DNA of 64,000 nucleotides, from the NCBI RefSeq assembly GCF_002159915.1, contig NZ_NFJP01000023.1, forward strand, positions 1 through 64,000, written 5' to 3'. Shown in pieces: positions 1-64,000 of the stretch. The first letter of the stretch is position 1; each line of letters opens with the position of its first letter. This DNA is from Gordonibacter sp. An230. Lineage in GTDB: Bacteria; Actinomycetota; Coriobacteriia; Coriobacteriales; Eggerthellaceae. The notes beneath the pieces are model-generated. The model was not told where the DNA came from. It worked only from the letters and a program-made list of their open reading frames with translations, and ran no database searches. The position numbers and the translations under genes are program-made.

Positions 1-90
1 AGTTGTGTTTAAGAGACTGGTGTGGGGAGGGGGGAACCCAGGGCGCACTGCCGCCGGGAGGCGGCCGGGGAGCCCCCTGAATCTGCGATT

Positions 91-1032
91 TCATCGGTCA
101 AGGCCGCGTTTCCTTTCCTGCCTTTCCAGCAGCTCCAACCCCCTCACAATCCGCTCCTCGATCGTCTCGCGCGATGCGTCAGGCTTGAAGAAGCGCGCTA
201 TCTTGCTTCTGGGCATTCGGAAATGCGCGGTCTGGTTGGGCTTGCTCTCCTCCATGATGGACCGAATGAGGGCGGGAGTGAGGGCGCCCTCCTCCGCGCA
301 GCGCCTCATTCTGATCGCCTGCGCATGAGACGGAGTGCTCACCTGCTCCTCAATGGCTCGGTAAAGGGAAAGCTGCTCCGGCTTGGAGAGATAGCTGATT
401 TCCACGGCGGGCCTCATGCCGATCGACCCTTCGTCAACCATATCGAGCAGCTCGGGAAGCAGCTCGGTCAGGCGGATGTAGCGGCGAATCTGACTCGCGC
501 TCTCCCCCGACTCCCTCGCCACGAGGTCCCGCGCCTTGGTTCCGCGCAACTTGTGTTCCGATGGAACACAAGTCAGGTCCGTGCGATGCCCCTGCCGCTT
601 CAGAGCCTCGAGCTTCATCTTGTACGAGAACGCCTTTTCGCTCGGCAGGATCCGCTCGCGCTGCATGTTGGCATCGACCATCGCCACTATTGCCTCGTCG
701 CGGGTCATCTGCCTGACCACCGCAGGCACCTCGGAAAGCCCGGCGCGCTCTGCGGCGCGCTTTCTCCTGTGCCCGCTCACCAGCTCGTAACGACCGTCCT
801 CCTTCGGGCGAACCGTCAGCGGGGTGAGGATTCCGACCGAGGCGACGCTGGCGACGAGGTCGGCCATGTCGTCATCGTCTCTGACGTGGAAGGGATGGTC
901 CGGAAAGGGGTCGATCAGGGAAAGGGGAATGTCCGTCACCTTCTCCCGCAGGGCATCGTCCCTTTCTTCCTGGTCGGTGAACAGCTCATCTACAGACGGC
1001 AGATTGAAGGGTATCTCTCTCGCGCGGGGCAT
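91..1032 (-). CDS. parB: ParB/RepB/Spo0J-family partition protein
   Basis: Centromere-binding protein of a type I partition system, expected to bind parS-like sites and stimulate the ParA ATPase. The N-terminal half has the ParB nuclease-like domain with the box II motif VSGHRRKRAAERAG; a helix-turn-helix follows (ARESGESASQIRRYIRLTEL). Its length of 313 residues is normal for the family. I chose the ATG at 1032 because a strong AGGAGG lies nine bases upstream; a TTG six bases earlier is too close to that site. It overlaps the 3' end of parA by 47 bases, so the two are cotranscribed. ParAB pairs of this kind are common on plasmids and integrative elements as well as near oriC; the adjacent tRNA-derived attachment site favours an integrated element (inference). 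Confidence 0.9.
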   Translation of the reverse strand: MPRAREIPFNLPSVDELFTDQEERDDALREKVTDIPLSLIDPFPDHPFHVRDDDDMADLVASVASVGILTPLTVRPKEDGRYELVSGHRRKRAAERAGLSEVPAVVRQMTRDEAIVAMVDANMQRERILPSEKAFSYKMKLEALKRQGHRTDLTCVPSEHKLRGTKARDLVARESGESASQIRRYIRLTELLPELLDMVDEGSIGMRPAVEISYLSKPEQLSLYRAIEEQVSTPSHAQAIRMRRCAEEGALTPALIRSIMEESKPNQTAHFRMPRSKIARFFKPDASRETIEERIVRGLELLERQERKRGLDR

Positions 1033-1807
1033 CGGCAATCACCTCCTTTGCGAGCGCCGCGTACGCTGCGGCGACTTTTCCCGAGCGGTCGACGGAAAAC
1101 ACGCTCTCGCCGAATGCGGGTGCCTCCGCGGCGCGGGTCGCCATGGGGACGGTCGACTCGAAGACCTTGATCGCCCCGCCGTATTCGGCTCGGATGTTCT
1201 CCTCGGTGCGGCGTGCAAGGTTCGTCCTGGCATCAACGAGGGTGATGAGAACGCCTTCGATGGCAAGGTTTGGGTTGATGCGGCGCCTGACGCGTCCTAT
1301 GGTCTTTATGAGCTGCGTCATTCCTTTTGCAGGCAGGAACTGCGCCTGCACGGGTATGAGCACCCCGTCGGCAGCAGTGAGGGCGTTCACCGTCATCATC
1401 CCGAGGGAAGGCGGGCAGTCGATCAGCACATAGTCGTAGCCCCTCTTCGCCTCGTCGAGCCAGGTCTTAAGCGCGTGCTCTCTGCTCATGGCGTTGACGA
1501 GCGCCATGTCCGCCGCCGACAGGTCGATGTTCGCGGGCATGAGGTCTACGCCCTCCTTATGCCGGAGAACCCCTTCGAGCGGGGGGAAGGGCTCGTCGAG
1601 CATGGATTTCTCCAGGTGCGTGGAGAGGGTAGTTTCGAGCCTGTCGGGGTCCCATCCAAGCGAGGTCGTCAGATCGCCTTGAGGATCCGCGTCGACGAGC
1701 AGCACCCTCTTCCCGCGCATGGAGAGTGCTATGCCTAGGCTTGCCGCTGTCGTGCTCTTCCCGGTGCCGCCCTTTTGGTTCGCTATCGCTATCGTTCTGG
1801 TTCGCAC
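986..1807 (-). CDS. parA: ParA-family ATPase
   Basis: Walker-type partition ATPase partnering the downstream ParB. The start of the protein has the deviant Walker A box NQKGGTGKSTTAAS, followed by DADPQGDLT (A' box) and DCPPSLG (Walker B), all diagnostic for ParA/Soj. I chose the GTG at 1807 because it follows AAAGGGGAAGAA and places the Walker box about ten residues from the N terminus, as in short chromosomal/ICE-type ParA proteins without an N-terminal operator-binding domain; an open frame continues upstream but looks non-coding. The protein is 273 residues. Its start overlaps the end of the upstream small gene by 19 bases. Confidence 0.93.
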   Translation of the reverse strand: MRTRTIAIANQKGGTGKSTTAASLGIALSMRGKRVLLVDADPQGDLTTSLGWDPDRLETTLSTHLEKSMLDEPFPPLEGVLRHKEGVDLMPANIDLSAADMALVNAMSREHALKTWLDEAKRGYDYVLIDCPPSLGMMTVNALTAADGVLIPVQAQFLPAKGMTQLIKTIGRVRRRINPNLAIEGVLITLVDARTNLARRTEENIRAEYGGAIKVFESTVPMATRAAEAPAFGESVFSVDRSGKVAAAYAALAKEVIADAPRERDTLQSAVCR

Positions 1808-2226
1808 GGCTTCTTCCCCTTTCCGCGGTGCAGCTTCGGCGCTTGCCTGGAGGGAAGGGGCTCGTCCTGCATCTCCAGATGGTCGTGCACGTACATCATA
1901 AGAGCCCTGTTGCCGGGGACGATTCTGGGCACCGCCAGATCGAGCCTCACCTTCGAGAAGGCGGGGAGGTTCTCGTTCGATTCGAGCAGCGACACGACCT
2001 CGAATACCCTTCGCCTGTTCAGCGAGAAAGGCGGAGGAGGGGCGGGATCGTAGCCGAACCTCGCCTCGATGCGGACGAGCACGAGGCATTCGCCGTCTTT
2101 GGCTGCGATGTCCGCAATGCCGCTTCCCAGGTCGCTGATGTCTGGCAATACGACGCTCATGCCCCTTGATTTGATGAACGCCTCGGTTATTTTTCTGACC
2201 TTGTCCTCTGGCTGCAATTTCTCCAC
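1789..2226 (-). CDS. Small protein with YraN/UPF0102-like nuclease fold signature
   Basis: First gene of the par operon, 145 residues from the GTG at 2226, which follows AGAGAGGAG by seven bases; a GTG at 2253 is possible but has no good ribosome site. The pattern GSGIADIAAKDGECLVLVRI, then ARF, a helix beginning NRRRVFEVV, and a strand SKVRLDLAVP follows the order of the YraN/UPF0102 family (G-x-x-D-hydrophobic-A, LVFVEVKTR, a helix, then VRFDVV). The lysine of the family's E-V-K-T-R motif is not present (V-R-I-E-A-R), so catalysis is doubtful. The family assignment is a pattern match by eye. Position and 19-base overlap with parA suggest a role in the element's partition or transfer, which is inference. 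Confidence 0.55.
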   Translation of the reverse strand: MEKLQPEDKVRKITEAFIKSRGMSVVLPDISDLGSGIADIAAKDGECLVLVRIEARFGYDPAPPPPFSLNRRRVFEVVSLLESNENLPAFSKVRLDLAVPRIVPGNRALMMYVHDHLEMQDEPLPSRQAPKLHRGKGKKPCEPER

Positions 2227-2789
2227 GTCTGCTCTCCTCTCTCGGTCGCGCACCTGCTTTTCGTGCTCTGGGCTCGGACTTCACGCTTTGCCGATACGAC
2301 GCACAAATCGTTATCGGGTGGTCAGAAGAGCGTGTTTCGAATAATCGGCACGAGATTGCTTGGTCTGGACTAATGCGCGCTTGCCTCATCTAGATCCGTT
2401 TCGTTTAGCTGTCGCAAAGAACAGGCACGCTGAGCCGTTGCGTTTTATCCAGATCATTTTTGGTTCTAGTTTTTGCTAATCCGCAAGGATGCACGTACCG
2501 CTCTCTTGCGACGGCATCGGGGCGGATAAGCTACCCGCCCCTTATGTATGCAGAAAACGAGACTCCGAAACGAGCTTTGCCCGATAAGAAACTTGAAGAC
2601 AAGCGAACGGTGTTGGGTCGAACCGTTGTCGCAATGCACAGCAAAAGGCATAACGCAGTGAATTACAGTGAAATTCGTCAAAATCTTGCAAGCGCAATAT
2701 ACATATACGATAAGTAAGCCTCTTCGTATAACCGCTGGTAGACTCAATGTTTTCTTCGAAAGAAGGCATTTTCTATCGTAAACATTCAT
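2227..2789. other. Non-coding end of the integrated element, noticeably AT-richer
   Basis: Between the par operon and the attachment site I see no convincing gene. Composition drops in GC from about 2390 onward, unlike the flanking chromosome. It contains an imperfect inverted repeat listed separately (2291-2317) and a short hairpin (GGGGCGG at 2519-2525 with CCGCCCC at 2535-2541) followed by TTAT. Short open frames on both strands lack ribosome sites and recognisable domains. Confidence 0.5.
2291..2317. promoter_or_regulatory. Imperfect inverted repeat upstream of the par operon, possible operator or parS-like site
   Basis: CCGATACGA at 2291-2299 is mirrored by TCGTTATCGG at 2308-2317 (one-base gap), 65 bases upstream of the first gene of the operon. 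A further copy of the half-site motif ATCGG lies at about 2343-2347. ParA or ParB proteins often repress their own operons through such repeats, so an operator or centromere role is plausible, but nothing in the sequence proves it. Confidence 0.3.
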
Positions 2790-2851
2790 GCTGGGAGAGC
2801 ATCACGTTCGCAACGTGGGGGTCGTGGGTTCGAATCCCATCATCTCCACCA
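2790..2851 (+). other. Attachment site: 3' fragment of tRNA-Ala (anticodon CGC)
   Basis: The 62 bases fold as the 3' part of a tRNA: end of the D loop, D-stem strand GAGC, anticodon stem TCACG/CGTGG with loop TTCGCAA (anticodon CGC), T arm GTGGG-TTCGAAT-CCCAT, acceptor strand CATCTCC, discriminator A and encoded CCA. U at position 70 fits the G3:U70 identity pair of tRNA-Ala. The 5' acceptor strand and 5' half of the D arm are absent; upstream is AT-rich unrelated DNA. This is the classic remnant left when an integrative element enters the 3' end of a tRNA gene: the intact tRNA should be at the other end of the element, outside the window. The par operon therefore belongs to the element and the nrf side to the chromosome. 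Confidence 0.8.
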
Positions 2852-2863
2852 CGGAATCTTGAG

Positions 2864-2891
2864 GGCCGGAGGATCAGCCTCCGGCCTTTTT
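2864..2891 (+). terminator. Rho-independent terminator (of the original tRNA gene)
   Basis: A 9-bp perfect stem, GGCCGGAGG (2864-2872) with CCTCCGGCC (2878-2886), loop ATCAG, followed by five T. It sits 12 bases after the CCA end, as expected for the terminator of the split tRNA gene. Confidence 0.85.
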
Positions 2892-3696
2892 GCATGCTGC
2901 GATTTCCGTAAGCGCGTCTCTTCGTGCTGGTGGATGATCGGCTCAGAGGGCCGTTCGGATTCGCTTGGCCGCTCCTGTGCGTCTGCCTCGCCCTGTTCTT
3001 CGAGGGATATTCGCGATCAGCAAACGGCTTCGTTGTCGCGATGGGCGCGTTAGGACTGCTCGGAGGCCTCGCATCTTCCGCCCCTTCTTTTCCTGCCCCT
3101 GAAATCGTTCGCTGATCGTGCGTATCTCGATCGAGGATCGCTTTGCGTGGACGCGGAAGGCGCGTGATCGGTGCGGGCGATAGAAGAAAGACCGAGCAGC
3201 ACGTTTGGAAAGAAAGGATCGCCAAGTCCGCATGTCGAGCGGCTTCCTACGCGCGAGGGCGTGGCGGGCGAATCGGAAAAGCCCCTTTTCCTGCAGCGCT
3301 CTTCACGGGGGGGGGGTCGCGTGGGTCGGCTCTCGCGCATGCGCAGGCGACCGTGCTTTTCGGCGCGTGCCGAGATCGCAGGCGGCTGCAGCCCTTCCGG
3401 ACCACTTCGGCCTCTCAGATGCTGATTTCGGCCTGATCAGCCCCTCATGCTGCGCTGCTGATCGCGAGGTTCCGACCGCTTCGGCAGAGCCTATTCCCGT
3501 CGCGGAGACGAGGGAGGCTCTGCAAGACGCGTGGCGAGCCGGCAATGGGCGAGGGGCCCCATGCGGGACGCCCGACTAGGATTTTCCCCTTGCTTGATCG
3601 GGGAATTCCCTGACGCTCGCCAAGGTCGCCGTCTCGACGGAAAGGGCCGTGTATATTTCATGGAGGAGTGACCGCCAGACGAAAGGAGGAGGGCTC
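2892..3696. other. Intergenic region upstream of nrfA, no gene recognised
   Basis: About 800 bases without a convincing coding frame; a 63-residue hydrophobic frame at 2924-3115 has no ribosome site. Near nrfA there is a short dyad, TTCCCC (3584-3589) with GGGGAA (3600-3605), and a TATATT (about 3651) that could be a -10 element. The nrfA promoter probably lies in the last 120 bases. Confidence 0.4.
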
Positions 3697-5031
3697 ATGA
3701 CGAAGGTCAAGAGAAACAAGGCTGTGCTCTGGGGCGCCTCGCTGTGCGCGTTCGGCCTGGTTGCAGGTCTCGCCGCATGCGCGCCGCAGTCTGCGACCGA
3801 TGCGGGCGACGATGCGGGCGCGACAAGCAGCGCCAAGCTTCCGCAGCAGGAGGGAACGCCCGAAGCGGACGAGTACGGCGTGGTCACCGCCGAAGCGTGG
3901 AAGGACGTCTATCCTTACCAGTACAACTCTTACATGGAGAACGAGGCGAATTCGCCCGATTCGGGCAAGCATGATTACCTAGAGCTGTACCCCGCCTTGA
4001 ACACGATGTACAAAGGCTACGCGTTCGCGCTGGGATACGACGAGGCGTCCAGCCACGTCTATGCGCTCCAAAGCGTGAAGGAATCACCGCGCACCACGAA
4101 GAAAGAGCAGATGGCGAACTGCATCACCTGCAAGACGCCCCAGTTCACGGCGAAGGTCGGCAGCGAGGGCGACGGGGTGTACGCCGAGAAGTTCAACGAT
4201 ATGATCGGTGAGTTCACCGAGCCGATCAGCTGCTACAACTGCCACGAGAACGAGCCTCAGTCGCTGAGCGTGACCGGACAGTACTTCGTGAAGTCGCTCG
4301 GGAGCGATTACGGCGAGGCGAGCGAGATCCCCATGGACTCGCAGGTGTGCGGGCAATGCCACAACGAATACTACTTCGATCCCGACACGAAGGTCACCAC
4401 CAATCCCTACGAGGGTGCCGACGAGATGACTCCCGACGCCATTCTGGCGTACTACGACGAGCGCGGGTACAAGGATTGGGAGCATGCTGATACGCTCGCC
4501 CCGATGATCAAGGTACAGCACACCGAGTTCGAGACGATGTACGGCGGCGATAAGGCCCCCATGGCGAAGCAGGGTTACAGCTGCGCCGATTGCCATATGG
4601 GTGTCACCGAGGGCGAGGACGGCGAGTACACCTCGCATAACTGGACGAGCCCGCTTGAGAACCAACAGCTCGTCGAGAGCGATTGCAGCTCGTGCCATGA
4701 CGACCTCGAGAAGAAGGTGAAGGACATTCAGGCGGAGGAAGAGGAGCGCGTGACGTCGATCAGCGAGAAGATCGAGCAGCTGATCAAACAGGTTTCCGAA
4801 CGCTACGCCGACGAGATCTCCGCCATCAAGGCCGCCAAAGAGGCGGGTGGCGAGGTTCCAGCAGCCTCCGAGGAGCTTCAGAGCCTGTGGACTCTGCAGC
4901 GCAACGCCCAGTTCTACTGGGATTTCGTGATGGTGGAGAACAGCGAGGGCGCGCACAACTCCGTGCTGACCCGCGAGACGCTCGACAAGGCCGAGGCCGC
5001 GGTCGACGAAGGGCTCGCACTGCTTGCGTAG
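3697..5031 (+). CDS. nrfA: Pentahaem cytochrome c nitrite reductase, catalytic subunit
   Basis: Reduces nitrite to ammonium by six electrons outside the membrane. The 444-residue protein begins with a lipoprotein signal (lipobox LAAC, Cys-28), so it is anchored rather than free. Haem sites: CITCK (142-146), the lysine-ligated catalytic haem typical of NrfA, then CYNCH (179), CGQCH (218), CADCH (296) and CSSCH (330). The calcium/active-site segment KVQH (272-275) is present. The C terminus is helical, as in the dimerising helices of NrfA. Start: ATG at 3697 after AAAGGAGG; an upstream ATG would add 16 residues before the signal and has no ribosome site. An nrfH-like gene follows, but 447 bases away and with its own promoter-like sequence. 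Confidence 0.97.
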   Translation: MTKVKRNKAVLWGASLCAFGLVAGLAACAPQSATDAGDDAGATSSAKLPQQEGTPEADEYGVVTAEAWKDVYPYQYNSYMENEANSPDSGKHDYLELYPALNTMYKGYAFALGYDEASSHVYALQSVKESPRTTKKEQMANCITCKTPQFTAKVGSEGDGVYAEKFNDMIGEFTEPISCYNCHENEPQSLSVTGQYFVKSLGSDYGEASEIPMDSQVCGQCHNEYYFDPDTKVTTNPYEGADEMTPDAILAYYDERGYKDWEHADTLAPMIKVQHTEFETMYGGDKAPMAKQGYSCADCHMGVTEGEDGEYTSHNWTSPLENQQLVESDCSSCHDDLEKKVKDIQAEEEERVTSISEKIEQLIKQVSERYADEISAIKAAKEAGGEVPAASEELQSLWTLQRNAQFYWDFVMVENSEGAHNSVLTRETLDKAEAAVDEGLALLA

Positions 5032-5082
5032 CTGCTGCCTGAATTGGCGCATGCGCCTGGAGCATTTTCGGTTCAGAGGGCT

Positions 5083-5123
5083 GCGGGCGGGGCGCGGGTG
5101 CTTACTCCCCGCGCCCCGCCCGC
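5083..5123 (+). terminator. Strong 16-bp GC hairpin after nrfA, candidate terminator without a T tract
   Basis: Positions 5083-5098 and 5108-5123 form a perfect 16-bp stem of G and C around a 9-base loop, 50 bases after the nrfA stop. No T run follows, so it may be a Rho-assisted terminator or an mRNA 3'-end stabiliser rather than a classical intrinsic terminator. Confidence 0.5.
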
Positions 5124-5353
5124 GCTTCGCGACGGGCGCGCCCTTCCCCGGCGACGCTGCGTTTGCGCTCGGCGTCCACCGCCTCTTTTCGCAACGCGGT
5201 TTCGTCGGTGTGCGCGAAAGGGCGGCCCCTTCGTTAAGCCTTCGGTTCCCTTTGCCCTCCAAGCGAGAAAGAGGGTCGAAAAAGCCGATTCACACGAAAA
5301 ACGGGGGTGTTTCGGGCTAATTCCCCCCAAATGGGTGATAGGTTTTTTGTCGC

Positions 5354-5381
5354 TTGAACGCTAGGATGCATGTGGTAAAGT
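5354..5381 (+). promoter_or_regulatory. Candidate promoter for the nrfH-like gene
   Basis: TTGAAC (5354-5359), 16-bp spacer, TAAAGT (5376-5381), about 98 bases before the start codon. It gives a reason to think nrfA and the downstream cytochrome gene are not strictly one transcript. Confidence 0.4.
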
Positions 5382-5478
5382 GCTTGTGTTTCCGTTTGGG
5401 GCCGATTCGACGGCGCTCGATTTACGGAAGCGAACGGAGATGCAAGCCTGAGAGAAGAAGAGAGGAGGTTAAGAGAGC

Positions 5479-6183
5479 ATGAGCGAAGAGGAGACCAAAG
5501 TGGAAGCCGCCACCGAGGCAGCCGCCAACAACGATGCTCCCATGACCGAGGAAGCCGCTCCCAAGAAAACGGGAATGAAGAAGTGGCCGATCGTCGTGGG
5601 CGTCGTGGTGGTCGTCTTGATTGCAGCCGGTGCCGGCTTCTGGGTTTGGCATGAGCAGCCGAGCTTCTGCAACGCCATCTGCCATACGCCGATGGATCCG
5701 TACCTGCCCACCTACGAGGCGGAGCCGGGCCAGCCGTCCGTCGACAAGTGGGGCAACGAGGTTGCCGACGCGTCCAGCATGATGGCCGCCACGCACCGCG
5801 CCCAGGAGGGCACGACCTGCATGGGCTGCCACGTCCCGTCCCTCGGCGAGCAGATCAGCGAGGGCGCCAACTGGATCACGGGCAGCTACGTGTACCCGCT
5901 CGAGGAGCGCGACCTCGACCAGCTGACCGAGGCGCGCGGGCTCGAGGGCGAGCAGTTCTGCCTGAACGAGGCCTGCCATAACATGACGCGCGACGATCTC
6001 GCGGGCATGACCGAGGACATGGATTACAATCCGCACGTGTCGCAGCACGGCGAGATCGACTGCAGCGAGTGCCACAAGGCGCACCGCGCCTCCGTGGACT
6101 ACTGCACGCAGTGCCACACCGAGAGCAAGCTGCCCGCCGGCTGGCTGACGAGCGCCGAGGCCAACAAGCTTCAGGGCGCGTAG
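5479..6183 (+). CDS. nrfH: NapC/NirT/NrfH-type membrane-anchored multihaem cytochrome c
   Basis: Probable menaquinol dehydrogenase passing electrons to NrfA. The 234-residue protein has an acidic, Ala/Glu-rich cytoplasmic N terminus, one membrane segment (about 37-57) and five candidate haem sites: CX3CH (CNAICH, 64-69), CMGCH (114), CX4CH (CLNEACH, 161-167), CSECH (195) and CTQCH (209). Canonical NrfH has four CXXCH sites, so both the number and the two expanded spacings are unusual. Met-72 shortly after the first site recalls the NrfH haem-1 Met region. The start is ATG at 5479 after AGAGGAGG. Order nrfA then nrfH is the reverse of the common nrfHA. The family is secure; the exact partner is inferred from adjacency. 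Confidence 0.85.
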   Translation: MSEEETKVEAATEAAANNDAPMTEEAAPKKTGMKKWPIVVGVVVVVLIAAGAGFWVWHEQPSFCNAICHTPMDPYLPTYEAEPGQPSVDKWGNEVADASSMMAATHRAQEGTTCMGCHVPSLGEQISEGANWITGSYVYPLEERDLDQLTEARGLEGEQFCLNEACHNMTRDDLAGMTEDMDYNPHVSQHGEIDCSECHKAHRASVDYCTQCHTESKLPAGWLTSAEANKLQGA

Positions 6184-6237
6184 GCCGCACGGCGCGACTT
6201 TTCCGTCTGACGGCGGACGGAGAACCGAATAGCGAGA

Positions 6238-6280
6238 GGGAGCCCGCCTCAAGCGCGTGAGCGCTTGGACGGGCTCCCTT
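6238..6280 (+). terminator. Terminator-like hairpin after the nrfH-like gene
   Basis: GGGAGCCCG (6238-6246) pairs with CGGGCTCCC (6270-6278), enclosing an inner CAAGCGC/GCGCTTG stem; it ends in TT only. It lies 55 bases past the stop codon and separates nrfH from the ccm operon. Confidence 0.55.
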
Positions 6281-6455
6281 GTCAAAGACTCGAAGAACGA
6301 AATGACCTCAACGGGGCATGCGCCGCGATTTCGACGCACGGCGCGGTCGATGCGATGCGGCTCCGTGGTGAATCTTTGAATTCCGCGCCATTGCGTTCTT
6401 CGGAACTTTGCGGTACGTGAAAATGACCGCGAGAGAATCACTCGAGGAGGCGAAC

Positions 6456-7121
6456 GTGAACGCGAAAACGAAGCGGCGCATGGGCGTGGTGACCGGAGTC
6501 ATCGTCATCGTGCTGATCGTTGTCCTGGCTGTCGTGGCCGGATCCGGTTCGGCGAAGGCGGTGACGGTGGCGGATGCTGCGACCGGCGGCTTTGCTGATC
6601 AGAGAATACAGGTGACCGGCAACGTCGTCGAGAATTCGTTTCAAACGAACGACGATGTGCTGACTTTCTCGATCTTCGATCCCGAGGGCGATCCCTCTCA
6701 GGAGCTCAAGGTGCGCTACGACGGGGGTGTGTCCGCCACGTTCGGCAACGACGTGACGGCCATCTGCACGGGCAAGATCGGCGAAGACGGCGTGCTCCAT
6801 GCCAGCGAACTCGTCACGAAGTGCCCGTCGAAGTACGAGAACGCCTCCGAGGCCCTCACGATCGCGCGGCTGCTCGAGTACGGGGAAGAGGTCGCGGGCA
6901 AGCCCGTCAAGGTAGCCGGTCAGGTGAAGGCCGGCACGCTCGCTGCGGTGGACTCGGATGAGCGTCTCGTTCTCGTCGACCCCGAGAGCGGGGACGAGCT
7001 TTCCGTGCTCTACGACGGGGCGATTCCCGAGGGGGTGTCCGACGGCGCGGGCCTCGTGCTGACCGGCTCGCTCGACGAGCAGGGTAAGTTTGCGGCAACC
7101 GATTTGGCCCTCGAAGGATAA
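6456..7121 (+). CDS. ccmE: CcmE-like haem chaperone, Cys-type, with tandem OB domains
   Basis: Periplasmic haem carrier of cytochrome c maturation system I. The 221-residue protein has an N-terminal membrane anchor (about 10-29) and a CcmE-type OB fold with LKVRYDGGV and the terminal motif CPSKY (Cys-123 to Tyr-127). In most CcmE the haem-binding motif is HxxxY; a CxxxY form is known from Desulfovibrio-type and archaeal Ccm systems. Residues about 143-221 repeat the fold (KPVKVAGQVK, LSVLYDGAIPEG, LTGSLDEQGKF) without Cys, His or Tyr ligand, so this looks like an internal duplication. GTG at 6456 is preferred because GAGGAGG lies five bases upstream; an in-frame start at 6408 has no such site. 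It leads the ccm operon. Confidence 0.85.
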   Translation: MNAKTKRRMGVVTGVIVIVLIVVLAVVAGSGSAKAVTVADAATGGFADQRIQVTGNVVENSFQTNDDVLTFSIFDPEGDPSQELKVRYDGGVSATFGNDVTAICTGKIGEDGVLHASELVTKCPSKYENASEALTIARLLEYGEEVAGKPVKVAGQVKAGTLAAVDSDERLVLVDPESGDELSVLYDGAIPEGVSDGAGLVLTGSLDEQGKFAATDLALEG

Positions 7122-7153
7122 GCTCCGCGCGCCTCTTGCATGGTAACGTGACA

Positions 7154-7177
7154 GGCGGCGGGCCCGTGCCCGCCGCC
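7154..7177 (+). other. Hairpin between ccmE and ccmF
   Basis: GGCGGCGGGC (7154-7163) and GCCCGCCGCC (7168-7177) form a perfect 10-bp stem with a 4-base loop and no T run, 20 bases before the ccmF start. It may reduce read-through or protect the upstream mRNA, setting different CcmE and CcmF levels. Confidence 0.4.
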
Positions 7178-7196
7178 GTCTGAAAGGATAGAGCGC

Positions 7197-9569
7197 ATGT
7201 CAACATTCGGACTGATCGGACTGCTCGTCGCCTTTGCGGGCGTCGCAGTGTCCGTCGTGTGCCTCGTCGCGGGCGCGCTTATGCGCAAGCGCAAGCGCGA
7301 TCTCGGCGAAACGCTCACGTGGGCGGGGCACGTCGCTGTGTTCCTGTCTTTCGCGGGCCTCACGGCGTGCTGCGGCATTCTCGTGTACTGCTTCATGACC
7401 GGCAACATGACCATCGAGTACGTCCTCGACTACCACAGCGACGCCTCGGGCGATCTTGCCTGGCTTTACAAGCTCGCCGGCTTGTGGGCGGGGCGGCAGG
7501 GCTCGCTCCTGTTCTGGGCGTGGCTCATCGCCGCCTTCAACGCCGTGGTTGCCGCGCGCAACCTCAAAGGCACCAAACGCCTTGATTCCATGGCGCTTCT
7601 TGTGTCGCAGGTCGTGCTCGCAGCGTTCGTGTGCGTCCTCTTGTTCTCCGAGAGCAACATGCCGTTCACGGCCACCGCGGCCAAGTACTTCGACGCTTCG
7701 GGCAACCTAACTGCCGCCGCGTCGACGTTTGGCATGAACACGCTGCTCGAGCATTGGGCCATGGCCATCCATCCTCCCACGTTGTTCGTGGGTTACGCCG
7801 GTCTCACCATCCCGTTCGCCTACGCCATCGCGGCGCTCATCGTGAACGACTCTTCCAAAGAGTGGGTGGTGCGCTCGCAGCGCTATGCGCTGTTCTCTTG
7901 GCTGTTCTTGGGCGTCGGCATCGGCCTCGGTGCCGTGTGGGCCTACGTGGTGCTCGGCTGGGGCGGCTACTGGGGCTGGGATCCCGTCGAGAACGCGAGC
8001 CTGCTGTCATGGCTCGTGGGCGTGGCGCTCATCCACAGCTTCACCGTGTACCGCCAGCGCGGCGCGTTCAAGCGCTGGTCGGTCATGTGCGCGTGCCTCA
8101 CGTTCGCGTTCGTCATCGTGGGCACGTTCATCTCGCGTTCGGGCCTCGTGCAGTCCGTGCACGCCTTCGAGGGCGACAACGTGTCGCTCGTGCTGTTCGG
8201 CGGCCTGATCGGCGTATCGGTGCTGGCCGGCATCGTGGGCCTTGCCGTGCGCTGGAGAAGCTTCGGCCCGGTCGCCACAGGCTCAGACGATGTGGAGAGC
8301 ATGGTGTCGAAGGACGCCGCTTACTACTTCAACAACGTCATCATGGTGGTGTTCACGCTGCTTTTGACGTATCTCACGGTGGCGTCGGCGCTGCCCTCGT
8401 GGTTGCCGTTGGGCGGGCAGACCGTCTCCACCGGCACTTACGATGCCATCGCGCGTCCGCTCGGCGTGGTGTACCTGGCCATCCTGGCCGTGTGCCCGCT
8501 TCTTTCGTGGAGCAAGACCGAGGGCAAGCAGTTCTGGAAGCGGGCTCGCATCCCCGGCGCCTGCGCGCTCGTGCTCTTTGCGATGCTCATGGTGTACTTC
8601 GCGATGTACCTCCTACCCAGCTACAATGCCAATCTCGAGTATTACAGCGGCCTTGCGGTTTCGGGCGACCAATCGGCTTCCGATATGCTGGGCGTCCTCA
8701 ATCCGTCGTGGTATTACAACGGGCTCGCGGTTGTGGGCTTCCTCGTGGCGAGCTTGCTGTTCTTCAACTCGTTGTTCGTCCTTGGCCGCGCTATCCGCGG
8801 CTACCGGAAGGGCCATGGCGGCAACGCGTTTGCGGCCGCATGGGGCATGCTCGTGAATCGAGCGTCCACGTTCGGCGGCTTCGTGGCGCACCTCGGCATG
8901 GCGGTCATCCTCGTGGGCCTCATCGGGTCGTCCATGTACGTGACCGAGCGCGTGGGCTACATCGATTACGACGAGGAGACGGACACGGTCGCGGAATCCT
9001 TCGCCATCCAGGACTTCACGCTCTCCTATGCCGGAAACTCCGTGAAGCCCCAGGACAACGGTGACGACATCCTCTACACCGTCCGCTTCGACGTGCAGAA
9101 GGATGGGCAGCCGCTCGGTACGGTGGAGCCGACCGTGCAGTTGGTTCAGTCCACGCAGCAGCAGAAGCTCGTGGCCAGCGTCATCTCCTTCCCGACTGAG
9201 GATCTTTTCGTGGTGTATCGCGGCGTGAACACCGAGGGCGACTTCTCCATGGACGTGAGGGTGAACCCGCTCATCTCGTTCGTGTGGGCGGGATTCTTCC
9301 TGCTCATGGCTGGCGTCGTGGTGTCGACGTTCGGACGGCGCGGTGCGAAGCGCAAGCTGGACGAGGAGCCTTCCGAGGGCGGTCTGTCACGTGGGGCTTC
9401 GACGGCGAAGGGCGAGGATTCGAGCGTGGTTTTCGAAACCGTCGTCGATGTGGTGACGGCCGACGGCGTGGTTGAGGCTGCCGTCAAAGGCGCCGTCGAC
9501 GTCGCCCTGGGTTCGGCGCCGGCTGCGGCTGCGTCGAAGGCCGACGAGAAGAAGAGGGAAGAGGCGTAA
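7197..9569 (+). CDS. ccmF: Cytochrome c haem lyase subunit CcmF
   Basis: Polytopic membrane protein that takes haem from holo-CcmE and attaches it to apocytochrome c. It has the tryptophan-rich WWD signature GWGGYWGWDPVENASLLSWL around residues 253-272, an early conserved GSLLFWAW segment, and many membrane helices. At 790 residues it is longer than the roughly 650 of proteobacterial CcmF; the extra C terminus (from about 715) is charged then Ala/Val-rich and may be a soluble tail. No ccmG or ccmH gene is found beside it, so it may work without them, as reported for the Desulfovibrio-type system with Cys-type CcmE. The ATG at 7197 follows GAAAGGATAGA; ccmA starts six bases after its stop. Confidence 0.95.
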   Translation: MSTFGLIGLLVAFAGVAVSVVCLVAGALMRKRKRDLGETLTWAGHVAVFLSFAGLTACCGILVYCFMTGNMTIEYVLDYHSDASGDLAWLYKLAGLWAGRQGSLLFWAWLIAAFNAVVAARNLKGTKRLDSMALLVSQVVLAAFVCVLLFSESNMPFTATAAKYFDASGNLTAAASTFGMNTLLEHWAMAIHPPTLFVGYAGLTIPFAYAIAALIVNDSSKEWVVRSQRYALFSWLFLGVGIGLGAVWAYVVLGWGGYWGWDPVENASLLSWLVGVALIHSFTVYRQRGAFKRWSVMCACLTFAFVIVGTFISRSGLVQSVHAFEGDNVSLVLFGGLIGVSVLAGIVGLAVRWRSFGPVATGSDDVESMVSKDAAYYFNNVIMVVFTLLLTYLTVASALPSWLPLGGQTVSTGTYDAIARPLGVVYLAILAVCPLLSWSKTEGKQFWKRARIPGACALVLFAMLMVYFAMYLLPSYNANLEYYSGLAVSGDQSASDMLGVLNPSWYYNGLAVVGFLVASLLFFNSLFVLGRAIRGYRKGHGGNAFAAAWGMLVNRASTFGGFVAHLGMAVILVGLIGSSMYVTERVGYIDYDEETDTVAESFAIQDFTLSYAGNSVKPQDNGDDILYTVRFDVQKDGQPLGTVEPTVQLVQSTQQQKLVASVISFPTEDLFVVYRGVNTEGDFSMDVRVNPLISFVWAGFFLLMAGVVVSTFGRRGAKRKLDEEPSEGGLSRGASTAKGEDSSVVFETVVDVVTADGVVEAAVKGAVDVALGSAPAAAASKADEKKREEA

Positions 9570-9575
9570 TGCGCC

Positions 9576-10301
9576 ATGGAAGCTGCGGTTGAGCCTGCGA
9601 TCAGGACGAAGAAGCTCTCGAAGGTGTTCGGCAACCGCAAGGCTGTCGACAACGTGACCATCGAGGTGCCGCAAGGGGCGTTCCTGTCCATCTTCGGTCC
9701 GAACGGGGCGGGGAAGACCACGCTTCTGCGCGTGCTGTCCACGCTGTCGCGCGCCACGTCCGGCAAAGCCACGCTCATGGGCGTGGACCTGAAGGAGGAG
9801 CCCGACCGAGCGCGCGACCATATCGGGCTCATCTCGCACAACTCGATGCTCTACCCGGACCTCACGGCCGAGCAGAACCTCATGATCTACGCGCGCCTCT
9901 ACGGGGTGGTCGACCCCGAGGCGCGCGTCATGGAGCTGTTGGAGGCGGTGGAGCTGAAACATCGCCGCCTCGACGTGGTGCGCACGTTCTCGCGCGGCAT
10001 GACGCAGCGCCTCTCCATCGCCCGCGCGCTCATCCACGATCCTGACGTCGTGTTTCTGGACGAGCCGTACTCGGGCCTCGACCCGCATGCGGTGGAGATA
10101 TTCGATGAGCTCATCGAGCGGCAGCGCGAGGGCCGCGCGTTCGTCATGGTGAGCCACGACCTGCAGAAGGGCTTCGCCATGTGCACGCACGCGCTCGTGC
10201 TGGCGCGCGGCCGCGTGGTGGCGTTCGACCAGAAGGACGCTTTCGACTTCGACGAGTTCGCGGCCCTGTACCGCTCGACCGTCGGCATGGGGGTGGCTTA
10301 A
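9576..10301 (+). CDS. ccmA: Haem-handling ABC transporter ATPase CcmA
   Basis: ATPase of the CcmABC complex that releases holo-CcmE. 241 residues with Walker A GPNGAGKTT, the ABC signature FSRGMTQRLSIARAL, Walker B VVFLDEPYSGLDP and the switch histidine in MVSHD. The signature is S-R-G-M-T-Q rather than L-S-G-G-Q, as in CcmA-type ATPases. It begins 6 bases after ccmF and ends one base before ccmB, so it is operonic. Confidence 0.93.
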   Translation: MEAAVEPAIRTKKLSKVFGNRKAVDNVTIEVPQGAFLSIFGPNGAGKTTLLRVLSTLSRATSGKATLMGVDLKEEPDRARDHIGLISHNSMLYPDLTAEQNLMIYARLYGVVDPEARVMELLEAVELKHRRLDVVRTFSRGMTQRLSIARALIHDPDVVFLDEPYSGLDPHAVEIFDELIERQREGRAFVMVSHDLQKGFAMCTHALVLARGRVVAFDQKDAFDFDEFAALYRSTVGMGVA

Positions 10302-10302
10302 G

Positions 10303-11055
10303 ATGGCGGCCGAGAAGGGCGCGACCGTGCGCACGGCGGGCGGCGTGGCGCTCATGAAGCCCTCCACGTTCCAGCAGTACAAGACGCTTTTGCGCAAAGA
10401 CCTGGAGCAGGAGTTCCGCACGAAGGAGATGCTCACCTCCATGGGCATCTACGCCCTCTTGGTGATCATCGTCTACGGCGCGGCGCTCGCGCAGACCTCG
10501 CAGACCACCGACATCCTGCAGATGTCGGGCGGCCTGCTGTGGGCGCTCATCGTGTTCACGTCGCTCCTGGGCCTCAACCGCTCGTTCGCGCACGAGAAGG
10601 AGCAGGGCTGCCTCGAGGGCATCCTGCTCGTGCCGATGGACCGCTCGGTGGTGTTCCTGGCGAAGGCGACGTCGAACCTGCTGTTCCTGCTGGTGGTGGA
10701 AGTGGTGGCCGTGCCGCTGTTCTACTTCTTCTTCCTGACCACCACCACGCCCTCGGAGAGCTTCTGGCTGCTCGTGGTGCCGCTGCTCGTGGGCACCGTG
10801 GGCGTGGCGGGCATCGGCACGCTGCTCTCCACCATCACCATCAACACGCGCGGCAAGGACGTCATGCTGGCCGTGCTGTTCATCCCGCTGATCTTCCCGC
10901 TGCTGTACGCCTGCGTGTCCGCCACGACCGCGGCCATTGTGGGGGCGGAGGGGTACGCGGACGTGATGCTGACGTCGCTGGCGCTCGCGGGCGGCTACGA
11001 CGTGATCATGATCTTGGTTTCATGGGTGCTGTATGATTTCGTGATCAGCGCATAG
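10303..11055 (+). CDS. ccmB: Haem exporter membrane protein CcmB
   Basis: Membrane subunit pairing with CcmA. 250 residues with about six hydrophobic segments; the region NRSFAHEKEQGCLEGILLVP matches the conserved cytoplasmic loop of CcmB (F-x-x-E-x-x-x-G-x-L-E-x-L). It is extended by about 20 residues at the N terminus relative to Escherichia coli CcmB; an internal Met at residue 18 is an alternative start. A 198-base gap with a GCCTTGCC/GGCAAGGC dyad (11117-11124, 11147-11154) separates it from ccmC. Confidence 0.9.
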   Translation: MAAEKGATVRTAGGVALMKPSTFQQYKTLLRKDLEQEFRTKEMLTSMGIYALLVIIVYGAALAQTSQTTDILQMSGGLLWALIVFTSLLGLNRSFAHEKEQGCLEGILLVPMDRSVVFLAKATSNLLFLLVVEVVAVPLFYFFFLTTTTPSESFWLLVVPLLVGTVGVAGIGTLLSTITINTRGKDVMLAVLFIPLIFPLLYACVSATTAAIVGAEGYADVMLTSLALAGGYDVIMILVSWVLYDFVISA

Positions 11056-11253
11056 CGTTGCAGTGGCCTGTCGGTCACCGGAGCCTTGCAGCGCCGCGGG
11101 CGCTCCGTTGCGTTTCGCCTTGCCGCTCCTTGGTTCGCTTCCGCAGGGCAAGGCGGACGCGGTCGGGAAGCGCGGCGGCCTGGAACCTCGATGCTTTCCC
11201 CGTCGAGAAGGCGGGGGCTGAAATAACTGGACGAGTAGAGAGAAGGGGTGTTC

Positions 11254-12021
11254 ATGACCGAAACGAAGAAGACGCCCAAGCTTCCGGAGGCGGGGCAGTG
11301 GCCCGACCGGATCGCGCCGGCGGTGCTCGTGGCGGGCATCGTGCTGTCGACGATCGGCTTCCTGCTGGCGTTTCTGTGGGCCTCTCCCGTGAACGGCGCC
11401 GCGGTGAACGGCGTCGAGATGATCGGCGGGCAGATGGTCACGAACGTGCTGCTGCTGTCGCAGAAGATCTTCTACTTCCACATGCCGGTGGCCATCACGT
11501 CGTTCGCGGCGCTTGGCTTTGCGGGCTATTATGCGGTTCGCTTTCTTATGACGAAGAATCGCCGCTTCGACACTTGCTCGAAGATTGCGATGGAAGTGGC
11601 CCTTTTGTTCGTGGTCTGCACGATGATCACGGGCGATTTGTGGACGAGGTTCGAGTGGGGCGTGTGGTGGACGTGGGATCCGCGCCTGACAACGTACCTC
11701 ATCCTCATGCTCATCATCATCGCGTACTTCATCCTGCGCAACGCCATCGACGAGCCCGAGCGCCGCGCCACCTACGGGGCCGTGCTCGCCATCATCGCGC
11801 TCGTCGACGTGCCCATCTGCTTTATGGTGACGCGCCTCATTCCGTCGAGTATCCACCCGGTGGTGGTGCGCGAGGGCGGCATGTCAGGCGACATGGGCAT
11901 CACGCTCATGTTCTGCCTGGCTGGCATCGCGATGGTGGGCTTCGCGCTCTACCGCCTCCGCTTCCGCCAGGTGCGCCTGGCGGAGCGCGTGGAGGCTCTG
12001 AAGGAGCAGCTGGAGGACTGA
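11254..12021 (+). CDS. ccmC: Haem exporter membrane protein CcmC
   Basis: Loads haem onto CcmE. 255 residues, six predicted membrane helices and the CcmC-type WWD motif GVWWTWDPRLTTYLIL at about residues 136-151. A histidine in each flanking loop (HMPVAI near 75, SSIHP near 195) could be the axial haem ligands. Start: ATG at 11254 preceded by AAGGGG; an upstream in-frame GTG at 11248 overlaps that ribosome site. The C terminus is a short coiled-coil-like tail (ERVEALKEQLED). Confidence 0.93.
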   Translation: MTETKKTPKLPEAGQWPDRIAPAVLVAGIVLSTIGFLLAFLWASPVNGAAVNGVEMIGGQMVTNVLLLSQKIFYFHMPVAITSFAALGFAGYYAVRFLMTKNRRFDTCSKIAMEVALLFVVCTMITGDLWTRFEWGVWWTWDPRLTTYLILMLIIIAYFILRNAIDEPERRATYGAVLAIIALVDVPICFMVTRLIPSSIHPVVVREGGMSGDMGITLMFCLAGIAMVGFALYRLRFRQVRLAERVEALKEQLED

Positions 12022-12026
12022 TCGGT

Positions 12027-12167
12027 TTCCGCCGTTCTGCCGAACGGCTCGACGCCGCGGCGCCTCGCAGCGCTCCGCCTCGCCGCTTTTGCGCTTTTCC
12101 TCACGTGCAGAGCGCGTTCGGCCGCGCAACACGGCGATTCGAGGCACTGCGAGGCGTCTCGTTGACG
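12027..12167. repeat. Long palindromic intergenic element, copy A (after ccmC)
   Basis: A 21-base block at 12027-12047, containing the hairpin CCGTTCTGCCGAACGG, begins five bases past the ccmC stop and is identical to 41877-41897 after alaS. It is followed by imperfect inverted arms at 12050-12073 and 12144-12167 (shared core CGCCTCGCAG). The same arrangement at both loci defines a repeat family; it may serve as a bidirectional terminator or be a small mobile palindrome. Confidence 0.55.
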
Positions 12168-12205
12168 TATATGTTCGACCTATGAGACAAGAAGGAGAGC
12201 AAACC

Positions 12206-12391
12206 ATGAATCCGGTTCTCGTTGAGATTTACAGCACCGTGGCTCCGTCCATGCCGTTCATCATCGGCGCGTATGCGCTCATGTGGGTTGCCATCTTGGT
12301 GTACGCGCTCATCATCATGATGGGCTTCAAGAAGGCCGAGAAGCAGATGGCCGTGCTGGAGGAGGCGCTAGCCGAACAGCAGGTCAAATAG
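12206..12391 (+). CDS. Small CcmD-like membrane protein
   Basis: 61 residues with one membrane helix (about 15-39) and a charged C-terminal tail (FKKAEKQMAVLEEALAEQQVK), the build of CcmD, which helps CcmABC release holo-CcmE. CcmD proteins are too short and variable to assign by sequence, so the call rests on size, topology and position at the end of the ccm operon. ATG at 12206 follows AAGGAGAG. A 184-base gap with a palindromic element separates it from ccmC. Confidence 0.65.
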   Translation: MNPVLVEIYSTVAPSMPFIIGAYALMWVAILVYALIIMMGFKKAEKQMAVLEEALAEQQVK

Positions 12392-12537
12392 CCCCCTCCT
12401 TCGCCTCCCAACGTTGCGCGCTCTTATTGGCTGATAGGCCGGGCGGGGGGGGGGCGCTTCCTGCTCTGGATCGAGCGTCGAACCGAGGGTTCCGTTACGG
12501 CAAGCGCATGGAACGCTGCCGTTCATGACGTTCGTGC

Positions 12538-12543
12538 TACAAT
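12538..12543 (+). promoter_or_regulatory. Candidate -10 element for galU
   Basis: TACAAT at 12538-12543, 76 bases before galU; the -35 region is weak. Transcription from here would run directly into the hairpin at 12562-12587. Confidence 0.35.
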
Positions 12544-12561
12544 AGTCGCAGCGATTTTCAC

Positions 12562-12597
12562 GAGGCGCCGCAGGATCGCGGCGCCTCTTCTGTTGTT
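12562..12597 (+). terminator. Intrinsic terminator or leader attenuator before galU
   Basis: GAGGCGCCGC (12562-12571) and GCGGCGCCTC (12578-12587) form a perfect 10-bp stem with a 6-base loop, followed by TTCTGTTGTT. It would end ccm transcripts, but because a -10-like TACAAT lies just upstream it may also act inside the galU leader. Confidence 0.7.
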
Positions 12598-12618
12598 CGA
12601 GAAGAAAGGGTTCCTTGC

Positions 12619-13434
12619 ATGAAGGCTCTCATTCCCGCAGCCGGCCTCGGCACGCGCTTCCTGCCCGCCACGAAGGCCCAGCCCAAGGAGATGCTGCTCG
12701 TGGTGGATCGTCCAGCCATCCAGTACGTGGTGGAGGAGGGCTTGGCGTCGGCCGCCGACGAGGTGGTCATCATCAACAGCCGCGAGAAGAAGGCCATCGA
12801 GGAGCACTTCTCGCCGAACCCGGAGCTCGTGGCCACGCTGCGCGCCCGCGGCAAGGACCGCTACGCCGACCTCGTGGAGAAGGTGGGCGCCTACAACGTG
12901 AGCTACGTGTACCAGGACGAGGCGCTGGGCCTGGGGCATGCCGTGCGCTGCGCGGCCGAGAAGACCGGCGACGAGCCGTTCTACGTGCTTCTGGGCGACG
13001 TGCTGGTGCCCGACAACAAGATGCTGCCCCGCATGCAGGAGGTGTCCGACGCGCACGGCGGCGCGAGCGTGATCGCCGTGATGCCGGTGCCGGACGACCA
13101 GGTGAGCCGCTTCGGCGTCATCGCGGGCGCAGCCGTGGCCGACGACGTGTGGAAGGTGGACGCGCTCGTGGAGAAGCCGGCGCTCGAGGACGCGCCTTCG
13201 AACCTGGCCGTGTTCGGTCGCTACCTGCTCTCGCCACGCGTGATGGAGCTTCTGGCCGACGTGCAGCCCGGCGTGGGCGGCGAGATCCAGCTCACCGACG
13301 CGCTCGACGCCGTGCTGCGCGAGGAGGAGATGTACGCGCTCGTCATCGACCCCGCCGACGGCTTCGACACCGGCACCGTGGAAAGCTGGCTTGAGACGAA
13401 CAATATCTTGTTCCGCCGTCTTTCCGAGCGCTAA
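12619..13434 (+). CDS. galU: UTP-glucose-1-phosphate uridylyltransferase
   Basis: Makes UDP-glucose from UTP and glucose 1-phosphate for cell-envelope glycans. The 271-residue protein opens with the nucleotidyltransferase signature AAGLGTRFLPATKAQPKEM, followed by the GalU-type segments VVDRPAIQYVVEE and GLGHAVRCA. VEKP (near 180) and GFDTGTVESW (near 250) are also family positions. It is slightly short compared with the usual 290-300. ATG at 12619 has AAGAAAGG upstream. It stands alone between the ccm operon and a non-coding region. Confidence 0.95.
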   Translation: MKALIPAAGLGTRFLPATKAQPKEMLLVVDRPAIQYVVEEGLASAADEVVIINSREKKAIEEHFSPNPELVATLRARGKDRYADLVEKVGAYNVSYVYQDEALGLGHAVRCAAEKTGDEPFYVLLGDVLVPDNKMLPRMQEVSDAHGGASVIAVMPVPDDQVSRFGVIAGAAVADDVWKVDALVEKPALEDAPSNLAVFGRYLLSPRVMELLADVQPGVGGEIQLTDALDAVLREEEMYALVIDPADGFDTGTVESWLETNNILFRRLSER

Positions 13435-13584
13435 CCCGGCTTTTCGGAGGATCCGGATGCCTGAGCTCTGCGGGTCTCGGCGCTGCGCCTTTGGGCGCTG
13501 CGCCGCCGCGGGCGTGTGACAATGGCGACATGCCGAAGGATCGAAGGCTTGCAGAAGGAGCGCGGGGATGCAGAGGGGTTCGAG

Positions 13585-13716
13585 AAAAGATCGGCCCGGG
13601 GAGAGGGGAGCTCCACCGGGCCACAAGGAGGGGATGGTGCGGTGCCTTGAAGGCACCGGCTCTGCTTTAGGGGAAAAGCAGATGCAAACTGAAAAGGAGG
13701 GGAACCTTTCGTTTGC
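13585..13716 (-). ncRNA. C-rich small RNA, copy 1
   Basis: Read on the minus strand from 13716, seven bases after a TATAAT, the sequence folds as a chain of hairpins: GCAAAC/GTTTGC around a loop with CCCCTCC; CTGCTTT/AAAGCAG with loop CCCC; GGTGCC/GGCACC; a single-stranded CATCCCCTCCTT; and a final GGCCCGG/CCGGGCC stem with inner GGAG/CTCC and loop CTCCCCT, ending GATCTTTT. CCCCTCC is complementary to Shine-Dalgarno sequences. A second copy at 15112-15240 keeps every helix with compensating changes. This resembles in design the csRNA/LhrC type of C-rich regulatory RNAs; homology to them is not claimed. Confidence 0.7.
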
Positions 13717-13723
13717 TGAAGCC

Positions 13724-13746
13724 ATTATAAAAGCTGAGGTTGAAAA
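13724..13746 (-). promoter_or_regulatory. Promoter of C-rich RNA copy 1
   Basis: Minus-strand TATAAT (13724-13729) with a conserved TTTTCAA block (13740-13746) ten bases further upstream. Both elements and their spacing are the same in copy 2. No canonical -35 is visible, so activator-dependent expression is possible. Confidence 0.6.
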
Positions 13747-14139
13747 TGATATGTGGCACGCGTGATCGTTTTGTGAATTGGGGTCACTAAAGGCGATTGA
13801 CGCATGAATTTCAATGCTCATATGGGCGGATTTGCTGCCAGCATTCTGGTTGGGCGAAATTGCAACAATGATCATTTTGCTTCTTGTTGTGCATATGCAC
13901 ATTTTTCGGCAGGGTCGACGCATTCGAAAAAAAGGCATCTCTTCGTCGCGGAAAGCCTTTCCCGGCTATCGCTCGTGCCGCGCCATGGCTCCGGTCGGGA
14001 TGCACGGGCCGGGGCGTTCCGAAAGCGATGGCGATTCCGCGGGATGCGCAGCTTTTTCGGGTGGGAAGATGGGCTGCCGTTGCAAGATGCGGAACCTTGG
14101 GAGGGCTTGTGGCGGTGCGAGGCGTGCGATCTAGCTGCA
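13747..14139. other. Non-coding stretch between RNA copy 1 and the flavoprotein pseudogene
   Basis: About 390 bases with no recognisable gene. It probably includes the unrecognisable decayed 3' remainder of the flavoprotein gene that reads leftward from 14864. Short frames here lack ribosome sites. Confidence 0.4.
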
Positions 14140-14864
14140 GGTGGCCAATAACGGCTTTCCCGCCCCGATAGCGCTTCTTGTCGTCCGCGACACGCCGGTC
14201 ACCACGCCCCGGTCGTTTTGGACGCGCTATTTCGCTGCGGTGTCGTACACGAAGGCCGCGCCCGCCTCCTCGGCCGCTTTGAGCAGTGCGGCAACATGGG
14301 CCTGTCCGTACACGAGGTCGTTTTCGTCGGTGCCGCCGAGGTGGATGCGCGGCGCGATGACGCTGGAATCGACGTTGGGCACGACTCCGTTGCCGTGCAC
14401 CGCCTCGTAAGTGAGGCCGAGCTCCTTCATGAGTTCGCTGCCGGACGGCGCTTGCTCGCACGCGAAGCGCGCGAGCTCTTCGTCGAGCTGTCCTTCGCCG
14501 CAGTGCTTCGCGTGCTTTTCGGGCGTGTCGTCGCTTATGCTTGCGAGCGCCTTTTGCCCTTCCGCCCTTCGGTTCCTGCTGCTTTGATGACTCCCGACGA
14601 GTTGATGGTATTGCCGCCGGCCGGCGATGCCGCTTCGAGCACGGTGGCTGCTGTGCCGCCGCGCGCTGCGACGATGGCTGCGGTCAGGCCTGCGCCTCAG
14701 GCGCCGAGAGCAAGGACGTCGGCCTCCTCGTCCCGGTTTCCCGTGTCCTTCTGCGGCTCGGCATTGCCCGACGGCGCGCATCAGTGGATGCTGAAGGCGC
14801 CCGGTCCTGCCGCGATCACGCCCGCTTCCGACAAAAGCTTCCTCCTCGATACCGTTTGCTCCAT
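14140..14864 (-). pseudogene. Decayed Tat-exported FAD-binding flavoprotein (fumarate reductase-like)
   Basis: From the ATG at 14864, preceded by AGGAGGAG, the minus strand encodes a twin-arginine signal (SRRKLLSEAGVIAAGPGAF), then a TGA. The same frame continues with ADVLALGA, a second TGA where a glycine codon is expected, and GAGLTAAIVAARGG, the Rossmann FAD site, followed by LEAASPAGGNTINSSG. A frameshift then moves to a frame carrying GLTYEAVHGNG and AAEEAGAAFVYDTAAK, a TAG, and another shift to ADDKKRYRGGKAVI. The order is that of FAD_binding_2 flavoproteins, which normally run to about 500 residues or more. The remainder is unrecognisable. Intact relatives are abundant in Eggerthellaceae (family knowledge). 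Confidence 0.85.
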
Positions 14865-15111
14865 GGCGAACTCCTCCTCGAATCGCTCTTTTCCGCCGCT
14901 TGGGCGGGCCGTTGTGCGCGACTATGGGCGAAAAGGGCTGGACGGCAATCGCATTGATGATGTGAGTGCCTGTGATTCGGAGCTTGCGAGGCGGTTTGCC
15001 GACTGGAGGGGGACAGGTTGCGCGTCCGCGCGCTTCGTCGTTTTGGCATCGGTCTCGTTAAGCGCGGCAAGCCCGAGGTTTGCCAGAGCCGGTGCGGTCG
15101 CTGAAAGGAGG

Positions 15112-15240
15112 AAAAAGATCGGCCCGGGGAGAGGGGAGCTCCACCGGGCCACAAGGAGGGGATGATGCGGTGCTTCAGCACCGCTACTGCTTTTTAGGGG
15201 AAAGCAGTACAAACTGAAAGGAGGGGAATCTTTCGTTTGC
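15112..15240 (-). ncRNA. C-rich small RNA, copy 2
   Basis: Paralogue of 13585-13716, reading leftward from 15240, seven bases after TATAAT. Helices are conserved: GCAAAC/GTTTGC around a CCCCTCC loop; ACTGCTTT/AAAGCAGT, where the outermost pair is swapped relative to copy 1 (A-U for U-A); a GCGGTGC/GCACCGC hairpin; single-stranded CATCCCCTCCTT; and the terminal GGCCCGG/CCGGGCC hairpin with loop CTCCCCT and five T. Compensatory change plus conserved promoter and terminator argue for an RNA product from this strand. The sequence between the two copies is unrelated pseudogene DNA. Confidence 0.7.
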
Positions 15241-15247
15241 GAGGTCA

Positions 15248-15270
15248 ATTATAGAAGTAACCCTTGAAAA
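15248..15270 (-). promoter_or_regulatory. Promoter of C-rich RNA copy 2
   Basis: Minus-strand TATAAT (15248-15253) and TTTTCAA (15264-15270) at exactly the same spacing as in copy 1; the start would be the G at 15240. Confidence 0.6.
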
Positions 15271-15652
15271 ACATGTGATCAGGTCGTGTTCGTCTTGTGT
15301 AACGACGTTGGGAGTTCAATGAATGGGCAGGTCGCGCTTGTTGGTAAGGCTGTCGAGGTGCGATTTTGGAATCGGGAGGGGCGACGTGCGTTTCGCTCTC
15401 ATCCTTGCTGATCGGTTTCCCGCCCCTCTCTCGACCCCTCCCTTTTCCGCGCCCTTTGTCCGTCCGCGGCGTTGCGGGGTGGATTGGCTTGCGAACGTGC
15501 TTTCTGCGATGGGGTGGGGGGCGGACGTGCGGGGCCGCATTGCGAAGGACTTCGTTCGGGGGGCTGTCGATTAGGTGGTGTCGCGCGCTTGGTTCGCGCG
15601 CCCGCGCGGCGGCGGGTTTTGGTATCATGCGAGACTGACGAAAGGATTTCCC
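15271..15652. other. Intergenic region, nothing recognised
   Basis: About 380 bases between the divergent small RNA and the methyltransferase-like gene. No domain-bearing frame is seen; GGTATCATG at 15630-15638 may hold a weak -10 for the downstream gene. Confidence 0.35.
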
Positions 15653-16555
15653 ATGCCCGATATCGCCTTGCGCTTTCACAAAGACATGCTCGTGCTTTCC
15701 AGCCCCGTGATCCCCGTACTTGCCCGACAGGGTTTCGACATTGAGCGCGACCTCGAGTACGCGTGCCTCGTCGAGCCGGAGGCCGTGCGCGACGCCCTGC
15801 GACTGTGCCAAGCGGCCGGCGCGCAGTGCCTTGTCGCGTGCACGGAGGGTATCACGCCGGCGCGCCTTGCGCATCACGGCATGGAGCGCCGTGCGGAAGA
15901 GGTGGCGCGTGCTGCGCTCGCCGCAGCCTCGGAGCTTCGGCCCCAGCATGTGCTCGCGGAGATCGGTCCATGCGGGCTGCCGCTCGATCCCACCAGCAAG
16001 GCGTCGCTCAATGAGAGCCGCGACCAGTACGCCCGAGCTGCCCGTGCGTTCGCGGGCCTGTCCTTCGACGCGTTCTTTCTCAACGGGTTCTCCCGCCCTG
16101 TCGATCTCAAGTGCGCGCTCATGGGCGTGCGCCAGGTGAGCGACATGCCGGTGTTCGCGTCGGTGGATGTGGACGGCGAAGGGCTCGTGTCTGGCGGCAG
16201 GCCGTTCGAGGACGCGCTCGGAGTCATGATGGACTACGGGGCGTCGGTGGTCGGATTCGCCACGTCCGCGCCGCTCGGCGCGGCCGAGTCGCTTGCGCGC
16301 CGCGCTGCGGGCGCGGGCGGGCTGCCTGTGCTCGCGCAGCTTGTGGTGGGAAAGCGCGATCCTCGGCAAGGAGCCGCCACGGTCGCCAACCCCTACTACT
16401 GCCCCGACGTGCTCGTGGAGGCGGGCGCTCGGCTGCGTGCGGCGGGTGTGCAGTTCCTCCGCGCTGCAGGCGATGCGACGCCTGCGTACACCGGGGCGCT
16501 CGTGGCGGCGAGCGAGGGCGAGGATGTCGTGCGTCTCGGCGCGGAGGTGCGATGA
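15653..16555 (+). CDS. Homocysteine S-methyltransferase-like protein lacking the zinc-site cysteines
   Basis: A 300-residue TIM-barrel-type protein. The series AEIGPCGLPLD (near 103), FDAFFLNGF, MPVFASVDVDGEGLVSGG, VGFATSAPLG and FLRAAGDATPAYTGALVA (near the end) follows the homocysteine-binding domain of MetH/BHMT-type enzymes (GPTG, ADxFxxET, PVFxS, GLNCSxGP, GGCCGTTPxHIxAL). The final block aligns with GGCCGTTP but reads R-A-A-G-D-A-T-P, so the zinc-binding cysteine pair is missing. It may have lost methyltransferase activity or use another metal site. ATG at 15653 has AAAGGA upstream. It overlaps the next small gene by four bases. Confidence 0.6.
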   Translation: MPDIALRFHKDMLVLSSPVIPVLARQGFDIERDLEYACLVEPEAVRDALRLCQAAGAQCLVACTEGITPARLAHHGMERRAEEVARAALAAASELRPQHVLAEIGPCGLPLDPTSKASLNESRDQYARAARAFAGLSFDAFFLNGFSRPVDLKCALMGVRQVSDMPVFASVDVDGEGLVSGGRPFEDALGVMMDYGASVVGFATSAPLGAAESLARRAAGAGGLPVLAQLVVGKRDPRQGAATVANPYYCPDVLVEAGARLRAAGVQFLRAAGDATPAYTGALVAASEGEDVVRLGAEVR

Positions 16556-16830
16556 TGGCTCTCCGCTCGAACACGAACGCGGTGCGCAGTCCCCATTACG
16601 GCGCGCTGCAGGACGTTGTTGATGCCGTTTACGCCGACAAGGGACCGAAAGACGCCGTTCGGCGTCTCGAGGTGGTGGTGGCCGCCGAGGCCGCCGACCT
16701 GCCCTGCGACCTCATGGAGGTCGTCAACCTCCTTCCGCCCGGCTCTTACACTCGCCAGCGGCTGTGCGATCAGCTGAACTCTTCCATCGGCGGCCATGCT
16801 TGGGGCCAAGTGTACGGAACGGTGGAGTGA
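16552..16830 (+). CDS. Conserved-looking small protein coupled to the methyltransferase-like gene
   Basis: 92 residues, starting at ATG 16552 in an ATGA overlap with the previous stop, so translation is coupled. A second ATG follows immediately. Sequence is mixed alpha/beta in character (helix-rich YGALQDVVDAVY, RRLEVVVAAEAADLPCDLMEVVN, then LPPGSYTRQRLCDQLN) with two cysteines. I do not recognise the family. Tight coupling suggests it acts with the upstream barrel protein, perhaps as a subunit or regulator; that is inference. Confidence 0.7.
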   Translation: MMALRSNTNAVRSPHYGALQDVVDAVYADKGPKDAVRRLEVVVAAEAADLPCDLMEVVNLLPPGSYTRQRLCDQLNSSIGGHAWGQVYGTVE

Positions 16831-17626
16831 GTCCGCGCGACACCGCCGTCGCGGTTTCTGAGGGTTTGCGCGAGGTCCGGGACCGCAGAACCGGGTCGGC
16901 AGTCGGTGACTTTCCTGAGCGATGCGCGACGTCGTGTTCGCGTCGATCTTCCCCGGAGGGTCGGTCCTTTTCCTTGCCCGCTGCGCGGTTCGCACCTGCC
17001 GTTGCCCTGGACGCGGCGGCTTTCGACGGGCCTTTGCAAAAAAGGGGAGGAGGCTGTGCGCGGTGGGCCGGCTTCTGCTGGGATGCGGCATGGAGGTTGC
17101 GGACGATTCGACCTGCTCGCTTCCGCGTCGTCTCCGCAGGGTGGGTTTCTGTCGAAGGGAGCCATGGGAGTTCTCCGGTGTTCGGGCCGTCTCTTCATTT
17201 TCGATCATGTGGGGAAAATTCGGGCGACGGCTCGACATCCGCCTCGCCATCTTGACACCTTCCCGGGCTGTCGCCGGCCTTTCTGGCAGGGTCCGTTCGC
17301 TCTCGTCCGCCGCCTTGCGCCCTCTTGCGCCTTCGCTCTGGGTTTGCGAAGGAGCGCAGCGTGCATCCGCTCCGCCGTTGTGCCCTTGCTCGGATCCCTC
17401 GTTCGCTTTCTCTCTTCGCATGTTTCGTGTCCGCGTCGTTCTCGAGCCGCCGTCCCTTTCGTTCTACCGGCTCGGCCCGTCCTCCCGCGCCCGCCCATCC
17501 GCGTCCGCGTCATGCTCTCCGCCTCGCTTACGCTTCCGTCCTGTGAAGTTTTGGTGCGCGCCCTGCGGGTTTGCGGGCGAATCCTTCGCGCGGCGCTTTT
17601 GAGCCTTGTTTTCGGGCTGACGGCCC
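16831..17626. other. Large intergenic region upstream of nrdD
   Basis: About 800 bases without a credible gene. Long open frames occur on both strands but have unnatural composition (Arg/Pro/Ser-rich), no ribosome sites and no domains. The regulatory part is the last 150 bases before nrdD. Confidence 0.5.
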
Positions 17627-17675
17627 GCTACTATATATCAACGCTGCAATCGCCAAAAACCACAATATATAGTGG
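17627..17675 (+). promoter_or_regulatory. Pair of NrdR boxes upstream of nrdD
   Basis: CCACAATATATAGTGG at 17660-17675 is a near-perfect NrdR box (consensus ACACWATATATWGTGT). A second, weaker box is centred at 17635/17636 within CTACTATATATCAAC. The centres are 32 bp apart, three helical turns, the spacing at which NrdR tetramers bind. NrdR would repress nrdD when dATP is high. Confidence 0.8.
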
Positions 17676-17785
17676 AAATTAGGGTGAAAACCGGTGGAAA
17701 GAGTGGTTTTGGCCGCAGCGTATCCACAGTTCGCACGCATAAAACAGCATCATCGGGAAAACGGCAAAGAAGAGGGAGCTTCAGC

Positions 17786-20113
17786 ATGGTCACCACCATC
17801 ATCAAGCGCGACGGTCGCAGGGCGGAGTTCAGGCAGGACAAGATCGCCGAGGCGGTGGAGCGCGCGTTCCAAGCGTGCGGCGCGATGCAGGATCGCGCGG
17901 CTGCCGACGAGATCGCGCAGAAGGTGGTCGACAAGCTGGAGAGCGGGGCCATCGAGGGCGTGCCCACGGTGGAGGGCGTGCAGGATCTGGTGGAGGAGAC
18001 GCTCATTGAGGAGGGGTTCGTCCAAACGGCCAAGTCCTACATCCTCTATCGCGCCGAGCGCAGCCGCGCCCGCGACGTGAACAGCCGCCTCATCCAGACG
18101 CTCAAGGACATCACGTTCTCCAAGGCCGCCGACTCTGACATGAAGCGCGAGAACGCCAACATCGATGCCGACACCGCCATGGGCACCATGCTCAAGTACG
18201 GCTCCGAGTCGGCCAAGCAGTTCTACGAGATGTGCGTCATCGAGCCGAAGTTCGCGCGAGCGCATCGCGAGGGCGATATCCATATTCATGACATGGACTT
18301 CTACACGCTCACCACCACGTGCTGTCAGATCGAGCTGAAGAAGCTCTTCAAGGGAGGTTTCTCGACGGGCCACGGCGTGCTGCGCGAGCCCAACGACATT
18401 GCCAGCTACGCCGCGCTTGCCTGCATCGCCATCCAGAGCAATCAGAACGACCAGCATGGCGGACAGGCCATCTGCGATTTCGACTACGGTCTGGCCGACG
18501 GCGTGAAGAAGACCTACCGTCGCCTCTACAAAAAGCACCTGGCCGAGGCGCTCGACCTTTTGGCGGACGGCGCGGTGGACGATGCGCGTTCGTTCGCGCA
18601 GGACGTTCTCGCTGGCGTCGAAGGGCGGACGGGCATGTGGGCCGGTCTCGAGATGGACGAGGGCTTCGAAGCCGACGTGCGAGCCGCGCTCGTCGGGGCG
18701 GGTGTGGACGAGCGTGCTGCCGACAAGGCGCTCGCCTATGCCGCGAAGAACGCCTTCGCCGACACCGACCGTGCCACGTTCCAGGCCATGGAGGCCCTCG
18801 TGCACAACCTCAACACCATGCATTCCCGTGCGGGCGCGCAAACGCCGTTCAGCTCGGTCAACTACGGCATGGACACGAGCCCCGAGGGCCGCATGGTGGT
18901 GAGGAACATGCTGCTGGCCACCGAGGAGGGCCTCGGCTCGGGTGAGACGCCCATCTTCCCCGTGCAGATCTTCCGCGTGAAGGAGGGAGTGAACTACAAT
19001 CCCGGGGATCCGAACTACGACCTGTTCAAACTTGCCATGCACTGCTCGGCCAAGAGGCTGTTCCCCAACTTCAGCTTCCTCGACGCGCCGTTCAACGCGC
19101 AGTATTACAAAGGCACGCCCGAGACGGAGATCGCCTACATGGGCTGCCGCACGCGCGTCATGGGCAACGTGTTCGATCCCGACCGTGAGGTCACGCCCGG
19201 TCGCGGCAACTTGTCGTTCACATCCATCAACCTGCCGCGTCTCGCCATTCGTGCGAAGGGCGACCTCGATTTGTTCTTCGACCTGCTCGATGCGAAGTTG
19301 GCGCTCGTTGTGGGGCAGCTCGACGAGCGCTTCGAGATCCAAGCGCGCAAAAAGGTGTACAACGCGCCGTTTTTGATGGGCCAGGGCGTGTGGATCGATT
19401 CGGAGAAGCTGGCTCCCGGCGACGAGCAGCGTGAGGTGCTCAAGCACGGCACGCTGTCCGTGGGGTTCATCGGGCTGGCGGAGACGCTCGTGGCGCTCAC
19501 CGGCAAGCATCACGGCGAGTCGAAGGCGTCTCAGAACCTCGGTCTCGAGATCGTGGGACACATGCGTTCGTACCTAGACAAGCTGTCGCAGGAGCGTCGT
19601 ATGAACTACGGCCTGATCGCCACGCCGGCCGAGGGCCTGTCCGGCCGCTTCGTGCGTTTGGATCGCGCGCGTTACGGAACGCTGCCCGGCATCACCGACC
19701 GCGATTACTACACGAATGGCTTCCACGTGCCGGTGTACTACGACATCAGCGCGTTCGAGAAGATCGAGATCGAAGCGCCCTATCATGCGCTTACGAACGC
19801 GGGCCATATCTCCTATGTGGAGCTCGACGGCGATCCGACTGAGAACCTCGAGGCGTTCGAGGCCGTCATCCGTCACATGAAGGACAGCGGCATCGGCTAC
19901 GGCTCGGTGAACCATCCGGTGGACCGCGACCCCGTGTGCGGCTACAACGGCATCATCGGCGACGTGTGCCCCAAGTGCGGCCGCACCGAGGAGGAGCACG
20001 GCGTGGCTTTCGAGCGCATCCGCCGCATCACCGGCTACCTCGTGGGCACCCTCGACCGTTTCAACGACGCCAAACGCGCCGAGGAGGCGGATCGGGTGAA
20101 GCACGGGATGTAG
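17786..20113 (+). CDS. nrdD: Anaerobic (class III) ribonucleoside-triphosphate reductase
   Basis: Makes dNTPs from NTPs without oxygen, using a glycyl radical installed by NrdG. 775 residues. The N terminus is an ATP-cone regulatory domain (IIKRDGRRAEFRQDKIAEAV). The core carries NrdD hallmarks such as MHSRAGAQTPFSSVNYG. The C terminus has a zinc-type cluster (CGYNG then CPKCG) and the radical loop RITGYLVG with Gly-750; the usual consensus is R-x-x-GYL. ATG at 17786 is preferred to an upstream in-frame start at 17672, which would add residues encoded by the NrdR operator region. Its activase nrdG lies 2.3 kb downstream behind a restriction-modification cassette. Confidence 0.96.
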   Translation: MVTTIIKRDGRRAEFRQDKIAEAVERAFQACGAMQDRAAADEIAQKVVDKLESGAIEGVPTVEGVQDLVEETLIEEGFVQTAKSYILYRAERSRARDVNSRLIQTLKDITFSKAADSDMKRENANIDADTAMGTMLKYGSESAKQFYEMCVIEPKFARAHREGDIHIHDMDFYTLTTTCCQIELKKLFKGGFSTGHGVLREPNDIASYAALACIAIQSNQNDQHGGQAICDFDYGLADGVKKTYRRLYKKHLAEALDLLADGAVDDARSFAQDVLAGVEGRTGMWAGLEMDEGFEADVRAALVGAGVDERAADKALAYAAKNAFADTDRATFQAMEALVHNLNTMHSRAGAQTPFSSVNYGMDTSPEGRMVVRNMLLATEEGLGSGETPIFPVQIFRVKEGVNYNPGDPNYDLFKLAMHCSAKRLFPNFSFLDAPFNAQYYKGTPETEIAYMGCRTRVMGNVFDPDREVTPGRGNLSFTSINLPRLAIRAKGDLDLFFDLLDAKLALVVGQLDERFEIQARKKVYNAPFLMGQGVWIDSEKLAPGDEQREVLKHGTLSVGFIGLAETLVALTGKHHGESKASQNLGLEIVGHMRSYLDKLSQERRMNYGLIATPAEGLSGRFVRLDRARYGTLPGITDRDYYTNGFHVPVYYDISAFEKIEIEAPYHALTNAGHISYVELDGDPTENLEAFEAVIRHMKDSGIGYGSVNHPVDRDPVCGYNGIIGDVCPKCGRTEEEHGVAFERIRRITGYLVGTLDRFNDAKRAEEADRVKHGM

Positions 20114-20148
20114 CTTGCCGGGGAGATTGTGAAAGATATTCAGGGGCA

Positions 20149-20189
20149 GGGATTGCCCATCCTTCGCTCTGGCGAGGATGGGCAATCCC
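20149..20189 (+). terminator. Long hairpin after nrdD
   Basis: A 15-bp perfect stem (20149-20163 with 20175-20189) extended by CGC/GCG around a TCTG loop with one bulged T. It is followed by GGTATTCT, a poor T tract. It may end the nrdD transcript or mark the left border of the inserted cassette. Confidence 0.55.
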
Positions 20190-20282
20190 GGTATTCTGAC
20201 GTTCTGGTCCAAGTGCAAGTCGGAACGATAATTCGTTATACTTGCTTTTGGATTGGTTACGCAGGCCTCGTTAGGAGAATTT

Positions 20283-21575
20283 GTGGCTGATACCGTGCAA
20301 CAACGCAATGCGAATCAGAGGCCTTTCGCTGTAGACCTCTTTGCCGGTTCAGGCGGCCTTTCGCTCGGCTTCGAGGAAGCCGGTTTTGACGTTGCCGCTT
20401 CCGTTGAGTTCGACCCCGTCCACGCTGCCGTACATTCTTATAATTTTCCTCAAACTACGATGTTTTGTCGTGATGTTCGGACTATGACGGGGGACGAGAT
20501 CAGGGAAAACTCCCGAATAGGAAGCTCGGAGATTCTCGTCGTGTTCGGCGGTCCTCCTTGCCAGGGTATTTCGTTGATGGGCAAGCGCAATGTTGAGGAT
20601 CCCAGGAACGAGCTTCTATTGGAGTTTGCAAGGGTCGTGGCGGAGCTCAGGCCGTGCTATTGCGTTATGGAAAACGTTGCGGGCCTTGTCGTGGGGAAAC
20701 ACAGGGCTTTGCTCGATGGCGTAGTGGCCCGTCTGGAAAAAGCGGGCTATTCCGTGCTTTCTCCTCGAGTCCTTCAGGCTTCGGAATACGGTGTCCCCCA
20801 GTCGAGGCGCAGACTGTTTTTGATTGGAATGCGCAAAGATGCGACTCCTGCTGCATACCCTCCTCCAATAGTTACCGCTCGAAGAATCGATGGGTCTTCT
20901 GTTGTGGGTGAGCTTCCGCTGGGTCCCAGTGTTTCGGAGGCTCTTTTCGATATCCCCAATGCTGACAACTATGAAGAGCTGCTAGATAGCGATGAAGTGA
21001 CGGTGCGCTACGGCGAGCCTTCGGCTTATGCCAAGCGCTTGAGGGACGTGTTGTCTGATGCAGACAATTACGCATCGCCAAGGGTGTGCGCTGATACCCT
21101 GCTATCCTCTTCGAGAAGAACGAATCATAGTCAAACTTCTATCGAGAGGTTCAAGGCTACGCTGCCGGGCACGACGGAGTCTGTCAGCAGGTTTCTGCGA
21201 TTGCATCCTGATGGCATCTCGAACACGTTACGCGCGGGGACGGCTTCTGATCGAGGTGCTTACACAGCGCCCCGTCCTATTCATCCTCTGTATCCGAGGG
21301 TGATCACGGTGAGAGAGGCAGCTCGTTTGCATGGGTATCCCGACTGGTTTCGATTCCATGTTACAAAGTGGAACGGGTTTAGGGAAGTTGGGAATAGCGT
21401 GCCTGTCTTTTTGGGAAGAGCGGTTGCCTCGTCAGTTATGAAGGCGGCAAATTTGACGCCTGTGAGAGCGGAAACCGTTCGCACGGGAGACAAGTCCCTG
21501 CTCTCCTTTTCTCAAAGCGAGGCGGAGAAGTATTTCGAAATCGAGGAGAAAGTAATTCCCGCTCGATCAAGGTAG
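20283..21575 (+). CDS. DNA (cytosine-5) methyltransferase of a type II restriction-modification system
   Basis: 430 residues with the C5-methyltransferase motifs in order: I DLFAGSGGLSLG (18-29), IV GGPPCQGIS with catalytic Cys-93, VI MENV, VIII SRRRLFLIG, and X REVGNSVPV near the C terminus. The region between VIII and the C-terminal motifs (about 190-330) is the target-recognition domain; the target cannot be read from sequence. Codon use and GC are lower than in the neighbours, a sign of transfer. GTG at 20283 follows AGGAG by five bases; a TTG at 20253 is a weaker option. The next gene begins 11 bases after its stop. Confidence 0.95.
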   Translation: MADTVQQRNANQRPFAVDLFAGSGGLSLGFEEAGFDVAASVEFDPVHAAVHSYNFPQTTMFCRDVRTMTGDEIRENSRIGSSEILVVFGGPPCQGISLMGKRNVEDPRNELLLEFARVVAELRPCYCVMENVAGLVVGKHRALLDGVVARLEKAGYSVLSPRVLQASEYGVPQSRRRLFLIGMRKDATPAAYPPPIVTARRIDGSSVVGELPLGPSVSEALFDIPNADNYEELLDSDEVTVRYGEPSAYAKRLRDVLSDADNYASPRVCADTLLSSSRRTNHSQTSIERFKATLPGTTESVSRFLRLHPDGISNTLRAGTASDRGAYTAPRPIHPLYPRVITVREAARLHGYPDWFRFHVTKWNGFREVGNSVPVFLGRAVASSVMKAANLTPVRAETVRTGDKSLLSFSQSEAEKYFEIEEKVIPARSR

Positions 21576-21586
21576 GGGGGTTGGTT

Positions 21587-22396
21587 GTGAATCGTTACGA
21601 GCAGATAATCGATTGGATTTTTCATAAACATTACTCAGAGGGGATGATGAGCGTTCCTTTTCAAAGGAATGAGCTAGAGGATGCATCTCGTGCGCTCGGT
21701 TTTGAAACGCCAAAAAACCTCGGTGATGTTATCTACTCTATTCGGTTTCGATGCCTGATGCCCGAATCTGTCTCTCGTTGCGCGCCTGAGGGCCGAGAAT
21801 GGGTAATACGTGGTGCAGGCAAGGCGAGGTATGCTTTCGAGCTGGTGAAAAAGGTTCGTATTGTTCCCAACGAAACCATGATTGTCACAAAGGTGCCAGA
21901 CTCGACTCCGGAGATCATATCTGCGGCCGCGCAAGGTGACGAGCAGGCTTTGCTGGCGCTTGTCCGTTACAACAAGCTGGTTGACATCTTTCTAGGAGTT
22001 GCTGCCTACTCGCTGCAAAACCATTTGCGAACTACGGCTGAAGGAATAGGACAGGTTGAGATTGATGAAGTGTACGTAGCGGTTGACCGGCATGGCCAGC
22101 AGTACATCATCCCCGTTCAGGCCAAGGGCCATACTGACGAGATCGGGGTAACTCAGCCTGAGCAAGATCTGGCTGTCTGCAAGGAGAAGTGGCCGGATAT
22201 GGTTGCCCGTGCTCTTGCTGTTCAATTTATGGAAGATGGTGTGATCGCTTTATTCGAGCTTGCTCGCCAAGACGGATGCATCAGGGTTGTCCGAGAAGCG
22301 CATTATAAACTCGTTCCTCATGGCGATATAACGCAAGAGGATCGTGATTTGTACAAAAATGCAGCTAGGAATTCCACAGAGATATTCGAGTTATGA
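21587..22396 (+). CDS. Probable restriction endonuclease (PD-(D/E)XK type) partner of the methyltransferase
   Basis: 269 residues from GTG 21587 (GGGGGG six bases upstream). The sequence GQVEIDEVYVAVDRHG followed by YIIPVQAKGHTDE gives E158, D160 and Q178-x-K180, a PD-(D/E)XK-like active site with Gln in place of the second acid. An internal helical region (SLQNHLRTTAEG) precedes it. Low-GC composition matches the methyltransferase, not the flanking genes. Its last codon overlaps the nrdG start (ATGA). The identity as the cognate endonuclease is inferred from the motif plus adjacency to the methyltransferase. Confidence 0.8.
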   Translation: MNRYEQIIDWIFHKHYSEGMMSVPFQRNELEDASRALGFETPKNLGDVIYSIRFRCLMPESVSRCAPEGREWVIRGAGKARYAFELVKKVRIVPNETMIVTKVPDSTPEIISAAAQGDEQALLALVRYNKLVDIFLGVAAYSLQNHLRTTAEGIGQVEIDEVYVAVDRHGQQYIIPVQAKGHTDEIGVTQPEQDLAVCKEKWPDMVARALAVQFMEDGVIALFELARQDGCIRVVREAHYKLVPHGDITQEDRDLYKNAARNSTEIFEL

Positions 22397-22938
22397 CCGC
22401 TCCCGCCACCATACGCCTTTACGGCACGGTTCCGGACTCCATCGTGGACGGACCCGGGCTTCGCTACGCCGTGTTCGTGCAGGGCTGCACGCACGGCTGC
22501 CCTGGTTGCCACAACCCCGAGAGCCAACCGGCTACGGGCGGCGCGGTGAGAGCCATCGACGACGTGGTGGCCGATATCGCGGCGAACAAGCTGGCGCAGG
22601 GCGTGACGATATCGGGCGGCGAGCCGTTTGAGCAGGCCGCCGCGTGCGCGCAGTTGGCGCGCCGGTGCCGCGCGCTCGGCTTGAACGTGTGGACGTACTC
22701 GGGCTACCGCTACGAACAGCTGGAGGCCGGCGTGCCCGACGAGGCGGCCCGCGCGCTGCTCGACGCCACCGACGTGCTGGTGGACGGCCCCTTCGTCCAA
22801 GCGCTCCATTCCCACGACCTGCAATGGCGCGGCTCTCGTAACCAACGGTTGATTGACGTTCCCGCCAGCCGGGCGCTCGGACGCGTGGTTTTGTGGGAAA
22901 CTCGCGAATACTTCCCGGAAAAGCCACCCTCGTGGTGA
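22393..22938 (+). CDS. nrdG: Anaerobic ribonucleotide reductase-activating protein
   Basis: Radical SAM enzyme that generates the glycyl radical on NrdD. 181 residues with the cluster motif C32-x3-C36-x2-C39 (GCTHGCPGC), the preceding DGPGLRYAVFVQG, and the SAM-binding TISGGEP. GC returns to chromosomal level. The ATG at 22393 sits inside the stop region of the restriction endonuclease gene (ATGA), so nrdG translation appears coupled to it. A start six codons later is not available, so the overlap is probably real. Confidence 0.95.
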   Translation: MTAPATIRLYGTVPDSIVDGPGLRYAVFVQGCTHGCPGCHNPESQPATGGAVRAIDDVVADIAANKLAQGVTISGGEPFEQAAACAQLARRCRALGLNVWTYSGYRYEQLEAGVPDEAARALLDATDVLVDGPFVQALHSHDLQWRGSRNQRLIDVPASRALGRVVLWETREYFPEKPPSW

Positions 22939-22990
22939 GGTCCCGCGTCCGCGTTTGTCGGCGGCGCGGACGGCATGGTAGGATAACGTC

Positions 22991-23962
22991 ATGGAACAGC
23001 TTTCGCGCATAATCGAAGGATTCGCCCGCAGCGACTGGATCGCCACGGCCATCACGGCGGTCGTCATACTCGCGGCGACGGCTGTGTGCGCGCGGATCGC
23101 GCGGCGCTTCATGCGCCGGCTTCTGCATTTCAACGAAGGGAAAGACCTTCCGTCAAGCTCCATCTTCGTGAACATCGTCCGCGGCGCCGTCTGGTTCCTC
23201 GGCGTCTGCATCATGCTGTCCACGTGCTTCAACGTGAACGTGAGCGCCGCCATCACCGCGCTGGGCATCGGCGGCATCGCCGTCTCGCTGGGCTTTCAGG
23301 ACACCATATCGAACCTGATCGGCGGGTTGCAGGTCTCGCTCATGCGCATCGTCAAACCGGGCGACAACATCGAGGTGGGCTCGTCGTCGGGCGTGGTGAA
23401 GGACGTCACGTGGCGGCACACCTCCATTCGCAACAGCGCGGGCGAAGAGGTGATCATACCCAACTCCATCATCAACAAAACCGCGCTCGTGCATCTGCCG
23501 CCCACCAATCAGGTGAAGCTGCCCATCGTGGTGGTCACCGACGGCGAGCGCCTTGACGAGGTGGCTGCCGCCATCGAGAGATCCGCCGCCGAGGCGGCCT
23601 CCACCTGCTCGAAGCTGACGAAGCAGCCGGCGCTTACGTTCACGGGTATCGGAGACGCGGGCTTTCAGGCCTCGCTTGCATTCACGGTGGCCGACAGCCG
23701 CACGGGTTCCCGGGCGGGCGACGCGGTCCTGCGGGCCATCGCGCCGCTTACGCGGGCGGGCGGCGTCCCGCTTGCCGAGCGCGTGCTGGACGAGGCCGCG
23801 CATGAGGCGACCGAGCGCGAGAAGGGCGAAGGGGAGCAGCAGCACGACGTCGCGCGCTCCAAGCCCAAGGCGAAATCCGCATCCCGACGAGCGGGCGGGA
23901 GGTCGAACGTGCGCAACCGCGTTGCGCATGCGCTGCGCGCGATGAAGGGAGAGGGTCGGTGA
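22991..23962 (+). CDS. mscS: Small-conductance mechanosensitive channel, MscS family
   Basis: Osmotic-release channel in the membrane, 323 residues. Three membrane helices: about 15-35, 58-78 and the pore helix AAITALGIGGIAVSLGFQDTISNLIGG (about 79-105). The beta domain follows with VKPGDNIEVG and the signature VIIPNSIINKTALVH. The C terminus (about 275-323) is a basic Arg/Lys/Ala-rich tail that is not part of the canonical fold. It overlaps the next gene by four bases (GTGA). Confidence 0.92.
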   Translation: MEQLSRIIEGFARSDWIATAITAVVILAATAVCARIARRFMRRLLHFNEGKDLPSSSIFVNIVRGAVWFLGVCIMLSTCFNVNVSAAITALGIGGIAVSLGFQDTISNLIGGLQVSLMRIVKPGDNIEVGSSSGVVKDVTWRHTSIRNSAGEEVIIPNSIINKTALVHLPPTNQVKLPIVVVTDGERLDEVAAAIERSAAEAASTCSKLTKQPALTFTGIGDAGFQASLAFTVADSRTGSRAGDAVLRAIAPLTRAGGVPLAERVLDEAAHEATEREKGEGEQQHDVARSKPKAKSASRRAGGRSNVRNRVAHALRAMKGEGR

Positions 23963-25023
23963 GCGGCTTCGAGGCGCGTCTGACGCCGGGTCCTCTGCAC
24001 CGGCTCGACGGATCGTTGGCGGAGAGCGGCTGGGCGACATCGCCGGTGCGCGCGTACGAGCGCAACCGTCTCAAGGTGCCGAAACGCTGGATCAGGGAAT
24101 GGGACCGGTACCTGGTGCACGACGACGAATTCGCCGTCATCCTGTCGGTGGCCGACCTGGGTCATGTCGGGTTCGCGTCGGCGTCGGTGGTCGACTTCTC
24201 CCAAGCCGCGTCGCATACGGCGAGCGTGGTCGTGCCGTTTCCCCTCGGGCGCTTCGGGCTTCCCGCCTCTTCGGATGCGGGTGCGACCTCGTTCGAGAGC
24301 GGACGCGCGTCGTTTCTGTTCGAGGTGGGCGACGGCTTTCGCCGCCTCAAGGTTCGCTTCGCGAGCTTCGACGGCAACGACGATCTGGCCTTCGAGGCCG
24401 TGCTCGACGAGGAGCCTCGCGATTCGGTCGTGGTCAGCACCTTGACGGGGGAGGATTCCCTCGCGTTTCGCTACAGCCGAAAGACCCTCGCCATGCGGGT
24501 GCGGGGCAGTTTGAAAAAGGGGCTGCTTGTGCACGGGTTCTGCCCCGATAACTCGTTTGGGACGCTGGACTGGGGTCGCGGCGCGTGGTCGCGCTGGGGC
24601 GATTGGCGCTGGGCCGCTGTCCAGGGGTGGCAGGAGGGCCGTCGCTTCGGACTGAGCTTAGCATGCGATTCCGGCGGCGCGTCGGCAGTTTCCGAGAGCG
24701 CGGCGTTCGTCGACGGCGCGGCGCACAGGCTTTCCCCCGTCGATTTCGCCATTACAGAGAAGACGGGGGGCGCGCGTGCGAGGCGGCTGTCCGACCGCTA
24801 TCAACTCATGCAGCCGTGGCGTCTGGGCGATGCCGACGGACGCCTCGACCTTGTGTTCACGCCGCTGCTCGATTGCGCCGGCCATGCGGGCTTCGATCCG
24901 CTCGGCGTCGACCGGAGCCAGGCGTTCGGGCGCTTCGACGGCTCGGTCGCGCTCGACGACGGCGAGCGCTTCTCGGTGGAGGCCCTTCTCGGCTTTGCCG
25001 AGGTTGCGCGCGCCGCGCGCTGA
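23959..25023 (+). CDS. DUF2804 family protein
   Basis: 354 residues matching the DUF2804 pattern: WDRYLV near the N terminus, an FGTLDWGRGAWSR block (about 195-207), WRWAAVQGWQEGRRFGL, PWRLGDADGRLDLVFTPLLD, and a terminal FGRFDGSVALDDGE. These proteins look like lipocalin-fold lipid-related proteins with no established reaction, so no function is claimed. GTG start at 23959 overlaps the mscS stop, so it is translationally coupled to the channel gene. No signal peptide is evident. Confidence 0.85.
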   Translation: MSGFEARLTPGPLHRLDGSLAESGWATSPVRAYERNRLKVPKRWIREWDRYLVHDDEFAVILSVADLGHVGFASASVVDFSQAASHTASVVVPFPLGRFGLPASSDAGATSFESGRASFLFEVGDGFRRLKVRFASFDGNDDLAFEAVLDEEPRDSVVVSTLTGEDSLAFRYSRKTLAMRVRGSLKKGLLVHGFCPDNSFGTLDWGRGAWSRWGDWRWAAVQGWQEGRRFGLSLACDSGGASAVSESAAFVDGAAHRLSPVDFAITEKTGGARARRLSDRYQLMQPWRLGDADGRLDLVFTPLLDCAGHAGFDPLGVDRSQAFGRFDGSVALDDGERFSVEALLGFAEVARAAR

Positions 25024-25142
25024 CTGAGATCGGTATCTGCCGGCGTTTGCGGGAAGGGCGGGGCTGGCGGGTGGTGGCGGCTTTCCGAGTTTGGACGGCA
25101 AGAGCGCAGCAGGCCCCTCTTCTCCGTGCGCGCGAATCGGTT

Positions 25143-25293
25143 GTTTTTGGCCACGAAACCGAGTTCTGGCACGAAAACCCTTCTTTCGCGTTGTCGGTGC
25201 GGCGTTTCCGTCGGCAAAACGCCTGTTCAGCGTTTTCGGTGTCCCTTGCAGTCGTGCCGTCTCGTGCCAAAACGCGGTTTCGTGGCCAAAAAC
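25143..25293. repeat. Palindromic element, copy 1 (32-nt inverted arms, 87-nt centre)
   Basis: Arms 25143-25174 and 25262-25293 are inverted copies matching at 30 of 32 positions; the arm core is GGCCACGAAACCGAGTT then CTGGCACGA. The centre is 87 bases. A related element at 34274-34428 has the same arm sequence type and the same 87-base centre, although the centres themselves differ. It lies in a roughly 530-base non-coding stretch (25024-25552) that holds nothing else I recognise. Confidence 0.75.
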
Positions 25294-25552
25294 GGGGGCT
25301 TCTCGTGCATGTGCGCGCTCCTCGCAGGTGCAAGGCGCGCGACGGCCCTGCATCCGCTTGCTCCTGCGGGGGTGCGAAGGGGCGAGAGCCTGCGATCCCG
25401 TGCGTGCCTTCGCGCGGACAAGGGGCAGCCTCGGGCCTCCATAGCCCTGCTTCTCTTTTTGCGTGCGACGCCTCTCCGGTCTGCGCTCTCATGCGGCGCT
25501 TCCCGCCCGCCTTCCCGGAGGCGCTTCCCTTCCCGTTTTCCGGTGCGCGCAT

Positions 25553-25612
25553 TGTAAACGGTTCGCAAGGCTCTCTGTAAGGGGACGGTAAAGCCTTGTC
25601 ATGCTTCGGTCA
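25553..25612 (+). promoter_or_regulatory. Pho-box-like array upstream of pstS
   Basis: Six GTAA/GTCA-type half-sites at about 11-bp spacing: TGTAA 25553, CGCAA 25564, TGTAA 25576, GGTAA 25587, TGTCA 25597, GGTCA 25608 (steps 11, 12, 11, 10, 11). PhoB binds 11-bp direct repeats of TGTCA-like sites. The array is 114 bases before pstS, and PhoB-type regulators are encoded in the same cluster. Confidence 0.5.
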
Positions 25613-25725
25613 GGCATGCGTGCCCGTCCGCACACCGCGCCCGTCGGCGCGTATGATCGTCCGCGCACAGGATGCAAGACGAACGAACGGGCGGACGGTC
25701 CCGCCCCTTTCGAAGGGAGATGCTC

Positions 25726-26670
25726 ATGCAAGGTCAACTCATCAGCCGTCGCAGCTTCATCGGCGCCGCCGCGGGCGCGGCCATGGCGTTCGCCGGCCTC
25801 GGCCTGGTCGGCTGCGGCAGTAGCGGCAGCGGCAACAGCGGCGATGCCGCATCCGGCTCCGCGGGCGCTGCGCTCTCCGGCACGGTGACGGCGGTGGGCT
25901 CCACGGCGCTTCAGCCTCTGTGCGAGGCGGCGGCCGAGCAGTTCATGGCCGAGAATGCCGGCGTGCAGATCACGGTGCAGGGCGGCGGCTCGGGCCAGGG
26001 CATCACGCAGATCGCCCAGGGCGCCGTGCAGATCGGCAACTCCGACGTGTTCGCCGAGACGAAGCTCGAGAACGCCTCCGACCTCGACAAGATCAAGGAC
26101 AACCGCGTGTGCGTCGTGGGCATGGGTCCCATTGTGAACAGCGACGTGACCATCGACGACATCTCGCTCGAGGACCTCAAGGGCATCTTCACCGGCAAGA
26201 TCACCAACTGGAAAGAGGTGGGCGGCAACGACGAGGACATCGTCGTCATCAACCGCGCCTCCGGCTCCGGCACGCGCGCCACGTTCGAGGCTGCGGTGCT
26301 CGCCGGCGAGGAGGCTCCGTCTGACTTCACGCCGCAGGAGCAGGATTCCTCCGGCACCGTCACCAAGATGGTGTCCACCACCCCGGGTGCCATCTCCTAC
26401 GTGGCGTTCTCCTACTATGATGACTCCTTCAAGGCGCTCAAGGTGGACGGCGTGGACCCCGCGCCCGAGAACGTGGAGGACAACTCCTGGACCATCTGGG
26501 CCTACGAGCACATGTACACCGTCGCCGAGCCCGACGAGGCCACGCAGGCGTTCATCGACTACATGATGAGCGACGAAGTGCAGTCCTCGCTCGTGGAAGC
26601 GCAGGGCTACATCCCCGTGTCCGGCATGAAGGTGGAGAAGGACGCGGACGGAAACGTCACCACCCTCTAG
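25726..26670 (+). CDS. pstS: Phosphate ABC transporter substrate-binding lipoprotein
   Basis: Captures phosphate outside the membrane for PstCAB. 314 residues. The signal has a twin-arginine element (SRRSFIGAAAG) and a lipobox (LVGC), so it looks like a Tat-exported lipoprotein. The mature protein shows PBP-like phosphate-site patterns: TAVGSTALQPL, GGGSGQGITQIAQG and NRASGSGTRATFE, in which Ser/Thr/Arg contact phosphate in the family. ATG at 25726 is placed six bases after GAAGGGAG; an ATG six bases earlier overlaps that site. A Pho-box-like array lies upstream. Confidence 0.95.
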   Translation: MQGQLISRRSFIGAAAGAAMAFAGLGLVGCGSSGSGNSGDAASGSAGAALSGTVTAVGSTALQPLCEAAAEQFMAENAGVQITVQGGGSGQGITQIAQGAVQIGNSDVFAETKLENASDLDKIKDNRVCVVGMGPIVNSDVTIDDISLEDLKGIFTGKITNWKEVGGNDEDIVVINRASGSGTRATFEAAVLAGEEAPSDFTPQEQDSSGTVTKMVSTTPGAISYVAFSYYDDSFKALKVDGVDPAPENVEDNSWTIWAYEHMYTVAEPDEATQAFIDYMMSDEVQSSLVEAQGYIPVSGMKVEKDADGNVTTL

Positions 26671-26692
26671 CAGCGAAAGGAGACGCGCAGCG

Positions 26693-27613
26693 ATGGCGAA
26701 GCACGTGCCAAAGCGCCGCGTCGAGCTTGTCGGCAAGGGCGTCACGGGCGCATGCATCGCGCTCGTGGCGCTCCTCGTCGTGACGCTCGTCGCCATGGTC
26801 GCGCAGCGTGGCATTTCCACGTTCGCGGTCGACGGCATCAACCTCTTCGATTTCCTCACGGGCACCACGTGGAACCCGCACCAGGACGACGCGAACGGCA
26901 TGCCCACCGTCGGGGCCTTGCCCATGATCGTCGGGTCGTTCTCGGTGACCATCCTCTCCACGCTGGTGGCCCTGCCCATCGCCGTCGGGTCGGCCATCTT
27001 CGTGGTGGAGGTGGCGCCCGGATTCGGCAGACGGGTGTTCCAGCCGCTCATCGAGCTTTTGGTGGGCATCCCGTCGGTCGTGTACGGCCTGATCGGCCTC
27101 ACGGTCATCGTGGCGTGGACGCGCGATGTGGGCGGCATGCTCGGGCAGAACATCACCGGCTACGGCATCTTCTCAAGCTCCATCGTGCTGGCCGTGATGA
27201 TTCTGCCCACAGTCACCTCGCTTTCCATCGACGCTCTGGCCGCCGTGCCCAACGAGTATCGCGAGGGTTCCTACGCGCTCGGCTGCACGCGCTGGCAGAC
27301 GGTGTGGAACGTGGTGCTGCGAAGCGCCCTGCCCTCGCTCATGACCGCGGTCATCCTGGGGATGACGCGCGCCTTCGGCGAGGCGCTGGCGGTGCAGATG
27401 GTCATCGGCAACGCCGCCCAGATCCCCTCGTCGCTGTTCACGCCGGCGTCCACGCTCACGTCGGTGCTCACCATGGGCATGGGCAACGAGGCCATGGGGA
27501 CGGTCTACAACGACGTGCTCTGGTCGCTCGCGCTTCTGCTGATGGCGATGTCGCTCGTGTTCATCCTCATCATCCACCTCATCGGGCGAAAGGGGGCGAG
27601 AAAGCATGGCTAA
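26693..27613 (+). CDS. pstC: Phosphate ABC transporter permease PstC
   Basis: Membrane channel subunit, 306 residues, six membrane helices; the EAA-type cytoplasmic loop is EYREGSYALGCTRWQTVWNVVL. It begins 22 bases after pstS and overlaps pstA by eight bases. Confidence 0.94.
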   Translation: MAKHVPKRRVELVGKGVTGACIALVALLVVTLVAMVAQRGISTFAVDGINLFDFLTGTTWNPHQDDANGMPTVGALPMIVGSFSVTILSTLVALPIAVGSAIFVVEVAPGFGRRVFQPLIELLVGIPSVVYGLIGLTVIVAWTRDVGGMLGQNITGYGIFSSSIVLAVMILPTVTSLSIDALAAVPNEYREGSYALGCTRWQTVWNVVLRSALPSLMTAVILGMTRAFGEALAVQMVIGNAAQIPSSLFTPASTLTSVLTMGMGNEAMGTVYNDVLWSLALLLMAMSLVFILIIHLIGRKGARKHG

Positions 27614-28574
27614 GGGAAGCGGCAACGCCGCGCCCGCGCCCGCCTCGGCATCCGCTGCGCGCGGGTTCGACATGGCGGCCCATGTGCGCCGCATCAACGC
27701 GCAGGACAAGGCGGCCACCGTCGTTCTGACGCTCATCGTGGGGTTCGTGCTGCTCATCTTGGCCGCCATCGTGGTGTACGTGCTGGCGTCGGGCGCGGGC
27801 AAGCTGTTCGACCTCGGCTTTCTGACGGGCAAGCCCCAGCAGTTCAAAGAGGGCGGCGGCATCGGCCCGCAGCTGTTCAACTCGTTCTACCTGCTCGTGC
27901 TGACGCTTCTCATCTCGGTGCCCATCTCGCTGGGCGCGGCGATCTTTTTGGCCGAGTACGCGCCGGACAACCGGGCCACCGCTATCGCGAAGACCCTCAT
28001 CGAGACGTTGTCGTCTCTGCCGTCCATCGTGGTGGGCCTGTTCGGGTTTCTGTTCTTCGTGCTGTATCTGGGATGGGGCTTCTCCATCATCGCGGGCGCG
28101 GTGGCGCTCACCATGTTCAACGTGCCCATCCTCGTGCGCGTGATCCAGCAGGCGCTCGAGAACGTGCCGCGCACGCAGCGCGACGCGGCGCTGGCCATGG
28201 GCCTGACCCGGTGGGAGACGACCATCCACGTGCTTCTGCCCGTGGCCATGCCCGCCATCGTCACCGGCATCGTGCTGTCCGCGGGCCGCGTGTTCGGCGA
28301 GGCGGCGGCCCTCATCTTCACGGCAGGGCAGTCGGCGCCCATGCTCGACTTCACGAACTTCGACCTGTCGAGCCCCGCGTGTCCGTGGAACGTGTTCCGT
28401 CCGGCCGAGACGCTGGCCGTGCACATCTGGAAGATCAACAGCGAGGGCGTGGTGCCCGACCTCGAGGCCGTGTCCAACGGCACCGCCGCCGTGCTGCTCG
28501 TGTGCATCTTGGCCTTCAACCTGCTGGCCCGCTTGGTGGGCAAGCTTCTCGAAAGGAGGATGACGAGCGAATGA
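27606..28574 (+). CDS. pstA: Phosphate ABC transporter permease PstA
   Basis: Second channel subunit, 322 residues, with the PstA segments FLAEYAPDNRATAIAK, LPSIVVGLFGF and the EAA-like loop RDAALAMGLTRWETTIHVLLP. It carries a roughly 35-residue Ala-rich N-terminal extension before the first helix. Its stop overlaps the ATG of the first pstB (ATGA). Confidence 0.94.
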   Translation: MAKGSGNAAPAPASASAARGFDMAAHVRRINAQDKAATVVLTLIVGFVLLILAAIVVYVLASGAGKLFDLGFLTGKPQQFKEGGGIGPQLFNSFYLLVLTLLISVPISLGAAIFLAEYAPDNRATAIAKTLIETLSSLPSIVVGLFGFLFFVLYLGWGFSIIAGAVALTMFNVPILVRVIQQALENVPRTQRDAALAMGLTRWETTIHVLLPVAMPAIVTGIVLSAGRVFGEAAALIFTAGQSAPMLDFTNFDLSSPACPWNVFRPAETLAVHIWKINSEGVVPDLEAVSNGTAAVLLVCILAFNLLARLVGKLLERRMTSE

Positions 28575-29323
28575 TCGAGACACGCGACCTGACCGTCTCC
28601 TACGGCGGCGTCGAAGCCCTGCACGCCACCTCGCTCGAATTCCAGGCGGGCCAGGTGACCGCGCTCATCGGGCCTTCGGGCTGCGGCAAGTCCACCTTCC
28701 TGCGCTGTTTGAACCTCATGAACCGCGAGATCCCCGGATGCTGCGTGGGCGGGAGCATCCTCTACCACGGGCGCGACGTCAACACGGCGAAGGAGAACCT
28801 GTTCGAGCTGCGCAAATCCATCGGCATGGTGTTCCAGCAGCCCACGCCGTTTCGCAAGTCCATCCGCGAGAACATCCTGTTCGCGCCCAAGCGCCATGGC
28901 CTTGTGGCCGGCAGGGAGCAGGAGGACGCGCTCGTGGAGGAATCGCTGCGGGCGGGCGCTTTGTGGGATGAGGTGAAGGACAAGCTCGACAAGAGCGCGT
29001 GCGCCCTGTCCGGCGGCCAGCAGCAGCGCCTGTGCATCGCGCGCACGCTCGCCATGCGCCCTGACGTGGTGCTGTTCGACGAGCCGTGCTCGGCGCTCGA
29101 CCCCATCTCCACCTACACCATCGAGGAAACGATCCGCGCGATCGCCGAGCGCGGCATCTGCGCGATCATCGTGACGCACAACATGGAGCAGGCCGCGCGC
29201 GTGTCCGACCGCACCGCGTTCTTCTACCTGGGCGACATGGTGGAGACGGGCGACACCAAGCAGATCTTCTCGGCGCCGCGCGACGCGCGCCTCGCCGACT
29301 ACCTGACGGGGAGGTTCGGCTGA
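28571..29323 (+). CDS. pstB: Phosphate ABC transporter ATPase PstB, first copy
   Basis: 250 residues with Walker [10 protein letters not shown], signature [15 protein letters not shown], Walker [17 protein letters not shown], and [18 protein letters not shown], all PstB-type. The start overlaps the pstA stop and the stop overlaps the start of a second pstB (TGATG), so both are translated together. The two copies are clearly paralogous but differ throughout; whether they form a mixed ATPase dimer is open. Confidence 0.93.
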
Positions 29324-30063
29324 TGATTTCGGTAGAGAACTTCAAACTGTGGTACGGCGACTTCCAAGCGCTCAAGGGCATCACGCTCGAGGTGCCGAAG
29401 AACCAAGTGACTGCGTTCATCGGCCCTTCGGGTTGCGGCAAGTCCACGCTTTTGCGTGCGATGAACCGCATGTGCGACTTCGTGGGGGGCGTGCGCCACG
29501 AGGGCTCGATCGCCATCGACGGGCGCGACGTGTTCGCCTCCGACCCGAACGAGCTGCGCGTGGCCGTGGGCATGGTGTTCCAGCACCCCAACCCGTTCCC
29601 CCTGAGCATTCGCGACAACATCCTGTACGGGCCGCGGCGCATGCGCCGCATCTCGAAGGCCGAGGGCGACGAGATCGTGGAGTGCAGCCTACGCGACGCG
29701 GGCCTGTTCGACGAGGTGAAGGACAAGCTCGACCAAAGCGGTCTGGGGATATCCGGCGGCCAGCAGCAGCGCCTGTGCATCGCGCGCGCCCTGGCGGTGG
29801 ATCCGCAGGTTTTGCTGATGGACGAGCCCACGAGCGCCCTCGACCCCATCTCCACGGGGCTGGTGGAGGAGCTCATGCTCTCCCTCGCGCGCGAGCGCAC
29901 CGTGGTGGTGGTCACCCACAACATGCAGCAGGCGACGCGCGTGGCGGATCGCACCGCGTTCTTCTACCTGGGGGAATTGGTGGAGGAGGGCCCCACCAAG
30001 CGCCTGTTCTCCGACCCGCGCGAGCAGCGCACCCAAGAATACCTGACAGGGAGGTTTGGCTAA
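29323..30063 (+). CDS. pstB: Phosphate ABC transporter ATPase PstB, second copy
   Basis: 246 residues with Walker [10 protein letters not shown], signature [15 protein letters not shown], Walker [17 protein letters not shown] and [18 protein letters not shown]. This copy keeps the common PstB form DEPTSALDP, whereas the first has DEPCSALDP. It overlaps phoU by one base (TAATG). Confidence 0.93.
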
Positions 30064-30761
30064 TGCAATCTCGAAGCAAGTACATCAAGCAGCTCGACGA
30101 CCTCGAGGCGCACGTCCAGCGGCTTGGCGACCACGTGGTGGCCGACATCCGCGCCGCAGGTCTGGCGCTCGCCGGAGACGAGGGTTCGGCCGAGGGCGTG
30201 CTGCAGGGACGCAAGGCCGAGCGGCGGCTGCAGCACGCCATCGAGAGCGGTTGCTTGGACGCGCTGCTGCTTCAGCAGCCGCTGGTGGCGGGCGATCTGC
30301 GGTTCGTGTCCGGTGTGTTCCGCATCGTGTCCGACCTGTCGCACATCGGGTCGATGACGCGCGACATCGCGTTTCTATCTCAGAGCGTTCCCGGTGAGAT
30401 CGTCGCGCGGGTGGGAGAGAACCTCGCCGCCTCCTGCGAGAAGACGGCCGACATGGTGGCCTTGGCGGTGGGCGCGTTCAAGGACGCCGACGAAGAGGCG
30501 GCGCGGCGCGTGTTCGCCCTGGACAACGAGGTGGACGAGCTGTACAAGCGCTCCCAGGACGTCATCGTCGAGATGATCCGCACGACCACGTCCGACCCCG
30601 AGCACCTGCCGGAACTGCTCATGGTGGCCAAGTACTTCGAACGCATCGGCGACGACGCGCAGCGCATCGCCGGATGGGCGCTGTTCCGCGTGACCGGGCA
30701 CCATGAGGTATACTACAAGGCGCACGACGGGGAAGGCGCGAACGAAGCCTTCCCGAGCTGA
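30063..30761 (+). CDS. phoU: Phosphate transport regulator PhoU
   Basis: 232 residues, all-helical, two PhoU repeats; the metal-binding E/D-rich motif is seen as VSDLSHIGSMTRDIA in repeat one and AKYFERIGDDAQRIAGWA in repeat two. It dampens Pst uptake and signals to the PhoR-type kinase. Start and stop overlap the neighbouring genes by one base, so it is fully operonic. Confidence 0.93.
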   Translation: MQSRSKYIKQLDDLEAHVQRLGDHVVADIRAAGLALAGDEGSAEGVLQGRKAERRLQHAIESGCLDALLLQQPLVAGDLRFVSGVFRIVSDLSHIGSMTRDIAFLSQSVPGEIVARVGENLAASCEKTADMVALAVGAFKDADEEAARRVFALDNEVDELYKRSQDVIVEMIRTTTSDPEHLPELLMVAKYFERIGDDAQRIAGWALFRVTGHHEVYYKAHDGEGANEAFPS

Positions 30762-31471
30762 TGACGGAGGGATTCGGAGGTCGGACGCGCGTGGTCTACT
30801 ACGTTGAGGACGACAACAACATTCGCGAGCTCGCCGTGTACGCGCTGTCGCGCGCGGGCATCGAGGTGGAGGGCGTCGCCGACGACGCGGAGTTCCGCGC
30901 GGCGTGCGCCCGCCGTCTTCCCGACGTAGTCATACTCGACATCATGCTGCCCGGCGTGGACGGCTTGGACATGCTGCGGCGCATCAGGCAGACGCCGGGG
31001 ATGTCCCGCGTGCCGGTGATGATGGTGACGGCGAAGAGCACCGAGCTTGACATCGTGACCGCGCTGGACAACGGGGCCGACGAGTACATGACCAAGCCCT
31101 ACGGCATGATGGAGCTGGTCAGCCGCACGCGCGCGCTGTTGCGGCGCGCGCCGGAGTGGTCGGCGCGCCAGGTGGAGCGAGCGCTTGAGGTCGGGCCGCT
31201 CTCGGTGTCGCTCGACCGCCGCGAGGCGACGTGCGACGGCGCGCCGCTCGATTTGACGGCGCGCGAGTTCGACCTGCTCGTGCACTTCATGCAGAACCCC
31301 GACGTGGTGTTCACGCGCGAGACGCTTCTGCAGCACGTGTGGGGGTGGGACTTCGGCGGGGGCAGCAGGACGGTCGACACGCACGTGCTGACCCTGCGCC
31401 AGAAGCTGGGCGATCACGCCGGATTGCTGGAGACGGTGCGCGGCGTGGGCTACCGATTGCGGAAGGAGTAA
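30761..31471 (+). CDS. PhoB-type response regulator 1 (OmpR family)
   Basis: 236 residues: receiver domain with acidic DD (17-18), phosphoacceptor Asp-60 (VILDIMLPG) and K in TKPYG; winged-helix domain ending TVDTHVLTLRQKLGD and VRGVGYRLRKE. Its ATG overlaps the phoU stop (TGATG); a GTG ten codons later follows GGAGG and may be the real start. It is strongly similar to the next regulator, so the pair arose by duplication. Expected to bind the Pho-box-like array before pstS. Confidence 0.92.
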   Translation: MTEGFGGRTRVVYYVEDDNNIRELAVYALSRAGIEVEGVADDAEFRAACARRLPDVVILDIMLPGVDGLDMLRRIRQTPGMSRVPVMMVTAKSTELDIVTALDNGADEYMTKPYGMMELVSRTRALLRRAPEWSARQVERALEVGPLSVSLDRREATCDGAPLDLTAREFDLLVHFMQNPDVVFTRETLLQHVWGWDFGGGSRTVDTHVLTLRQKLGDHAGLLETVRGVGYRLRKE

Positions 31472-31612
31472 GGGCGTGCGGGCGGCGAATGCGACGGCGA
31501 GGAGCGCCGCGGCGTTCGGGATCGTCCCGCCGCGCGGCCAGGCGCGTCTCGCGCGCGGCGGCGCCTCGCAGCGGCGGCCTGTCTTCCTGTTCGGCGAAAC
31601 GAAGGAACCTTC

Positions 31613-32302
31613 ATGATCTACTACGTTGAAGACGACACCAACATCCGCGACCTGACGGTGTACGCGCTGCGTCAGGCCGGGTTCGAGGCGCAGGGATTCC
31701 CGGCGGCAGAGGAGTTCTTCGCCGCGTGCAAGGAACGGCTGCCCGAGCTCGTGCTGCTCGACATCATGCTGCCCGAGGTGGACGGGCTCGAGATACTTCA
31801 CGTCCTGCGTGACGATCCGGCGACGAAGCGCTTGCCGGTCATGATGCTCACGGCCAAGGGCACCGAGTTCGACACCGTGTGCGGCCTCGATGCCGGTGCC
31901 GACGACTACCTGGCCAAGCCCTTCGGCATGATGGAGCTGGTCAGCCGCGTGAACGCGCTTCTGCGCCGCGCGGGCGCGCCTGCCGCCGCACGCGACGAGC
32001 TTTCCTGCGGTTCGGTCGTGCTGACGGCGTCGGCCCACACGGTGAGCGTGGACGGCCAGCCCGTCGCGCTCACGCTCAAGGAGTTCGACCTTCTGCGCGC
32101 CCTCATGCAAAACGAGGGGCGCGTGCTCTCGCGCCGCCAACTGCTCGAGGACGTGTGGGGCGTCACCTACGTGGGCGAGACGCGCACGGTGGACGTGCAC
32201 GTGCAGACGCTGCGCCAGAAACTTGCCGCCGCGTCCGATGGGGCCGATGCGCTCATCCAGACGGTGCGTGGCGTGGGTTACTGCGTCAAGAGCCCCGCCT
32301 GA
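31613..32302 (+). CDS. PhoB-type response regulator 2 (OmpR family)
   Basis: 229 residues with phosphoacceptor Asp-50 (VLLDIMLPE), TAKG, AKPFG and the winged helix TVDVHVQTLRQKLAA. It shares phrases such as YYVEDD and GMMELVSR with regulator 1. It is 141 bases from regulator 1 and 14 bases from the histidine kinase, so it, rather than regulator 1, is the positional partner of the kinase. Confidence 0.93.
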   Translation: MIYYVEDDTNIRDLTVYALRQAGFEAQGFPAAEEFFAACKERLPELVLLDIMLPEVDGLEILHVLRDDPATKRLPVMMLTAKGTEFDTVCGLDAGADDYLAKPFGMMELVSRVNALLRRAGAPAAARDELSCGSVVLTASAHTVSVDGQPVALTLKEFDLLRALMQNEGRVLSRRQLLEDVWGVTYVGETRTVDVHVQTLRQKLAAASDGADALIQTVRGVGYCVKSPA

Positions 32303-32316
32303 GAGGGGGGCGTCTC

Positions 32317-33705
32317 GTGAGCCCCACCCATTTCAAGGTGAAGAGCCTCTCCGGCAAGATATTCACGAGCGTGCTCGCGTTCACGCTCGGCGTCATCGTG
32401 GCGTTTTCCGTGGCGATGACCACCATTTACTACCTGTCCTACGAGCGCGACGCCGAAGCCGAGCTGGCGGCCAGCGCCCAGGACGCGGCGCGCTACTTGA
32501 ACGCTACGCCCTCGTCCGACAACGCACCCGCGCTCGAAGAGCAGTTCTCGGGCACGACGCGCTACACGCTCATCGCCGCCGACGGCACGGTGCTGTTCGA
32601 CAGCGCCGCCGATGCGGGCACCCTTGGCAACCACGCCGATCGCCCTGAAGTGCAGGAAGCCGCCGTGTCCGGCGAAGCCGTCACCATGCGCCATTCCGAC
32701 ACGCTCGATACTGACACCTTGTACGCGGCCGTGAAGCTGGACGACGGTTCCATCGTGCGCCTGTCCGAGACGCGCCATTCGTTGCTGTCGTTTCTCGGCG
32801 ACATGCTCGTGCCCGTGCTCGTGGCGCTCGTGGCGGCCGTGGCGCTCGTGTTCGTCCTTTCGAAGGCGCTCACGCGCCGCATCATGAGGCCCATCGACGC
32901 GCTCGACTTCGCCAACCCCCTCGACAACGAGATCTACGAGGAGATGGACCCGCTGCTCATCCGCATCGACGAGCAGCAGCGCCAGCTGAAGCAGCAAAAC
33001 GCCGAGCTGGCCGAGGCCGAGAACATGCGGCGCGACTTCTCGAGCAACGTGAGCCACGAGATGAAGACACCCCTGCAGGTGATCAGCGGATACGCCGAGC
33101 TGATGAAAAACGACATGGTGCAGCCCGCCGACCGTCAGAAATTCGCCGCGCTCATCTACGACGAGGCCCAGGCCATGCGCTCGCTCATCAACGACGTGCT
33201 GACGCTCTCGAAGCTCGACGAAACCGCGTTCGAGAGCGAGGGGGCCGCGCCCGTCGACCTGTACGACGTGGCGCAGCGCGTGGCGGGCCGTCTGGCCAGC
33301 TTCGCGGATGGCCAGGGCGTCGGGGTGCGTATCGAGGGCGCTTCGGCGCGCATCGCCGGCAGCGAGACGCTTGCGGAGGAGATGCTGTACAACCTCATCG
33401 AGAACGGCATCCGCTACAATCACGAAGGCGGCAGCGTCGTCATGCGCGTGCGGGCCGACGCGGCGGCGGGGCGGGCGACGGTGACGGTGAGCGACACGGG
33501 CCCCGGCATCCCCGAGGAGCTGCACGACAAGGTGTTCGAGCGCTTCTTCCGCGTGGACAAAAGCCGTTCGAAGGAAACGGGCGGCACGGGCCTCGGGCTT
33601 GCCATCGTCAAGCACGCGGTGCTCCATCATCGCGGGACCATCGAGGTGAAGAGCGCCCTCGGCGAGGGAACCACCTTCGTGCTGCGCTTCCCGCTGGCCG
33701 ACTGA
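32317..33705 (+). CDS. PhoR-type membrane histidine kinase
   Basis: 462 residues. Membrane segments at about 16-40 and 152-175 bracket an extracytoplasmic sensor domain; then a short HAMP-like linker, the H box FSSNVSHEMKTPL (His near 246), N box NLIENGIRYN, and G boxes DTGPGIP and TGLGLAIVK. GTG at 32317 follows GAGAGGGG. It presumably phosphorylates one or both regulators upstream and receives the PhoU/Pst signal, although its long external loop suggests a further ligand. Pho assignment rests on context. Confidence 0.9.
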   Translation: MSPTHFKVKSLSGKIFTSVLAFTLGVIVAFSVAMTTIYYLSYERDAEAELAASAQDAARYLNATPSSDNAPALEEQFSGTTRYTLIAADGTVLFDSAADAGTLGNHADRPEVQEAAVSGEAVTMRHSDTLDTDTLYAAVKLDDGSIVRLSETRHSLLSFLGDMLVPVLVALVAAVALVFVLSKALTRRIMRPIDALDFANPLDNEIYEEMDPLLIRIDEQQRQLKQQNAELAEAENMRRDFSSNVSHEMKTPLQVISGYAELMKNDMVQPADRQKFAALIYDEAQAMRSLINDVLTLSKLDETAFESEGAAPVDLYDVAQRVAGRLASFADGQGVGVRIEGASARIAGSETLAEEMLYNLIENGIRYNHEGGSVVMRVRADAAAGRATVTVSDTGPGIPEELHDKVFERFFRVDKSRSKETGGTGLGLAIVKHAVLHHRGTIEVKSALGEGTTFVLRFPLAD

Positions 33706-34138
33706 CGGGCGGCGGGGTGGCGAGCGGGGGGGTGCTGCCGCGCCGACGGACTGGTTTTTCTCGTAAAAGTTGCTGCCGATGGGATGGGCGCTCAGGGTGC
33801 GCTTTCCTGCGTGCCCCGCAGCGTTTTTCCAGTTCGTTGGTTGATCGCGGTGATCGACGCGGTTCTGGGAGCGAAAAGCCTTGCAAACTCTTCGCTCCTG
33901 GCAGCAATCTGGTGAATTCTGCGTCAAACGGCCTCCGTCAGCGGCGAAACCACCATCGGCTCAGCGTCTTTCTCAGATGAGCGAAGCGGGTGCTTCGCTC
34001 TACGGCGCGACCGTCGAGAAGACGTCGGGGAAAAGGTTCGCCATGGGGATTGCGGGCCAAGCGAAGGACACGACTCTGAGTGGCAAGGAGTGGCAAAAGC
34101 GTGGGGAAAGGGTGTGGCGAAAGGGCGGGGATATCGTC

Positions 34139-34507
34139 GGAAAGTGACAAGAGGAAAGTGACAAGAGGACGGGGATGATGCCACATGCGGGGAGGCTCGC
34201 CTCGGGGTTGAGGCGGGCGCGACGGCGGGTCGGGCGAGCCGGACAGGGCGGTGTCCGCATGCGCGAAAAAGGCCCGAAAATGGCCACGGAACCGCGTTCT
34301 GGCACGGATCGGCCCCCTCGGGCGCGCGTCCGGAACTCGCGACCTGGCCTTTTGCCGGGAGCGCCCTCCGAAGAGGCTCCCGAACCCCGTCTTTTCGTGC
34401 CAGAACTCGGTTCCGTGGCCATTTTCGGACCGAAATCCTGCACGGCGACCCGCGGCGTGACAAAAACGCGACGAAAGAGCGTGACAAAAGGACGGGGATA
34501 CTGTCAC
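34139..34507 (+). repeat. REP-like GTGACA repeats flanking palindrome copy 2
   Basis: A 14-base unit (GGAAAGTGACAAGA) is tandemly repeated at 34139-34166. From 34158 the block GTGACAAGAGGACGGGGAT recurs as GTGACAAAAGGACGGGGAT at 34481, each followed by a TG(C/T)CAC that mirrors GTGACA. The two blocks are direct repeats and enclose the palindrome at 34274-34428. Sequences with GGGACGG cores flanked by such short inverted ends resemble REP elements mobilised by Y1 transposases; no transposase is in the window. Confidence 0.5.
34274..34428. repeat. Palindromic element, copy 2 (34-nt inverted arms, 87-nt centre)
   Basis: Arms 34274-34307 and 34395-34428 are inverted copies with two mismatches; the core GGCCACGGAACCG then GTTCTGGCACG is the same as in copy 1 at 25143-25293. 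The centre is again exactly 87 bases, with its own inner hairpin GGGAGC/GCTCCC. It lies in the roughly 930-base non-coding stretch 33706-34631, in which I see no gene. Confidence 0.75.
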
Positions 34508-34631
34508 GCGGCGGGGTCGGAAGCGGGTTGACGGGCTTGAGGCGGTGCGGATGGCGCTCAAAAGACGACCTAGGAGGGCGCGGGCGCTGCGGGGATGCGT
34601 CTTCGGCGAAGGAAAAGAGTCGAAGACGCCC

Positions 34632-34805
34632 AAAAAAGTTCCGCCCCCGGCCAGGAGGATGAACCCACCTCAAAAGGTGGGTGCCCGCAGCTCGTTTCCT
34701 GGCTTTCGCATCAACGGATGCGAATCTCCATTCCGCTCGCTCTCTTGGGCTCCCTCATGTTCTAGCATCGGTCCATCGCAAAGTATGGCTTCGAGGGCGG
34801 AACCT
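34632..34805 (-). ncRNA. ssrS: Probable 6S RNA
   Basis: On the minus strand the region forms one long rod. The ends pair (TTCCGCCC at 34639-34646 with GGGCGGAA at 34795-34802), continue as TCG/CGG and, after an AA bulge, GCCA/TGGC; an 8-bp apical hairpin TTCGCATC/GATGCGAA caps it; a CCCACCT/AGGTGGG hairpin sits beside the central bubble on the 3' side, as in many 6S RNAs. Size about 165-175 nt fits. A TATACT lies just upstream and six T follow the 3' strand. The adjacent gene is rarA, a known neighbour of 6S RNA in several Firmicutes (recalled, not checked). 6S RNA sequesters RNA polymerase holoenzyme. Family call is by fold and context only. Confidence 0.6.
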
Positions 34806-34812
34806 ATCTTCG

Positions 34813-34818
34813 AGTATA
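34813..34818 (-). promoter_or_regulatory. -10 element of the probable 6S RNA
   Basis: Minus-strand TATACT at 34813-34818, placing transcription start near 34805. No strong -35. Nearby, AATAAAG (34835-34841) and CTTTATT (34854-34860) form a dyad that could be an operator for either direction. Confidence 0.4.
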
Positions 34819-34984
34819 GGGGCCGGCATCGCAAAATAAAGACTTGACATCTGCTTTATTGAATGGTTCGCCGCGAAGGCGAAGCGTCCTCCTCAATGTG
34901 TGCTACTCTGACCGAGGGGCCTCCTCGCAACAGGGCCTCTTCAGCGTTCGTTTCGGGATCGTGGATCGGAAAGAGGTGGGAAGG

Positions 34985-35176
34985 GTGATCCGTCTTTTCG
35001 ACGTGTTGTCTTTTTTGTTTGACGTACCAGATTCAAAGGAAGTGAAGAAGATGGGCGAGGACATGAGGGCTGCGCACGAAAAAGGAGACGGACGGAGGAT
35101 GATCATAGTCGCCCTGACGGCTCTCATGAGCTTTGCGCTCTCGATTCTGGGCGTGATCATACTGGTCTTTCTCTGA
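34985..35176 (+). CDS. Small membrane protein, hypothetical
   Basis: 63 residues from GTG 34985, or 41 residues from ATG 35051, which has AAGGAAG upstream. The last 25 residues (IIVALTALMSFALSILGVIILVFL) form a clear membrane helix after a charged stretch. I do not recognise it. It sits between the 6S RNA gene and rarA. Coding status is uncertain because it is short and alone. Confidence 0.4.
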   Translation: MIRLFDVLSFLFDVPDSKEVKKMGEDMRAAHEKGDGRRMIIVALTALMSFALSILGVIILVFL

Positions 35177-35377
35177 CGCAGGGGAACGAGTGCGTGACAA
35201 GGAACGGATGCCATATCCATCCGTTTCCCCATCGCAGGTTGGACGACAGCGGCTCTCTTTGGCGTGGCCCTTGGCAAGCGAGTCCCTTCTGGATTCTGGA
35301 ATTGTTTCCGAAACCATTGAGTGATTTCCACAAACCCCGTATAGGCAAACAAGCGTTCGCATGATACCATACCGCTC

Positions 35378-37057
35378 ATGGATACGTTGTTCACAGACAT
35401 GGAGAACGAGCGGAAGTCGGAGGTGGCGCCGCTCGCCGTGCGGATGCGTCCGCGCTCGCTCGAGGAGGTCGTCGGCCAAAAGGAGGCGGTCGGCCCCGGT
35501 AGCTGGCTGCGCGCCGCCATCGAGCAGGACCGGTTGAGCTCGGTCATCTTGTTCGGTCCGGCGGGCACGGGGAAGACCTCGCTCGCGCACGTCATCGCCG
35601 AAAGCACGAAAGCCGCGTTCGTGGAGGTGTCGGCTATCGGCGGCACGGTGTCCGACCTGCGGCGTGAGATCGACGCGGCCGAAAAGCGCCTGACGGGGTT
35701 CGGGCTGCGCACCATCCTGTTCGTCGACGAGATCCACCGCTTCAACCGCAGTCAGCAGGACGCGCTTTTGCATGCGGTGGAGGATCGCGTGCTCGTGCTG
35801 GTGGGCGCCACGACGGAGAATCCGTTCTTCGAGGTGAACTCGGCTCTCATCAGCCGCTCGCGCGTGGTGGAGCTGCACGGGCTCTCGGATGCGGACGTCT
35901 CGCTTCTCATCGATCGTGCGCTTGACGACGCGCGCGGGCTGGACGGCCGCTATGCGCTCGACGACAAGGCGCGCGACGCCATCGTGCTTCTGGCCGGGGG
36001 CGACGGTCGCGGCGCGCTCACCACGTTGGAATTGGCGGCCGGCATGGTCGAGCCCGGCACGCGCTCGAAGCCCGCGCGCGTATCCGAGGAGGCCGTGCGC
36101 GCCGCCACGCCGCACCGCAACCTGCCCTACGACAAGAACAAGGATATGCACTACGACGTGATATCGGCGTTCATCAAATCGATGCGCGGCAGCGACCCGG
36201 ATGCGGCGCTGTACTGGCTGGCCCGCATGATCGACGGGGGCGAGGACCCGAAGTTCATCGCGCGGCGCATGTTCATCGCCGCGTCGGAGGACATCGGCAA
36301 CGCCGACCCGCAAGCGCTGCTCGTGGCCGAGGCGGCGTTCAAGTCGGCCGAGGTCATCGGCTATCCCGAATGCCGCATCAATCTCGCGCAGGCCGCCATC
36401 TACCTCGCGCTCGCGCCGAAGAGCAACGCGGCGGAGGCCGGCATCGACGCCGCGCTGGCCGAGGTGCGCCACGGCCCTGCGCGCAAGGTGCCCGACCATC
36501 TGCGTGATCGGCACCGCCCCGGCTCGGAGAACTATGGGAAGTACAAGTACCCTCACAGCTACCCCGGCGGCTGGGTGGAGCAGCGCTATTTGCCCGAGGG
36601 CTTGGAGCGCGGCTGCTTCTACCATCCCAGCGAGCGCGGTTGGGAGGCCTACCGAGCCGACGCGGCGGCCCGTGATCGCGCCGACATGGCGGCGACGGCG
36701 GGTGCCCGGACGGGGCGCGCACATTCGAACGGGGCGCCAGCATCGGATGCGAAGCCGCGCGGGATGGCGAGCGCGGCGTCGGGCCCGCGAACGTCGAAGG
36801 CCGCGAACGTGCCGGCGCGCGACGAGGCGGCGGGACGCCGGGCTGATGCGCCGGTGTCCGCGCGCCCGCGCGAGGTTGCAGATGCGGCGTCGGGCTCGAG
36901 CACGAGCGGGGCGGCATCCGCGCCTGGACGCGATGGCGACAAGGCGGTGGGGCGCCGGCGCGCGCATGCGACATCCTGCCGCCCCGCGGACGGCGAGCCC
37001 GCCTCCGGCGGCAAAGCGGAAGGGGATCGTGAAAACCCCATGTCGCAAGGAAGGTAA
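35378..37057 (+). CDS. rarA: Replication-associated recombination ATPase RarA (MgsA)
   Basis: AAA+ ATPase acting at stalled replication forks. 559 residues: MRPRSLEEVVGQKEAVGPGSWL, Walker A FGPAGTGKTSLAHV, Walker B ILFVDEIHRF, sensor GATTENPFF, then the MgsA C-terminal tetramerisation region (SAFIKSMRGSDPDAALYWLA, KVPDHLRD, YKYPHSYPGGWVEQRYLP). Residues from about 440 to the end are an Ala/Gly/Arg-rich low-complexity tail not found in typical RarA, which end near 430-450. ATG at 35378 lacks a strong ribosome site. Confidence 0.95.
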   Translation: MDTLFTDMENERKSEVAPLAVRMRPRSLEEVVGQKEAVGPGSWLRAAIEQDRLSSVILFGPAGTGKTSLAHVIAESTKAAFVEVSAIGGTVSDLRREIDAAEKRLTGFGLRTILFVDEIHRFNRSQQDALLHAVEDRVLVLVGATTENPFFEVNSALISRSRVVELHGLSDADVSLLIDRALDDARGLDGRYALDDKARDAIVLLAGGDGRGALTTLELAAGMVEPGTRSKPARVSEEAVRAATPHRNLPYDKNKDMHYDVISAFIKSMRGSDPDAALYWLARMIDGGEDPKFIARRMFIAASEDIGNADPQALLVAEAAFKSAEVIGYPECRINLAQAAIYLALAPKSNAAEAGIDAALAEVRHGPARKVPDHLRDRHRPGSENYGKYKYPHSYPGGWVEQRYLPEGLERGCFYHPSERGWEAYRADAAARDRADMAATAGARTGRAHSNGAPASDAKPRGMASAASGPRTSKAANVPARDEAAGRRADAPVSARPREVADAASGSSTSGAASAPGRDGDKAVGRRRAHATSCRPADGEPASGGKAEGDRENPMSQGR

Positions 37058-37161
37058 CCGATTTCAAACTCCTGTGGAAGCAGGGTGAAAACGAACGTCG
37101 ACCCCTATAGAATCAAAACGTGGTCGTGCTATAGTGATTGTTTCGGGATACAGGAGGCGCA

Positions 37162-37833
37162 ATGGATATCAGCGAAGTTCTCGGCGTGGCATTGCCGGTG
37201 GTGTACGTCGTCGTCGGCGTGGCTTTGGTCTGGCTTGCCATCGAGCTTGTCATGACGGTGCGCAAGGCCCGCAAGACGGTGGACGACCTGCAGAAGCGGG
37301 TGGAGCCGACGCTGGCCAGCGTCGAGCGCATCACGGCTTCGCTCGAACCCGCAGCGTCGAAGGTCGATCCGCTCGTCGACCGCGTGTCGCTTACGGTGGA
37401 CGCCGCAAACCTCGAGATCATGCGGGTCGATCAGATCCTCGAGGACGTGGGTGGGATCACCGATTCCGTGTCGTCGACCGTCGAGGCCGTCGATTCGGTG
37501 ACGAGCGCCCCTCTGGAGCTGGTGAACAGCGTGACGTCGCGTGTGCGCAACGCCTTCAAGCAGCGCCGCGCCAGCGACGAGTCCGTCGCCTTGGGTCAGG
37601 CGAGGGCCGAGCGCGACGAGGCGGCAGACAGCGAAGGATCCTCCGACGATCGCCCTGCGCCCGCACGCGCAGAGGAAGCCCCCTCCAAGCCCGCCTCCGC
37701 TCCCACTCCCGCGCGCGCCCCTGAGGACGTGTCCGCGCCCGACGCCGCGTCCGACGCTCCCGAGGAAGCTCCGGCCACTGACGCCTCTGCTCCGGGCTAT
37801 TTCACGTACGGCGGCACGACCCCTTCGGCTTAG
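37162..37833 (+). CDS. DUF948-like membrane protein
   Basis: 223 residues: one N-terminal membrane helix (about 8-29), then a long amphipathic coiled-coil-like region (KTVDDLQKRVEPTLASVERI and onward, with periodic VD and SV) typical of DUF948 proteins, and a Pro/Ala/Asp-rich tail ending in GYFTYGGTTPSA. Function unknown. ATG at 37162 follows AGGAGG. It precedes the AI-2E family permease by 12 bases, so the two are likely cotranscribed. Confidence 0.8.
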   Translation: MDISEVLGVALPVVYVVVGVALVWLAIELVMTVRKARKTVDDLQKRVEPTLASVERITASLEPAASKVDPLVDRVSLTVDAANLEIMRVDQILEDVGGITDSVSSTVEAVDSVTSAPLELVNSVTSRVRNAFKQRRASDESVALGQARAERDEAADSEGSSDDRPAPARAEEAPSKPASAPTPARAPEDVSAPDAASDAPEEAPATDASAPGYFTYGGTTPSA

Positions 37834-37845
37834 CGGGGCGTTTTC

Positions 37846-39135
37846 GTGGAGAGCACCCGATCCGAATCCGACAGAACCGAGAGGGCGAAACGCGGCTTTC
37901 TGACCGTTTGGACCATCGTGGGCGCCATCTTGCTCACCGGCGTCCTCGTGTACCTCTTCAACATCCTCAGCGTGCCGGTGGGCATCGTCATCTGGACGGT
38001 CGTCATCGTGTTCTGCTTGCGCGGCCCCGTGAACAAGCTCGAGAAGCTCGGGGTTCCGCGCGTGGTGGGCACCGCCCTCGCCTACGTCCTCATGTTCGCC
38101 GTGCTCGCGCTCGTCGGGCTGCTGCTGTTCTCTCCGGTGTTCGGCGTGGGAGATCAGTTCACGAACCTCATCGAGAGCATCCCCGGCTACGTGCAAACCA
38201 TCGTCGGCTGGGGCAACGACCTCTACGCGCGCTATGCCGACGTGCTGTCGAACAGCACGGTGCAGGAGTACCTTTCCCAAGCCCTCAAGGCGCTGGGGGA
38301 TTGGGCCTCGTCGTTCGTGCGCGACGGCACCACGGGCGTTGTGGCCATCGGCGCGGGCGTGGTGAACAGCTTCGTGGCCATCGGCTTCGCGCTCGTCGTG
38401 GCGTTTTGGATGCTCATGGAGCTGCCCGCGCTCGGCCCCGAATGCAAGCGCCTCGTCGGCCCGAAGCGGGCTGACGACTTGGAAATGCTCCACGTCACGT
38501 TCACGCGTGTGATGGGCGGCTACATCAAGGGCACGCTTTTGCAGTGCGCCATCATCGGCGTCGGCTGCGGCGTGCTGTTCGCCCTCGTCGGCGTGCCGAA
38601 CTACGCGGCGCTCGGCGGCATCGCCGGACTGCTCAACATCGTCCCCATCGTGGGCCCGTGGCTCGGCGGCGCGCTTGCGGCCATTGTGGGCGTGTTCGTA
38701 AGCCCTTGGGTCGCTGTGATCGCGCTTCTCGGCACCATCGCCATCCAGCAGGTGGTCTACACGTTCGTTTCGCCGAAGATCATGGCGAGCTCGGTGGACG
38801 TGCATCCTGCGCTCACTCTTATCGCCTTGATGGCGGGGTCGGCCATCGGCGGTGCGATGAACGGCTTCATGGGCTCGCTTGTGGGCATGCTCGCATCCAT
38901 TCCGGCTGTCGCCGTCGCGAAGGCCGTTTTCGTGTATTATTTCGAGAAGCGCACGGGCCGGCAGCTCGTGAGCCAAGACGGAGTGTTCTTCCAGGGAACT
39001 CCGTCCGCGGGTGACAAGGTCGACCCCATCGCCGACGCGACGTCGCCGCACCCCGACATCTCGGCCGCCTTCGAACGCGTCGGGCAGCGTCGGGCCGAGG
39101 CCGACGAGAAGGCGCGTCATCGTCGAGGGCGCTAA
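37846..39135 (+). CDS. AI-2E family transporter (PerM-like permease)
   Basis: 429 residues with about eight membrane helices and the family patterns LLNIVPIVGPWLGG and VSPKIMASSVDVHPALTLIALMAG. The family includes Na+/H+ antiporters and permeases of unknown substrate; autoinducer-2 export should not be assumed. GTG at 37846 is close to the previous stop and has a weak ribosome site. The C-terminal 60 residues are hydrophilic. Confidence 0.9.
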   Translation: MESTRSESDRTERAKRGFLTVWTIVGAILLTGVLVYLFNILSVPVGIVIWTVVIVFCLRGPVNKLEKLGVPRVVGTALAYVLMFAVLALVGLLLFSPVFGVGDQFTNLIESIPGYVQTIVGWGNDLYARYADVLSNSTVQEYLSQALKALGDWASSFVRDGTTGVVAIGAGVVNSFVAIGFALVVAFWMLMELPALGPECKRLVGPKRADDLEMLHVTFTRVMGGYIKGTLLQCAIIGVGCGVLFALVGVPNYAALGGIAGLLNIVPIVGPWLGGALAAIVGVFVSPWVAVIALLGTIAIQQVVYTFVSPKIMASSVDVHPALTLIALMAGSAIGGAMNGFMGSLVGMLASIPAVAVAKAVFVYYFEKRTGRQLVSQDGVFFQGTPSAGDKVDPIADATSPHPDISAAFERVGQRRAEADEKARHRRGR

Positions 39136-39238
39136 GGGCGCTGCGGGCGCTCGTGCCATAGCGTGAGCGATGGGCGGTGCCAACAGAGGGAACAGCGGGT
39201 CGCGCGGCGGCCCCCGAGGAGACGGAAAGAAAGCGAAC

Positions 39239-41875
39239 ATGGAATATATGACCAGTGCGGAGATCCGCGAGAAGTACCTGAGCTTCTTCGAGGAGAAGGG
39301 CTGCAAGCGCATGCCCTCGTCCTCCCTCATTCCCGACGACCCGTCGCTTCTGCTCACGAGCGCGGGCATGGTGCAGTTCAAGCCCTACTTCCTGCAGCAG
39401 AAGCACCTCGAGGCGCCCTACATCGGCACCACCACGGTGCAGAAGTGCGTGCGCACGAACGACATCGACATCATCGGCACGACGGGCCGCCACTTAAGCT
39501 TCTTCGAAATGCTCGGCAACTTCAGCTTCGGCGAGTACTTCAAGGAGGAGATGTGCGCGTGGGCGTACGAGTTCTCCACCGAGGTGCTGGGGCTTCCGGC
39601 CGAGCGGCTGTACTTCACCGTGTTCGAGGACGACGACGAGACGATCGAGATCTGGAAGAAGCTCGGCGTGCCCGACAGCCACATCTCGCGCCTCGGCGAG
39701 GATGACAACTTCTGGCGCGCCGGCCCCACCGGTCCGTGCGGCCCCTGCTCGGAGTTGTACTACGACCAGGGTCCCGAGTTCGGCTGCGGCAGCCCCGACT
39801 GCGCGCCGGGCTGCGACTGCGACCGCTTCCTCGAATACTGGAACTGCGTGTTCACCCAGTACGACGGGCAGGAGGACGGCACGCTCAAGCCCCTGCCGAA
39901 GAAGAACATCGACACCGGCATGGGCCTCGAGCGCATCGCGGCCATCCTGCAGGGCGTGCAGTCGAACTACGAGACGGACGTGCTGCGCAGCCTCGTGGCG
40001 GTGGGCGAGCGCCTTGCCGGCGTGGAGTACGGCGCCGACAAGGATGCCGACCTGTCCCTGCGCATCATGGCCGACCACAGCCGTGCGGTGACGTTCATGA
40101 TCGCCGACGGCATCCTACCGTCGAACGAGGGCCGCGGCTACGTGCTGCGCCGCCTGCTGCGCCGCGCCGTGATGAAGGGGCACCTGCTGGGCCTCGACAA
40201 GCCGTTCCTCAACGACTACGTGGACGAGATCGTGCGCCTCATGGGGCATGTGTATCCCGAGATCGTGGAGAACCGCGAGCTGGCGCGTCGCGTGATCCTG
40301 TCCGAGGAGGAGCGCTTCGGCGCCACGCTGCGGCAGGGCCGCGCGTTTCTGGACGAGGCGCTGGCCGCCCTTTCCGGCACCACGCTGTCCGGCGAGCAGG
40401 CGTTCGCGCTGCACGACACGTACGGCTTCCCCGTGGAGGTGACCCGCGAGCTGTGCGAGGAGCGCGGCATCGCGGTGGATATGGACGGCTTCGCGCGCTG
40501 TATGGACGAGCAGCGCGAGCGCGCCCGCGCTGCGAACACGAAGGACGCCGAGGCCGCGTGGAGCACCTACGGCGGCGTGCACGCCGAGCTTTTGGAGGAG
40601 CTGGGCCCCACGGCGTTCGTGGGCTACGACAAGTTGGAAGCCGAGGCGCGCGTGACGGCCATCGTGAAGGACGGCGCGCGCGTGCAGACGCTTTCCGCAG
40701 GCGAGACGGGCGAGGTCGTTTTGGACGCGACGCCGTTCTATGCCGAGATGGGCGGCGAGGTGGGCGACACCGGCACGCTGCGCTCCGCTGGGGCCGTCGC
40801 CGAAGTGCGCGACACCCAGGCGCCCGAGAAGGGCCTTGTGGCGCACAAGGTGGCGATGACGGAAGGCGCGCTTTCCGTGGGCGATGCGGTGACGGCGACG
40901 GTGGACGCCGAGCGCCGCGCGCGCATCACGCGCAACCACACGGCCACGCATATCCTGCACGCGGCGCTGCGCCAGGTGCTGGGCGACCACGTGAAGCAGG
41001 CGGGCAGCTACGTGGGGCCCGACCGGCTGCGCTTCGACTTCACGCACTTCGAGGCCGTGAGCCCCGAGCAGTTGGCCGAGGTGGAGCGCGTGGCGAACAA
41101 GCACATCATGAAGGCCGTTCCCACCGCCATCTACGAGACATCGCTTGACGCCGCGCGCGAAGCGGGCGTGACGGCGCTGTTCGGCGAGAAGTACGGCGAC
41201 GTGGTGCGCGTGGTGGAGGCGGGCGACTTCTCGCGCGAGCTGTGCGGCGGCTGCCATGTGGGCAACACGGCCGAGATCGGCTTCGCGAAGATCGTGAGCG
41301 AATCGAGCGTGGGCGCGAACCTGCGCCGCATCGAGGCGGTGACGAGCTACGGCGCGCTGGAGTACGTGAACAGCCGCGAGGCCGAGTTGAAGGCGGCGGC
41401 TGCGACGCTGAAGTGCCGCCCGCTGGAGGTGGCCGACCGCGCGGCGGCGAACCTGAAGGCGTACAAGGATCTGCAGGCCAAGAGCAAGCGCAGCGCGCAG
41501 GTGGCTGCGGGCGACGGCATGGAGGCGCTTCTGGCGGGTGCCGTCACGGCGAAGGCGGGCTATCCCGTCGTCATCGGGCGCATGGGCGAGGCCGACGCGG
41601 GGCAGATGCGCAACGCGTGGGATGTCCTGCGCGCGCGCCTCGGCGCACCCGGCGCGGCGGTGCTCGCGGCGCAGAAGGACGACAAGCCGGTGCTTTTGGC
41701 CGCCGGCGCGCCGGAGGCCGTGGAGGCCGGGTTCGACGCGGGTGCCGTCATCAAGGCCATCGCGCCTTGCGTGAAGGGCGGCGGCGGCGGCAAGCCCGCG
41801 ATGGCGCAGGCCGGCGGCAAGGACGCCGCAGGCATCGACGCCGCGCTCGACGCGGCGCGGGAGATGCTGCTATAA
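39239..41875 (+). CDS. alaS: Alanyl-tRNA synthetase
   Basis: 878 residues, the normal length. Class II catalytic domain (GMVQFKPYFL, RTNDIDIIGTTGRH, FFEMLGNFSFGEYFK), editing domain with the metal motif HTATHILH and later CGGCH, and a C-terminal glycine-rich C-Ala domain. ATG at 39239 gives MEYMTSAEIR; another ATG three codons later is possible, and an upstream open frame of 23 codons is unlikely to be translated. It starts about 100 bases after the permease gene. Confidence 0.97.
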   Translation: MEYMTSAEIREKYLSFFEEKGCKRMPSSSLIPDDPSLLLTSAGMVQFKPYFLQQKHLEAPYIGTTTVQKCVRTNDIDIIGTTGRHLSFFEMLGNFSFGEYFKEEMCAWAYEFSTEVLGLPAERLYFTVFEDDDETIEIWKKLGVPDSHISRLGEDDNFWRAGPTGPCGPCSELYYDQGPEFGCGSPDCAPGCDCDRFLEYWNCVFTQYDGQEDGTLKPLPKKNIDTGMGLERIAAILQGVQSNYETDVLRSLVAVGERLAGVEYGADKDADLSLRIMADHSRAVTFMIADGILPSNEGRGYVLRRLLRRAVMKGHLLGLDKPFLNDYVDEIVRLMGHVYPEIVENRELARRVILSEEERFGATLRQGRAFLDEALAALSGTTLSGEQAFALHDTYGFPVEVTRELCEERGIAVDMDGFARCMDEQRERARAANTKDAEAAWSTYGGVHAELLEELGPTAFVGYDKLEAEARVTAIVKDGARVQTLSAGETGEVVLDATPFYAEMGGEVGDTGTLRSAGAVAEVRDTQAPEKGLVAHKVAMTEGALSVGDAVTATVDAERRARITRNHTATHILHAALRQVLGDHVKQAGSYVGPDRLRFDFTHFEAVSPEQLAEVERVANKHIMKAVPTAIYETSLDAAREAGVTALFGEKYGDVVRVVEAGDFSRELCGGCHVGNTAEIGFAKIVSESSVGANLRRIEAVTSYGALEYVNSREAELKAAAATLKCRPLEVADRAAANLKAYKDLQAKSKRSAQVAAGDGMEALLAGAVTAKAGYPVVIGRMGEADAGQMRNAWDVLRARLGAPGAAVLAAQKDDKPVLLAAGAPEAVEAGFDAGAVIKAIAPCVKGGGGGKPAMAQAGGKDAAGIDAALDAAREMLL

Positions 41876-41876
41876 G

Positions 41877-42085
41877 TTCCGCCGTTCTGCCGAACGGCGG
41901 ACCGGTCGACGCTGCGAGGCTCCGATGCGCCCCGCCTCGCCCCTTTTCCGCTTACCCTTGCGCGCCCCGCGCAGGCGAGCTGCGCGGGGCGCGCCCGCTC
42001 GGGCGCATGGTGGGGGAGCGAACAAGCCACTGGCTTGTTCGCCAGCCGCGGAACGGGGCGATGCGGGGCGCATCGGCGCCTCTCG
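41877..42085. repeat. Long palindromic intergenic element, copy B (after alaS)
   Basis: Begins with the 21-base block (41877-41897) identical to 12027-12047, directly after the alaS stop. It is followed by inverted arms at 41914-41943 and 42055-42085 sharing CCGATGCGCCCCGC, and an inner perfect hairpin GCGAACAAGCC/GGCTTGTTCGC (42018-42028, 42032-42042). It fills the alaS-ruvX gap. Confidence 0.6.
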
Positions 42086-42123
42086 CTGATGTTTGACGGA
42101 AAAGTGAGGGAGATAAAGTAGGA

Positions 42124-42546
42124 ATGCGCATTCTCGCGCTCGACATAGGACAGGCGCGCGTGGGCATCGCGGTGAGCGATCCGGGGGAGCGGGTGGCCTC
42201 GCCGGTGTGCGTGCTGCCAGCCTCGGAGGTGCTTGGCAACGCGAAGCCGTTTCGACGTGTGCTGGAGGATTGGGAGCCGGAGCTTTTGCTATGCGGCTTG
42301 CCGTACACGATGGCGGGCGAGGAGGGCCCTCAAGCCGCGCGCATACGGGCGGTGGCGCAGAAGATATCCGCTGCCTGCGGCCTTCCGTGCGAGTTTGCGG
42401 ACGAGCGTTTGAGCTCGCGGGAGGCCAAACGGAGTTTGCGTGAAAAGGGCCTGAGCGAAAGGGAGATGCGGGGCAAAATCGATATGATAGCCGCGAGTTT
42501 GTTTTTGCAGGCGTGGCTCGACGCGCGCCGCGAGCGGGAGGAATGA
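42124..42546 (+). CDS. ruvX: RuvX/YqgF-family RNase H-fold nuclease
   Basis: 140 residues with the family start LALDIGQARVGIAVSD, the second acidic strand LLLCGLPYTMAGEEG, FADERLSSREAKRSL and the final acid in KIDMIAASLFLQAWLD. Implicated in 16S rRNA 5' processing and Holliday junction resolution. It follows alaS and precedes mltG by ten bases, the common alaS-ruvX-mltG order. Confidence 0.95.
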   Translation: MRILALDIGQARVGIAVSDPGERVASPVCVLPASEVLGNAKPFRRVLEDWEPELLLCGLPYTMAGEEGPQAARIRAVAQKISAACGLPCEFADERLSSREAKRSLREKGLSEREMRGKIDMIAASLFLQAWLDARREREE

Positions 42547-42555
42547 AGGAAGCCT

Positions 42556-43707
42556 ATGCCCTCACGGAGAAAGCAGGTCACGTATTCGCAGCGGCCGAAC
42601 CATGCGGCGCGCTCCGCTCATGCGCGCGGCGAGCGCCAGTTCCGCACGTACGACACGAGCTACATCCGTCCGAAGCAGAGCAAAGCTCCCATCATCGTGT
42701 CCATCGTGCTTCTCGTCGTGGTGCTCGGCGGCCTTGCGTGGGGCGGGGTCACGCTGTTCAACAGCTGCTCCGGTCCGGCGGTCGAGCTGCTTGGCGAGGG
42801 CGAGGAGGCCACGGTCGAGGTGGCCGAAGAGGCGGGCGCGCAGGCCATCGGCCAGCAGCTCGTCGAGAAGCGCCTCGTGGCCAGCGCGTCGGAATTCACG
42901 CGCCGCGTGAACGACCTGGGTGTGGACAGCCAGCTCAAGCCCGGCACCTACACGTTTGCGGGCGGCACGGGCCTCGACGGCATCATCCGCGCGCTCCAGG
43001 CCGGTCCGGAGACGAACGCGCTCACCATCCCCGAAGGCTACAAGCTCGCCGACATCGCCCAAGCGGTGGCAGACCACACCGAGGGCCGCATCTCGGCCGA
43101 GGATTTCACCGCAGCCGCTTCCGACGCGAGCGCCTACGCGGGCGACTACGCCTTCCTCGAAAGCGCGGGGTCGAACAGCCTCGAGGGCTTTTTGTTCCCC
43201 AAAACCTACGACATCGCCGACGACGCCACGGCCGATTCCGTGATCCGCGCGATGCTCGACCAATTCCAGGCCGAGACGGCATCCCTCGATTGGTCGTATG
43301 CCGAAGGCCAGGGGCTCAGCATCTACGACGCCGTGAACCTCGCCTCCATCGTGGAGAAGGAGGCGAGCGGGGACGAGCTGATCCGCGCGCAGGTTGCGGC
43401 CGTGTTCTACAACCGTTTGGCAACCGATGACTATCCGAGCTACGGCTACCTGCAAAGCGACGCGACGACGGCCTACGAAGTGGGGCACGACCCCTCGGCC
43501 GACGAGGTTCACGCCGACACGCCGTACAGCACCTACAGCAATCCGGGATTGCCGCCCACGCCCATCTGCTCGCCGAGCCTCGGCTCTCTCGAGGCCGTGT
43601 GCGCTCCCGACGCCGACGCCCTCGGGCGCTACTACTTCTTCTACTTTGAAGGGGAGAACTACTACTTCAGCGAGACGCACGAAGAGCATCAGAGCACGTT
43701 CTCGTAG
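42556..43707 (+). CDS. mltG: Endolytic murein transglycosylase MltG
   Basis: Cuts nascent peptidoglycan at the membrane. 383 residues: basic cytoplasmic N terminus, one membrane helix (about 45-67), a LysM-like region, and the YceG catalytic domain with catalytic Glu in ASIVEKEA, then AAVFYNRL, LQSDATTAYE, and YSTYSNPGLPPTPI. The end (YYFFYFEGENYYFSETHEEH) is the canonical YceG C terminus. Confidence 0.95.
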   Translation: MPSRRKQVTYSQRPNHAARSAHARGERQFRTYDTSYIRPKQSKAPIIVSIVLLVVVLGGLAWGGVTLFNSCSGPAVELLGEGEEATVEVAEEAGAQAIGQQLVEKRLVASASEFTRRVNDLGVDSQLKPGTYTFAGGTGLDGIIRALQAGPETNALTIPEGYKLADIAQAVADHTEGRISAEDFTAAASDASAYAGDYAFLESAGSNSLEGFLFPKTYDIADDATADSVIRAMLDQFQAETASLDWSYAEGQGLSIYDAVNLASIVEKEASGDELIRAQVAAVFYNRLATDDYPSYGYLQSDATTAYEVGHDPSADEVHADTPYSTYSNPGLPPTPICSPSLGSLEAVCAPDADALGRYYFFYFEGENYYFSETHEEHQSTFS

Positions 43708-43722
43708 GCGGCGGTTTCCATT

Positions 43723-44295
43723 ATGGCGTTTCTCGAGCCCGATCGTTACTTCGCGCGCCTGTCGCGCATCGACATCGACCGCGATCTGATCGAGCGGGGC
43801 TTTCGCAACGTCCTTCTGGACGTGGACAACACCATCCTCACGCGCGACACGCACGAGGTGCCGCGGGACGTGGGCGTGTGGCTCGCCCGGGCGCGGGATG
43901 CGGGCATCGCGTTTTGCCTCGTGTCGAACAATTGGCACGAGAGCGTCTATCGGTTGGCCAACCGGCTGTCGCTGCCCATCGTGGCGAAGGCGGTAAAGCC
44001 CCTGCCGCCGGCGTTTCTGATGGCGCTTGGCAAGATCGATGCGAAACGCTCGGAAACGGTGGTGGTGGGTGATCAGCTGGTCACCGACGTCTTGGGTGCG
44101 CACTTCCTCGGCATGAAGGCGTACCTTCTCGCGCCGCTTGTAGAGCAGGATCTGCCCCATACGCTGCTGCTGCGCAACTTCGAGCGCGTTGTCATGGCGG
44201 GCCGCCAGCCGGAAGGCGCAGGGGCCCCGTCGGCGGCGCAGCCGATGGAGACCGCGGGCGTTCTGGCGGATTGCGATGACGCCGAAGCACGTTGA
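43723..44295 (+). CDS. YqeG-family HAD phosphatase
   Basis: 190 residues with HAD motif I LLDVDNTI, motif II VSNN, motif III lysine in KAVKPLPPAF and motif IV VVGDQLVTDVLGA. YqeG proteins are HAD-IIIA phosphatases often encoded next to aroE, as here (23 bases upstream of it). The physiological substrate is unknown. The C-terminal 30 residues are an Ala-rich tail outside the fold. Confidence 0.9.
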   Translation: MAFLEPDRYFARLSRIDIDRDLIERGFRNVLLDVDNTILTRDTHEVPRDVGVWLARARDAGIAFCLVSNNWHESVYRLANRLSLPIVAKAVKPLPPAFLMALGKIDAKRSETVVVGDQLVTDVLGAHFLGMKAYLLAPLVEQDLPHTLLLRNFERVVMAGRQPEGAGAPSAAQPMETAGVLADCDDAEAR

Positions 44296-44318
44296 ATCGC
44301 GAGAACGGAGGTATCAAC

Positions 44319-45245
44319 ATGGGCGAACGTCTTTTCCTGCTGGGGCATCCCGTCGCACACTCGAAGTCTCCGGCGATGTACAACGCTGCGTACGAGCGCC
44401 TTGGCCTTCCATGGCGCTACGGTTTGGCCGACCTCGGCACCGAGGAGGAGGCGCGCTCGTTTCTGGCCGCAGAGGACTTCCTTTCGGCGAACGTCACCAC
44501 GCCCTACAAGCCTCTTGCGTTCGAGGCGGCAACGCATACGGCCGCCACGGCGAAGCTCTCCCGGGGGGCGAATCTTCTCGTGCGCAAGAAAGGGGCGCTC
44601 ATCGGCTACAACACTGATGGTCAAGGCTGCGTGGCGTACCTTGAGCGCGTAGGGTTCGGCTTTGCAGGCAAACGTGTGGCCGTGTGCGGCACGGGCCCCA
44701 CGGCGCTGTCCATCCTGCATGCGAGCGCGGTGGCGGGTGCGGACGTGTGTCTGCTCGTCGGTCGCGACAAGGAGCGGACGCGTGGGGTGCTCGAAGGCTA
44801 TGTTGAACGCTTCGGTCTTCTTGCGAACGCCACCATCGATCTGCCGGCCGCGCTGCCCCATCATCGCAGCTTCCGCGCTGCATACGAAAGGCCGGCGTTC
44901 AAGTTCGGCAGTTATGCGACCTCGTCGAAGGCGCTTGGATCGGCCGACCTTGTGGTGAATGCGACTCCGCTCGGCATGCATGAGGGCGATCTCGCACCGT
45001 TCGACACGGGTCTTTTGCATCCTGGCCAAACGGTGCTCGACGCGGTGTACGGTCACGGCGAGACGGCTCTTATGCGCGGTGCGCGTGAGGCGGGCTGCAC
45101 GGCCTTCGATGGAGCGGGCATGCTTGTGGGACAGGCGGTCGCCACGGTGGGCATCGTGTGCGATCTGGCCGAGGCGGAGCTTTCAGTCACGCAAGACGAG
45201 CTGTTCTCCCTCATGGCCGGGGCGGCAGGGTTTGACGTAGCGTGA
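44319..45245 (+). CDS. aroE: Shikimate dehydrogenase
   Basis: Reduces 3-dehydroshikimate to shikimate with NADPH. 308 residues: substrate-site HPVAHSKSPAMYN, NVTTPYK with catalytic Lys, GYNTDGQG, a Rossmann glycine loop VCGTGPTALS, VVNATPLGM and the terminal DGAGMLVGQAV. ATG at 44319 follows CGGAGGT. First of five consecutive shikimate-pathway genes, but separated from aroC by 123 bases. Confidence 0.94.
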   Translation: MGERLFLLGHPVAHSKSPAMYNAAYERLGLPWRYGLADLGTEEEARSFLAAEDFLSANVTTPYKPLAFEAATHTAATAKLSRGANLLVRKKGALIGYNTDGQGCVAYLERVGFGFAGKRVAVCGTGPTALSILHASAVAGADVCLLVGRDKERTRGVLEGYVERFGLLANATIDLPAALPHHRSFRAAYERPAFKFGSYATSSKALGSADLVVNATPLGMHEGDLAPFDTGLLHPGQTVLDAVYGHGETALMRGAREAGCTAFDGAGMLVGQAVATVGIVCDLAEAELSVTQDELFSLMAGAAGFDVA

Positions 45246-45368
45246 GGGTGACTCCCGGAAGCCGACGGGCGCAAGCCGATTTCGCGCAACCTACGACAAG
45301 GGTCTTCCCGCGGTTTGGGGTACAATACAAGGCGAACGTCATTCGGAAGCGCGGAAAGCGATAAAGCT

Positions 45369-46541
45369 ATGCGATACCTCACAGCGGGCGAAAGCCATGG
45401 TCCCTGCCTCACGGCTATCGTGGAGGGCGTGCCGGCGGGTCTCAAAATATCGGAATCCCAGATCAACGCTGATCTTGCACGGAGGCAGTCCGGCTACGGG
45501 CGGGGAGGTCGGCAAAAGATCGAGCGTGACGAGGTGCAAGTTGTGTCCGGCGTGCGCTTCGGGCGCACAACCGGCGCGCCGGTGGCGCTCGTGGTGCGCA
45601 ACCGCGATTGGGAGAACTGGGCGGAGCGTATGGCTCCGTTCGGTGAGCCCCCAGCAGACCTCAAGCGCGAGGTCACCCCTCGTCCCGGACATGCCGACCT
45701 TGTGGGCGCGCTCAAAACCGACACCGACGATTGCCGCACGATCCTCGAGCGCGCGAGCGCACGCGAGACGGCGGCGCGCGTGGCGGCTGCCGGCGTCGCG
45801 CGCGAATTCCTTGCCGACCTCGGCGTGGAGGTGTTCTCCTACGTGACCTCCATCGGCGAAGCGAGCTTCGAGGAGAGCGATCCTCTCATGCGTGCTCCCG
45901 ACTACAAGCCGCTCTCCATCGAAACGAGCGAGGTGCGCTGTCCTGACGAGAAGGCCACCAAGGCCATGAAGGCGGCTATCGACCGTGCTAAGGAGGCGGG
46001 AGAGAGCCTGGGGGGGACGTTTCGCGTCGTGGCAACGGGCCTCGTGCCGGGCGTGGGGGGCTACGCCACGGCGGGCGACCGCCTCACCTCGCGCATCGGC
46101 GGCGCGTTGTTTTCCATTCCCGCCGTCAAGGGCGTCGAGTTCGGCTTGGGCTTCGCGGCGGCCCGCCGTCCCGGTTCCCAGGTGCACGACCCCATCGAGC
46201 TCGATCCTAAAGCCGGATTCGTGCGCGCGTCCAACAACGCAGGGGGCCTCGAGGGCGGTATGACCACGGGCATGCCCCTCGTTGCGACGGTGGCCATGAA
46301 GCCCATCCCCACGCTCATGACGCCGCTTCCGACGGTGAACCTCGACACGCTCGAGACGGAGGATGCCTCCAAAGAGCGCAGCGACACTTGCGCTGTGCCC
46401 GCTTGTGCCGTCGTGGCCGAGAGCGAGGTGGCGTTCCAGCTGGCCGAAGCGTACCTGGAGAAGTTTGGGCGCGACGCTATGGCCGATATCAAAGCCGCGC
46501 TGCGCGCGTATCGCCAGCGGCTCAAGACGATGGCGCGCTAA
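45369..46541 (+). CDS. aroC: Chorismate synthase
   Basis: Last step to chorismate, FMN-dependent. 390 residues: GESHGPCLTAIVEGVPAG, RRQSGYGRGGRQKIE, RPGHADL, RASARETAARVAAG-type block, and SNNAGGLEGGMTTG and RSDTCAVPA near the end. ATG at 45369 is chosen over an upstream in-frame start at 45315 because conserved sequence begins at MRYLTAGESHG. Confidence 0.96.
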   Translation: MRYLTAGESHGPCLTAIVEGVPAGLKISESQINADLARRQSGYGRGGRQKIERDEVQVVSGVRFGRTTGAPVALVVRNRDWENWAERMAPFGEPPADLKREVTPRPGHADLVGALKTDTDDCRTILERASARETAARVAAAGVAREFLADLGVEVFSYVTSIGEASFEESDPLMRAPDYKPLSIETSEVRCPDEKATKAMKAAIDRAKEAGESLGGTFRVVATGLVPGVGGYATAGDRLTSRIGGALFSIPAVKGVEFGLGFAAARRPGSQVHDPIELDPKAGFVRASNNAGGLEGGMTTGMPLVATVAMKPIPTLMTPLPTVNLDTLETEDASKERSDTCAVPACAVVAESEVAFQLAEAYLEKFGRDAMADIKAALRAYRQRLKTMAR

Positions 46542-46604
46542 GACGATGGCAAGGCGGATCGGCGCAGCGAAACTGCGCCAAAAGCGGCGAGGAGAGGAGC
46601 GAAC

Positions 46605-47267
46605 GTGAGCGAAGCGAGCGAGCCTACAAGCGAAGAGGCGGTTCTTTCGGAGCCGACGCTGTCGGTGGTGGCTCCCGAGGAGCCCGCCTCGGTTATCAGC
46701 GCGCCTGTGCTCGAGCGCTCTGAGCGCCCGCGGTACGAGCTTGCGACCCCCGTGTTCTTCGTCGGCTTTATGGTGGCGGGCAAGACTTCCACTGCGCGCA
46801 AGCTGGCGCGTGCTTGCGGTGTTGCGTCGGTCGATCTCGATGCGTATGTGGAGCGGCGAGAGGGCAAGACCATCAACCAGATATTCTCGGAGGCTGGCGA
46901 AGAGGGCTTTCGCGCTATGGAGACAGAGGTTCTGCGAGATTTCTCGCAACGAGACCCTTTGCTCATCTCGTGCGGCGGTGGCGTGGTGCTCAAGCCGGAG
47001 AACCGCGAGATCCTCAAACGATCGGGCTTCGCGGTGTATCTGAAGGTGACGGCTGAACAGGCGTACGCGCGCGTCAAAGACGTCTCGTCGCGTCCGTTGT
47101 TCCGCGATTTGGAGACGGCGCGCAAGACCATCGACGGACGCCTGCCCCTGTACGAGGAAGTGGCCGACGCTTCGGTGGATACAGCAGGTAAGTCGGTCGC
47201 CCAGGTAGCTCGCGAAGTTCGGCGCATTCTCGAGAAGGAGGGCGTTCTGTGCCTGCAACGAGGGTAG
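46605..47267 (+). CDS. aroK: Shikimate kinase
   Basis: Phosphorylates shikimate. 220 residues: the kinase proper starts near 50 with VFFVGFMVAGKTSTARKLA (P loop), DLDAYVERREGKTINQIF, CGGGVVL and the lid SSRPLF. The family consensus G-F-M-G-x-G-K-S/T is seen with Val at the fourth place. About 48 residues of Ser/Glu/Pro-rich extension precede the fold. Its 3' end overlaps aroB by 19 bases. Confidence 0.93.
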   Translation: MSEASEPTSEEAVLSEPTLSVVAPEEPASVISAPVLERSERPRYELATPVFFVGFMVAGKTSTARKLARACGVASVDLDAYVERREGKTINQIFSEAGEEGFRAMETEVLRDFSQRDPLLISCGGGVVLKPENREILKRSGFAVYLKVTAEQAYARVKDVSSRPLFRDLETARKTIDGRLPLYEEVADASVDTAGKSVAQVAREVRRILEKEGVLCLQRG

Positions 47268-48361
47268 TCGTCAACATTCCCGGCGAAGATGCCTACGACG
47301 TGCGCATCGGCGCCGGCGTGCTCGCGCGTCTCGGGGCGCATCTGCGCCGCATGCCGACGTTCGAGCTGACTGAGCGCGCGCTCGTCGTGACGGATGCGAA
47401 TGTCGCGCCGCTTTACCGGGACGCTGCGAAGGCGTCGCTCGCCGAAGGGGGCTTCCGCGCAAGCGATATCGTCGTGTGCGCGGGCGAGGATGCGAAGTCG
47501 GTGACGGTGGCCGCCGAGGTGTGGGACGCGATGGCGCAGCTTTCCCTCGGACGCGACTGCGTCGTGGTGGCGCTCGGTGGCGGCGTGGTGGGCGACCTGG
47601 CCGGGTTCGTCGCGTCCGCCTACATGCGCGGCGTGCCGGTGGTGCAGGTGCCCACGACGCTTCTGTCCATGGTGGACTCGTCGGTGGGCGGCAAGACCGG
47701 CGTGAACCTCGCGGCTGGCAAGAACCTCGTGGGGGCGTTCAAGCAGCCGGCTTACGTGTGCGCCGACACCGCGACGCTCTCCACGCTCGACGGGCGCGAG
47801 TGGGCGTGTGGATGCGCCGAGATCGCGAAGGCGTCCGTCATCGACTCAGACGAGTTCTTCTTTTGGCTGGTCGACGCGGCGGATGCTCTCGCCGCGCGCG
47901 ACGAGGCCGTGGTGTCCGAGGCCATCGCGCGATCGGTGGTGTTCAAGGCCGACGTGGTGGCTGCCGACAAGACCGAGAGCAAAGGTGTGCGCGAGTGTCT
48001 GAACTACGGCCATACGCTCGGCCATGCGGTGGAGGCGCTCGCGGGTTACGGCACGTTCTCGCACGGCGCAGCCGTGGCCGAGGGCATGCGGTTCGCCGCG
48101 CGGCTGGGCGCGGCGCTCGTGGACACGCCGCTCGATCTGGTGGAGGCGCAGGATGCGCTGCTCGACGCGCTCGGGCTTCCAGCGCTTTCCTGGTCGGCCG
48201 AGCCGGAGGCGATGCTTGCCGCCATGAAGCGCGACAAGAAGGTCCGTCGCGGGCAGGTGCGCTTCGTGCTGCCGCGCGACGTGGGCGATTGGCAGGTTGT
48301 AGACGTGGACGACGACACGCTGCTCGCGCATATGGGCGCGTGGGCGCGCTCGAAGGGGTAG
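47249..48361 (+). CDS. aroB: 3-dehydroquinate synthase
   Basis: NAD- and metal-dependent cyclase giving 3-dehydroquinate. 370 residues: ALGGGVVGDLAGFVAS, PTTLLSMVDSSVGGKTGVN, zinc-ligand glutamate in CAEIAKASVI, and the zinc histidines in NYGHTLGHAVE and FSHGAAVAEGM. GTG start at 47249 within the end of aroK. Confidence 0.95.
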   Translation: MPATRVVVNIPGEDAYDVRIGAGVLARLGAHLRRMPTFELTERALVVTDANVAPLYRDAAKASLAEGGFRASDIVVCAGEDAKSVTVAAEVWDAMAQLSLGRDCVVVALGGGVVGDLAGFVASAYMRGVPVVQVPTTLLSMVDSSVGGKTGVNLAAGKNLVGAFKQPAYVCADTATLSTLDGREWACGCAEIAKASVIDSDEFFFWLVDAADALAARDEAVVSEAIARSVVFKADVVAADKTESKGVRECLNYGHTLGHAVEALAGYGTFSHGAAVAEGMRFAARLGAALVDTPLDLVEAQDALLDALGLPALSWSAEPEAMLAAMKRDKKVRRGQVRFVLPRDVGDWQVVDVDDDTLLAHMGAWARSKG

Positions 48362-48370
48362 GGTGCGGCC

Positions 48371-48799
48371 ATGATGAAGATACTGCTGATGAACGGACCC
48401 AACCTCAACCTGCTCGGCGTGCGCGAGCCCGATGTGTACGGCACGGTGACGCTTGCCGACATCGAGCGCGAGGTGCGCGCATACGCCGCCGAGCGCGGCG
48501 CGGAGGTGGACTGCTTCCAGTCGAACCACGAAGGCGCGCTCATCGACCGGCTGCACGCGGCGCGCGGCGTCTACGACGGCATCGTGTACAACCCGGGCGC
48601 GCACACGCACTACTCTTACGCGCTGCGCGACGCCGTAGCGTCCATCGACGTGCCTACGGTGGAGGTCCATCTGTCCGACATCGATGCACGTGAGGAGTTC
48701 CGTCGCGTGTCCGTCATCGCCCCGGTGTGCGTCGCCCAGATTAAGGGCAAGGGCAAGGAGGGCTACAAGGAGGCCGTCGATGTCTTGCTCGCACTCTAG
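48371..48799 (+). CDS. aroQ: 3-dehydroquinate dehydratase, type II
   Basis: 142 residues of the dodecameric type II fold: [17 protein letters not shown] (catalytic loop with Arg and Tyr), [23 protein letters not shown] (catalytic His region) and VEVHLSDI. It starts nine bases after aroB and overlaps the next gene by 20 bases. Confidence 0.95.
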
Positions 48800-50072
48800 C
48801 CCTGTTCCCTCGCTTCCCGGCGATCCGAAAGATCCTTCGATCCTCCACCCGGTGCGGCCCGGCAGCGCAGTTCCCCATGCGTCGGTTGACGGTTCCGATC
48901 ATTCGGAGTTCTTGCAGTCGGTTCGAGGAGACGTCTCTTCGATCGCCGCTTCCCGTCTTGGTCGCTTGCGCGTTGCATGCGCGGATGACGGCATCGACGC
49001 CTTTCTCGTACGTGACACGTCGAACATCGCCTGGCTCACCGCATTCGACGGGGTTTTCGACGAAGAGGATGCGCATGCGCTGCTCGTCACGTCGGACGGT
49101 GCTGCGCTTCACACCGACTCGCGTTACGCCGAAGCGGCCCGAGCCGCCGCAGCGCGCGAGAGCGTCGTGGTGGTGGACAGCTCCCGATGCGCACACGCCG
49201 CGTTCGCTGCGACAGCGCTTTTTGGAGCCTGCGCTCCTTCTGCCAAGGAGACGCTGCAGCGCTGGGCGCTCGGCATCGAAGATTCCATCGCGCTTGCCGA
49301 GTACCGTCGCCTCGAGGCTGCGTTCGCGGACGACGGCGCTCGTTGCGAGCTGCGCGAGACATCCGGTTTCGTTCGCCGGCTGCGCGCCGTCAAGGAGCCG
49401 TCCGAGATCGCGCGTTTGCGCGCGGCCCAAGCTATCACGGATGCGGCGTTCTCCCATATCGTCGCTTTCATGCGTCCCGGCCTCTCCGAGCGGGAGGTGC
49501 AAATCGAGCTCGAAGACTTCATGCGTCGTCGCGGTGCCGACGGTCTTGCGTTTCCCTCCATCGTGGCTTCCGGCGCGAATGCGGCCAGCCCCCATGCCGT
49601 GCCCGGCGACACGAAGCTCGAGGCGGGCCAGTGCGTCGTGCTGGATTTCGGTGCGCGGGCGCACGGCTACTGCTCGGACATGACCCGCACGGTATTCCTC
49701 GGCGAGCCCAGCGAGCGGATGCGCGCGGCCTACGAGGCGATCCGCGCCGCGAACGAGCGAGTGGAGGCCCAGCTGAGGCCCGGCGTCACCGGCAAGGAGG
49801 CTCACGAATTGGCCGAAGCCGTGCTGGCCGAGCACGGCTTCGGCGGCGCGATGGGCCACAGTCTCGGCCATGGCGTCGGCATCGACATTCACGAGGAGCC
49901 CAACCTCTCGCCGCGCAACGACGAGCCGCTTGCGGTCGGCAACGTGGTGACGGTCGAGCCTGGCGTGTACCTTCCCGGCGAATTCGGCATGCGCCTGGAG
50001 GACTTCGGCGTCGTCGTCGAGGGCGGCTTCGAGGTTTTCACCCGCTCCACGCACGACATGGTGGTGCTGTAA
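48780..50072 (+). CDS. pepQ: Xaa-Pro aminopeptidase/dipeptidase, M24 family
   Basis: Cleaves proline-containing peptides in the cytoplasm. 430 residues: creatinase-like N-terminal domain ([20 protein letters not shown]) and pita-bread domain with five metal ligands visible in [17 protein letters not shown] (two Asp), [14 protein letters not shown] (His), TVEPGVYL (Glu) and GMRLED (Glu). ATG at 48780 has AAGGAGG six bases upstream inside aroQ. The first 40 residues are extra to the usual fold. M24B peptidases next to efp are common. Confidence 0.92.
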
Positions 50073-50689
50073 GGGCGCCTCTGGACGAGCGAGTGGCGGC
50101 GAGCTTGCTTGCACCCGCGTTGGCGACGGCCCATGCGGGAAGCGCGGCGTGATCGGATCGCGGGGCGACGAAGGCGACGCGCGCTTCGCGGCCGGCGAGG
50201 ATTCGCGCGTTCGCTCGACGAGCGCGCGGTGGGCGGGCGAGGCGGCGGGCCGGGGCCGCCGCCGTTCGGGCGTGCGACGGGGGCGTCGGGCCGCTGCCGA
50301 CGCGAGCCGTTTTCTTCCGGTTCTTTCTCGGGCCTCGGCGGCGGGGAGGCCGTGCGCGGGCGAGTTCTGACTATACGCCTCCGCGTCGTCACGCCAGCCC
50401 GCTGTTCTCGTTCGCAACCGTTTCTCCTCGTCGGCTTCAACGCCGTTCGGTACGATTCGCGGAGGCAGTGCAGGGTCCTCGCAACGATGCGAGGGCCCTG
50501 CGAAACGGGGGGGGCGGGGCCGACGCGAGACGCCGGGTCGGACGCGCGGGGTCGACCCGGCGAGAAACGGGGGAGTGGCGGATGGCTTGAGCGGGGGCGT
50601 CCGCCCGCCTTGTCGCGTTCTCGTCAGCCTCTACCCTGGTTTTTTTCTGGTAAGGCTTGCGCTGAACTGGTCGAAAGCGCTTTCAAGGG
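50073..50689. other. Intergenic region before efp, with one strong hairpin
   Basis: About 615 bases with no gene I can support. A 14-bp stem (50470-50483 with 50488-50501, one G-T pair, loop ACGA) lies in it, without a T run; it may end the aro-pepQ transcript. Confidence 0.45.
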
Positions 50690-50695
50690 TATAAT
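50690..50695 (+). promoter_or_regulatory. -10 element of efp
   Basis: Perfect TATAAT at 50690-50695, 73 bases before the efp start. The -35 region (CTGGTC) is weak. Confidence 0.5.
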
Positions 50696-50767
50696 GAAAC
50701 AGTTTGAACGCCGATCGGGTTCTGCGCCGCGCAGCGGATGGGCTCGTGAACGAAAGGATTACCTAGC

Positions 50768-51328
50768 ATGGCCATCTCTACCGCCGACTTCAAGAACGGT
50801 ATGTGCATCGAGTACAACGGCAAGCTCTGCACGATCGTCGAATTCCAGCACGTCAAGCCCGGCAAGGGCGGCGCGTTCGTCCGCACGAAGCTCAAGGACA
50901 TCAAGACGGGCCGCGTGGTGGACTACACCTTCAACTCCGGCACGAAGTTCGACACCGTGCGCCTTGAGACGAAGAAGATGCAGTACCTCTACAACGACGG
51001 TGCGGATTTCAACTTCATGGACAACGACACTTTCGAGCAGCTGGCCATCTCGGCCGAGATGGTGGGCGATGCTGCGAAGTGGCTCAAGGAGAACGACGAG
51101 GCCACGCTTCTGTATGCCGGCGAAGAGCTCATCAGCATCGAGCCGCAGATGTTCGTGGAACTCGAGGTTGCTCACACCGAGCCGGGCTTCAAGGGCGACA
51201 CGGCCACCAACACCACCAAGCCCGCAACCCTTGAGACGGGCGTCGAGCTGCAGGTTCCCACGTTCGTCGAGATCGGCGACGTCTTGCAGATCGACACGCG
51301 CGACGGTCGCTTCATCAAGCGCGTGTGA
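50768..51328 (+). CDS. efp: Translation elongation factor P
   Basis: Relieves ribosome stalling at polyproline. 186 residues; the domain I tip is KPGKGGAF with Lys-33 as the modifiable residue, followed by the OB domains and the terminal GDVLQIDTRDGRFIKRV. No modification enzyme gene is adjacent. The start follows GAAAGGAT. Confidence 0.97.
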   Translation: MAISTADFKNGMCIEYNGKLCTIVEFQHVKPGKGGAFVRTKLKDIKTGRVVDYTFNSGTKFDTVRLETKKMQYLYNDGADFNFMDNDTFEQLAISAEMVGDAAKWLKENDEATLLYAGEELISIEPQMFVELEVAHTEPGFKGDTATNTTKPATLETGVELQVPTFVEIGDVLQIDTRDGRFIKRV

Positions 51329-51352
51329 TGCGCTTTAAGAATCGCTGAGGAG

Positions 51353-51389
51353 CGAGCGGCGTCCCGACCGGGGCGCCGCTCGTCGTTTG
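51353..51389 (+). terminator. efp terminator
   Basis: CGAGCGGCG (51353-51361) pairs with CGCCGCTCG (51374-51382), then TCGTTTG. It lies 25 bases after the efp stop. Confidence 0.65.
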
Positions 51390-51461
51390 AGGCGAAGGCG
51401 GCGCTTCGTGGAAGCGGGGCCGGGCTCGAAGCTCGTGAGAGCGGCTCGCGCCATGCTCGTG

Positions 51462-51509
51462 AAAAAGGAGGGGATGGCCGGCCGTTGGGGAGGTGTGCCG
51501 ACCATCCCC
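51462..51509 (-). terminator. Terminator of the XRE regulator gene
   Basis: On the minus strand GGGGATGG pairs with CCATCCCC (51470-51477, 51502-51509) with inner CGGC/GCCG; TCCTTTTTC follows at 51462-51466. The loop contains CCTCCCC, recalling the C-rich small RNAs, but it has neither their promoter nor the other helices. The remaining gap to the gene holds nothing recognisable. Confidence 0.65.
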
Positions 51510-51640
51510 CCGTACGCCCGTGCCTGAATGGGGCGGCGTGGCGGGTGGGGGGGGCGTCGTCGCGACCAAAGCGCTTCGGCAACCGTGCCTTCGCCGATCA
51601 CATGTGGTCGTGCGACGGCATCCCCGTCTTTCCGTCGCGC

Positions 51641-51991
51641 TCAGGGTCGCGCATGGCCGTCGGGCGGGAGGGGATAGTCCCTTGGGTGGAATGCGCACAA
51701 ATCGACAAGCTCTCCAGGACTGATGTCGAGCGCTCGTGCGAGTTCGGCGATGTGGGATAGCCGCGGGTCGGCCTTCGAGCGCTCGAAATCGCTGATCCTC
51801 GAATACCGGGTGTTCAACATGTAGCCCAACCGGTCCTGAGTGAGGTGCTGGCTCTTGCGCGCCGCGCGCAGGTTTTGGGCGAACTCGTCCACGAGGCCCC
51901 GGCCGAGTGGGTCTTTGATCGTCTTGCGTTTTTTCTTTGTCTGTCCCATGTGGTAAGCGTAACCGCGTTGATACACCTCTTTGTAATCCAT
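51641..51991 (-). CDS. XRE-family transcriptional regulator
   Basis: 116 residues. A basic N terminus (KKKRKTIKDP) leads into a Cro/C1 helix-turn-helix: DEFAQNLRAARKSQHLTQDRLGYMLN, then TRYSRISDFERSKADPRLSHIAELARALDISPGELVDL. The start is uncertain: ATG at 51991 lacks a clear ribosome site, and a Met 14 codons later is possible. It reads away from the carboxylase operon; its target is not evident. Confidence 0.9.
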   Translation of the reverse strand: MDYKEVYQRGYAYHMGQTKKKRKTIKDPLGRGLVDEFAQNLRAARKSQHLTQDRLGYMLNTRYSRISDFERSKADPRLSHIAELARALDISPGELVDLCAFHPRDYPLPPDGHARP

Positions 51992-52763
51992 TGATTACAA
52001 ATGGAAGGATTTCATTGTGCGGATCGTCTTGTGGCGGCTTTGCGCTCTTCGAGGCAACCCCTTCCGTCGGTTTCCGATGCGAATTGCGGCGAGCGGGCTT
52101 TCTCGGAGCTCCTCCGCTTCCATTACCCTGCGTTCTGGTCGGCGGTTTGGCGGTTCGGGCGCTCGTTTTGGATGGAGAGGGGCGCGGGATCGCCGTCGAG
52201 GCTTTCACCGCCCTGCGCTTTTGGGCGGGCGGTTTCGGGCTGCCGACGAGTCCGAGGACCCGCCCTTCCGAGGCGTGCGGTTGGAGTGAATCTCGGCGTG
52301 CGATCCAGCTGCTCTGCCGAGAGCGGAACGCGTCCCTTCCCATTCTCGCCCCCCGACTGCGCGACAGGGCCATGTTCCTTTCGCGGCTGTCGAGCGGCGC
52401 TCGTGTCCGCGAGCCGTCCGGCACGGTGTCGAAGCTTTCTGCTGACTGAGAGCTCCAAAAGGCGTTTTCGCCGACCAAATCGCGCACCGGCGTTTGTCGG
52501 TTGGCTCTCCTGCCTTTCCGGACGTTCGCGGCGAGATCGCTCCCTTCTTCCTGCGCGGGTGCGAAAGAGGGGCAGGGGCGAACGGGATCGTTTGCCGGAG
52601 TGCGGTGCTGTGCGCGAGGTTCGAAAAAAGCAGGGCGAGCCCCTTTCGCGCTTCCTTGGTCCTTGCGCCTTCTGCTCGGGCGTGCTCGCGCCTCCCGTCT
52701 CCCGTATTCTGTTCCTTACCGGTGATTTTTCTCGAAGGGCATCCGGAGGGCCTCCCCTTACTC
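51992..52763. other. Intergenic region between the XRE gene and the carboxylase operon
   Basis: About 770 bases. Open frames exist on both strands but are Arg/Ser/Pro-rich, lack ribosome sites and show no domain. Nothing else recognised apart from the promoter element at its right end. Confidence 0.45.
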
Positions 52764-52769
52764 TATAAT
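52764..52769 (+). promoter_or_regulatory. -10 element of the carboxylase operon
   Basis: TATAAT at 52764-52769, 49 bases before the start codon; no good -35. Confidence 0.45.
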
Positions 52770-52817
52770 TTGTGCTTCGATCTTTGACTAACTGCAAACC
52801 GAAGGGGGTGTGAGTTC

Positions 52818-54716
52818 ATGCCAAGGCTTCAGATCATGGATACCACCATCCGTGACGGCCAGCAAAGCCTCTGGGCCACGCGCATGCCGATCGGCGACAT
52901 GCTGCCGATTCTGCCGAAGATGGACCGCGTTGGATACTGGGCTATCGAGGCGTGGGGTGGCGCGACGTTCGATACGTGCATGCGTTTCCTCGACGAGAAT
53001 CCGTGGGAGCGGCTTCGATCTATCAAGGCCCAGACGCCGAACACGCCGCTCGCCATGCTCTCGCGCGGACAGAACCTGGTGGGCTACAAGCATTACTCTC
53101 GCGAGATATGCCATCGTTTCATCAAGGCTGCCAAGCGGAACGGCATCCATGTGTTCCGTGTGTTCGATGCCCTCAACGACATTCGCAACGTCGTGGACAA
53201 CGCCGAGGCCATCAACGAGTGCGGCGGGCATTTCGAGGGCGCCATCTCCTATACGATGTCGCCGGTGCACACGCTGGACAGCTATCTTGACTACGGTCAG
53301 AAGCTCAAGGATCTCGGTGCGGACTCCATCTGCATCAAAGACATGGCCGGCATGCTCACGCCCTACCGCACCGAGCGCATGGTGAAAGCCTTCAACGCCG
53401 AGATCGGTTTGCCGCTGCACATTCACTGCCATTACGTCGGCGGCATGGCGCCTGCCAACATCCTCAAGGCCGCCGAGGCCGGCGCGGCCATCGCCGACAC
53501 GGCCCATGCGCCTCTGGCCTTCGGCAACTCGCATCCGGCGGTGGAGATGATCGTGGCCGCCCTGCAGGAGAGCCGTTACGACACGGGCCTCGATCTCGAT
53601 CTCCTGTTCGAGATCGCCGAGTATTGGGAGGAAGTGCGCAAGCGCGGGCACTACAAGCGCGGCGTGTCCTCGCTCATCCATATGCAGGTGTACTCCCATC
53701 AGGTGCCAGGCGGCATGATGTCGAATCTGCTCTCGCAGCTCGAGGTGCAAAACGCGAGCGACCGCCTGCCCGAGGTGATGAGGGAGATCCCCAAGGTTCG
53801 CGCCGAAGTGGGCTACCCGCCGCTCGTCACGCCGATGTCGCAGATCGTGGGCACGCAAGCCGTGTTCAACGTGCTCACCGGCAAGCGCTGGGGCGTGGTG
53901 TCCAAGGAGATGAAGGACTATATCTGCGGCTACTACGGCAAGGCTCCGGGCCGCATGGACAAGGACATCGTGGCGAAGGTGGTGGGCAATTCGGAGATGT
54001 TGCCGCCCGACGTGGCGCCCGGGTCTCTGGTCACTACCACGTATGCGCAGGTTGAGGAGGAGATCGGCGACCTCGCGAAGAGCGAGGAGGACGTGCTCAT
54101 GTACGCCCTGTTCCCGAACGAGGCGCGTACGTATTTGAGCAAGCACCGTACATCGGAGAAGGTCGACTTCCTCATGGAGCAGGAGTCGAGCCATACCAAG
54201 GAGGACGATTACGTGGACATCAATCAGATTCGCGAGCTGGTTCGCGTCGCCGAGGAGAGCGGCGTCGGCGAGATCGTAGTCGAGGAGGAGGGCACGCGCA
54301 TCGCCGTGCGCATGCCGGGCGTTGCGGGCGCCGAGGCGGTCGCGGCGGCCGCTCCTGTGGCCGCCGTGGCGCCGGCTCCCGCTGCGCCGGCCAGCGCAGC
54401 TGCGGACGCGGCGAGCGACGGCGTGGAGCGCCCCTCGAACTGGTATGCGGTCACCGCGCCAATGGTTGGCACGTTCTACACGTCCCCCGCTCCCGGCGAG
54501 CCGCCGTTTGTCCAGGTGGGAGATGAGGTTGCCGCCAAGCAGACGCTCTGCATCGTGGAGGCCATGAAGCTTATGAACGAGATCACGGCCGAGGAAATGG
54601 GCACGGTGCGCGAGGTGTGCCTCGAGGACGCCACGCCGGTGGAGTTTGGCACGGTGCTGTTCTACATCGAGCCGCATGGCGCGGCCGATCCTGCTGCGGA
54701 GAAGGCTAATGTTTAA
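52818..54716 (+). CDS. Biotin-dependent carboxyltransferase fused to a biotin carrier domain (PycB/OadA-like)
   Basis: 632 residues. Residues 1-300 are an HMGL-like TIM barrel with [17 protein letters not shown] and the metal/lysine region [12 protein letters not shown] and LPLHIHCHY, as in oxaloacetate decarboxylase alpha, pyruvate carboxylase and transcarboxylase 5S. A PYC_OADA-type domain runs to about 465. Then an AccB-like segment ([27 protein letters not shown]), an Ala/Pro hinge (about 505-540), and a biotinyl domain with the biotin lysine in EAMKLMNE. AccC follows directly. The likely enzyme is a two-subunit pyruvate carboxylase; no Na+-pump subunit genes are next to it. Confidence 0.88.
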
Positions 54717-56061
54717 CAAGATACTCATCGCGAACCGCGGCGAGGTGGCGCTGCGCGTCATGCGAGCCTGCAAGGAGCTGGGCGTGAAGACGGTGGCGGT
54801 GCACTCCACCGAAGACGCGGACACCTATCCCGTGCGCTACGCCGACGAGGCCGTATGCATCGGCCCTGCTCAGGCGAACAAGAGCTACCTCGTGATGGCC
54901 AACATCATCGCGGCGGCGAAGAACACCGGCGCCGAGGCCATTCATCCCGGTTACGGTTTCCTTGCCGAGAACGCCGACTTCGCGCGCGCGTGCGCGGACA
55001 ACGGTCTCGTGTTCATCGGCCCCTCTGCGGAATGCATCGAGCGTATGGGCGACAAATCGGCCGCGCGCGAGACGATGAAAGGCTGCGGCGTGCCTACGGT
55101 GCCCGGCTCCGACGGATGCATCGACACGGCCGCCGAGGCCAAGGCGTTTGCCGATAGCGTCGGCTACCCCGTGCTCATAAAGGCAACGGCAGGAGGCGGC
55201 GGCAAGGGCATGCGCGAGGTGCACGACCCGGCCGACCTCGAGGCCCAGTACCAGGCGGCCCGCACCGAGGCGGGCGCCGCGTTCGGCAACGACGGCGTGT
55301 ACCTGGAGAAGCTCGTGCTCCGTCCACGTCATGTGGAGGTGCAGGTTCTCGCCGACGATTTCGGTAACCACATCGCGCTGTGCGAGCGCGACTGCTCGGT
55401 GCAGCGCCGACATCAAAAACTCATCGAGGAGGCGCCCTCGCCGGCGCTCGACGACGAGCTGCGCCGGGCGATGGGCGTGGCGGCCATCAAGGCGGTGCGC
55501 GCCGTGGACTACCGCAACGCAGGCACCATCGAGTTTTTGCTCGACGAGCGCGGTAGCTTCTACTTCATGGAGATGAACACGCGTGTGCAGGTGGAGCATC
55601 CCGTCACCGAGGAGATCACCGGCACCGACATCATCAAGGAGCAACTGCGCATCGCGGCTGGCGAGCCTATGAGCTGCGCTGCCCGCGCGCCGTTTTCGCC
55701 TGCAGGCCACGCGATCGAGTTCCGCATCAACGCGGAGGATCCGGCCCATGGTTTCCGTCCGTGTCCCGGCACTGTCACGCGCTTCGAGCCTCCTGCGGGG
55801 CCGGGCGTGCGCGTGGAGAGCTACGTGCGCACCGGTTCGCGCATCTCGCCTTACTATGACTCGCTCGTGGCTAAGCTCATCGTGCACGGGCAGGATCGCG
55901 ACGAAGCGCTCGCACGCGGCCGTCGTGCGCTCGACGAGTTCGTGATCGAGGGCATCGAGACCACCATCCCGTTCCATCGCCGTGTGCTTGACAACGCTGT
56001 GTTCTGCGCCGGCGATGCGACGACGGACTTCATCGAGACCCAGATGGGAGATGTGCTATGA
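54709..56061 (+). CDS. accC: Biotin carboxylase
   Basis: ATP-dependent carboxylation of biotin. 450 residues: [20 protein letters not shown], the ATP-grasp glycine loop [33 protein letters not shown], and [13 protein letters not shown]. Start overlaps the end of the carboxyltransferase gene by eight bases, so the two form one enzyme. Stop overlaps the asp23 start. Confidence 0.96.
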
Positions 56062-56405
56062 CCGATTTGAACGTTGACGGCATGGCGCTTGCGCCGGGCG
56101 TCGTCGAAACGATCGTATCAATCGCCGTGGGCGAGGTTGAGGGCGTTGCTTCGGTGGGACCCTCCGCCGCGAGCGGATTGCGCTCGGTGTTCGCCAGCAA
56201 ACCCGTCACGCAGGGCATCGACATCTCGCTCGACGAAGAGGAGAAGTTGCACGTGTCGGTGCGCATCGAGGTGTGCTACGGCTACCCGCTGCCCGATCTT
56301 GCCGCCAACGTGCGCGAGGCCGTCGCCGATGCGGTGGCAAGCCAGGTGGGCGCGTCGGTCGGTGCCGTCGACGTGTACGTCGATGGGATCCAGTTCGCCC
56401 GCTAG
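56058..56405 (+). CDS. Asp23/Gls24 family envelope-stress protein
   Basis: 115 residues of the Asp23 (DUF322) fold: [25 protein letters not shown], then [28 protein letters not shown] and a terminal [10 protein letters not shown]. In Firmicutes such proteins support envelope homeostasis and are frequently found between accC and nusB, as here. ATGA overlap with accC. Confidence 0.93.
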
Positions 56406-56429
56406 ACCACAGAGGACAGAAAGACATTC

Positions 56430-57032
56430 ATGGCTGCGAAACGACACGAACGAACGCGCGCCCGTCGCGAGGCGCTCCAGGTGCTCTACACGAGCGAGAT
56501 AACCGACGAATCGGCTGCGGCCATCGCCGAGGGGCCGATGCGCCTCGCCGAGGATGGGCCGCTGCCGGAGTACGCGCTTACGCTCGTTCGCGGCGTGGAG
56601 GCGCATCGTTGCGCCATTGACGGTCATCTGTCGGCCACATCCGAGAACTGGTCGCTCGCGCGCATGCCCGTCATCGACCGCTCCATCTTGCGCTTGGCGG
56701 CCTACGAGATGATGTACGTGGACGATGTGCCCACGTCGGTCGCCATCAACGAGGCGGTGGAGCTGGCGAAAGATTTCGGCGGCGAGGATGAATCGCCCCG
56801 GTTCGTGAACGGCGTGCTCGGCCGCATCGCAAAGCGCCTGGAGGAAGCCGTTCCCTCGGTTGCCTCCGCATGCGACGAGGGTGTTGCGTGCGCTCGGGAC
56901 GCCCAGGATGGAACGTGTCGGGAAGAGGTTTCGGAGGGCCGTTGCGAAAGCCCGTCGGAAGGGCGCGGCGTTCTCGGGGCGCCCGCTTTGGCGGACGGCT
57001 CGCTGGAGGGAGGGCGCTTCCATGGCGCTTGA
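56430..57032 (+). CDS. nusB: Transcription antitermination factor NusB
   Basis: Helical rRNA antitermination factor. The canonical fold spans about residues 1-140: RARREALQVLY, a basic/aromatic middle, MPVIDRSILRLAAYEMM, VPTSVAINEAVELAKDFGGEDSP-like block and FVNGVLGRIAK. The remaining 55 residues are a Gly/Glu/Ser-rich tail beyond the normal end. It overlaps xseB by 11 bases. Confidence 0.94.
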   Translation: MAAKRHERTRARREALQVLYTSEITDESAAAIAEGPMRLAEDGPLPEYALTLVRGVEAHRCAIDGHLSATSENWSLARMPVIDRSILRLAAYEMMYVDDVPTSVAINEAVELAKDFGGEDESPRFVNGVLGRIAKRLEEAVPSVASACDEGVACARDAQDGTCREEVSEGRCESPSEGRGVLGAPALADGSLEGGRFHGA

Positions 57033-57312
57033 GGAGTACGACAGCTTCGAGGCGGTGAAGTCTCGTCTTGACGAGATCGTTGACGCTGTGAACGACGATG
57101 ATCTTCCGCTTGACGACGCGCTTGCTCTGTACGAAGAGGCCGTCTCGCTTGGTTTGCGGGCGAGCGATCTGCTTGAGGAAGGCATCGAAGCGCAAAACGA
57201 GGCGGATCGCGAGGAGGAGGCGGAGGCGCTAGACGGCGTCGCTGCCGACGAGGGATCGGTTGACGATGCGGGCGACGGCGATCCGGCTTCCAACGAGCCG
57301 ACGACGGCCTGA
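57022..57312 (+). CDS. xseB: Exodeoxyribonuclease VII small subunit
   Basis: 96 residues: the XseB helical hairpin is FEAVKSRLDEIVDAVNDDDLPLDDALALYEEAVSL, then ASDLLEEG, followed by an acidic tail. The large subunit gene xseA is not in the window, although xseA-xseB are usually adjacent. Start ATG 57022 lies inside the end of nusB after GGAGGGAGGG. Confidence 0.88.
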   Translation: MALEEYDSFEAVKSRLDEIVDAVNDDDLPLDDALALYEEAVSLGLRASDLLEEGIEAQNEADREEEAEALDGVAADEGSVDDAGDGDPASNEPTTA

Positions 57313-57329
57313 TTCTGAAAGGCACGAGC

Positions 57330-59210
57330 ATGAACGATCAACGCATTCTCGATATGGTGTCGTCCCCTGCCGATCTCAAGGTGCTCACGAATGAGGAGCT
57401 GTCGATACTCGCTCGCGAGATCCGCGAAGATATCATCACGGTAACGTCCGAGACGGGCGGCCATGTGGCTTCCTCCCTCGGCGCGGTGGAGATCATCCTC
57501 GCTGCGCACAGCATGCTCAACTGCCCCCACGATAAGCTCGTGTTCGATGTGGGGCATCAAGCGTATGCGCACAAGCTGGTCACCGGACGTTTGGACGAGT
57601 TCAAAACGCTGCGCTCCTACGGCGGGCTGTCCGGTTTTACGAAACCAGACGAGAGTCCCTACGACGTGCATCCGTCCGGGCATGCATCCGACTCGCTGTC
57701 TGTGGCGCTCGGTTTGGCGCAGGCGCGCGAGCTGTCCGGAGGAGACGAGAAGATCGTTGCTGTCATCGGCGACGCGGCGCTGTCCGGTGGTATGGCGTTC
57801 GAGGCGCTCAACCACATGGGCCAGGCGCAGATTCCCATGGTCGTCATCCTCAACGACAACGAGATGTCCATCTCCCGCAACGTTGGGGCGCTTATGAAGC
57901 ACCTCGGTTACATGCGCGCCTCCACCCAGTATCGCGAGACGCGCGATTTCGTGCAGGAGAAGATGGAGAAGAGCGGCCCCTTCGGCACCGCGCTCGCCAA
58001 TTTCGGGCGCAACGTGAAAGAATCGCTCAAGCAATTCATCATACCGCGCTCGATGATCTTCGAGCAGCTGGGCATAATGTGCACCGCGCCTATCGACGGG
58101 CACGACATAGGCCTGCTCAAGGAGACGCTCGCTGCCGTGCTCGACACGGACGGGCCGGTGCTCATCCATGTGGTCACGCGCAAGGGCGCCGGCTACGCTC
58201 CCGCGGTGGCTGATCCCGAGAAGTTCCACGGCATCGCGCCGTTTCACATTGGCACAGGAGAGGTGAAGAAGAAGCCTGCGTCCGCTCCGACATACACGAG
58301 CGTGTTCGGCAAAGCGCTCGCAGCCGAGGCGCGCCGCGACGAGCGCATCGTGGCCATCACAGCGGCCATGCGCGGAGGCACCGGGCTCGACGGGTTCTTC
58401 GAGGAGTTCCCCGACCGCTTCGTTGACGCGGGCATCGCCGAGGAGCATGCGGTGGGGCTGGCCAGCGGTCTCGCGCTTGGCGGCAAGAAGCCGGTCGTGG
58501 CCATCTACTCGACGTTTCTGCAACGGGCTTTCGACCAGATCATCATCGACAACGCGCTGCCGGATCTCGATGTGGTGTTCGCCATTGACCGTGCCGGCGT
58601 CGTCGGCGAGGACGGGCCGACGCATCATGGCATGTTCGACCTCGCCTACATGCGCATGATTCCTCACATGCGCGTGCTCGCACCCTCCGACGAGGCCGAG
58701 CTCGTCCATGCGTTGCATACGGCGCTTGCTTTGGGCGGGCCGTTCGCCATCCGCTACCCGCGCGGAGCGGGCGAGGGCGCGCCAGTTCCCGAAGAGCCCG
58801 AGGTGCTCGAAGAGGGTCGTGCCCGCGTTGTGCGCGAAGGCGGCGATGTGGCCGTTCTCGCGTTCGGGCGCATGGTGTCGCGCGCGCTCGGGGCCGCTGA
58901 CCTTCTGGCGGAGCGCGGTTTCGATGCGCGTGTCGTGGACATGCGGTGGGTGAAGCCGCTCGATGCCGAGGAGATCGCGCGTGCCGCGCAAACGAAGCTC
59001 GTGGTCACCGTGGAAGGCGGCGTCGTGGCCGGCGGAGCGGGCGAGGGAGTGCTGGGCGAGATGGCCCGTCAGGGCTTGCACGCCCCAACGCTCAATCTGG
59101 GCATCCGAGATCGCTACGTGCCGCAAGGCAGGGTCGATCTCCTCCTGCGCGACCTGGGTCTCGATGCGGAAGGCATCGCGAACTCCATCGAGGAGCGACT
59201 GTGCTCATAG
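57330..59210 (+). CDS. dxs: 1-deoxy-D-xylulose-5-phosphate synthase
   Basis: Thiamine-diphosphate enzyme starting the MEP isoprenoid route, which feeds menaquinone. 626 residues: DVGHQAYAHKLVTGR, GHASDSLSVALGLAQA, thiamine motif GDAALSGGMAFEALN through NDNEMSIS, and the transketolase-like second half with DAGIAEEHAVGLASG and DGPTHHGMFD. Seventeen bases after xseB, as in many bacteria. Confidence 0.96.
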   Translation: MNDQRILDMVSSPADLKVLTNEELSILAREIREDIITVTSETGGHVASSLGAVEIILAAHSMLNCPHDKLVFDVGHQAYAHKLVTGRLDEFKTLRSYGGLSGFTKPDESPYDVHPSGHASDSLSVALGLAQARELSGGDEKIVAVIGDAALSGGMAFEALNHMGQAQIPMVVILNDNEMSISRNVGALMKHLGYMRASTQYRETRDFVQEKMEKSGPFGTALANFGRNVKESLKQFIIPRSMIFEQLGIMCTAPIDGHDIGLLKETLAAVLDTDGPVLIHVVTRKGAGYAPAVADPEKFHGIAPFHIGTGEVKKKPASAPTYTSVFGKALAAEARRDERIVAITAAMRGGTGLDGFFEEFPDRFVDAGIAEEHAVGLASGLALGGKKPVVAIYSTFLQRAFDQIIIDNALPDLDVVFAIDRAGVVGEDGPTHHGMFDLAYMRMIPHMRVLAPSDEAELVHALHTALALGGPFAIRYPRGAGEGAPVPEEPEVLEEGRARVVREGGDVAVLAFGRMVSRALGAADLLAERGFDARVVDMRWVKPLDAEEIARAAQTKLVVTVEGGVVAGGAGEGVLGEMARQGLHAPTLNLGIRDRYVPQGRVDLLLRDLGLDAEGIANSIEERLCS

Positions 59211-59364
59211 GAAGGGCGGCGGATGCTCTTTCGAGCGCAGGCGCCTGCGGCTTCTCGTCGCGTGCGTGCGGGCGGGGGCTTAGGCGCGCCCTTTCGGGGT
59301 CGATGTTTGCACCTGATGCCGGCTTCGGTGTTGCATCAGGTGCGCATTAGACCTCTCACCTCGT

Positions 59365-59403
59365 ATTTTACTTAAACTTGATCTTCATTTTACGTATATT
59401 TGA
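59365..59403 (+). promoter_or_regulatory. Tandem 17-bp direct repeat before the PiT gene
   Basis: ATTTTACTTAAACTTGA (59365-59381) and ATTTTACGTATATTTGA (59387-59403) match at 14 of 17 positions and lie 22 bp apart, two helical turns, in an AT-rich island of otherwise GC-rich DNA 60 bases before the gene. Likely a regulator-binding site; which regulator is unknown. Confidence 0.5.
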
Positions 59404-59462
59404 CGGAGTGTTTCTATTATGGCTCCGAGCGTTGTGTTCTCAAAGTCCGAAAGGGGATGGGT

Positions 59463-60515
59463 GTGGAGTACGAACTTGCGGCGTTCGCGACGGCCTTCGT
59501 CAGCGATCCCGTGCTCGCGGTCATCGTGGTGCTGACGCTGGGCGCCACCATCGTCAACGGCGCCACCGACGCTCCTAACGCCATAGCGACGGTGGTAGGC
59601 ACGAAGGCCATGCGCCCTGGCCCCGCCATCGCCATGGCGGCGGTGTGCAACTTCGTGGGCCTTGCGGGCATCACGATGGTGTCATCGGCTGTGGCGCTCA
59701 CCATCTTCAATATGGTTGATTTCGGCGGCGACAACCATGCGGCGCTCGTGGCGCTGGCTGCTGCCATGGTGGCCATCATCGTGTGGGGTGTGGCGGCATG
59801 GTACTTCGGCATTCCCACTTCGCAAAGCCATTCGCTCATCGCGGGTATCACGGGCGCGGCCATCGCGCTGCAGGGCGGATTTGCCGGCGTGAACGGTGCT
59901 GAGTGGATGAAGGTGCTTTACGGTTTGGTCGTCTCCACGTTTTTGGGCTTTGGTGCCGGATGGCTCTTCACGCGTCTCATACGCGTGTTCTGCTGGCGTG
60001 CGCAACGCTCGCGCGCCAATGCGTTCTTCAAGTGGGCGCAGATTCTCTCGGGCGCGGGCGTGGCGGTGCTGCACGGAGCGCAGGATGGACAGAAGTTCCT
60101 CTCTTTGTGCATGCTCGGCATCATGATCGCCATGTCGGGCACGGTGGATGGCGACGTGACGTTTCCGTTCTGGCTGATCCTGCTCGTGTCGGGGGTGATG
60201 GCGCTCGGCACGGCCATCGGCGGCAAGAAGATCATCAAGTCCGTGGGCATGAACATGGTGAAGATGGAGCAGTACCAAGGCTTTGCCGCGTGCCTGTCGG
60301 CGTGCTTCTGCATCGGTCTGGCCACGTTCACCGGCATGCCCGTGTCCACCACGCACACTAAGACCACCGCCATCATGGGCGTTGGCGCCGAGAAGAGCAT
60401 TCGCAGTGTGAAGTGGGGTCTAGCGGGCCGCATGGTGCTCACCTGGGTGCTCACTTTTCCCGGTTGCGGCCTCCTGGCCTTTGTGTTCACCCATCTGTTC
60501 CTCATGTGGTTCTAG
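59463..60515 (+). CDS. PiT-family inorganic phosphate permease
   Basis: 350 residues, about ten membrane helices, with both halves of the PiT signature: GATDAPNAIATVVGTKAM, IPTSQSHSLIAG, then GAQDGQKFLSLC and GMPVSTTHTKTTAIMGVG. Normally GANDxxN; here GATDAPN. GTG at 59463 is preferred (AAAGGGG six bases upstream) over ATG 59457. It is a second, low-affinity phosphate uptake route besides Pst, with no phoU-like gene beside it. Confidence 0.93.
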   Translation: MEYELAAFATAFVSDPVLAVIVVLTLGATIVNGATDAPNAIATVVGTKAMRPGPAIAMAAVCNFVGLAGITMVSSAVALTIFNMVDFGGDNHAALVALAAAMVAIIVWGVAAWYFGIPTSQSHSLIAGITGAAIALQGGFAGVNGAEWMKVLYGLVVSTFLGFGAGWLFTRLIRVFCWRAQRSRANAFFKWAQILSGAGVAVLHGAQDGQKFLSLCMLGIMIAMSGTVDGDVTFPFWLILLVSGVMALGTAIGGKKIIKSVGMNMVKMEQYQGFAACLSACFCIGLATFTGMPVSTTHTKTTAIMGVGAEKSIRSVKWGLAGRMVLTWVLTFPGCGLLAFVFTHLFLMWF

Positions 60516-60579
60516 AGGCGCGGGATCGGTGGGTCCGGTATCGCGGGAAGGGGAGGTTGCGCACGGGCGGGGCGGCTTC

Positions 60580-60614
60580 GACGCGAGAGGAGGGCTTTGC
60601 CCTCGCATCGCGTC
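60580..60614. terminator. Hairpin between convergent PiT and GNAT genes
   Basis: GACGCGA/TCGCGTC and GAGGGC/GCCCTC stems (60580-60586 with 60608-60614, 60590-60595 with 60599-60604) separated by a 3x3 internal loop, loop TTT. Placed between convergent genes it may act in both directions. The rest of 60516-60899 holds nothing recognisable. Confidence 0.5.
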
Positions 60615-60899
60615 GAGAGCGGTGTCGGCTGCGAGGGGCAGGCGGCGTTGGTGCGATGCGCCGATGCCGCTCGTCGGTCAGTGCGGCCGCATGAAGCCTG
60701 GCATACGAGCCCGTCGTCGCGGTTTCGCGCGAGGACGGGCTGGCTATCGAAATCAGGACGGTTGCTGCGCAGGGCGCACGGCCGAGGGCTTCGTGTCGAG
60801 ATGGATGGACAGCGGCTTGCGGCAGGATCCGGTCTGAAGGTCCCGACCTCCTTTCCTTCCACGTGCTCGCCTGCAGGTTTTCGGTGATCGCCTTTCGCG

Positions 60900-61418
60900 T
60901 CAAGCGCTCTCGATGCGCTTCTCCATGATGTAATCGTCCATGATGAACCCGTTGCCGATGTCGGTCTCCGCGGCGTCGATGGTTTCGAATCCCTTGCCAA
61001 GGTAGGCCCGAATGGCCAGATCGTTATGCTTGTACACCGTCAGATACATCGCGCGCAGTCCGCGCTCGCGGCACAGGTTCTCGTAGAAGCCGATCGTCCG
61101 GCTGGCGAAGCCGTGCCCGCGCTCCTCGGCCCGCAGGTAGATCTTCGAGATGAAGAAACGGTTCGTCTCGGGCTCGACGCGCCCTCCCGTGTAGCCAACG
61201 ATGCGTCCGTCGTCCTCGGCTCGCAGCAGCCAGTACTCGTAGGCGTGCTCGGCCATGTCGCGCTCGATGGCGGCGATGCTCTGGAAGCGCTCGACCATGT
61301 AATCGGTTTGGGCCGGGCCGATGAGAGCGGGCCAATACTCGTGCCAGATCTCGTCGGCGAGCGCGGCGAGGCGCTCGCAGTCGTCGGGGGTTCGAACGGG
61401 GATGAATGCAATCGTCAT
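60900..61418 (-). CDS. GNAT-family N-acetyltransferase
   Basis: 172 residues with the acetyl-CoA fold: WLLRAEDDGRIVGYTGGRVE, then FFISKIYLRAEERGHGFASRTIGFYENLCRE (motif A) and LTVYKHNDLAIRAYLGKGFETI. Substrate unknown; the WHEYWPALIGPAQTDYM region near the N terminus is typical of a widespread unassigned GNAT subgroup. ATG at 61418 follows AAAGGCG; an open frame upstream is not coding-like. Confidence 0.9.
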   Translation of the reverse strand: MTIAFIPVRTPDDCERLAALADEIWHEYWPALIGPAQTDYMVERFQSIAAIERDMAEHAYEYWLLRAEDDGRIVGYTGGRVEPETNRFFISKIYLRAEERGHGFASRTIGFYENLCRERGLRAMYLTVYKHNDLAIRAYLGKGFETIDAAETDIGNGFIMDDYIMEKRIESA

Positions 61419-61673
61419 GATGTCGCCTTTCGTCTGTGCATGTTCCCGTATTGTAACGCGAGCGCACGGATTGCGCGTCGTTCGCGCCTTAGGCGATGGA
61501 CGGTTGGGCCGCGCTGGTCGGCCGCGTCCTGTCACGAACGGCGTGATCGGGGTTGTGGACGTTCGCGGCAGAAGCGCCATCCCTTCTTCGTCCGTGCGTC
61601 TTGTCTTTACTAATGATATATAATCCTATTTAATTTATACTACGGCTAACGATTCGTATGGCGAGGAGGCATC

Positions 61674-62111
61674 ATGGCGACCACGATTGGGAACGGGAAC
61701 GACCGCGCGGTAACGCGCAACACCATACAGCGAGCTCTCGTTCTCGAGTCCGTGCGCTCGCTGCGCAACCATCCCACGTCCGCCGACGTGTACGAGTCGG
61801 TGCGCGAGCATCATCCGAGCATATCGCGAGCCACGGTGTACCGCAACCTTGGCGTGTTGGCAAGCCGGGGCGAGGTGCTTCGCGTTGAGGTGCCAAACGG
61901 CGCTGATCGCTATGATTTCCGCACAGCCCCTCATTGCCATGCCGTCTGCCGCATGTGCGGGGGCGTGTTCGACATCGAGGTTTCTCAGGTGGATCTCATG
62001 TCGCAGGTGAGCGACGCGCATGGTTTTTCCATCGAGCGCCATGCGATCATCTTCGAGGGAGTGTGCGCGCAATGCCGGCATGATGGCCGAGCGTGCGCAG
62101 AGGGACACTGA
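61674..62111 (+). CDS. Fur/PerR-family metalloregulator
   Basis: 145 residues. N-terminal winged helix (RALVLESVRSLRNHPTSADVYESVREHHPSISRATVYRNLGVLASRGEV region), then PHCHAVCRMCGGVFDIE with His/Cys ligands and a second Cys pair CAQC, forming the structural zinc site. It resembles PerR more than Fur in the TPHCHAxCxxCG-like block, but the sensory ligands cannot be settled by eye. An AT-rich near-palindrome ATATAATCCTATTTA (61618-61632) upstream resembles a PerR box and may be an autoregulatory site. ATG at 61674 with GAGGAGG upstream. Confidence 0.92.
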   Translation: MATTIGNGNDRAVTRNTIQRALVLESVRSLRNHPTSADVYESVREHHPSISRATVYRNLGVLASRGEVLRVEVPNGADRYDFRTAPHCHAVCRMCGGVFDIEVSQVDLMSQVSDAHGFSIERHAIIFEGVCAQCRHDGRACAEGH

Positions 62112-63204
62112 GGAGCGAGCTTTTACGGGTTCCGGCTTTGCCGACCCTCCTCGCGGTTGCAAAGGGGTTTGTCTGCTGCGCTTGCGGAAGGCGCGGTTCT
62201 CGGGAGGATACGGGGCGGAGGAGGGGCGCGACGCGGAGTGGCCGAGCGTCCGAAAGGGCAAGGGGAAGAGGCGGAGCGAAAAGGGTCTCAGGGGTCGAAG
62301 GGGCGGATCCGGGCTCTATTTCCGCATCGTGACGCGCTCGGATGCACTCGAGTTGCGCAGAATTCGACAGATTGCTGCCGTGATTCGTCCGAGCAAGGGG
62401 AGCGTGGGCGGAATCCCCTTTGCTTGAAGTGCTGATTGCGAAGAAAGGCCTGGCCGAAAAAAGCTGGATGGTTCTGGCGGCTGCCAACGGTGGCAATCTG
62501 GCGATTTTCGCGCCCGAAGGGAAGGCTTCTCCGCCATTGAGCCACCGTTGGCGGATGTCGTGCCGGTCCACCGCGCGAAAGCCCGTCGGTGCTTGGGAGG
62601 GTTCTTTGTCCAACGGTGCGGCCCCTCGTCTCGCCCGTTCTCGAGGGGGTCCGATCCAGAATCCGGCGAACGCTGGTTCGCGCCGATTTCGGCTTGGCGG
62701 CGCAAGGGGACTCCGCTTGTCCGAAAGGGCGTGCCCATTTGCGCGTCCTTCCCGGCGAACCTCGCGGTTTCGGCGAGCGCGGCTTCTCTCTCGATGCCGC
62801 AGCGCTCGCCGCTGAAGGGCCTCTTGAACCAAAGCGCACAGAGGGCCCGCTTCGGCTTGGGCCGTCTCGGCGCGCGCCGACCTCTGAAGGCCGTCTGCGA
62901 GCGTGGCGCGAGGGCATCTTCTTACCTGTTCGCGAAAGGGCTGTCATTTTTCATGTGAAAAAGGGTGTGCTGGCTTGCGTGCGGAAGGAGGGGGGCGGGG
63001 TGCGGCGGTTTCGCGTGGTCGGGGACGAAGCGGGCGCATCGAGGGTTCGGGTGCCGCTTAAGCGCGAGCTTCGAGATCCTGTCTTCATTCGCAGGCAGGA
63101 CGGCGAGATAGGCCGATGGGCATTCCGTTGCGCGGAGGGTCGCAGAGCAAAAGAAAATCTCGTGCGTGCCACGAAAACGAGCATGCGCTTCGCGACGGCT
63201 GTGC
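62112..63204. other. Large intergenic region before rpsA
   Basis: About 1.1 kb without a supportable gene; frames on both strands are Arg/Gly/Ala-rich and lack ribosome sites. It contains the inverted repeat listed at 62483-62552. GC is that of the chromosome, so it does not look like a recent insertion. Confidence 0.5.
62483..62552. repeat. Inverted repeat in the rpsA upstream region
   Basis: GCCAACGGTGGC (62483-62494) and GCCACCGTTGGC (62541-62552) are perfect inverted copies, with flanking similarity (AAT and TGGCG) extending the arms to about 22 bp. Function unknown; not related in sequence to the other palindromes. Confidence 0.5.
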
Positions 63205-63254
63205 TATACTAATACGGCTTGTAGGACAACCCTGCAAGCGAACGGTATTGCAGG
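63205..63254 (+). promoter_or_regulatory. rpsA promoter and leader hairpin
   Basis: TATACT at 63205-63210 is a good -10; the -35 is weak. The leader starts with CCTGCAA/TTGCAGG (63231-63237, 63248-63254), a 7-bp hairpin. The leader of about 155 bases leaves room for regulation by ribosomal protein S1. Confidence 0.5.
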
Positions 63255-63372
63255 CCCCCGAGACATGTTTGTTGCACTGCTGGACGGCAAGTTTCTTGCA
63301 CGAGCGAACATGGTATGAGCAATCAATCATGACGAAGGGTCCCCGACGAGAAGGAATTGAAAGGGGTCCGTT

Positions 63373-64000
63373 TTGACCGACATCAAGAACACGTCCGTCA
63401 TCGACTTCGAGGACATTTCCGACGCCGACATGAACGCGATGATCGACGGCACGCTGACCGAGTTCGACGAGGGCGACCTGGTCGACGGCACGGTCGTCAA
63501 GATCGAGCATGACGAGGTGCTCGTGGACATCGGCTTCAAGAGCGAGGGCGTCATCCCCTCCCGCGAGCTGTCCATCCGCAAGGACGCCGACCCGTCCGAC
63601 ATCGTGGAGCTGGGCGAGAAGATCGAAGCCCTCGTGCTCCAGAAGGAGGACAAGGACGGTCGCCTGATCCTCTCCAAGAAGCGCGCCGAGTACGAGCGTG
63701 CGTGGATCCGCGTCGAAGAGAAGTTCAAGGCCGGCGAAGTGGTCACGGGCGAGGTCATCGAAGTCGTCAAGGGCGGCCTGATCCTCGACATCGGCCTGCG
63801 CGGCTTCCTGCCGGCGTCGCTGGTCGACCTCCGTCGCGTCAAGGACCTCGATATGTACCTCAACACCGAGATCGAGGCCCGCGTCATCGAGATGGACCGC
63901 AACCGCAACAACGTCGTGCTGTCCCGCCGCGTGCTGTTGGAGGAGGGCCGCAAGAACGAGCGCGCCGAGATCCTGGCGAAGCTGTCGAAGGGCATGCGCC
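63373..64000 (+). CDS. rpsA: 30S ribosomal protein S1, 5' part (runs off the window)
   Basis: The visible 209 codons begin at TTG 63373, six bases after AAAGGGG. Two S1 RNA-binding repeats are seen: GDLVDGTVVKIEHDEVLVDIG with GVIPSRELSIR, then GEVVTGEVIEVVKGGLILDIG with GFLPASLVDLR. The first repeat is of the degenerate ribosome-binding type. The gene continues past 64000. Confidence 0.93.
   Translation, partial: MTDIKNTSVIDFEDISDADMNAMIDGTLTEFDEGDLVDGTVVKIEHDEVLVDIGFKSEGVIPSRELSIRKDADPSDIVELGEKIEALVLQKEDKDGRLILSKKRAEYERAWIRVEEKFKAGEVVTGEVIEVVKGGLILDIGLRGFLPASLVDLRRVKDLDMYLNTEIEARVIEMDRNRNNVVLSRRVLLEEGRKNERAEILAKLSKGMR

Follow-up and report, generated by a model that had tools for sequence, protein, structure and literature searches.

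Two predicted small RNA units and their surroundings

Two units on the minus strand were modelled with a covariance model (R2) in the window, which is the whole stretch of 64,000 nucleotides of Gordonibacter sp. An230 DNA that was analysed. The modelled transcript body of copy 1 was located at 13584-13717 (134 nt, 160.3 bits) and that of copy 2 at 15112-15241 (130 nt, 127.4 bits). These were the places at which an earlier note on this DNA had claimed two minus-strand units of about 130 nt. In the case of copy 1, hairpin 1 was predicted at 13684-13716 with UUCCCCUCCUU in its loop and 3' arm, hairpin 2 with a C-rich loop at 13661-13682, and hairpin 3 with a small loop at 13640-13658, all three being conserved helices. 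They were followed by a single-stranded linker, CCCCUCCUU (13625-13633), which was complementary to AAGGAGGGG and had an opening cost of 0.05 kcal/mol, and by the terminator-like hairpin 4 (13593-13622), with a CUCCCCU loop and then GAUCUUUU. Copy 2, also on the minus strand, had hairpin 1 at 15209-15240, hairpin 2 at 15186-15208, hairpin 3 at 15167-15184, the linker CCCCUCCUU at 15153-15161 (opening cost 0.05 kcal/mol, antisense AAGGAGGGG at 15153) and a terminator-like hairpin 4 at 15120-15151. Each copy was predicted to form four hairpins, of which the last was a G+C-rich stem followed by U's, and the C-rich segments of both were located in the linker and in the loops of hairpins 1, 2 and 4. 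TATAAT was found six bases upstream of the modelled 5' end in both copies (13724-13729 and 15248-15253). The shared TATAAT at a constant distance, the four hairpins and the closing stem with T's, as described in the earlier note, were all present in both units and their predicted folds.

The folding energy was -58.2 kcal/mol for copy 1 and -53.3 kcal/mol for copy 2, with z-scores of -7.1 and -7.5, and none of 200 shuffled sequences folded as well. Seven RNAs of the family, each folded alone, gave z-scores from -5.4 to -7.5, and for none of them was any of 200 shuffles equally stable. Hairpin 2 differed in length between the copies, and its outer pair, U-A in copy 1, was A-U in copy 2. Both the swapped end pair and the change of length had been proposed before, and both were seen in the predicted folds.

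The genome carried three copies in total. The two copies reported before were both real, and the third was on another contig (C12:20334-20462, plus strand; genome G000, stretch L085:8935-9063). In this third copy, both CCCCUCC sites were altered and the promoter box had two mismatches, so that it looks like a decaying or specialised copy.

The two units in the window lay between two plus-strand genes. An NTP_transferase gene (12619-13434, Pfam PF00483), which by our own reading is galU-like, was on one side, and a homocysteine S-methyltransferase-domain gene (15653-16555, Pfam PF02574) was on the other. Twenty stretches of 18-19 kb around family members were compared, of which two were from one genome and one surrounded the third copy of the window genome. 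A homologue of the first gene was found in 16 of the 20 stretches, a homologue of the second in 17, and both together in 14. In one stretch from another family (L199), both homologues (64% and 32% identical over partial length) lay no further than 3 kb from the RNA, and their order was not the same. In genome G007, one copy was located by the galU-like gene (C1:53204) and the other about 2.1 Mb away by the methyltransferase gene (C1:2173313). The region of about 0.8 kb between the copies in the window (14141-14960) gave the impression of a broken coding remnant with several overlapping frames. A 184-aa minus-strand frame in this region (14227-14781) had no Pfam match.

Distribution of the RNA family

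BLAST with copy 1 gave matches in 28 of 100 related genomes. A first covariance model, R1, was built from an automatic alignment and captured only 14 pairs, and it was replaced by R2, for which ten sequences were used and the structure was specified. A broader model, R3, was built from 97 matches. With R2, 98 of 138 genomes in the host's family were positive for the RNA, spread over 35 of 48 genera and carrying between one and four copies each; when only complete and clean genomes of the family were counted, the figure was 73 of 92. From the class as a whole, 396 genomes were sampled, and R2 found the RNA in 96 of them at E ≤ 0.01, of which ten were outside the family and one of these was in another order. 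R3 found it in 106 of the same sample at E ≤ 0.001: 91 in the family and 15 in six other families of one order. Outside that order, R3 gave no members among the 396 genomes. Four of the 15 genomes outside the family were in the R3 training set and eleven were not. Since the R2 and R3 counts largely re-find training sequences, they describe a distribution and are not independent proof, and stricter filters can lose weak members. Genome G282, from another order of the class (R2 E 0.008), was not recovered by R3 and was not counted as a member. The RNA family that had been postulated for Coriobacteriia was thus found by covariance-model search, with a range of one order and mainly one family.

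Carriers named in a pattern scan of 17 stretches were Rubneribacter badeniensis, Gordonibacter pamelaeae, Eggerthella sinensis, Paraeggerthella hongkongensis, Enteroscipio rubneri, an Adlercreutzia strain and candidate species. Tandem copies were present in several genomes, and one genome (G128) had four copies. In several genomes (for example in the stretches L068:8291-9409 and L075:8321-9173), two RNA subtypes were side by side, with hairpin 2 closed by UCUGCUU/AGCAGA or by ACUGCUU/AGCAGU. The same tandem genomes showed two promoter flavours, TTCACAAAACG and nACACAAGACG. The subtypes and flavours stand side by side as if they came from an old duplication.

Structural covariation and strand

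All 37 modelled pairs had at least one compensatory change in the alignment fitted to the model, which comprised 96 distinct rows. The partners were paired in 95.1% of 3288 cells. Shifting them by one, two or three columns lowered this figure to 37-47% and the covariation score from 0.427 to 0.072 or less. Because the alignment had been fitted to the structure, it leans towards it; the margin was nonetheless large. The weakest helix was the inner part of hairpin 1, with 85.5% of cells paired. All counts per unit given below use 93 of 97 rows, after one duplicate and three truncated units were dropped. The helices were conserved in relatives, the opposite of the outcome that the earlier note had named as refuting, and conservation excludes a chance origin of the two predicted units. 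By this comparison, the family was shown to be a four-hairpin RNA with a terminator-like end, a free C-rich linker that is strongly conserved, and C-rich loops, which selection on structure has kept across one order of Coriobacteriia.

Base-pair types were considered as an indicator of the strand and were dropped, because G-U and A-C cells were equal in number (80 versus 80). Both strands folded about equally, with -58.2 and -57.7 kcal/mol for copy 1 and -53.3 and -55.0 kcal/mol for copy 2. In 81 of the 93 units the sense 3' end carried a run of at least four T's, and none of the 93 had its equivalent on the other strand. The minus strand was taken as sense because of its -10 box and this T run. 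A simple terminator scan, which requires an unbulged stem, did not list hairpin 4, and a simple promoter scan of the region gave no -35/-10 pair.

Promoter box and candidate regulator

Each gene of the family had its own -10 box, and in most of them four direct repeats with an 11-bp spacing lay upstream of it. In copy 1, the four CA-centred, 11-bp spaced repeats and TATAAT covered 13724-13777 on the minus strand with no mismatch to a 54-base pattern of this box. In copy 2, the box and TATAAT covered 15248-15301 on the same strand with one mismatch. Across the 93 units the -10 hexamer was TATACT in 46 and TATAAT in 34, a figure biased by the choice of the hexamer for its likeness to TATAAT. CA was positioned at -46, -35, -24 and -13 from the -10 box, exactly 11 bases apart, and each letter was kept in 81-90% of the units. 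The repeats were TTCACAAAACG-like and ended ten bases before the -10 box. A conserved upstream TTTTCAA block had been noted before; it was present, and it turned out to be only the last repeat of this four-repeat, activator-type box.

The 54-base pattern was searched with up to three mismatches in six whole genomes. It gave 17 matches, of which 16 were these sRNA genes; the seventeenth had three mismatches and may be chance, and the reversed control gave none. The predicted promoter box is near-private, in that it matches almost only at these genes in the six genomes. A search at three mismatches would miss sites with one or two repeats, so further members of the regulon are possible. Tandem direct repeats with an 11-bp period upstream of the -10 box are the arrangement of OmpR/PhoB-type promoters, a likeness of geometry only. 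Sites of this family are direct repeats, and for PhoP of Mycobacterium tuberculosis the sequence read is TCACAGC, with a spacer of strictly 4 bp, as stated in the excerpted text of PMC4832192. We infer that a response regulator of the OmpR/PhoB family would bind the repeats, and the copies would then be switched on together under a stress or nutrient signal.

C-rich segments and pairing potential

The linker contained CCCCUCC in 84 of 93 sequences and CCCCUCCUU in 77 of 93 (logo anchored on UCC). With motif regions delimited by fixed windows, CCCC was also found in the hairpin 1 region in 84 of 93 units (71 with CCCCUCC), in the hairpin 2 loop region in 50 of 93 and in the terminator loop region in 82 of 93. 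In five RNAs, the cost of opening was 0.04-0.05 kcal/mol for the linker versus 3.5-5.7 kcal/mol for CCCCUCCUU in hairpin 1. The four exposed C-rich segments claimed in the earlier note were located in loops 1, 2 and 4 and the linker, but CCCCUCC of hairpin 1 was only partly exposed. In three stretches from another family of the order (L087-L089), the helices were divergent, yet GCAUCCCCUCCUUGU was retained in the linker.

The linker holds what we take to be the anti-Shine-Dalgarno core of 16S rRNA, CCUCCUU (the letters of the 16S tail are assumed from general knowledge), preceded by extra C's. Because of this core, the natural interpretation is that the linker pairs with ribosome-binding sites. 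Sites of the AAGGAGGGG type would be favoured by the extra C's. A closer mimicry of the 16S tail, with AUCA before CCUCC, was ruled out, as the letters before the C's vary. Full-length duplex energies ignore internal structure and were set aside, and linker-only energies were used instead. The duplexes of the linker with seven chosen leaders had energies of -18.5 to -24.5 kcal/mol, and when AAGGAGGGG was changed to AAGGAGGTG the energies were -12.3 to -17.3 kcal/mol. The 16S tail, with its letters assumed as above, gave -12.9 to -19.2 kcal/mol with the same leaders. This presumed tail was better than the linker at one of the seven leaders (L178, -19.2 versus -18.5 kcal/mol) and came within 2 kcal/mol of it at L318 and L317. 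Any strong ribosome site could be bound by a motif that equals the 16S tail, and this speaks for a lower specificity than that proposed below.

Candidate target mRNAs

AAGGAGGGG followed by ATG at 2-10 bases gave 148 matches in nine genomes, including overlapping starts and the antisense of the sRNAs themselves. After duplicates and sRNA antisense were removed, 131 sites remained, of which 111 had a frame of at least 60 codons. The filter against the antisense worked on sequence and may have taken out a few other sites, and the site G001:C66 was left out. AAGGAGGGG accounted for 148 of 825 AAGGAGGNG-plus-ATG matches in the nine genomes, versus 677 for AAGGAGG[ACT]G. It was neither enriched nor strikingly depleted, and selection on targets is therefore invisible in the counts.

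Most candidate targets were unshared, and the largest groups among the 111 candidate genes spanned five of the nine genomes. These were a YfcC-like basic-amino-acid antiporter and an arginine/ornithine-antiporter-like gene, each in five genomes. Smaller groups were NapA-like, Cgr1-like, 2-oxoacid:ferredoxin oxidoreductase and LuxR-type membrane proteins, the LuxR label being our own reading. The remaining candidates, many of them unshared, were mixed in function. The family scores of the candidate target proteins were all below curated cut-offs, and several queries were partial. A PadR gene was considered as a conserved target and rejected, since the exact motif was kept in only 2 of 11 orthologues.

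In the case of the arginine/ornithine antiporter, AAGGAGGGG was kept in 8 of the 10 best-matching orthologues, taken from 30 loci (65 genomes had a match), and the sequence further upstream drifted. There were two exceptions: G113, an 85% complete genome, had no detectable sRNA, and G157 had the sRNA without the motif. The antiporter gene of G113 (G113:C24:44321, L219) carried GGAGGAGG instead of AAGGAGGGG. A co-loss of the sRNA and the antiporter motif is possible in this single case. The antiporter-like mRNA would be the best conserved candidate target. The retention of its motif is suggestive only, because close orthologues keep ribosome sites anyway.

Proposed function and alternatives

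We propose that the units encode multi-copy, trans-acting sRNAs of about 130 nt under the control of an activator, whose linker and C-rich loops would pair with AAGGAGGGG-type ribosome sites and block initiation. We give this reading a probability of about 0.64. The linker CCCCUCCUU and the loops would act on a limited set of mRNAs carrying AAGGAGGGG, with basic-amino-acid antiporters and proteins of anaerobic respiration as candidate targets. The number of copies and the repeated motifs in each RNA would raise the dose. To our knowledge, Actinobacteria lack Hfq, and the predicted RNA would act without it. A wider picture is also conceivable, though doubtful. The RNA of the whole order would be about the sole output of the four-repeat response-regulator box, and a mimic of the ribosome tail would reset the translation of energy metabolism (arginine antiport, anaerobic respiration) in gut Actinobacteria without Hfq. 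The wiring would be like that of GacA via RsmY and RsmZ, with anti-Shine-Dalgarno RNAs in place of protein sponges.

CsrB and RsmZ sequester a protein via GGA loops, and it was considered whether the C-rich hairpin loops and linker sequester an RNA-binding protein in a similar way. As would suit a sponge, this structured RNA repeats one short motif in its loops and linker, is present in one to four copies per genome and has a near-private promoter box. However, the hairpin loops here carried C-rich motifs and not GGA, the anti-Shine-Dalgarno core within the motif would be unnecessary for a sponge, and the repeats are unequal, with CCCC kept in barely more than half of the hairpin 2 loop regions (50/93). 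We consider a sponge unlikely.

A broad throttle on translation, in which the 16S-tail mimic pairs with many Shine-Dalgarno sequences and lowers initiation generally, appears quite unlikely. UCC and its neighbours in the fully exposed linker were nearly invariant (in the logo anchored on UCC), and even the AAGGAGGTG-changed leaders paired at -12 to -17 kcal/mol, as a throttle would predict. However, the extra C's before the core are unnecessary for a throttle and favour AAGGAGGGG sites, and we infer that the stoichiometry against all mRNAs would be demanding.

The conserved position beside the galU-like and S-methyltransferase genes would suit a cis-acting element or an attenuator of a neighbouring gene. 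However, the two neighbouring genes in the window lie on the strand opposite to the RNA, the RNA comes with a -10 box of its own, its hairpin 4 is followed by a T run, and the stretch around the third copy (L085) lacks these neighbours, which makes a cis role very improbable. A plus-strand RNA or coding sequence (65-aa ORF, 13568-13765) has hardly any probability: the plus strand folds as well and terminator-like plus-strand sites occur in the region at the number expected by chance (3 found, 3.1 expected), but 81 of 93 units have a T run of at least four on the 3' side of the minus strand and no unit has one on the other side, the -10 box is conserved on the minus strand, and the lengths of the copies differ by four bases.

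The preferred reading, translational repression by pairing at AAGGAGGGG sites, points to a class of regulator, a site of pairing and candidate mRNAs, and it is testable, given the published transformation and lacZ reporter of Eggerthella lenta (PMC9734109). In the human gut, drugs, plant compounds and bile acids are metabolised by this bacterium, as described in the excerpted text of the same paper. A conserved family with a near-private promoter box would offer a handle on post-transcriptional control in relatives of Eggerthella.

Comparison with known RNA systems

No Rfam family matched at the gathering threshold in the window, and at loose thresholds up to E 5 nothing was above chance. The model of LhrC, which is presumably present in the Rfam library, was absent from the matches of the window up to E 5. 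The sX13 model (RF02232) gave 16.8 bits against copy 2, versus a gathering score of 50, with E 2.8. In the titles and abstract starts of the matches listed among open-licence papers, no small regulatory RNA was described for Eggerthella, Gordonibacter or Coriobacteriia. PMC9734109, on E. lenta, contained none of the small-RNA terms looked for. The order-wide family of structured sRNA genes is real and apparently undescribed. The likeness to csRNAs and LhrC that had been suggested held as a shared design; homology, which the suggestion had not implied, was unsupported, with no Rfam match.

LhrC1-5 of Listeria monocytogenes are present in several copies under the two-component system LisRK and impede the translation of lapB (excerpted text of PMC4132741). 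The RNA here resembled LhrC in its multiple copies and in a C-rich motif repeated in loops and a single-stranded linker, a likeness of design and not of homology. In contrast to the two stem-loops of LhrC, four hairpins were predicted here. The csRNAs of streptococci depend on CiaR, occur in several copies and are complementary to Shine-Dalgarno sequences (excerpted text of PMC3091779). Multiple copies and Shine-Dalgarno complementarity were shared by the family here. The CiaR box, TTTAAG-N5-TTTAAG, was searched for at ten bases before the -10 box in that study (PMC3091779), and the box of the sRNA genes had an equal 11-bp period of direct repeats and an equal ten-base distance. Four hairpins differ from the typical csRNA, which has two stem-loops and an unpaired stretch separating them; of the predicted csRNAs, 32 had two stem-loops, 16 had a terminator only, and 13 were also more complex (PMC3091779). 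The CiaR box consists of two TTTAAG repeats, whereas here the logo showed four TTCAC-type repeats (TTCACAAAACG-type) and the phylum was different.

In Xanthomonas, sX13 is a single-copy RNA. It represses via C-rich loops and G-rich target motifs near translation starts independently of Hfq, and regulation was not restored when C-rich and G-rich motifs were both mutated (excerpted text of PMC3771888). Pairing is therefore not fully proved even there, as far as that text describes it. The likeness consisted of stable stems, CCCC or CCCCC loops and G-rich motifs near target starts, and the C-rich loops here were complementary to G-rich ribosome sites by sequence. In contrast, sX13 has three stem-loops and an unstructured 5' region, and the excerpted text described no single-stranded CCCCUCCUU linker for it. 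PhoP-dependent Mcr7 of Mycobacterium tuberculosis is an actinobacterial ncRNA (excerpted text of PMC4038636), and PhoP is of the OmpR/PhoB family (PMC4832192). The family here would likewise be an actinobacterial ncRNA under a regulator of this class, as proposed above, and no relation to Mcr7 is claimed. The Cuckoo/CcsR-type RNAs of Alphaproteobacteria have anti-Shine-Dalgarno-like CCUCC loops. They differ from the sRNA here, which matched no Rfam family and is from a different phylum. The family looks like a further independent arrival at a C-rich, multi-copy design driven by a response regulator, in a phylum that we take to lack Hfq.
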